IMG/VR virus record: IMGVR_UViG_3300032516_000174 | Coordinates: 1 to 25,978 of that record | Strand: one strand, 5' to 3' | Length of the DNA: 25,978 nt | Source: a virus | Shown here: positions 1-25,978 of the stretch, in pieces | Numbering within the stretch: position 1 is the stretch's first letter | Layout of the letters: every line of letters starts with the position of its first letter | Program-made: the position numbers and the translations under genes | The notes under the pieces: model-generated | The model's database searches: none | The model's input: the letters and a program-made list of their open reading frames with translations, nothing else | Told to the model about the DNA's origin: nothing

Positions 1-54
1 CTGGATGGGACATCCAAATCGATCATCCTGGTCATAGACCGTCAAGCCAATCAT
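1..54 (-). CDS. Possible start of the next gene, cut by the window edge
   Basis: An ATG at 54 opens a frame of 18 codons that reads without a stop to the window edge. It begins MIGLTVYDQDDRF. It follows the tail-tip gene on the same strand after about 85 bases, where a tail accessory or fibre-chaperone gene would be expected. No convincing ribosome binding site precedes it. A second ATG at 35 in another frame is also open to the edge, and an ATG at 58 gives only a short peptide. The fragment is too short to assign a family, so the call rests on position and an open frame only. Confidence 0.3.
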   Translation of the reverse strand, partial: MIGLTVYDQDDRFGCPIQ

Positions 55-138
55 CCATGGACCGTGGTCGTACAGCAATTACCCGGAAAGAATATCATCC
101 AGAAACGTCGTGTCCGGGCGATGTCGCTAGTTTCGGAA

Positions 139-3100
139 TTAGTGAGCAGCGAATAGACCATGCCCCGTGCCTACTTGTAGCCGATGGATCGTGTCCATCA
201 ATTTGGATTCTAATTCCACTAGATAGTTATAAGCATTTCCAGTGAACGCGTCCGCGACAACGCCTCCGCTCGTCGGAATCGATACTGTCGGATGACCTAC
301 GGCTGCCTGTTGTGTCGTGACGACTTTGTTCGCCCCGACGTAAAACCCACCTCCGGTTGGAACTTGAACGTAAGATGACGAACCATCGGCATGGATCGTT
401 ATGTTTGGAGAACCAGATGATGACCCATACAAATAGATGTCCACAAGGTCGTCGCCCACAGCGGCAAGTACTCTGCCGGTCGATCCAGAGACGGACGATT
501 TGAGATCGAACCCTTGCGCCCCATAGTTGGACCACGCGCCACCAGCACCGATTGGTGTATACAGATATAGATTTCTGATGCCAAGGCCAGTACGACTCGG
601 ATTCGTCCCCGACTCCAAGATTCTCAACCCGAGGTAGTCATCCACCCCACTCTCGTAAGTGTTGGCGATCTCTGCGGTGATTCCCCCCGACGTGAGCGTG
701 AAGGTCGCCCCATTAATGCTTACGTTGCCGTCCGCGTTCGCCGTGATCTTGGGCGAGGCCTTTGATGAGCCGCCGATTCCCAGGCTCTTGAACCAAGCGC
801 CCGAGTAGCTGTCCTCGACTCCCACGAATCCGATCTGCACGCCGCTCGCGTTGTAGACCGCGAACTTGCCGGGCTTCGACCCGCCGCCGCCGACGTTGAT
901 CGCCGTCGCGTTCAGCGCCGCGCTGCTGACCGTGCCGGTCACGATCAGCGAGCCGTTCATCGCCCACACCTTGAACTCGCCGCCCTCGATCACGAAGATG
1001 TCCGGATCGTAGCTGGTGGCTTTGGCTTTCGACAGATCGAACTGCCCGGCCGCGTTGCCGACGATGATGTCCTGCACGGGCGTGGTCCCGCTTTGATACG
1101 TGTTCACCCGGCCGTTCACGTCGTAAGAGAAGAAGCCGACCTTGTAAGTGGTCGCCGTGACAGGCACCGACAATTCAAAGACGATGGGCGACTTCGCGGC
1201 CGAGGCTCGCGTCTTCCAGGTGGCGCCGGAATCTTCAGAAGTGCGGATTTCCACGCCCCCGAAGGTGCTGACGGACGGCGGCGTGAACGTGCAGGTCACG
1301 AGCGCGCGGTACGTCCCGTCGGCTTTATCACCGTACGTGACGGCCGCGGACGCGGCCGTAACGACGCTCGTGTATTCCTGCCCGGCACCGCCGAGCGTCG
1401 GAGGGTTCCAAGTGTACGGTAGCGTCGGCGTGACACCGGCCGAGTAGGTATTGCGCCGCCCCAGAGTATCCACCGAGAACACGCAGAACGTCACTTCTTC
1501 GGCAGTACTGGGCCAGTGGCTCGACTCCCACTCGAACCGGTTGAAGTCCAGCCCTCCGAGCTGATAGAAAATTCCGCTCCTGATGATCCAAAGGGAGCCG
1601 CCCGCGTATCGAACATCACCACTTGGCGGTGTCCAGGTGAGCGTGGCGCGAAATACCTTCTGGCCGTCCGGATTCGTGGTGTAGACTACATTGGAGATGG
1701 CAATGTTCGTGACCAAGCCGCAATATTCCTGGCCGGCACTTCCGAGCGTGCGCTCGATCACCAAGTCGTAGTAAGGACAGCTCGTTAGCGCCGCCACCGA
1801 GCCGTCGCCGAAGATCGATTGGATGACGACGCGCACCGATTGCGCCGTCGCGGGCCAGGGCCAATAGCCGCAGAGCGACGACAGATCGGCGAGCGGATTG
1901 TCCCCCGAAAGCTGCTGCACATTGCCGGACGCGCCGTAGTTCAGCAGCATGATGCGCGTCTTGGCATAGCGCGGGATCGCCGCGTTGGTCCAAGTGCAAG
2001 ATATGCCCCACTGCTCCTCGCCCGTCTCGCTCAGGTGTTGGATGACCGAGGCCAGGAAGTTCAGCGCGTAATCCGACTTGGGCAGCGTGCTCAGCGCGAC
2101 GGTCGGGCCGAGCGGAACGCCCGTGATGCTCTGCCGCATGACCCCGAGCCGGTTGTAACTGGCGGCGATGAACATCCAATCCTCCGCGGGGTCCGGGATG
2201 CTCTCCAGAGCGACCGAGATGGTATCGTAGCGGTAGCGCGTGCCGTCTTCCGCTTCCGCGAATTGCTCTAACTTGAGAATGTCCGTCGCCTTGATGTACG
2301 CGTATCCGCCCAGACCGTCGGGCCGTTTGATCCAGATCTGCACCCCGGACCAGTTGAGCCGATCCACGGGCAGCATGCAGCCCCAGTCGATCAGCATCAT
2401 GTTCCTGGACGAGTCCCAATACATCGCCGGAGCAAACGTCCCGTCGCCGTTCGATCGCCCGGCGCGGAACAGCAGCACGTTGGGCGGCTGCTCCGCGTAA
2501 GGGTTGCTTGGCAGCGGGTCCGGGAGCACGTCGGCCGGCTTCGGCCCGATGGTGTGGTCGTACATGCTGTCGGTGGTGGTGCGCCAATTCAGATCGATTG
2601 AGTAGTCTGGGTTTAATCTCCAGGAACGAATCCGAAACTCGCCATAGCCGCCCGGCATATCAGGATGTGTCAGAGAAGATTCCATCCCTGGATCAACGTT
2701 GAGAGCCAGTATGGTGGTTCCCATGACGCCCTCGCGCGCGACCTTCCATTCGGCAGCGTTGATGCCGCCCAATTCCTCCCGCAATCGGGTCGTGATAATG
2801 CGCGCGGCCTGTGATTTCGAGAAGGTGCCGCAGAGGTTGGTCCGGTATTGCAACCTCACCGTGCCCGCCCCGCCGCCCAGAAACTGCGCATGATCCTGGT
2901 CGTAGAGCGGCATCGTCCGCAAGGCGAAATCGTGTTCTTCATCCGCGAACGAAGCCGCGTAATCATTGAAATTGGCCGGCGCCGGGCCCAAGCGCAGCGA
3001 CTCGAAGAGGATGTTCCCGACCGTAAAGGGTTCCACTACCGAAGAGTTGCATCGGATGAAAGGCTTGAATTTTCCGAACGCAAAAGTATATCCGCCTAAG

Positions 3101-5076
3101 CAGTTCGCCAGGACTTCGGCCAGCCAGTCCCGGAGCGGCTTTTCCTCTTGCAACATGCCGCGGAATTTGAATTGCGTTTCTTCTGTAACTTCGACTTGCG
3201 CCCAGGAGCCGGGCACGTCGATGATCCACTCGCCGTTTTCCCAGTGCCCTTCTTCCGGCGTCCACTCGCGGCGGTACTTCGTCCACAGCGGCGCCACCAT
3301 TATGTCGCAGATGAGAGCGGCGCCCTTGGGTTTGCCGTCAACCATTGTCGAATCGGCACAAGCTTTCACGTCGAAGAATAGCAGTTGGGTTGTAGCATCC
3401 ACCTCGAAAATACCCCGCGCGCGCAGGATCATGTTCACGGCGATCCAGATGGGGTTCGTGAGTGTTGCCTTCTGGGAACTTCGATTGAACGTTTCATGAT
3501 CGCCGGAATCAGTCCACACCCATCCTTTGAGGCCGGCCGTAACCACGGCTTGCGAAGAATGCTCGGAGAGCGCGGACGGCTGGAACCCCTTGGCATCTAC
3601 CCTTCGAATCTCCTGGAAGGCCACGCCCGCCGCGTACACGTCATCGAGGACCTCACCCGGTTGCCCGGTGGTCAAAACGAATCGCTCGTCGATGCCGGCG
3701 GGGTCACTCCCGAGCGCTTGCCTGAGGCCGTAGGACGGCTGCGCCGTGCCGAAACCATGATGAGGTTGCCCGTCGAGCGTCGGCCCTTGGTATGCCTCGT
3801 CGATCATGGCGCCCGATGAGAGGCCGCCGAGCGGCCCTTCTCCGATCACCACGAGCGCGTCGTAGAAATCGGACTCTTCGCGTCCCGATGCCAGCTTGCA
3901 ATTCACTGGCATCGCCGAGTCAGTGTAAATCTCGGGTAGCACCTGATCAGCGATGGTCTCGGCCTGAAGGGAGACGCTGGTGATCGAGGATCGGCGATAC
4001 CCCCAGGTGCCGGTGGAAGTGTCCTTGATCCGCGCGCTCATGGCCGGCGCGTTGATCCCGCCGAAGTAACGGCGCATGCCGTGCGACGCGCAACCCTTCG
4101 CCCCGGTCAAGGTCTTGTCGCAGGAGTCGGGATCTCCGCCGCTGCCCTGCGTTGAATAGGGGCAAATCTCGCCATCATCAAACGGCTTCCAGCAGTTGTG
4201 ACCGCACTTACGGCCGGGGTAGGACAATCCCATCTCATTAATGCCGTCCGAGGCGGACAAAATGAACTCTGGACCTTCGTCGATTCCCCAATTTACGACG
4301 TGCCCCTTCCACAGGTCGCACTTGATCCCGCTCCCGACGTGGAACAGGGAGAATTCAACAGTGGCCCGCATCAGATCTGTATCGTTCGCCAAGGATCGCA
4401 TCACCCGATCCGCGTTGCCGAAGACGAACTGCGCATCGTCGGGCTGCCCGCCCACATCCTGCGTGATCCCTTCCCATCGCACGAGCCGGGGAAGATAGAC
4501 TTGCGTTCCCACCTGGCAGCGTCGGTCTGAGACGTAGATCGCGGGGTAGCCGGATTCGAGCGGCTGGATCTTGACGAGCGGGATGATGCGCTGGACCTGT
4601 GAAAGCAGGGCGGTCTTGAGCGCGGTCGAAGGAAACCGCGTGACGGTGGAATTGAGCGCGTACTCCGGAGTGTTCGTCGAGACCTCTACCAACGTCAGGC
4701 CGGTGCTCGCCAGCGCCGCGCCCAACATCTCGATCGACAGCGGCGCGTTCTCGAAGCGGACGGTGTAGCGGGTGGTGGTTCCCGCCTGATCGTCGGGGGC
4801 ATCGTAGTAGAACACGCCTGCTGGACCACCCGTGACATCCCAGAACGCCACCAGAGCCGCGCGCTCGGTATTGTTCAAGCTGCGCTTAACCACGGAGAAG
4901 CGGATCGCGCCGTCGCCCAAGAGGAACCGCTGCTCGATCTTGGCATCACCAGAACCGAATCGATGAATCACCACCTCGGGTATGATTGCCCGGCCATGGG
5001 GATAATCAACCGCGAGAGGCCAAACCTCCGTCGCGACGAGTTCGGGGACTTCGATTTCTCCGATGTAATCGGGCAT
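139..5076 (-). CDS. Composite tail-tip/hub protein (distal-tail-like + gpL-like + gpJ-like + fibre), 1645 aa
   Basis: Start is the ATG at 5076, which overlaps the stop of the upstream gene (TGATG); the open frame runs further upstream but only as a shadow of that gene. Domains in order: residues about 1-140 resemble the neighbouring distal-tail-like protein; about 141-420 resemble phage minor tail protein L, with cysteines at 291, 295, 305, 319 and 329 around a CPY and a CDKTL motif (lambda gpL binds an iron-sulfur cluster through four cysteines); about 420-990 resemble a gpJ/gp27-type tail hub; about 1110-1340 hold two tandem fibronectin-like repeats, each starting with GQEY and ending near RxNTYxSG; about 1345-1645 is a glycine- and serine-rich fibre-like tip. 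It would sit at the tail end and handle host contact. Domain boundaries are estimates. The last few hundred bases are AT-richer, which suggests an exchanged receptor-binding tip. Confidence 0.82.
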   Translation of the reverse strand: MPDYIGEIEVPELVATEVWPLAVDYPHGRAIIPEVVIHRFGSGDAKIEQRFLLGDGAIRFSVVKRSLNNTERAALVAFWDVTGGPAGVFYYDAPDDQAGTTTRYTVRFENAPLSIEMLGAALASTGLTLVEVSTNTPEYALNSTVTRFPSTALKTALLSQVQRIIPLVKIQPLESGYPAIYVSDRRCQVGTQVYLPRLVRWEGITQDVGGQPDDAQFVFGNADRVMRSLANDTDLMRATVEFSLFHVGSGIKCDLWKGHVVNWGIDEGPEFILSASDGINEMGLSYPGRKCGHNCWKPFDDGEICPYSTQGSGGDPDSCDKTLTGAKGCASHGMRRYFGGINAPAMSARIKDTSTGTWGYRRSSITSVSLQAETIADQVLPEIYTDSAMPVNCKLASGREESDFYDALVVIGEGPLGGLSSGAMIDEAYQGPTLDGQPHHGFGTAQPSYGLRQALGSDPAGIDERFVLTTGQPGEVLDDVYAAGVAFQEIRRVDAKGFQPSALSEHSSQAVVTAGLKGWVWTDSGDHETFNRSSQKATLTNPIWIAVNMILRARGIFEVDATTQLLFFDVKACADSTMVDGKPKGAALICDIMVAPLWTKYRREWTPEEGHWENGEWIIDVPGSWAQVEVTEETQFKFRGMLQEEKPLRDWLAEVLANCLGGYTFAFGKFKPFIRCNSSVVEPFTVGNILFESLRLGPAPANFNDYAASFADEEHDFALRTMPLYDQDHAQFLGGGAGTVRLQYRTNLCGTFSKSQAARIITTRLREELGGINAAEWKVAREGVMGTTILALNVDPGMESSLTHPDMPGGYGEFRIRSWRLNPDYSIDLNWRTTTDSMYDHTIGPKPADVLPDPLPSNPYAEQPPNVLLFRAGRSNGDGTFAPAMYWDSSRNMMLIDWGCMLPVDRLNWSGVQIWIKRPDGLGGYAYIKATDILKLEQFAEAEDGTRYRYDTISVALESIPDPAEDWMFIAASYNRLGVMRQSITGVPLGPTVALSTLPKSDYALNFLASVIQHLSETGEEQWGISCTWTNAAIPRYAKTRIMLLNYGASGNVQQLSGDNPLADLSSLCGYWPWPATAQSVRVVIQSIFGDGSVAALTSCPYYDLVIERTLGSAGQEYCGLVTNIAISNVVYTTNPDGQKVFRATLTWTPPSGDVRYAGGSLWIIRSGIFYQLGGLDFNRFEWESSHWPSTAEEVTFCVFSVDTLGRRNTYSAGVTPTLPYTWNPPTLGGAGQEYTSVVTAASAAVTYGDKADGTYRALVTCTFTPPSVSTFGGVEIRTSEDSGATWKTRASAAKSPIVFELSVPVTATTYKVGFFSYDVNGRVNTYQSGTTPVQDIIVGNAAGQFDLSKAKATSYDPDIFVIEGGEFKVWAMNGSLIVTGTVSSAALNATAINVGGGGSKPGKFAVYNASGVQIGFVGVEDSYSGAWFKSLGIGGSSKASPKITANADGNVSINGATFTLTSGGITAEIANTYESGVDDYLGLRILESGTNPSRTGLGIRNLYLYTPIGAGGAWSNYGAQGFDLKSSVSGSTGRVLAAVGDDLVDIYLYGSSSGSPNITIHADGSSSYVQVPTGGGFYVGANKVVTTQQAAVGHPTVSIPTSGGVVADAFTGNAYNYLVELESKLMDTIHRLQVGTGHGLFAAH

Positions 5077-5477
5077 CAAGTTATTTCCACCAACTCTATC
5101 GACCCGCCGCCCAGCCCCAACTCCAGCGCATCCTGCCAGCTGCCTTCGAATCGGACGGTATGCCTGCCTACCGTAGCCTCGCCGTTCGGATCGTAAGAAA
5201 ATAACGGGTCCGTCTCCCACGGGTCGTACATGACAAACGGTTCCGTGGGTCCACCGCGCGCCACGTAAAACGCTCGGAAAGCTTGCCGGAGGGCGTTCGT
5301 CCATCGGCCGGTCCAGACCCACCGCCCGCGATTCCCGGCAGACTGCGCGCCGGTCTGAACTTCTCCGTTTCGATATTCCGAGATCAAGACGGGGCGCTCA
5401 AGAATGCGCGTGAATTGCCGCGCGAAGATCTTGGGCAGAACGGTACTGGGCGAAGCGAATTGGACATTCCCCGGCAT
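5076..5477 (-). CDS. Distal-tail-like minor tail protein, 133 aa
   Basis: A 133-residue protein between the tape measure and the tail-tip gene, the position of lambda M or of the DUF2460-type distal tail proteins. The central part has an ARGG turn, PFVMYDPWETDP and GRHTVRFEGSW, typical of this family, in which a compact beta domain joins the tail tube end to the hub. The start is the ATG at 5477, three bases before the position where the tape measure stops (5479). Its stop shares a base with the next ATG. The same motifs recur in weaker form at the N-terminus of the following protein, so the domain appears to be duplicated. The family assignment is by motif memory, not by a search. Confidence 0.7.
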   Translation of the reverse strand: MPGNVQFASPSTVLPKIFARQFTRILERPVLISEYRNGEVQTGAQSAGNRGRWVWTGRWTNALRQAFRAFYVARGGPTEPFVMYDPWETDPLFSYDPNGEATVGRHTVRFEGSWQDALELGLGGGSIELVEIT

Positions 5478-5478
5478 C

Positions 5479-8214
5479 TCAAGCTCGTATCGTGTTCGGG
5501 CTGAGTTGTGAGAGCGCCGTTTCTGTACGACGGTAATTCGATTGCGAAGCCTTGAGCGCTCCGTCCGCGATCACGCGGCCGTTCTGGATCACCACGGTGC
5601 CGATGGCCCGCGAATCCATTTGTAGCGGGATCACGATGGTCCCGCCGCCGCCCGCCGCGACGGGCGTCAGACTCGCCGTAGGGCTGCTCTGGCGGTACAG
5701 GCTGCCCGACATCTGCACCATCGAAACGGGTTGCATGCGCGCAGGCAAACCGCCGGTCGCTTGCCCCGTGCTCATGGCATACAGCTCGATCAGGTCCCGC
5801 ACATCCTGAGTGCGAATCGCCATATCGAGATTGCCGCCGTAGTTCTGCTTTGCCAATGCAACAATCTTGTCAAGGATGCTCTTGGTCTGAATGTCCACGC
5901 CATAGAGGGCTTTTATTTTCTCGCGGGCTTTGTCGCTAGCCTTAGTGAAGAGCATCCGAATGAACCCGGCCCCTGCCCCGATTGCCGCGCCGATGAGCGC
6001 CCCTATCGGCCCGCCGAATTGCATCCCGATGATTGCCCCGCCAGCAGTGGACATACCCAGACCAGACCAGCCGCCACGCTGTAGGCCAGCAGCAGCCAAT
6101 CCAAAACCGGCGCCTGCGATGCCTCCCCCGAGGGTGGTCATCCCCATCATAGAGGCCGCTCCCGCGCCAGCGAGAGCACCTCCGCCGATAGTAGCGGCTG
6201 CGTTTCCGCGCTGTAGTCCGTAACTCCCAAGGGCCATTCCGCCCATCATGGCCCCGCCCCTCGCCCTATTCTGCCAACCTCCGCCCTGGAGGCTTCTAAG
6301 CGATCCGCCCCAACCAGAAGAGCCCCCACCGCCAGGCATCCCGGGATAAGTGTTCACTACGCCGCCGGAGCCCCCGTAACCGCTCGCTGCCGCCCCTAGG
6401 CCCCCGAATATCGCCCTAAGCCCTCCGACCCCGCCCGCTGCCCCGGAAGGGCCGCCGCGAGGCCCGTAGACCATCTCGGCCATCAGATTTGACAGCCATT
6501 CCTTCACGGGCGTCAGGAACATGGTGTAGAAGAGATTCCGCAGGGCATCCACGAAGGATCGGGATCGCTCGAAAGCCGCGTCGAACAACCCTTCGAAGCC
6601 GCGCTTCAAATCATCGAAGCGCTGTTCCTGCCGGCGCTTGATCTGGTCGCTGATCTTCTCCCAGTAGTCGTCACTCGCTTTCAGCCGCTTCTCGTCGCCC
6701 TCGATCTGCGCCTTGAGCACGTCGTTCTGCAAGTCGAGCGTCCGGTCCAGTTCGTGCGCGCGCCAGGTCTCGGCATTTTGCGTGGCCTCCTCGATCTCCT
6801 TCGGGGTTTTCGGGAGGTTCTGCGGCAGTCGTTCCCGCCGCAAGGTTTCCAGCGCTTCTTGCGACCTCCCGAGATTCTCGAAGTAAGCCCCGGACATCGC
6901 TTGCCGACCGAGCGCGAGCAACGCCGGGGTCAGTGACCCAACGACCTTCACCTGCGCTTGGAGCAATTCAACCTCTCGATTGAAAAGCGCGATCCTGGAT
7001 TCCGCGCCACTATGGGCAGCAATGTCCCGCGCTTCCTCGGCAGCCTTCAGATCCTTCTCCGCCAGCCCGATCTTCCGCTTGATCTGTTCCTCGCGCGTGC
7101 CGGCGATCAAGATGTAAGCGTCCCACGCCTTGCGCTCGTTCTCCGCTTGAAGTGTGGTCCCGTATTGCGCCGTCACCGGTTGCACGGGCGCGCCCCCGAG
7201 TTTGGGGGCTTCCCATCTGCCGGTGATCATCCATTGGCGCAGCATGTCGAGCTTGCCGCCGTACAGGAAGTTGCCCTCCGGTCTCTCGGCTTCCGGGATC
7301 AGCGCCCCGGCGAGGCTCTTTTTCAACTTCTCCCACTTGATCATCAAGAGATCAATCTTGTCGTCGAATTTCGAGAGTCGATTGTTCAAGTTCTCATCCC
7401 ACGAATCGCCGACCTGCCTCAGCAAGTCCGGCATTCTCTGCAAGAGCGGGAGGAACTCGCTGCCACCGCGGCCGAACAGCGCGGTCAGCGCGCGCGTCTT
7501 GGCCCCGATGTCCGGCAGCGTCGAGATGCGGTCAGCGATCTCACGCAAGAGTTGCCCCGTCGGTTTCAATTCTCTGTTGGCGCCCAGTACCTCGACCCCG
7601 ATGTCCCTGAGCGCGCGCTTCTGCTTCGCGCCCTCGTCCGAGTTCTCGGACATCGACTGGGAAAGCAGGCGCATGGACTGGACCAGCCGGCTAATATCTA
7701 CGCCAGCAACCTTGGCCGCCGCTTCGAACTGCATCGTCTCCCTGACGCTCAACCCGGTGCGCAGCGCTAGATTCTCGGTGGCTTCTGCGAGTTTGCCTTG
7801 CGCGCGCACAAAGTCGAATGCTTGCTTCGTGACCAATGCGAACCCGGCCGCGGCGCCCGCGAGTACCGTCCCCATCGTTCCCAGTTGCCCGACCACGCTG
7901 CCGACAGCGTTGCCCGCCGCCTGCATCGGATGCTGTATCCCTGCCTGGATCTTGGCGGCGAGCCCTTGAAGGTTCTGGCCCATGCGCGCCGTGACCCTCT
8001 CTTGGAGCGCGTCCAACTCTTTCAAGCGGGCCGGGTCGTTCGCCATCTGCCCGCGAAGCGTGGCGATCCTAGCCAGGAGCCGCTGCTCCATGGTCTGGCC
8101 GGCGCGGTAGAAGGAGGCTTCGAGTTTTCCGACCTCGCGGTTGGCAGAGGCAGTCGCGGTGACGGCGCCCTTTTCATCGACCTCAAGAATTATGCGCTCG
8201 ACCCTATCTGCCAC
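5479..8214 (-). CDS. Tail tape measure protein, 911 aa
   Basis: A long helical protein in the tape-measure position, after the tail tube and assembly chaperone genes and before the tail-tip genes. The N-terminal 100 residues are charged and coil-like; residues about 103-130 form a hydrophobic Gly/Ala stretch; long charged helices follow to about 560; residues about 580-757 are very rich in Gly and Ala and hydrophobic, a common feature of tape measures that insert in the host membrane; the C-terminus is again charged. In this family the length sets the tail length, and 911 residues would suggest a tail of roughly 130-140 nm by the usual 1.5 angstrom per residue rule (inference). The start is GTG at 8214, preceded by GGAGGT, and overlaps the upstream gene by 11 bases. 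Confidence 0.9.
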   Translation of the reverse strand: MADRVERIILEVDEKGAVTATASANREVGKLEASFYRAGQTMEQRLLARIATLRGQMANDPARLKELDALQERVTARMGQNLQGLAAKIQAGIQHPMQAAGNAVGSVVGQLGTMGTVLAGAAAGFALVTKQAFDFVRAQGKLAEATENLALRTGLSVRETMQFEAAAKVAGVDISRLVQSMRLLSQSMSENSDEGAKQKRALRDIGVEVLGANRELKPTGQLLREIADRISTLPDIGAKTRALTALFGRGGSEFLPLLQRMPDLLRQVGDSWDENLNNRLSKFDDKIDLLMIKWEKLKKSLAGALIPEAERPEGNFLYGGKLDMLRQWMITGRWEAPKLGGAPVQPVTAQYGTTLQAENERKAWDAYILIAGTREEQIKRKIGLAEKDLKAAEEARDIAAHSGAESRIALFNREVELLQAQVKVVGSLTPALLALGRQAMSGAYFENLGRSQEALETLRRERLPQNLPKTPKEIEEATQNAETWRAHELDRTLDLQNDVLKAQIEGDEKRLKASDDYWEKISDQIKRRQEQRFDDLKRGFEGLFDAAFERSRSFVDALRNLFYTMFLTPVKEWLSNLMAEMVYGPRGGPSGAAGGVGGLRAIFGGLGAAASGYGGSGGVVNTYPGMPGGGGSSGWGGSLRSLQGGGWQNRARGGAMMGGMALGSYGLQRGNAAATIGGGALAGAGAASMMGMTTLGGGIAGAGFGLAAAGLQRGGWSGLGMSTAGGAIIGMQFGGPIGALIGAAIGAGAGFIRMLFTKASDKAREKIKALYGVDIQTKSILDKIVALAKQNYGGNLDMAIRTQDVRDLIELYAMSTGQATGGLPARMQPVSMVQMSGSLYRQSSPTASLTPVAAGGGGTIVIPLQMDSRAIGTVVIQNGRVIADGALKASQSNYRRTETALSQLSPNTIRA

Positions 8215-8632
8215 CGACCACCTCCACGATGGGCTTAGAACGAACGGTCTTCACGAACTCATCCATGTTGCGCGGGCTCATACCCCACTGGTTTCCGCGC
8301 CAGTTCGCCAAGGCCAGTTTGCGGGCCTCGTTCGGGGACGCGGCCCCGATCGTGCACTTGTTGTTCGTCGCGCTGAGCACCTGCAAGCTGGCGAGCGTCT
8401 GCCCCGTGAATGTCATGTCGCGCAGGTTGCGGCGGCCCTTGATCTGCTTCCGGCGGGCATAGCCTGACGAGAGCGCTTTGGCTGGCGCGTCGGAGACGGT
8501 CAGCCCGGAATAGATCCGGTCGATGACGGACTTCGCCACCGCCTGGCCGACCTCACCCATGCGCTGGGGCGAAAAATTGGCCACGACCCAGCGTGCCTTC
8601 GTCACGGATTTTACGAGAGGATTGAAGGGCAT
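8204..8632 (-). CDS. Small phage morphogenesis-type protein, 142 aa
   Basis: The ATG at 8632 overlaps the stop of the endonuclease gene (TAATG), and the stop falls 11 bases inside the tape measure gene. An alternative start at 8662 would lie inside the endonuclease and is less likely. The protein is basic, with an N-terminal helix region, a GYARRKQ/KGRRNL basic patch, a TGQTLASLQ segment and a conserved-looking WRGNQWGMSPRNMDEFV stretch. The general look (basic, about 140 residues, a TGxxLxSL motif and a W-G-x-S/M segment) recalls the phage virion morphogenesis and gpZ/HK97 gp10-like neck proteins, but its place directly before the tape measure is unusual for those. I do not recognise it firmly; a structural or assembly role is inferred from the operon only. 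Confidence 0.72.
   Translation of the reverse strand: MPFNPLVKSVTKARWVVANFSPQRMGEVGQAVAKSVIDRIYSGLTVSDAPAKALSSGYARRKQIKGRRNLRDMTFTGQTLASLQVLSATNNKCTIGAASPNEARKLALANWRGNQWGMSPRNMDEFVKTVRSKPIVEVVGGR
8220..8225 (-). promoter_or_regulatory. Ribosome binding site of the tape measure gene
   Basis: GGAGGT lies five bases before the GTG at 8214, inside the end of the upstream gene. It decides a GTG start for the tape measure, where no ATG is near. Confidence 0.65.
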
Positions 8633-9441
8633 TACGCTGCCGCTTTTCTGGACATCCACCATTCCCGCATGGCTTGTGAATGCCTTGCGTTTTGTTCGGC
8701 GGGGTGCTTCAGGCTAGTATGCGATGCTGACAACTTAGCCCTGTGTTCTGGGGTAAGTTTTCTGCCGCGTTGCCACTCAGACATTTTCTCTCTTGACTTA
8801 ACGGATCTCTTTCTTCCGCGATTAGCGTCTGCGGCTTTCTGCTTTGCTTCGTCAGATCGCGGCGCCCGCTTGCTCCCCCGTTGGTACGCGGACATTTTGG
8901 CTCTAGTTTCAAGTGAAGATTTGCGGCCTTTATGGGCCGCTGCCATCTTTGCCCTGGTTTCGGTAGATGGCTTGCACCTTGCCCTTCCCCGCGTTGCCAT
9001 GGAAATCTTTTCTTTATGCTCGGGTGTCAGATTCCGCCCCTTGTTCGCCGCCGACAATCTGGCGCAGGTTTCAGCAGATGGATGTCGGCCCATACCCGCT
9101 CTACTGATCTTCTTTCTGGACTCCGCAGAGAGCATGTGCCCTGGTGCGCCTTCTCCGCCGTCTGCCATGTTCGTTAAAGGGCAGCCAAAGGCCTGATAAA
9201 AAGCAATCCAGAACCGTTCCGCTTCGGCCCATCCGCCATCAACTTCAGCGATGGCAAACAACCCAGGGGACAAACCGATCTTGAGAAGCGAAGCAATCCA
9301 GCGTGCCTTATGGCTCCGTTGTCGCTTGGCCTCCGAGATGTGCGCCCTCAATCGCTGCTGCGGAGTCTGTGTCCATCCGATATACCGCACTTGGTCAGTT
9401 CTCGGATCAGTCAAACCGTAGATCACGTATGGCCGCGTCAT
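8632..9441 (-). CDS. GIY-YIG homing endonuclease with NUMOD3 repeats, 269 aa
   Basis: The N-terminal 95 residues form a GIY-YIG nuclease: VIYGL at 6-10, RYIGWT at 19-24, the expected arginine at 30, the metal-binding glutamate at about 75 (EAERFWI) and an LTNMADGG end. From about residue 104 to the C-terminus come eight repeats of about 17-20 residues of the NUMOD3 type (for example TETRAKMAAAHKGR), basic helical modules that bind DNA along the homing site. The start is the ATG at 9441, overlapping the stop of the chaperone extension (ATGA); the stop overlaps the next ATG (TAATG). No intron or intein is seen, so it is a free-standing endonuclease that would cut phages lacking the gene and spread by repair. 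It is not expected to be part of the virion. Confidence 0.93.
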   Translation of the reverse strand: MTRPYVIYGLTDPRTDQVRYIGWTQTPQQRLRAHISEAKRQRSHKARWIASLLKIGLSPGLFAIAEVDGGWAEAERFWIAFYQAFGCPLTNMADGGEGAPGHMLSAESRKKISRAGMGRHPSAETCARLSAANKGRNLTPEHKEKISMATRGRARCKPSTETRAKMAAAHKGRKSSLETRAKMSAYQRGSKRAPRSDEAKQKAADANRGRKRSVKSREKMSEWQRGRKLTPEHRAKLSASHTSLKHPAEQNARHSQAMREWWMSRKAAA

Positions 9442-9857
9442 TGCTTCTTGAACTCCTCTGCTTCTTTCTTCAGCCGCTCCTCGCGGATGATACAAACCGC
9501 AGCGAACTCCTCGCAATTGATTGGGCCGATATCGATCGGAATCTGCGCAGCCGCCCCGAACTGCATTGCGCGTTGGATTAGACTTCCCAACCCGCCCCCC
9601 AATACCTCGTCTAGTTTCCGCGCCGGGCACTCCGGGCAAGGCTCTGCATCGCAAGCGCGGGATTCGCAGCACGGGCAGCCATCGGGGTCCGTCTCAGAGT
9701 GGAAAATCTTGCCACATTCCCGGCAGTGATAGTCATTGGCCTCGGGGCACGCATCAGCACCAGGGCACAGATCCTTAGAATTGAACCAGGCATGGATAAG
9801 GAAACGCAGGCTCGGCTGCTCGGGCCAACCGAGCTCTATGCTTCCGGGTCCTGATCC
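9438..9857 (-). CDS. Tail assembly chaperone, second part (lambda T-like), read by -1 frameshift; no start codon
   Basis: A frame of 139 codons runs from just after a TGA at 9860-9858 to the TGA at 9440-9438. It has no ATG, GTG or TTG until deep inside, so no independent start is plausible, yet the translation is clearly protein-like. It starts near GSIELGWPEQPSLRF, passes a block with ten cysteines (codons at 9767 to 9627, with HCRECG, GCPCCES and PCPECP pairs that suggest zinc ribbons), and ends in an amphipathic, Lys/Glu-rich helix. It lies one frame back from the end of the gene at 9836-10438 and overlaps it by 22 bases. This is the layout of lambda G/GT, placed between tail tube and tape measure as expected. 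A -1 frameshift would give a fusion of about 333 residues. A sequencing error in the overlap is the main alternative. Confidence 0.78.
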   Translation of the reverse strand, partial: GSGPGSIELGWPEQPSLRFLIHAWFNSKDLCPGADACPEANDYHCRECGKIFHSETDPDGCPCCESRACDAEPCPECPARKLDEVLGGGLGSLIQRAMQFGAAAQIPIDIGPINCEEFAAVCIIREERLKKEAEEFKKQ

Positions 9858-9860
9858 TCA
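9818..9860 (-). promoter_or_regulatory. Candidate -1 ribosomal frameshift site with downstream hairpin
   Basis: The shift must occur between the -1 frame stop (9860-9858) and the zero-frame TAG (9838-9836). One base after the TAG is a perfect 6-bp stem, GCTCGG (9834-9829) and CCGAGC (9823-9818), with a five-base loop. It starts seven bases after the run C CCG GAA (9848-9842), the usual spacing for a stimulatory structure. Purine-rich AGGA copies just upstream could act like an internal Shine-Dalgarno. The heptamer is not a canonical X XXY YYZ site, so the exact slip codon is uncertain. Confidence 0.55.
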
Positions 9861-10438
9861 TCTTCAACATTCAACTGCACCAAGAGTTCGGTGATCGCAG
9901 CGTCCTTATGAACGATCGGCACTGCGGATTTCTCGGCGTAGCCGGCTTCAGCCCGCCCGATCTTGTCCCACAGTTCTCCGCTCGGCTCCAAGTACGTTCG
10001 GATCTCCTGCGAGCGCCGGCCTTCGATGATCGGCGGCGCCGCGGCGCGGGAGAAAGACATAAGATCGGACTGCATTGGGATCTTCAGAAGGTGGACAACC
10101 TGACCGCCCGGCACGTTCATAGTGATCCTGAAGGCATCGCCCTCGCGTTCGCACGTAACCACTCGGCAGCGTTCCAGTTTGGAGACAGCCGCCGATGCCT
10201 CAGCTTGATCGAATGGCTCGCCCGCAGTATCAATGCGGATCTTGGAGAACAACTCGGCAGCCGAAGACTCTGCCCCCAGGACGCGACTCTGACTCTTACC
10301 GCGCCCGATAGATTCCCGTAGCACTTTGCGCTTGCGTGTGACCTCGCACCACTCAGCATCGGTAGGGAATCGGCAAACGCATTTCTTCACTCCGCCCGAA
10401 AGAATCGGGATCTCGAACTCAGCAGCAGAATTGAACAT
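9836..10438 (-). CDS. Tail assembly chaperone, first part (lambda G-like), 200 aa
   Basis: This 200-residue protein starts at the ATG at 10438, 11 bases after the tail tube stop, and ends in an acidic tail (NVEDEDQDPEA). It has no motif that I can name. The assignment comes from its place between the tail tube gene and the tape measure, and from the overlapping -1 frame that continues past its stop, which is the hallmark of the G/GT chaperone pair. Such proteins coat the tape measure during tail assembly and are absent from the finished virion. The N-terminal part (VCRFPTDAEW and a basic RKRKVL segment) may be a beta/helix fold related to other phage tail chaperones. The ribosome binding site is weak, so it may depend on read-through from the tail tube gene. 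Confidence 0.68.
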   Translation of the reverse strand: MFNSAAEFEIPILSGGVKKCVCRFPTDAEWCEVTRKRKVLRESIGRGKSQSRVLGAESSAAELFSKIRIDTAGEPFDQAEASAAVSKLERCRVVTCEREGDAFRITMNVPGGQVVHLLKIPMQSDLMSFSRAAAPPIIEGRRSQEIRTYLEPSGELWDKIGRAEAGYAEKSAVPIVHKDAAITELLVQLNVEDEDQDPEA

Positions 10439-10449
10439 AACGTACTTTC

Positions 10450-11475
10450 TTATTGGCCGATGCCCGTCACGGCGGTCTTCGCGACCACTGAGAGCACGGC
10501 GTTGCTACTGTGGTATTCCGGCGCGCACTCCACGGTGACCGCGCAGAAACCTTCTGCCTCGGCGTGATCGGCCACCATGATCTTGACCTGTTGGAAGGTA
10601 GCCGTGAAAGTTTCAGTCGCGCTGTTGGTCAGCGTGATGACGGCCGTGCCGGTCGTGGCGCCTTTGAGCTTGGTCCATTCCGTCGAGCCGTACTCCACCA
10701 GCGCCACGTAGCGCAAATGCGGAACGCGGTTGCCGCAGAGCAGCCGGCCGCGGATCGCGCCGCTTACGCCATCGCCCGTGTCCTGGAAGCCCGAGCCGGG
10801 GAAGAATCCGAAGTCCATCATGATGTTGTTGTTCCAGCCGAACTCCAGCGAGACGATGCGCTTGAGCGTCACGTAGTCGATGCCGATTAGCGTGAGGGCC
10901 AGGGAGGCGGAAGGCAAAAGGTGCTCCGCGGTGGCCGCCGGGATGGTGATGGCAGAGGGTTGGACCAGTTTGCCCGAGCCGACCCAGTTGATGGTGATCT
11001 TCGAGTTGGCGCGGCCAGGCCCGTAAGCCACGGCGATGTTGAAGTCGTTCACCGCGCAGCCGACCATCATCTCGTCCTCGACGGGGCTGGCACCCTGCCG
11101 CGCGGCCTGGAGGAAGCTGAAGTACGGCAGCTCCAGGCCGTCCGTGACCGGGGCCAGCGGCGTGCAAGTGTAAGTGCCTGCCGGCGACTCGACGACCTTG
11201 CCCAGCCCGAAGGCGAAGGCCCAAGCCGCGATCTCCGAGCTGAGGTACTTCTCGATCGCTCCGGTGCAATCCCAAGAAGTCTTGTAGCTCGCCGTCTGGA
11301 ACTCATGCCCCTTGCCCAGCTCGTCCGCGTCGCTCTCGACGTTGAGTTTCCGCTGTGCCCAAGCGTTCAGCTTGCTGAGCCGCCAGATCCCGGCGAGCAA
11401 GTTGGCGGTGGCGATGTCGGCCTGCTTGACCTTACCCCACCCGTTGATGTATTCCTGCGTCCTTGCTAGCGACAT
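10450..11475 (-). CDS. Major tail tube protein, 341 aa
   Basis: The protein has the beta-rich, low-charge make-up of siphophage tail tube proteins, and lies just before the assembly chaperone pair. It shows an N-terminal GKVKQADIATAN segment, a central GCAVNDFNIAVAYGPGRANS stretch and a C-terminal beta region (TNSATETFTATFQQVKIMV) of the kind seen in Phage_tube_2-type proteins. Copies would stack as hexamer rings around the tape measure. The start at 11475 is supported by AAGGAG at 11485-11490, nine bases upstream. It overlaps the end of the small upstream gene by 44 bases. At 341 residues it is longer than lambda gpV (246), which may reflect an added Ig-like domain, though I cannot place a boundary. 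The strong ribosome site fits a protein made in high copy number. Confidence 0.78.
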   Translation of the reverse strand: MSLARTQEYINGWGKVKQADIATANLLAGIWRLSKLNAWAQRKLNVESDADELGKGHEFQTASYKTSWDCTGAIEKYLSSEIAAWAFAFGLGKVVESPAGTYTCTPLAPVTDGLELPYFSFLQAARQGASPVEDEMMVGCAVNDFNIAVAYGPGRANSKITINWVGSGKLVQPSAITIPAATAEHLLPSASLALTLIGIDYVTLKRIVSLEFGWNNNIMMDFGFFPGSGFQDTGDGVSGAIRGRLLCGNRVPHLRYVALVEYGSTEWTKLKGATTGTAVITLTNSATETFTATFQQVKIMVADHAEAEGFCAVTVECAPEYHSSNAVLSVVAKTAVTGIGQ

Positions 11476-11626
11476 GTTGCTTCGCTCCTTCCGGCTCTTT
11501 GCGCGGCGCCTGCTCGGCCCGCTGCCAGCCCGCGTTCATGAGGCGAGCCAACTCCTCGGACGGGGCCTCAACTTCCTTCGCTTCGCCTTCCGGCGAGCGC
11601 ATCAATATGGTATTCACGGTATTCAT
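11432..11626 (-). CDS. Small conserved-type phage protein, 64 aa
   Basis: The ATG at 11626 follows GAGGTGATT directly, an almost exact match to the 16S rRNA tail complement, so this start is preferred to the GTG at 11632. The first half (ILMRSPEGEAKEVEAPSEELARLMNAGWQRA) looks like the small phage proteins in which a short beta hairpin followed by a helix carries an AGW motif. The second half is basic, disordered and overlaps the tail tube gene in another frame. It sits between the tail-terminator-like and tail tube genes. Its function is unknown; similar small proteins near tail genes have no firm role. Confidence 0.7.
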   Translation of the reverse strand: MNTVNTILMRSPEGEAKEVEAPSEELARLMNAGWQRAEQAPRKEPEGAKQHVASKDAGIHQRVG

Positions 11627-11638
11627 AATCACCTCACG

Positions 11639-12121
11639 CTACTGGTTCCCGATCTCGTCCAATACCAAGCGGCCCTCCAAATAATCGACGCTGGCTTCGA
11701 ATGAGACCATGAGCGTCTGCCGCTCGAACGTCGGGTCGCGCATCGGGTAGCATCCCGAATGGATGGTTTCGTCCAAGAGCTTGTTGCCCCCCCCGCCGGC
11801 GGGTACGCCGTCCACGATCAGGTCGGAGATGTCGGCGGCGTCAGCCGCGCCAGGAACGTCTTCTGGAGGCCGGATGATAATCGAGAACTCATGCTGGCGC
11901 CCTCCATGGCCCGCGAAGCTCCCGGGGCCCGTACGTCTCCACACAACCAAGATGTAAGGCGCCTTCAACTCCACCAGCGCCGCGTGCAGCCAACTCTGCG
12001 ACGGCCAGCGGTCACGATACGCGGAGATGACAGATGGGTCTCCGCCCATCGCCGCCACGAGTCCGGGAATATCTCGCAGTTTAGCGACGATCGCGGACGC
12101 GATCTCGGTCCACTTCAGCAT
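11639..12121 (-). CDS. Tail-terminator-like protein (gpU/gpZ position), 160 aa
   Basis: The ATG at 12121 shares its A with the stop of the previous gene (TGATG). The frame stays open upstream but only as a shadow. The protein opens with an amphipathic helix (EIASAIVAKLRDIPGLVAA), followed by a Trp/Pro-containing segment, beta strands with YILVVWRRTG and HEFSIIIRPP, and a final strand with MVSFEASVDYLEG. This helix-then-beta order, 130-160 residues and a position just before the tail tube gene match phage tail terminator and completion proteins, which cap the tail at the head-proximal end. The match is by pattern only; a neck completion protein is the other option. Confidence 0.68.
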   Translation of the reverse strand: MLKWTEIASAIVAKLRDIPGLVAAMGGDPSVISAYRDRWPSQSWLHAALVELKAPYILVVWRRTGPGSFAGHGGRQHEFSIIIRPPEDVPGAADAADISDLIVDGVPAGGGGNKLLDETIHSGCYPMRDPTFERQTLMVSFEASVDYLEGRLVLDEIGNQ

Positions 12122-12633
12122 CAACTCGCCGTGATGCTCAGGTCCACTTGAACGTTCAACGTATCGCCCGACGCCACGCCTCGTTCTGTCGTGAAGTTGC
12201 CCGCGCCGTACAGCAAGCCGGTCGTGCCGCCCTTCGTGCTGTTGCTGCTCAGCAAGGCTCCGTAAACCGTGCTGGTGCCGTTGATATTGAAAACCGCCTT
12301 GGATGCGGAGTTGCTGACCGCGCCAGCAGCGATGGTCCCCGGCGTGAAGGCCGGCCGCGTCGCGTTGCTGTACGGCGTGATCTCGCTCCACCCCGCGTGG
12401 GAATTCATCACGTCGGCAGGATCAACCGTGCCGGTCCCTTTCAGCCCCACATACCAGGCCACGCTGCTGGGAATCGTCTTCACGCAACAGTCCAAGAGCG
12501 TGTTCCGGCCTTCGGTCACGACCAGGTTCTCGCCGGATTCCTGCCACTTCAAGCGACCGTGCTGATCGAAGCACGTAGCCGTGTATCGGGTCCTGACTGA
12601 AACCTTCTCAGTCCTTACTTGCGTATGTTCCAT
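12121..12633 (-). CDS. Conserved-type phage virion protein, 170 aa
   Basis: The segments WYVGLKGTG, MNSHAGWSEITPY, ATRPAFTPG, SNSASKAVFNI, YGALLSSNSTKGGTTG and SGDTLNVQVDLSI follow a pattern I know from many phage structural-region proteins of unassigned function, where the hallmark is an SHxGWxE...Y..ATRPxxTPG core. The protein is beta-rich and probably part of the virion or its neck. The ATG at 12633 lies 19 bases inside the end of the Ig-like gene, and its own stop is fused with the next start, so the three genes are likely co-translated. No enzymatic motif is visible. Confidence 0.75.
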   Translation of the reverse strand: MEHTQVRTEKVSVRTRYTATCFDQHGRLKWQESGENLVVTEGRNTLLDCCVKTIPSSVAWYVGLKGTGTVDPADVMNSHAGWSEITPYSNATRPAFTPGTIAAGAVSNSASKAVFNINGTSTVYGALLSSNSTKGGTTGLLYGAGNFTTERGVASGDTLNVQVDLSITAS

Positions 12634-12923
12634 TGCTCTGCTCCTCCCGAGGGGAAATATGTTACTTTGCTGAACCCATCCGTGACCTTGAAGCGCACCT
12701 GGCAGGGGCTTGAAGCCGCGAGAATGTCAGTAGCGCCAGGGGCGAACCGAACTTTGCCTGTCGGCTCATCGGTTATGGTTAACGTGCCTGTGAGGGTGAT
12801 CGCAGCACCATCCTGCTTCCGGGCGACGATGGATACGGTCAGGCCGTTTAGGTTCACCGCTATGCCATCTGCCTTGAGCTGGTAGTCGATGTTCCCGGTC
12901 CAGCCTTCCACGAGGTTGATCAT
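12615..12923 (-). CDS. Ig-like/BppU-N-like small phage protein, 102 aa
   Basis: The ATG at 12923 overlaps the stop of the giant adhesin gene (ATGA); the longer open frame upstream is a shadow of that gene. The protein is all beta in appearance: DYQLKADGIAVNLNGLTVSI, then a KQDGAAITLTGTLTI strand pair, TGKVRFAP and a closing VRFKVTDGFSKVTYFP. This is the order of the small Ig-like proteins that resemble the N-terminal domain of baseplate upper protein BppU. In siphophages it may be an adaptor for an appendage. It lies right after the adhesin-like gene, so a role in attaching or stabilising that protein is possible but is inference. Confidence 0.7.
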   Translation of the reverse strand: MINLVEGWTGNIDYQLKADGIAVNLNGLTVSIVARKQDGAAITLTGTLTITDEPTGKVRFAPGATDILAASSPCQVRFKVTDGFSKVTYFPSGGAEQWNIRK

Positions 12924-15900
12924 GCTAACGCCACCGCCATTCTCACCGGATTCAAAGACTTCACGCTGTGAAGCGCGACCAGCGGGACCGCCGTATGCTT
13001 CGCCAGCAGGGCAACCACCACGGCCTGCAAGAATTCCTGAATGGCGATGATCTTCGTGATCCCCGTCGCTTGTAGGGTGGTAATCGCCGCGAGAGTGAGC
13101 GAAGCCAGGATGTCTCTCTGCGCCGCCCGTGCTATGGTCGCCGATGCGCCGAGCGCGATCCAAGTCTCGCTTACAACTTGCGCAGCGAAGTCGAGTGTAG
13201 CCTGGAGATCCAGCGCGAATGATGCCGCCATGTTGCCTTGCGCGTTCGCGGAAAGCGCCCCCGACGCGACCAAACCCAAAAGTTCATCCTTGGTAATAAC
13301 CGCTTCGCCGCTTTCTGCCGCCTGCGCGGCCAGGGCGATCAGCGTCTCAAAGACCAACCCGCTATTCAGATTCATCGCGGCGGAAGATTGCAGGGTGACG
13401 GTTCCGAGCGTTTGCCAGAAACCAGCCGGCACGATCTCGGCCGCGCAAGCCAGCTCCAACGCGCCCGTGAAAATCGACGCGGCGACGCTCGGCGTCATTG
13501 CTCCGCTCGCGAGCGCGGACAGCACCACCTGCCAATCGCCCTGCGCATCGGGCGTCAAGCTACCAATAGCCGGCAAACTCAGCACCGCCGCGAACGTGAC
13601 GACCGGCTGCGGCAGCAGGGAACTTTGACCCGCGAGCGCGAGAGAGTCAAGGAACTCCGCGCCACCCGCGGAAGAGAACGAGGCGACTGCCGCGAGCGCG
13701 GCCGAGGCTTGCAGCAGAGCTTGAACTGACAAGGCCGTTGCCGCTCCCGCGCTAAGCGAGACGGCACCTTCGGCAGTTAAGACCGCTAGTGATAGCTTGC
13801 CGGCGGCCGCGGGTAGCGACGCGGCAGGCTGGAAATCGGCCAGCACGAAGCGCGAGAAATCTCCGGCAGCTCCCAGCGAGAGCGCCGCCTCGAAGATCAT
13901 GCCGCCGCCCTGCTGCTGTGCGGCGCCGGCGAGCAATTCGGCCAAAGCTTGGAAGGTCGCCGCAACCTGCGCGGTAACGGTGCCGGAAGCTGCGAGTGAC
14001 GCGGCTGGGCTCGCCTCAAGGACGGCGTCGTGAGTTATGCCTCCAGAGCCGGGCAGCGAGATTGATTCATTGTATACTCCCGCCGAAATCTTGCTCCAAG
14101 CAATCAATATTCGCGCGGCGGATACTGCGCCCGTCGAATTCGTCACGTTAACATCCATCAGGTCGCCGCTGGTGGGGAGGTCGAAGGGACTGGCACCGAT
14201 CTGCTGGTTGGCACCCGTGACCGTCGCATTGGTTATGTCCGCCGCGTCGGTGACGTTGTAAAGCTTGCTGGAATCGGCGGCGTTGCTGGCGTCGTGCGAA
14301 TATCTGGCTGCCAACGTTCCTCCGGTCCACTCAGAGGAAACGTACTTGCTGTACATCGCCTGGAGACCTGCTCCCGCGTCGGGCATGCAGAGCAACAGGT
14401 ATTGAAGGTCTAACTTCGTCAGCCCGGTGACGCCCACGAGTCTAGCCATGAGCGTGTAATTCTCCGTAGCCCAAGACGTGTTGGAACGAATGTAGGCATC
14501 GCCGGGAGAATCATGATAATCGTTCTGGCCCTCCAGCGAGATGTAGTTGGAAGCATCTCTGGCGCCTGACCGTGTAACCTGCACGTAATAGGTTGTGCTG
14601 AGACTCGGGGTGTACGGGGTGTCAAAAGTAAAGAGGGATTCGGCCCATACCGTTCCTACGGTGGAGGAATCGAGAGTGGCTTGTGCGAGGGACGAGCCTC
14701 CGAGGCTAGTGACGAGATCCACCACTAGGTTGTCCGTAGGAGATCCGGTCCTTTTGCAAACGAGTTTTACTCCCGTGATCTGATCGGTTCCTACGACAAG
14801 TACAAATGATTGCGCGTGCGCCTGGCTGGTCTCTCCCGATCCAGCAGTTCCTCCATAAATGTCGTAGGCGACATTGTAGAGGTTCGGCTGAAAAAGCGTC
14901 GTCCCCTCGTACGTGTCGATCAGCAACTTGTGGTTGTAGATCACGCACGAGCCAGCGGACACGCGAGCCGTCATGCGATAGTGTCTGCCGTCAGTCGGAG
15001 CGAACGTCCACTTCAAGATATTCAGTGTGTAAGACGAGGCACCAGGTAGGACGGTCTGTTTATCGGTCCAATTACCGAAACTTCCGTCATCCTCCTGGAT
15101 GTATATGTATACATTCCCTCCTGCGGGGCTTACGATCATGCTGCTGAATATGTTGCACGTTCCGTTCCACTTCGCGGCCTCATATTTCCAGTATTTCGGA
15201 TTGGTGAGCGGGGCAGCGGTAGTGTTCGTAATCGTCTCTTCGCTGCCAATCTCTATCTGAGTCTCGGAACTGTAGAGGCCGCTCTCCGTCATGCTGCCTT
15301 CGAGAACCACGATGCGCCAAGTAAGGACGGTCAGCGTGCCAGCACTTGGCTGCTTTATGTAGAGATAGAAATCTCCCTTTTCGTTGACTGGAAGCCCGAA
15401 CCGCTGGGATTCGAAATAGGTGTAGGAAGTCGTGCCGGCTGGTATCTCAATGGCGGCGATGTAATAAGCAGTAGCCCCCGCGTAATACAAGTATACGCGA
15501 CCGGTCGCGCTCACTGATGTTTTGGCGATGATGGCCACATAAGCCGTGTCGGAGGGCTGGTACACGCCGCTGTCCAGTTCGACTTTGGCATCGTAGGTAC
15601 CATCCCAATCTGCCCCAGTCGCAGACCGGGCGCCCATTGCTCCCTGGTTCTCTTGCCGAATGATAACCGAACCAACAGGAACCTGCCCCGAGGATTTGAA
15701 AGCCACCAGGATCATGCTGGCATTTGTGGTGCCGGAAGTGTTGAACGCGGCAGTGTAGGTCCCAACCGAATAGACGTCATAGTGCGAAGTGCCGTTCAGA
15801 CCGAAGTTAACGCGCTCGTCCAGAACAAAAGGAGCCACAACAGATGTCGTCTGATTGTCAACCATGCAGGCGCAGAACAACATGCAGACCGGACTTGTCG

Positions 15901-17014
15901 GAGTGATCCCGCTGGCAGTCGTAATTACGTTGCCGGAAGCCGTGACGTTGCCGGAATACACGCTTGCTTCCAGGGCGCTGACGGTGTCAATTCCGGAGAA
16001 TTCGTGAATGGCAATATCCCGATAGGTATTCGACCCGCTGCATGTCATCGTGACGGTTGGGGTTCCGGCGCCGGTGCACAAGAAATAGAATAGCTGAATG
16101 GTGTAGCCGGTTAGGTTTCCGGTACCTCTTTGCGGTGATCCGATTGCCGTCCAAGCTCCGTTTACGCTGTCGGAAACGGTGCATGTCTGAGTGGCAGATC
16201 CCCAGATGCAGGCGGCTACCAATGCTCTGCCAACTGCGACCGCACTAGAGAACGCCAAGGCCAAAGTTGCCGAGGAAGAAGTGGCCGTGGTGGATCGACT
16301 CTGGATCTTTCGAGGAGCGACGCCCTCGTTGGTGTTTATGACAGTGTAAGTGAGGATGATCTGCCCGTCTGTGCCGTTGCCTCCGGCGAGGTTGCTGGTA
16401 TTGCGGTGGCCTGCTCCGCCGCCGCCCCCTCCATTTCCGGAGCCGGGGGCGGAGCCGACCGTGTGGTTAGCACCACCGTTGCCTCCATCCCCTCCGGGGG
16501 TGCCGCTCGCGCCCGTCTGGCTGTTGGCGGTGGTGCCGTCCGCGGCGCCGCCCGAGCCTTCGCCGCCGCCGCCGCCCACGCCATTCTGGACCCCGGTGTA
16601 CCCGGCTCCGCCGCTCCATTTCGTCGTGCCGTAACCGCTGCCCGCAGCGCCGCCAGCTCCGCCGGCACCTGGAGTTGCACTGAGGCCGGGGTTGCCGCCG
16701 ATCCCACCCTTGGCCACGCATCCGGTCGATCCATTGGCGAGGAACCAGGCAGGTCCTCCATCCCCACCTTTCGCCGCGGCGACGCCGGAGCCTTTCACTC
16801 CTACCGAAAAGGGATAACTATTTCCGGGCTTGACCGTGAAGACGCGCAGTGAGTAAGCTCCACCGCCGCCCCCGCCGCCGGCGCCCGTACCCGCCGTGGT
16901 GTAAGAACCACCTCCGGCGCCGCCTGCCCCGTAACACTCAACAGAGATAGAATTCACCCCGGGCGGGCAGACCCACGGACTGCTGGTGGCGGTTGTCAGG
17001 GTTTGCGTTGCCAT
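12920..17014 (-). CDS. Giant glycine-rich, repeat-containing adhesin-like virion protein, 1364 aa
   Basis: The N-terminal 220 residues are a glycine-rich domain with runs of Gly, of the type seen in phage fibre and adhesin proteins. Residues about 230-455 look like a beta-sandwich adhesin domain (SVSDSVNG-type turn, IHEFSG, final ILVAFKSS). About 460-560 and 712-862 are further beta-sandwich, carbohydrate-binding-like modules; the latter has AQSFVLV, VCKRTGSP and FDTPYTPSLSTTYYVQV. Residues 982-1322 are seventeen 20-residue alanine-rich repeats. The gene lies between a gpFII-like protein and tail-tube-side genes, in the neck part of the operon, so it could be a collar, whisker or capsid appendage rather than a tail-tip fibre. 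No catalytic motif was found. The middle of the gene is AT-richer than the rest, suggesting module exchange. Start ATG at 17014; weak ribosome site. Confidence 0.8.
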   Translation of the reverse strand: MATQTLTTATSSPWVCPPGVNSISVECYGAGGAGGGSYTTAGTGAGGGGGGGAYSLRVFTVKPGNSYPFSVGVKGSGVAAAKGGDGGPAWFLANGSTGCVAKGGIGGNPGLSATPGAGGAGGAAGSGYGTTKWSGGAGYTGVQNGVGGGGGEGSGGAADGTTANSQTGASGTPGGDGGNGGANHTVGSAPGSGNGGGGGGAGHRNTSNLAGGNGTDGQIILTYTVINTNEGVAPRKIQSRSTTATSSSATLALAFSSAVAVGRALVAACIWGSATQTCTVSDSVNGAWTAIGSPQRGTGNLTGYTIQLFYFLCTGAGTPTVTMTCSGSNTYRDIAIHEFSGIDTVSALEASVYSGNVTASGNVITTASGITPTSPVCMLFCACMVDNQTTSVVAPFVLDERVNFGLNGTSHYDVYSVGTYTAAFNTSGTTNASMILVAFKSSGQVPVGSVIIRQENQGAMGARSATGADWDGTYDAKVELDSGVYQPSDTAYVAIIAKTSVSATGRVYLYYAGATAYYIAAIEIPAGTTSYTYFESQRFGLPVNEKGDFYLYIKQPSAGTLTVLTWRIVVLEGSMTESGLYSSETQIEIGSEETITNTTAAPLTNPKYWKYEAAKWNGTCNIFSSMIVSPAGGNVYIYIQEDDGSFGNWTDKQTVLPGASSYTLNILKWTFAPTDGRHYRMTARVSAGSCVIYNHKLLIDTYEGTTLFQPNLYNVAYDIYGGTAGSGETSQAHAQSFVLVVGTDQITGVKLVCKRTGSPTDNLVVDLVTSLGGSSLAQATLDSSTVGTVWAESLFTFDTPYTPSLSTTYYVQVTRSGARDASNYISLEGQNDYHDSPGDAYIRSNTSWATENYTLMARLVGVTGLTKLDLQYLLLCMPDAGAGLQAMYSKYVSSEWTGGTLAARYSHDASNAADSSKLYNVTDAADITNATVTGANQQIGASPFDLPTSGDLMDVNVTNSTGAVSAARILIAWSKISAGVYNESISLPGSGGITHDAVLEASPAASLAASGTVTAQVAATFQALAELLAGAAQQQGGGMIFEAALSLGAAGDFSRFVLADFQPAASLPAAAGKLSLAVLTAEGAVSLSAGAATALSVQALLQASAALAAVASFSSAGGAEFLDSLALAGQSSLLPQPVVTFAAVLSLPAIGSLTPDAQGDWQVVLSALASGAMTPSVAASIFTGALELACAAEIVPAGFWQTLGTVTLQSSAAMNLNSGLVFETLIALAAQAAESGEAVITKDELLGLVASGALSANAQGNMAASFALDLQATLDFAAQVVSETWIALGASATIARAAQRDILASLTLAAITTLQATGITKIIAIQEFLQAVVVALLAKHTAVPLVALHSVKSLNPVRMAVALA
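13049..14071 (-). repeat. Seventeen tandem 20-residue (60-base) coding repeats
   Basis: Residues 982-1322 of the adhesin-like protein divide into seventeen units, sixteen of exactly 20 residues and one of 21. In each, position 4 is usually hydrophobic, position 6 is Leu, position 8 often Ala, position 10 Gly or Ala, position 12 often hydrophobic, and position 20 often Phe. Examples are EAALSLGAAGDFSRFVLADF and ETLIALAAQAAESGEAVITK. The DNA copies have diverged, so the repeat is kept at the protein level. A further weaker unit may follow (IAIQEFLQA). Confidence 0.8.
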
Positions 17015-17023
17015 CTACCAATA

Positions 17024-17326
17024 TCAAGATTCATTCAGGAGTAAGACGACCAAACCTGTTTCGTCTTCTTGCTTGGCGAAGACGATGTAGATGTCAGATC
17101 CGACGGCTACTCGTCCGCCCTTTTCTGGAACGGTCGTGAAATCAGAGAGTGCGCCGGATGCCTTCAAATAAGCGCCGGGAAAAGCGGCATCTTCAGGCAA
17201 TGGCTTCTCGATAATCAGCGCCACTAAGAAACCGATCCCGCCCGGCGGCGTGTACGTACAGACAGCCCCGAAAGCCTCCACGATGGATTCATTGAGGCCG
17301 GCAGCGATGTCAGAAAAGTTGCTCAC
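17024..17326 (-). CDS. Head-tail joining protein, gpFII-like, 100 aa
   Basis: The protein has the layout of lambda gpFII and Gifsy-2-type joining proteins: an N-terminal helix ending in EAFG, then TYTPPGG, a VALIIEKP strand, ASGALSDF, a GGRVAVGSDIYIV strand pair and a short C-terminal strand (GLVVLLLNES). These proteins add to the portal-gpW stack of a filled head and receive the tail. The start is taken as GTG at 17326, since the frame has no ATG upstream before a stop and the family usually begins this close to the helix. There is no clear ribosome binding site. It sits between a small unknown gene and the adhesin-like gene. Confidence 0.7.
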   Translation of the reverse strand: MSNFSDIAAGLNESIVEAFGAVCTYTPPGGIGFLVALIIEKPLPEDAAFPGAYLKASGALSDFTTVPEKGGRVAVGSDIYIVFAKQEDETGLVVLLLNES

Positions 17327-17378
17327 GGGAAAGAGCAGGGCGATCCGAAGACCGCCCCATGCTCATGCTGAGATAGGC

Positions 17379-17735
17379 TTATACCTTGCAGTGGCCGACG
17401 ATAGTAGCCGTGCCGTGGTTTCCGCCCACTGTTGATTTGATCTTGATGCGGTAATGGCGAAAGACGGCCAGGGCTATCGAATAAGAGCCCACGGCGCCCA
17501 CCGCAACCGGGGCAGCCGCCTGAACAACAACTTCATCGGCATAACTCGCTACATCCGCACCGAAGATGGTCCATGTCACCCCATTGGTAGCGACCCGGAT
17601 CGTATAGCTCAACGAGGAGTAAAACGCGGTGTCGATCTCCGAACCGACCAGAATGGCATCATCGTTGGTGGTGAGCTGTCCGGCCGGCGTCGTGTCGGCC
17701 GAACCGCGAAAAAGCAATCGCACGTTCGTAGGCAT
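17379..17735 (-). CDS. Small beta-rich phage protein of unknown function, 118 aa
   Basis: The ATG at 17735 is preceded by GAGG seven bases upstream. The protein has short beta strands (YTIRVATNGVTWTIFGADV, YSIALAVFRHYRIKI) and a conserved-looking end, STVGGNHGTATIVGHCKV. It looks like a single beta sandwich and is not a family I can name. It follows the fibre-like gene and precedes the gpFII-like gene, so it may be a decoration or neck protein. That is a guess from position. Confidence 0.68.
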   Translation of the reverse strand: MPTNVRLLFRGSADTTPAGQLTTNDDAILVGSEIDTAFYSSLSYTIRVATNGVTWTIFGADVASYADEVVVQAAAPVAVGAVGSYSIALAVFRHYRIKIKSTVGGNHGTATIVGHCKV

Positions 17736-17759
17736 GGTTGATCCTCGGTCAAAGATCGC

Positions 17760-18590
17760 CTAGTGAACCACCGTGCCGAGAGAATAGGCCGTGTATGCTT
17801 CGGCTGCCCCCGTCACGTTCGTCACGACGATCAGCCAACGCTTCGAATTGTTCTGCGCGACGGTTGCGGTTCCGCTGATCGTCACGCCGGTGTTGACCGT
17901 GACGGTGATAGTTTCGGCCGCCGTCGAGGTGTTGCGAAGGGTGAACTCGAACGCCGTTCCCACCGCACATCCCGGAATGGCTGCTACGAGATCGGCGGCA
18001 GCCGGCAAGAGATCCGCTCTCGCTCCGCCGCTACAGTTTCGGAGAATCAGCCCACCAAGTAACTGGGCCGCAGTGTATGTCTGGTCGGAGGCCGCACTAA
18101 TGGTAGCTGCCGCCATGAAGTCGGCGATGCGGGCCTTGGCCAGCACCTTGCCCGTGCCCTTCGGCGTCAGCAAGATGGAGATATTGGTATCGTCGCCCGT
18201 GGCAGACAGTTGCGGCGACCCGCCCGCAGCCGCGTTGGTCGCAGTGAATTCGTTGACCGCGCTTCCCGTGGCCGGCGTCTTGATGATCTCATTCCCGCCC
18301 GTGTCGCAGATCGCCGTCCCGACCTTCGGGCTTGTCAAGGTCTTGCCGGTGAGGGTTTCCGTCCCGGCTAGACTGGCCAATGTCGCGTTGTAATCCGGGG
18401 CCGTTAGCACGCGGGTTTGGCCCGCCGTGATCCCTGCCGCGCTGAACCGCATCTTCTTCGTCGGTGCGGCCGCGTTCTGGATGATGGCCGCGTCGTCGTT
18501 CACTTCAGTCCCGAGCGCCGGAGTAATCGTCCCTCCGACCTCAAGGTTTCCGCTGATAAGCACATTGCCGCGGTAAGTCTTTCTGGGCAT
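17760..18590 (-). CDS. Fibre-like virion protein, 276 aa
   Basis: The start is the ATG at 18590, preceded by AGGA seven bases upstream; the TTG at 18605 is in the terminator stem-loop tail and is rejected. The N-terminus has a GNVLISGNLEVGGTI pattern of the kind that begins beta-helical fibre segments. The middle has TLTGKTLTSPKVGT and SILLTPKGTGKVLAK, motifs widespread in phage fibre and appendage proteins. The C-terminal half is beta-rich (FEFTLRNTSTAAETITVTV). The gene is the first after the capsid gene and its terminator-like hairpin, so the protein may be a head fibre or neck appendage. The function is inferred from motif style and position only. Confidence 0.72.
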   Translation of the reverse strand: MPRKTYRGNVLISGNLEVGGTITPALGTEVNDDAAIIQNAAAPTKKMRFSAAGITAGQTRVLTAPDYNATLASLAGTETLTGKTLTSPKVGTAICDTGGNEIIKTPATGSAVNEFTATNAAAGGSPQLSATGDDTNISILLTPKGTGKVLAKARIADFMAAATISAASDQTYTAAQLLGGLILRNCSGGARADLLPAAADLVAAIPGCAVGTAFEFTLRNTSTAAETITVTVNTGVTISGTATVAQNNSKRWLIVVTNVTGAAEAYTAYSLGTVVH

Positions 18591-18603
18591 GTTGTTTCCT
18601 TTC

Positions 18604-18637
18604 AAAAGCGGGGGCGGGATCGTTGCCCGGCCCCCGC
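18604..18637 (-). terminator. Terminator-like hairpin after the capsid gene
   Basis: On the minus strand the arms GCGGGGGC and GCCCCCGC (18637-18630 and 18615-18608) pair perfectly, with three more GC pairs inside (18628-18626 with 18618-18616) past one bulged base, a seven-base loop, and four Ts right after the stem (18607-18604). It would end or weaken transcription after the capsid gene, so that capsid is made in excess of the genes downstream. The T run is short, so partial read-through is likely. Confidence 0.55.
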
Positions 18638-18669
18638 GGTTCTATTTCGTTGGGCCAAAGGCGCTCGCC

Positions 18670-18747
18670 AGAGCCTCGTGGCGGCGTCGGCGCGGCCTCC
18701 CGGGTAGTCTACCTGCCCCCCGCCCTCGCCGACGCTTCCGGGGCTCT
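18670..18747 (-). repeat. Nested inverted repeats in the gap after the capsid gene
   Basis: The non-coding gap 18606-18781 carries, besides the terminator hairpin, a nested stem: AGAGCC (18670-18675) with GGCTCT (18742-18747) encloses GCGTCGGCG (18684-18692) with CGCCGACGC (18727-18735), a perfect 9-bp pairing. Inside is a short hairpin near 18700-18714 (GGTA, loop GTC, TACC). Such a structure could protect the capsid mRNA end or halt polymerase. No gene is seen in the gap. Confidence 0.5.
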
Positions 18748-18781
18748 CGCTGCCCGGTTGCCCTCTGGATCACCGGGTACA

Positions 18782-19786
18782 TCAAATCGACACGGTAACG
18801 AGCACTTCCGGCCTCTTGCACAGCGGAAGCACGTTGCTTTCCGCCCACAGATCAATGCCCGCGTTGAACTTGCGGACTTCTTGCTTGGCATAGTACGGCA
18901 AGCCGAGGCTGTTGGCCGTTTCCAGGAAGTTGCCGGGAGCGATCACCTCCTCGAACGTGTTGCCCGTTCCCTCGGGGAAGCAGATGCCGTAATTGGCCGT
19001 AAGCGCCTTCCGCGCGTTGGCGTCCTTGTCGGTCCAGGTCGCCGGATACTCCTCGAACACGATCCCGCCGAAGCGGAAGCCGCGCCGGTAATCATCCGCG
19101 AGGTTTTGGTTGAGCGCCTGGTAAGCGGCGAACGCCTTCTCCACTTCGGGATGCGTGGTGAGCGCATCATAGAAGGTCTCCGAGCACAGGCAGCGAATCC
19201 CGGTCATGGTCTCGCCCCTGAGGTAAGTCTCGATCCACCGCTTGACCTCCAGGCACTTGCTCAACACGATGGTCGTGTTCACGTCCAGCGCGAAATCGAC
19301 GGACTTCGCCGAAATTCCGAACTGATCGTACAGGTTGCACAGGATCGTGCCGTCGGCATCGTAGACGATGCCTTTGAGCGCCCCAACCCTGAGCCATTCC
19401 CTGGTCTGATCGATAGCGTTCTTCATCTTCTGCAACTTGCGGGTCATGATGCCCGCCTGCGTCTCGGAAGAGTCGGAACCGAAGGCCCGGACGTTCTGGA
19501 ACTCGTCCGGCAGGAGCACGTCTTCCACCGGAATGTGCGGGATAGCGAAGCTCCGCATGGATCGCTTGTCCGCGATCACCTTGTCCGCGGGGGCGCCGCG
19601 CGGCCTGGATGCCACGATGTTCAGCGCGCCGTTGCTCTGCTCGACCAAAACGCTGGTCGTGGCAACCGGAACTTCGCGAAACACCGCAACGAGCCGGCTG
19701 AAAAGGTTCGGCAGCTTGTTAATAGCCTGCGTCATCGCCAGCAGGTCATAGCCTGTGGCGGTAAACGGATTCACCATGGTTCCCAT
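18782..19786 (-). CDS. Major capsid protein, lambda gpE family, 334 aa
   Basis: The protein matches the Phage_cap_E family (HK97 fold) in its order of motifs: NPFTATGYDLLAMTQAIN at the start, VLVEQSNGALNIVASRPRG, RSMRSFAIPHIPVEDVLLPD, then FQNVRAFG, a helix with AIDQTREWLRVGALKG and IVYDADGTIL, and a C-terminal domain ending in KRPEVLVTVSI. Its 334 residues compare with 341 in lambda gpE. The ATG at 19786 is chosen because GGAGGGAG lies nine bases upstream and the open frame above it is a shadow of the decoration gene. Copies form the capsid shell. The gene is followed by a structured gap and terminator-like hairpin, which fits high expression. Confidence 0.93.
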   Translation of the reverse strand: MGTMVNPFTATGYDLLAMTQAINKLPNLFSRLVAVFREVPVATTSVLVEQSNGALNIVASRPRGAPADKVIADKRSMRSFAIPHIPVEDVLLPDEFQNVRAFGSDSSETQAGIMTRKLQKMKNAIDQTREWLRVGALKGIVYDADGTILCNLYDQFGISAKSVDFALDVNTTIVLSKCLEVKRWIETYLRGETMTGIRCLCSETFYDALTTHPEVEKAFAAYQALNQNLADDYRRGFRFGGIVFEEYPATWTDKDANARKALTANYGICFPEGTGNTFEEVIAPGNFLETANSLGLPYYAKQEVRKFNAGIDLWAESNVLPLCKRPEVLVTVSI

Positions 19787-19790
19787 GACG

Positions 19791-20396
19791 TTACACTCCC
19801 TCCAGAACTGCGATGGTCGGCGACAAGGCCTTGATGTCCACGATGCCCGCGGCCTTCTCGGTACTCCCGCACGCGGCAGCCCAGCCGAGGCCGCCTGCAC
19901 TGATGACGGCAGGGCCGCGAACCAAGCACGCCGCGGGCTGGTTAACCTTCTGGATACGCAGCGTCGCCTCGGTGTAGGCCGCATCCGTAACGTTCGCCGA
20001 GGTGAACGTGAAACCCTTTACCCCGGTAACAGTGACAGCGTAGAAGCCATTCAGGTCCGTGTCAACGGTGGCTCCAGTCACCTTGATGATGTCCCCCGTA
20101 ACGAGCCCGTGATTCTCCGGCGTCACCACGGTAGCGGTGTTGGCCGCATCCGTGATGCTAGTAACCTTCATCGGATCGTTCGCCGTCAGGCCGTTGATGA
20201 GGATTCCCGTGACTGCCGCCGGCGCGGAATTGTCATACGGGTAGAGTGCCGGGGTGAGGGTGTGGACGCCGAGGCACATGCCGGATGGCAGGTCTTCGTC
20301 CACAAGCACGTTCTTCACCGCGCGGCAATAGTCGGGGGCGCCGAACTCGTCAACGAGCCAGTCGCCCAGGTAGTTGCCTTGAGTCAAGACGCTCAT
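19791..20396 (-). CDS. Head decoration protein, gpD-like, with inserted beta domain, 201 aa
   Basis: Residues 1-75 and 150-201 match the lambda gpD (HDPD) type: VDEDLPSGMCLG, a YDNSAPAAVTGILING segment, then ACLVRGPAVISAGGL and a closing strand. Decoration proteins of this family form trimers that clamp the expanded capsid. Between them, residues about 78-148 form a separate beta domain with ENHGLVTGDIIKVTGA and LNGFYAVTVTG, a pattern known from Ig-like or ubiquitin-activating-enzyme FCCH-like inserts in phage structural proteins. At 201 residues the protein is nearly twice lambda gpD (110). The ATG at 20396 has AAAGGAG at 20406-20412 upstream. It lies between protease and capsid, as in lambda. 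Confidence 0.85.
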   Translation of the reverse strand: MSVLTQGNYLGDWLVDEFGAPDYCRAVKNVLVDEDLPSGMCLGVHTLTPALYPYDNSAPAAVTGILINGLTANDPMKVTSITDAANTATVVTPENHGLVTGDIIKVTGATVDTDLNGFYAVTVTGVKGFTFTSANVTDAAYTEATLRIQKVNQPAACLVRGPAVISAGGLGWAAACGSTEKAAGIVDIKALSPTIAVLEGV

Positions 20397-20399
20397 GGC

Positions 20400-20804
20400 T
20401 TAATTCTCCTTTCTCGCCTTGGCGTGCCGTTCAGCTTCGTGTTCGGCAGCCCTTACGAGCGGCGAGTCTTTCAGGTTAACGGTTTGCGCACCCCTGGCGG
20501 AATCCGAGATGGACTCCAGCGGAACTTGCGAATGAATTTCGGTTGCGGAATCGGCAGCGGCGCGGGCCGCGAGCAGATCCTTGCGGACATCCCCAATGGA
20601 CGCCTCCGCGCGAATGAACCCGACCGCCTTCTGCGGCAGGCCGGCCAAGGCGCAGAGATCCACGACTTCAGCCGCGTAAGCTAATGCTTCTTTGCGGGCG
20701 TCCGGCTTCTCCTCAACCTTCGGCGCTTCTGCCTTCGGCTGCTCGGCTGGCACTCCAGCGACGGGCGGCTGCCCGGCATCTGTTTTCACTTCATCAGTTT
20801 GCAT
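20400..20804 (-). CDS. Nested scaffold protein (lambda Nu3-like), 134 aa, in frame within the protease gene
   Basis: An in-frame ATG at 20804 (Met345 of the protease) begins MQTDEVKTDAGQ and has AAGGAG nine bases upstream, one of the best ribosome sites in the window. The product would be the C-terminal 134 residues: a flexible Pro/Ala/Glu-rich part, an amphipathic helical part (RKEALAYAAEVVDLCALAGL; DVRKDLLAARAAA) and a charged end (AAEHEAERHAKARKEN). Lambda makes its scaffold Nu3 in exactly this way from the 3' end of gene C. A scaffold chaperones capsid assembly and is then removed. The start is strongly suggested by sequence; its use is inference. Confidence 0.75.
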   Translation of the reverse strand: MQTDEVKTDAGQPPVAGVPAEQPKAEAPKVEEKPDARKEALAYAAEVVDLCALAGLPQKAVGFIRAEASIGDVRKDLLAARAAADSATEIHSQVPLESISDSARGAQTVNLKDSPLVRAAEHEAERHAKARKEN

Positions 20805-21836
20805 CTTATCGATCTCCTTCGTTGAAACGTGCGCGGCGGATACCGCCGCGCGAGACCGCTTCGACGGGACGTTTCCCGCCTTCGTCCTGTCGATCAGCTC
20901 ATCCAGCGTGCCCAGCTCATCGATCATGCCGACATCCAGCGCGCGGGCGGCCACCAAGAGCTTGCCCGCGCCGAACTTGGATGCCGCATGATCCATCGAC
21001 ACGCCGCGATTCTGGGCCACGCTCCGCAGGAACACCATACCCAGGTCGTCCACTACCTGCTGTATGGCATTGCGGCCTTTCTCGGTCTCCAAATCCGGGA
21101 TCTTATCGGGAGACACGGAAGAGACGAAGCGATAGGTCTTCACGCCTTCCTCCTCCTCGGCGCGCTCGGAAATCACGGCAATGACTCCGATCGAGCCCAG
21201 CTTGGCCGTGTCGGAAGCCACGATGGAAGCGGCCGCGCTGGCCAGCCAATAGGCGCCGGATGCTCCCATGTCATCCACGTAGGCCACGATCGGCTTCACC
21301 CGCTGCGCCGCGACGATGGCGCTCCCCATCTCGCTTATGCCGCTGACTTCGCCTCCCGGCGAGTCGATGTTCAAGATGATCGCGGACACGTCTCGATCAT
21401 CCACGACGGAACGCAGCGCGAGGGCGAGCGAGTCGATGCTGGTGGCCCCGCTGATCCGCGTGAACATGTTGGCGTATCGAAATATAGGGCCTATCACGTC
21501 AACCAGCGCCACCGAGCCGTAATGGCGCACCGCGCCGTCGCTCGATATTCGTTCGGCGCGCCGCTGCGCCACCGCCAAGAAATCGGGATGCTGCGCGCGT
21601 TGGGCGATGTCGAGGATGAGCCGAAGATGATTTTCTTCGACGGCCCAGAGCCGGCTCGCCGCGAAGTTGAACGCGCGGCTCAAGACGCGGGATTCTTCCT
21701 TGCCGTCCCATTGGCGCTCACAAACCGCCCGGCGCTGCGGGGCTTCCGGGAACTCGCGGTTCATGGTGTCATCGCCCATGCAGCGGTCGATGAATTTATC
21801 TTTTTCTTCATTCTTGCCCGGCTTCGGAAGGGGCAT
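20400..21836 (-). CDS. Prohead protease, S49 family (lambda gpC-like) with C-terminal scaffold region, 478 aa
   Basis: The S49 core spans about residues 100-320: LNIDSPGGEVSG, the nucleophile Ser193 in MGASGAYWLA, the TAKLGSIGVI strand, and a probable catalytic lysine at 245 (SPDKIPD), 52 residues on. That is the spacing I recall for Ser166 and Lys218 in lambda gpC. The enzyme would mature scaffold and portal inside the prohead. The N-terminal 45 residues carry FIDRC...EFPEAPQRRAVCERQW, a short two-cysteine motif seen in some phage head proteases. Residues 345-478 form a Pro/Ala/Glu-rich, then helical, scaffold-like tail, also made alone from an internal start. The ATG at 21836 overlaps the portal stop (TGATG). 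Confidence 0.92.
   Translation of the reverse strand: MPLPKPGKNEEKDKFIDRCMGDDTMNREFPEAPQRRAVCERQWDGKEESRVLSRAFNFAASRLWAVEENHLRLILDIAQRAQHPDFLAVAQRRAERISSDGAVRHYGSVALVDVIGPIFRYANMFTRISGATSIDSLALALRSVVDDRDVSAIILNIDSPGGEVSGISEMGSAIVAAQRVKPIVAYVDDMGASGAYWLASAAASIVASDTAKLGSIGVIAVISERAEEEEGVKTYRFVSSVSPDKIPDLETEKGRNAIQQVVDDLGMVFLRSVAQNRGVSMDHAASKFGAGKLLVAARALDVGMIDELGTLDELIDRTKAGNVPSKRSRAAVSAAHVSTKEIDKMQTDEVKTDAGQPPVAGVPAEQPKAEAPKVEEKPDARKEALAYAAEVVDLCALAGLPQKAVGFIRAEASIGDVRKDLLAARAAADSATEIHSQVPLESISDSARGAQTVNLKDSPLVRAAEHEAERHAKARKEN
20814..20819 (-). promoter_or_regulatory. Internal ribosome binding site for the nested scaffold
   Basis: AAGGAG, nine bases before the ATG at 20804, inside the coding frame of the protease gene. 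Its strength argues that the internal start is used. Confidence 0.65.
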
Positions 21837-23350
21837 CAGCGTCGTTCTCCTTGTTCTGCCGCGACCATCTGCTGCGCTATTCCGCTCGCGGCGGTTTTAC
21901 GGGGATCAGAATCATAGATCAGCGGCGGTTCAGTATCGGCTCTCGCATTGTCGGCACGCACCTCGGCGTCAACCTGCTCCGGGTCATAACCTCTCTCGTG
22001 GACAACGGCCGACCTACTGGTGAAGCCGCACCGGACTTCTTCTTTCTTGGCCAGCACGTCCTTGAGCGGGTCAACCCAATCCCAGGCCGGCGTGCGCCAT
22101 TCGACCGAATACAGATCCCGCCAGCCTTGCGGATCGCGCGGTTGCGGAAGAACGCCCGCCAACGCGGCATCGTTGATCCAGCGTCGCCACACCGGGCGGC
22201 AGAACTGGAAGGACATGACCTGAAACTGGAACTGCTCGCAGCGGCGGCGGAATTCCAGCAGTCCAGCACGGATCGAGGAGTAGTTAACGCTCTCCAAGTC
22301 CCACGTGATCTGCTCGTAAGGCACGCCGATCCCCGACGCGAACGCGTGCAGCATGACCTTCAAGAATTCGCCGAACTGCGCGCCCGGCCCGGGGGGATCG
22401 TTGAACTCCAGGGTGTCGCCGTCCGCCAGATCCAACATGGTGCCCGGCTGGACAATCCCGAAGCCTACGCCCGCTTCCGCGGGCGAACTGCCCGGTGCCG
22501 TGCGCGTGGCCAGCATCGGCCCCGAGTCATCCAGGTTTGACCTGCGCTGCCAGCCCAGGAACATATTGCCGAGCTTCTGACGGACCAGCACGGCATCGAC
22601 AAATTGATCCAACTCGTATAGCGTCACCATCACGGGCACCAGCCACGGCTCACCGCGATATTGCCCGGAGGCGATACGTTGGAACAAGTGCAGTACGTTC
22701 TCAGCCGGAACACGGACCTGCTCATTTGCCCGCGTGCTTAGTGCGAATGTGCCCAAGCCGGGATGCTCGCGATAGATGTGATAGGCTGCGCGTTTGCCAA
22801 ACGGCGTGAATTCAATACCAGAGCGGATAACGTTCTGTCCATTCGGGCGATTATCGGTGAATGGCAGATGCTCAGACGGGATCACCTGGAGCTGTAGCGG
22901 CACGATCAGCCCATCTTCCGGCCGGCGCGGGCGGAACCTCACCAACGTCTCGCCGGCCTGGAAGATTTCCCGCATGGCAAGCTGTTGAAGCCCGTAGAAA
23001 TCTGTCACGCCGTCAGCATCCATCTCCATCACGGAGTCGCGCCAGGTGCCATGGATCAAGTTGCGAACAGCCGGATCGGGATGCAGCGATTCCGGCTTGA
23101 TCCCGGTTCCGATGGCATTGGCGACGTAGCTTTCCTGTGAGCATCGAGCCCAGTGGTTCTTCCGCACTAACCCACGGCAGCGCCGTCGCAGCACGTCACC
23201 CTCGAAAGAGAGCAAGGCGCTAATAGCGGAATCAGTCTCGGCCCATGCTGTGAGACGCCGCCCGGTAGAAGCTCCCTCGTAGCCTGTCGAGCCCATCATG
23301 GCCGTGCCCATGAAGCGCATCGCCCGCGCGAGATTGCGGAAGTAGCTCAT
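21836..23350 (-). CDS. Portal protein, lambda gpB family, 504 aa
   Basis: The protein follows the Phage_portal_2 pattern: RRLTAWAETDSAISALL near the start, RSRxLVRKN-like RGLVRKNHWA, YVANAIGTGIKP, a DFYGLQQLAMREIFQAGETLVRFRPRR core, LQLQVIPSEHLP, then GIEFTPFGKRAAYHIYREHPG, VPAENVLHLFQ, GQYRGEPWLVPVM, LASGIGVPYEQIT-like FASGIGVPYEQITWDL, and NYSSIRAGLLEFRR. Twelve copies form the ring at one capsid vertex through which DNA enters and leaves. Length (504) is close to lambda gpB (533). The ATG at 23350 overlaps the stop of the gpW-like gene and its own stop overlaps the protease start, so the three are probably co-translated. Confidence 0.95.
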   Translation of the reverse strand: MSYFRNLARAMRFMGTAMMGSTGYEGASTGRRLTAWAETDSAISALLSFEGDVLRRRCRGLVRKNHWARCSQESYVANAIGTGIKPESLHPDPAVRNLIHGTWRDSVMEMDADGVTDFYGLQQLAMREIFQAGETLVRFRPRRPEDGLIVPLQLQVIPSEHLPFTDNRPNGQNVIRSGIEFTPFGKRAAYHIYREHPGLGTFALSTRANEQVRVPAENVLHLFQRIASGQYRGEPWLVPVMVTLYELDQFVDAVLVRQKLGNMFLGWQRRSNLDDSGPMLATRTAPGSSPAEAGVGFGIVQPGTMLDLADGDTLEFNDPPGPGAQFGEFLKVMLHAFASGIGVPYEQITWDLESVNYSSIRAGLLEFRRRCEQFQFQVMSFQFCRPVWRRWINDAALAGVLPQPRDPQGWRDLYSVEWRTPAWDWVDPLKDVLAKKEEVRCGFTSRSAVVHERGYDPEQVDAEVRADNARADTEPPLIYDSDPRKTAASGIAQQMVAAEQGERR

Positions 23351-23559
23351 CAGAATCCCTTGTCTGAAGAGAGGCGGACCTGTCGAATGCGAGCAGTCCC
23401 AGCCTCGGAGGCTTCGGCGCGCGCGATCTCTTGGTCTAGCACAGCCAACGATTCACTGGCCTCGGAATACTCAACCGACCTGTCGCCCTTGCTCACCCGC
23501 ACCACGTCGCAGTGCGCCAGCACCTTGTCGCGTTTCGCCCTAAGTTCCGCACTCGTCAT
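23350..23559 (-). CDS. Head-to-tail joining protein, gpW-like, 69 aa
   Basis: Its 69 residues, its place between large terminase and portal, and its pattern (N-terminal helix, VRVSKGDRSVEYSEAS, helix AVLDQEIARAEAS, then RIRQVRLSSDKGF) match lambda gpW (68 residues). gpW binds below the portal after packaging and lets gpFII and the tail join. The final KGF is typical of this family. The ATG at 23559 follows the terminase stop by one base. Confidence 0.88.
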   Translation of the reverse strand: MTSAELRAKRDKVLAHCDVVRVSKGDRSVEYSEASESLAVLDQEIARAEASEAGTARIRQVRLSSDKGF

Positions 23560-23560
23560 G

Positions 23561-25528
23561 TCAGATCAACGAAAACCGACCGATCACCTTCTGGCGTTGC
23601 TCCGGCGCGGCTTGACGGGCAAGCGGCACCGAAGGTTGCGTCGCGGCTATCGCTTGTTGCTGCACTGCGGATACAGCAGCCGGCGCCGCACCCAACCTCG
23701 CCCACCAACGCTCGTCCGCCGAGTGCCGATCCAGGCCGGACATGAACGCGGCCGCGCGCGCGTAAACGGCGCAATCCAGCGCTTCGCCGCGGCGCCCTTC
23801 GATGGGTTCCCAGCGATGGCTTCGGCCGCCGCCCTTTCGGGTCGCGAGCGTGAACTGTTCCGAAGTCAATTGCCTGTAGAACTCTTCTGGCAGGTCAGCC
23901 GGGAAGTGAACCCATCCCGCGGGATAGGTCTCGCCGGCTTCCGGCCTGGGAAGATTCAACCGGCCGTAGAGTTCGGACTTCCAGTGGGACACGTTGACGC
24001 CCCACAACTTGCAGCCGTGCTTCAGCTTCTGACCGCCGATCTTCACGTCCACGAGCGTCGGCGGGTAAACCGGCGGACCCGTCGCCCGGCCGTCAACCGC
24101 GAGCACTCGCGAGGCGCCGTGGCGACGCGCCCACGCGTACACGGGAGTGCCGTGTTGGCCTTGATAACCCGTGTCAATGGCGAACTTGGCGACCGGCAAA
24201 AGAACACCGGAAGGTTTCGCGTACATCTGCTCCAAACGCGCGTCGAGTTCGGTCCATGCCAGCGGATCGTAAGGGCCTCTTTCCACCCGAAAGTGATCCA
24301 CGAGCCATCGATGCAGGTTTCGCCCCCAGCCCCAGACGTAGCCTTCCAGCCACGTGCCCTGAACGTCCGCGCCAGCCGTGAGAAATTCCACGCCGTCAGG
24401 AACCTGCCCGAGCCGGTACGATTCCTGGCGACCCATCAATTTCTCCCAATCGGGAGGACTTTCACCCGGTTGCTGCCAAGTCTCGCCGAGCACGGTGTTG
24501 ACGAAGACTTGCAAGAGGCCCAGATCTTCGCGCGCGGCCTCGAAGTCGATCGCGATCTCGCCCCAGGACGGCTTCCAGCCGACCGGCGAGTACAATGCCG
24601 ACAGGTGGAACGTCCGCAGGCGCTCGCCGGCCTGCGGGTTCTCGGCGACGTACTTGCCGGCTTCGAGCATCTGCGTTTTCCAGCGCGCGTCGATAAGTTG
24701 CTTGCAGGCTTGGCACTCATAGGCAGCCGCTTCGGGATGCTCCTTTGGCCATCGGAGAAAAGGGAATCGCAGGGCTTGGAACTCCCCGCAAAAAGGGCAA
24801 GGCAAATGATAATATTCCTGGGTGCCGGACAGGAATTCGCGCTCGATCCGGCTGAGGCCCTTGATCTTCGGCGTGCTCACTTTGAAAATCTTGCGTCGCT
24901 GGAAAGTCGCGCTGCGCTTGGTGGCCAGCTCAACCGGATCGCCCTCCTCGTCCACGTCCCCGGGGTAGCCGTCGATCTCGTCGAAGAACATGTAGCGGGC
25001 CGGCATCGAGCGCAAGCCCACGCCGCTGTTAGCCCCGGTGATGATGATGAGCCCGCCTTGGAATTCTTTGGTGAGAATGGTGTTGCCGCTGTCTCGCTCG
25101 CGCCGATCCGCCACCCGGCCCTGAAGCACGGGAGTGCCGGCGATCAGGTGCGCGAGGCGCTGCTTGCTCCAGCGCTTCGCCGTCTCCACGGTCGGCAAGA
25201 CAACCATCATGGGCCCGGGCGCCTGGTCGATCACGTACCCGATCCAGTTGTTCCCGGCCTCGGTCGCGCCAATCTGGGCGCCCTTCATCAACGCGACCGT
25301 CTCGGTCGGCGAACTCGGCGAAAGCGCATCCATGATGTCCCGGAGGTATGGCGTGCGGGACGTTCTCCAACGGCCGGGCTCCGAAGCGACGACCGAGGTG
25401 AGTTCCCGATGCCGGTCCGCCCATTCAGAAACCGTCAGGACGGGATCGGGGCGCAGGCCAGCAGAATACGCGCGGTTGAACAGGCTACCCGCCGCCGTGA
25501 GCCCGATCAGAAATTGCCTTCGATCCAT
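23561..25528 (-). CDS. Terminase large subunit, GpA family, 655 aa
   Basis: The N-terminal ATPase shows VSEWADRHRELTS, a Walker-A-like MKGAQIGATE (81-90), LPTVETAKRWSKQRL, a Walker B strand YMFFDEIDGYP (D183, E184) and the coupling motif STP (218-220). A zinc-finger-like pair follows (C244/C247 and C272/C275). The C-terminal nuclease has the RNase-H-type acids D388 (TAGADVQ), D452 (AIDTGYQG) and D585 (ALDCAVYA). The enzyme cuts concatemeric DNA and pumps it into the prohead through the portal. Length is close to lambda gpA (641). The only in-frame start is the ATG at 25528, which lies 44 bases inside the small subunit gene; there is no strong ribosome site, so coupling is likely. Confidence 0.96.
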   Translation of the reverse strand: MDRRQFLIGLTAAGSLFNRAYSAGLRPDPVLTVSEWADRHRELTSVVASEPGRWRTSRTPYLRDIMDALSPSSPTETVALMKGAQIGATEAGNNWIGYVIDQAPGPMMVVLPTVETAKRWSKQRLAHLIAGTPVLQGRVADRRERDSGNTILTKEFQGGLIIITGANSGVGLRSMPARYMFFDEIDGYPGDVDEEGDPVELATKRSATFQRRKIFKVSTPKIKGLSRIEREFLSGTQEYYHLPCPFCGEFQALRFPFLRWPKEHPEAAAYECQACKQLIDARWKTQMLEAGKYVAENPQAGERLRTFHLSALYSPVGWKPSWGEIAIDFEAAREDLGLLQVFVNTVLGETWQQPGESPPDWEKLMGRQESYRLGQVPDGVEFLTAGADVQGTWLEGYVWGWGRNLHRWLVDHFRVERGPYDPLAWTELDARLEQMYAKPSGVLLPVAKFAIDTGYQGQHGTPVYAWARRHGASRVLAVDGRATGPPVYPPTLVDVKIGGQKLKHGCKLWGVNVSHWKSELYGRLNLPRPEAGETYPAGWVHFPADLPEEFYRQLTSEQFTLATRKGGGRSHRWEPIEGRRGEALDCAVYARAAAFMSGLDRHSADERWWARLGAAPAAVSAVQQQAIAATQPSVPLARQAAPEQRQKVIGRFSLI

Positions 25529-25978
25529 TGGAATTCAGAAGCGGCCCGGCTTCAGCCCGCTCCGAGAGAAACAACCGGATCTGCTTTTCGAGCGCGAGGA
25601 AGAGCTTGCGGTTGTCGATCTCGAATTCGGCCGCGAGGATGGGGGCCACACGAGCGGGAAGATTAAGCAGCGCATCCCTCTCTGCCCGGGCGCGCTCGAA
25701 AGCCGCGGCCTCAACTTCCGCAACATCGATGAGTTTGGCTTCAAGTTTCTCAAGTTGCAGACCTTCCCTCTTCGCCTTGAGCCACTCGCGCTGTCGCTGC
25801 GCCTCGCCGAGCGAATCGGAATGACTCTCGCCGCGCTGCGGACTCGCCCGCCCAGCCTTGCGTGCGGGCGCCTTCATTGGTCGCCCGCCTTTCACGCCGC
25901 GCTGCTGCTGCGCAGGATTCACATACTGGGCACGCGCAGCCAGAAACGCCGTGCGGTCTATCTTGCCGTCCTGGTCGC
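25485..25978 (-). CDS. Terminase small subunit, Nu1-like, N-terminus outside the window
   Basis: The frame is open to the window edge, reading DQDGKIDRTAFLAARAQY before the GTG at 25922, so that GTG is probably internal and the true start lies outside. At least 163 residues are visible. The middle is basic and flexible (KGGRPMKAPARKAGRA); a helical part follows (EWLKAKREGLQLEKLEAKLI), then the typical small-terminase segment RAERDALLNLPARVAPILAAEFE and a helix IRLFLSERAEAG. This order is that of the Nu1 group that pairs with GpA large subunits and recognises the cos or pac site. The DNA-binding N-terminal domain would be beyond the edge. It overlaps the large subunit by 44 bases. Confidence 0.82.
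   Translation of the reverse strand, partial: DQDGKIDRTAFLAARAQYVNPAQQQRGVKGGRPMKAPARKAGRASPQRGESHSDSLGEAQRQREWLKAKREGLQLEKLEAKLIDVAEVEAAAFERARAERDALLNLPARVAPILAAEFEIDNRKLFLALEKQIRLFLSERAEAGPLLNSNGSKAISDRAHGGG

Follow-up and report, generated by a model that had tools for sequence, protein, structure and literature searches.

The locus considered here raises the question of how a protein-coding frame that has no start codon of its own could be translated. The window, by which we mean the whole stretch of 25,978 bases, is a virus contig, from a soil phage, on which the genes at this locus lie on the minus strand (Table 1). Overlapping the end of a gene that resembles G by position, a second frame runs in the -1 register, with its first ATG, GTG or TTG (a TTG) at codon 86. 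A first-pass annotation had described this frame as a start-less gene at 9438-9860 and proposed that ribosomes reach it by slipping into -1 at C CCG GAA, in the manner of G/GT. The frame itself spans 9857-9438, positions 9858-9860 being the TGA stop that precedes it; the 22-nt overlap with the frame-0 gene (9857-9836) and the ATGA that joins the terminal TGA of the second frame to the ATG of the endonuclease gene are both present as described. An ATA also overlaps the frame-0 TAG stop (ATAG). Our comparisons make a programmed -1 ribosomal frameshift of the lambda G/GT type very likely at this junction, since about 90 related phages and prophages keep the arrangement; the mechanism itself belongs to a class that is already known.

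Table 1. Features at and around the junction of the two frames (positions in the window)
Feature	Position	Strand	Remarks
Frame-0 gene (position suggests a G-like tail assembly chaperone)	9836..10438	-	200-aa ORF; stop TAG at 9838-9836
Open -1 frame (T-like segment)	9438..9857	-	139 codons stop to stop, plus TGA at 9440-9438
T-like coding part 3' of the slip	9845-9441	-	135 codons
Slip heptamer C_CCG_GAA	9842..9848	-	Frame 0 reads GAC CCG GAA GCA TAG
Predicted 9-bp hairpin GCUCGGUUG-GCCCGAG-CAGCCGAGC	9810..9834	-	Candidate stimulator, 7 nt past the heptamer
Weak Shine-Dalgarno-like GAGGA	9855..9859	-	Candidate stimulator, 6 nt 5' of the heptamer
GIY-YIG/NUMOD3 homing endonuclease gene	8632..9441	-	Pfam NUMOD3 and GIY-YIG matches

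The genomic setting is that of a tailed phage. Elsewhere the window carries a tailed-phage set of genes for terminase, portal, protease, scaffold and major head protein, together with a tape measure gene match, and the frame-0 gene has a tube-like gene on one side and the tape-measure region on the other. No family matched the tube gene, and its name comes solely from position and synteny; its product is 38% identical to the tube-like protein of one relative (L002), and for the small gene after T the identity between the two is 32%. The gene order fits the G/GT arrangement of lambda, with which the locus shares the succession of tube-like gene, chaperone, -1 extension and tape measure region, a slip site where the first ORF ends and an extension that brings no start of its own. 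A 1364-aa ORF (12920-17014, minus strand) is located upstream of the tube-like gene; its first 228 residues, and only these, match phrog_863, a family of tail fiber assembly proteins (E = 3e-10).

Relatives were reached through the frame-0 protein. A search with it gave a single IMG/VR relative, whose alignment opened up the family: alignment-based searches yielded more IMG/VR relatives and then Acidobacteriota MAGs titled Solibacteraceae, Bryobacterales and Acidobacteriia. With near-copies removed, the sample comprises 92 distinct loci, drawn from IMG/VR and from genomes of Acidobacteriota, and frame-0 proteins of the relatives are 29-49% identical. As queries, the -1 segment alone retrieved no IMG/VR relative and the tube-like protein no relative, while tblastn against GenBank phages gave nothing for the frame-0 protein, the -1 segment or the L002 chaperone. 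Within one family, 46 of 237 genomes carry loci, several with up to six copies. Two single acidobacterial MAGs (G002 and G003, with L027, L028, L030, L031, L038-L041 and others) each hold six copies of the gene pair with differing slip sites; six copies per MAG suggests that one genome can house many related prophages or tail-like elements.

Across these loci the second frame persists as a coding sequence. Of the 92, 89 have a recognisable T-like segment (the match in L099 is weak, E = 0.02), with no match in the distant loci L033, L035 and L036, and 88 of those 89 have it in the -1 frame; the -1 arrangement, whose overlap the first-pass annotation had proposed to compare among homologues, is kept by the relatives. 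The remaining locus, L058, was considered as a frame-0 exception and rejected, since its segment starts in -1 and a 1-nt indel inside the segment explains the discrepancy. Because the homology tables include the loci that had served to build the profiles, we tested the window again using a profile that lacked it, which matched only the T-like ORF among the window's 548 six-frame ORFs (E = 1.6e-26). This places the ORF beyond chance. Upstream of the slip, dN/dS in 29 non-overlapping pairs is low for frame 0 (0.12) and high for frame -1 (2.78); downstream the order is reversed (frame 0, 2.41; frame -1, 0.11). Judged by these ratios, purifying selection changes frame at the junction, and the second frame is protein coding from the slip site onward.

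What the loci have in common at the junction is a slip site, although its identity varies, and such a range of alternative sites within one family differs from lambda G/GT. A classical X_XXY_YYZ heptamer is present in 73 of the 92 loci, C_CCG_GAA in 8 (window included) and a U_UUU-type site in 11. The classical sites are CCCAAAC (49 loci), AAATTTT (12), GGGAAAC (5), GGGTTTT (2), AAAAAAC (2) and, once each, GGGAAAA, GGGTTTC and AAACCCT; the 49 loci use CCA AAC at the site, and CCA makes up 7% of Pro codons in these genes. Against a background of 15,918 in-frame heptamers from the same genes (18 canonical, 2 CCCGGAA), 70 of 92 loci have a canonical heptamer at the final two codon pairs versus 0.21 expected, and 8 have C_CCG_GAA there versus 0.02, in a tally where, as in those of SD-like stretches, fold z and ATA/ATT/ATC/CTG codons below, the slip position is one base off for about ten loci (most of the U_UUU class, none with CCCGGAA). 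The U_UUU-type loci without a classical heptamer (L014, L024, L064, L068, L084, L086, L088, L091, L092, L093 and L097) have AAGTTTT (7), CAGTTTT (2), AGATTTT (1) or AACTTTT (1); these sites mostly abut the stop codon (AGT TTT TAG) and form a second non-classical slip class in the chaperone-like family.

The window's own site is in the frame that the first-pass annotation had given, and it is non-classical, with GGA in the position of YYY of X_XXY_YYZ. The further claim that it is a new variant does not hold, since PRFect (2024) already gives CCCGGAA as a hypothetical slip motif, 'threetwotwo', drawn from annotated phage tail-chaperone frameshifts and explained by its authors through G:U pairing of the second tRNA (PMC10885494). 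That motif was inferred from a SEA-PHAGES training set (PMC10885494), whereas here comparison across a separate phage family backs the identical heptamer, with relatives showing classical heptamers at the CCCGGAA place. CCCGGAA occurs at the equal place in the window, L002, L005, L040, L041, L066, L067 and L095. In a quick chaperone tree, in which the joins of long branches are uncertain, the seven of these loci that are long enough need a single label change and group with L003 (GGGTTTT) on long branches with support 93. Given those branches, and identities to the window's protein of only 42% in L002 and 37% in L005, the heptamer has been kept, or regained, across much protein change.

Candidate stimulators flank the site on both sides. 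A hairpin of at least 5 bp starting 2-10 nt past the heptamer occurs in 90 of 92 loci versus 63% of control windows, and mean z at the site is -0.68 versus -0.29 to 0.19 in controls (dinucleotide shuffles; about ten loci offset as above), a modest signal. In the window, 9834-9826 would pair with 9818-9810, and the predicted fold reaches -19.2 kcal/mol over 40 nt (z -3.2), weaker over longer stretches. Upstream, an SD-like stretch with five or more matching bases is found in 49 of 92 loci versus 27 +/- 4 under synonymous resampling (with the same offset), an excess that is not a strict test since the loci are related; the window's own match has four bases only. This family-wide tendency toward an upstream SD-like stretch and a downstream hairpin resembles -1 cassettes of the dnaX and IS911 type, from which the window differs in the weakness of its SD-like stretch and in its unrelated gene.

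Could the second frame be reached without frameshifting? A sequencing or assembly indel may have split one gene into two frames, as metagenomic contigs may hold indels and L058 has one inside its segment. This is exceedingly improbable, as 88 of 89 distinct loci, taken from many assemblies, show the equal frame relation. No relative was found with the two frames fused; a merging of both frames into one was what the first-pass annotation had named as evidence against its proposal. Alternatively, the segment may be a separate protein made by translational coupling from a non-standard start, either a CTG or the ATA of the ATAG overlap, and coupled reinitiation is common in phage operons; L003 even has a TTG two codons beyond its slip site. 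However, L003 is the one exception, the other 91 of 92 loci having no ATG, GTG or TTG from 5 codons before to 12 after the slip codon, so that the annotation's other counterindication, relatives with their own start codon, fails as well. Near the junction, 36 of 92 loci (about ten offset by one base, as above) are without ATA, ATT, ATC or CTG, none of which is common to most, and the counterpart of the window's ATA in L005 is CTA. The ATA start was rejected because it is not conserved across the 92 loci, and the conserved element is the slip site instead; we regard a separate protein from a non-standard start as very unlikely.

A recoding event of another kind would give the equal downstream frame, namely P-site-only slippage at CCG, or +2 slippage, in place of a tandem slip by two tRNAs. 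C_CCG_GAA is imperfect as a tandem heptamer, and in 11 relatives the sole candidate is a U_UUU-type site, in most cases beside the stop codon. Yet perfect tandem -1 heptamers stand at the equal place in 73 of 92 loci, which +2 slippage leaves unexplained, and tRNA-Glu can re-pair with GGA through G:U; slippage in the P site only, or by +2, therefore seems unlikely to us. Transcriptional slippage was set aside because there is no long homopolymer at the site. That C_CCG_GAA is a true, efficient slip motif, acting by tandem re-pairing with a middle G:U and kept over deep divergence in Acidobacteriota phages, is a proposition to which we give an even chance.

The proteins themselves are unlike known chaperone families in having no detectable sequence homology to them. 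Neither matched a tail-chaperone family in Pfam or PHROG, and searches of PDB sequences and with Foldseek and VIA-align placed the chaperone in no family. The AlphaFold2 model of the G-like protein is confident (pLDDT 87), and its fold search returned no clear match, with one nameless viral hit (E = 8e-4), Mu FS-gp41 only at E = 0.18 and nothing clear in the PDB. The model of the T-like segment (pLDDT 79) includes a short zinc-ribbon-like part that weakly resembles the ribbons of reverse gyrase and rubrerythrin, with weak Pfam matches too. A Cys-rich, zinc-ribbon-like stretch of this kind, present in the T part of many members, is a difference from lambda G/GT; the L002 segment is without these cysteines, so zinc is inessential to the chaperone-like family. 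This family, absent from Pfam and PHROGs, and the deep conservation of C_CCG_GAA are what is new here.

The -1 frame of the relatives, the absence of start codons, the slip site and the switch in selection together support the G/GT-type frameshift proposed in the first pass. In the mechanism that we infer, most ribosomes would translate the 200-aa G-like protein and terminate at UAG, while a minority would pause at C_CCG_GAA, the hairpin downstream probably helping and weak upstream SD-like pairing perhaps aiding the pause too. In a one-base backward slip, tRNA-Pro would move from CCG to CCC, keeping its first two pairs, and tRNA-Glu (anticodon UUC) from GAA to GGA, forming G-C, G:U and A-U; the G:U pair that arises at the middle position may make the latter move tolerable. 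Slipped ribosomes would continue in -1, and their product would be a G-T fusion of 333 aa. What counts against such a slip is that, in E. coli, a C_CCG tetramer gave 1.8-3.6-fold over background, a strong pseudoknot notwithstanding; the heptamer set of that study (X_XXZ_ZZN) excludes C_CCG_GAA (PMC4066793). By analogy with the roles of G and GT in lambda (PMC5009743), the G-like protein may coat the tape measure protein and the T part may recruit tail-tube subunits.

The endonuclease gene is a neighbour that lies outside this frameshift unit. Its insertion after T, which has no parallel in lambda G/GT, separates the T-like segment from the next tail gene; within the fetched stretches of the loci, an endonuclease gene at this place is confined to the window, the other loci showing no relative of it. 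Nine relatives have a match to that next tail gene that starts 11-23 nt ahead of the T stop's end. In L066, L030 and L038, a match to the usual successor of T appears only 250-620 nt farther on, and there may be other insertions or differently placed genes after T in these loci.

About 90 loci from soil viruses and Acidobacteriota genomes would thus join the G/GT frameshift class as a previously unrecognised, large chaperone-like family, the T segment of which would be missed or truncated by start-based gene callers because it has no start codon. The family offers independent comparative support for a non-classical slip motif, and rules based on X_XXY_YYZ would miss C_CCG_GAA; if this heptamer is indeed an efficient tandem motif, the accepted heptamer rule should be widened. 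Since the slip site differs between close relatives, these phages and prophages also provide a natural series for testing which sites work.
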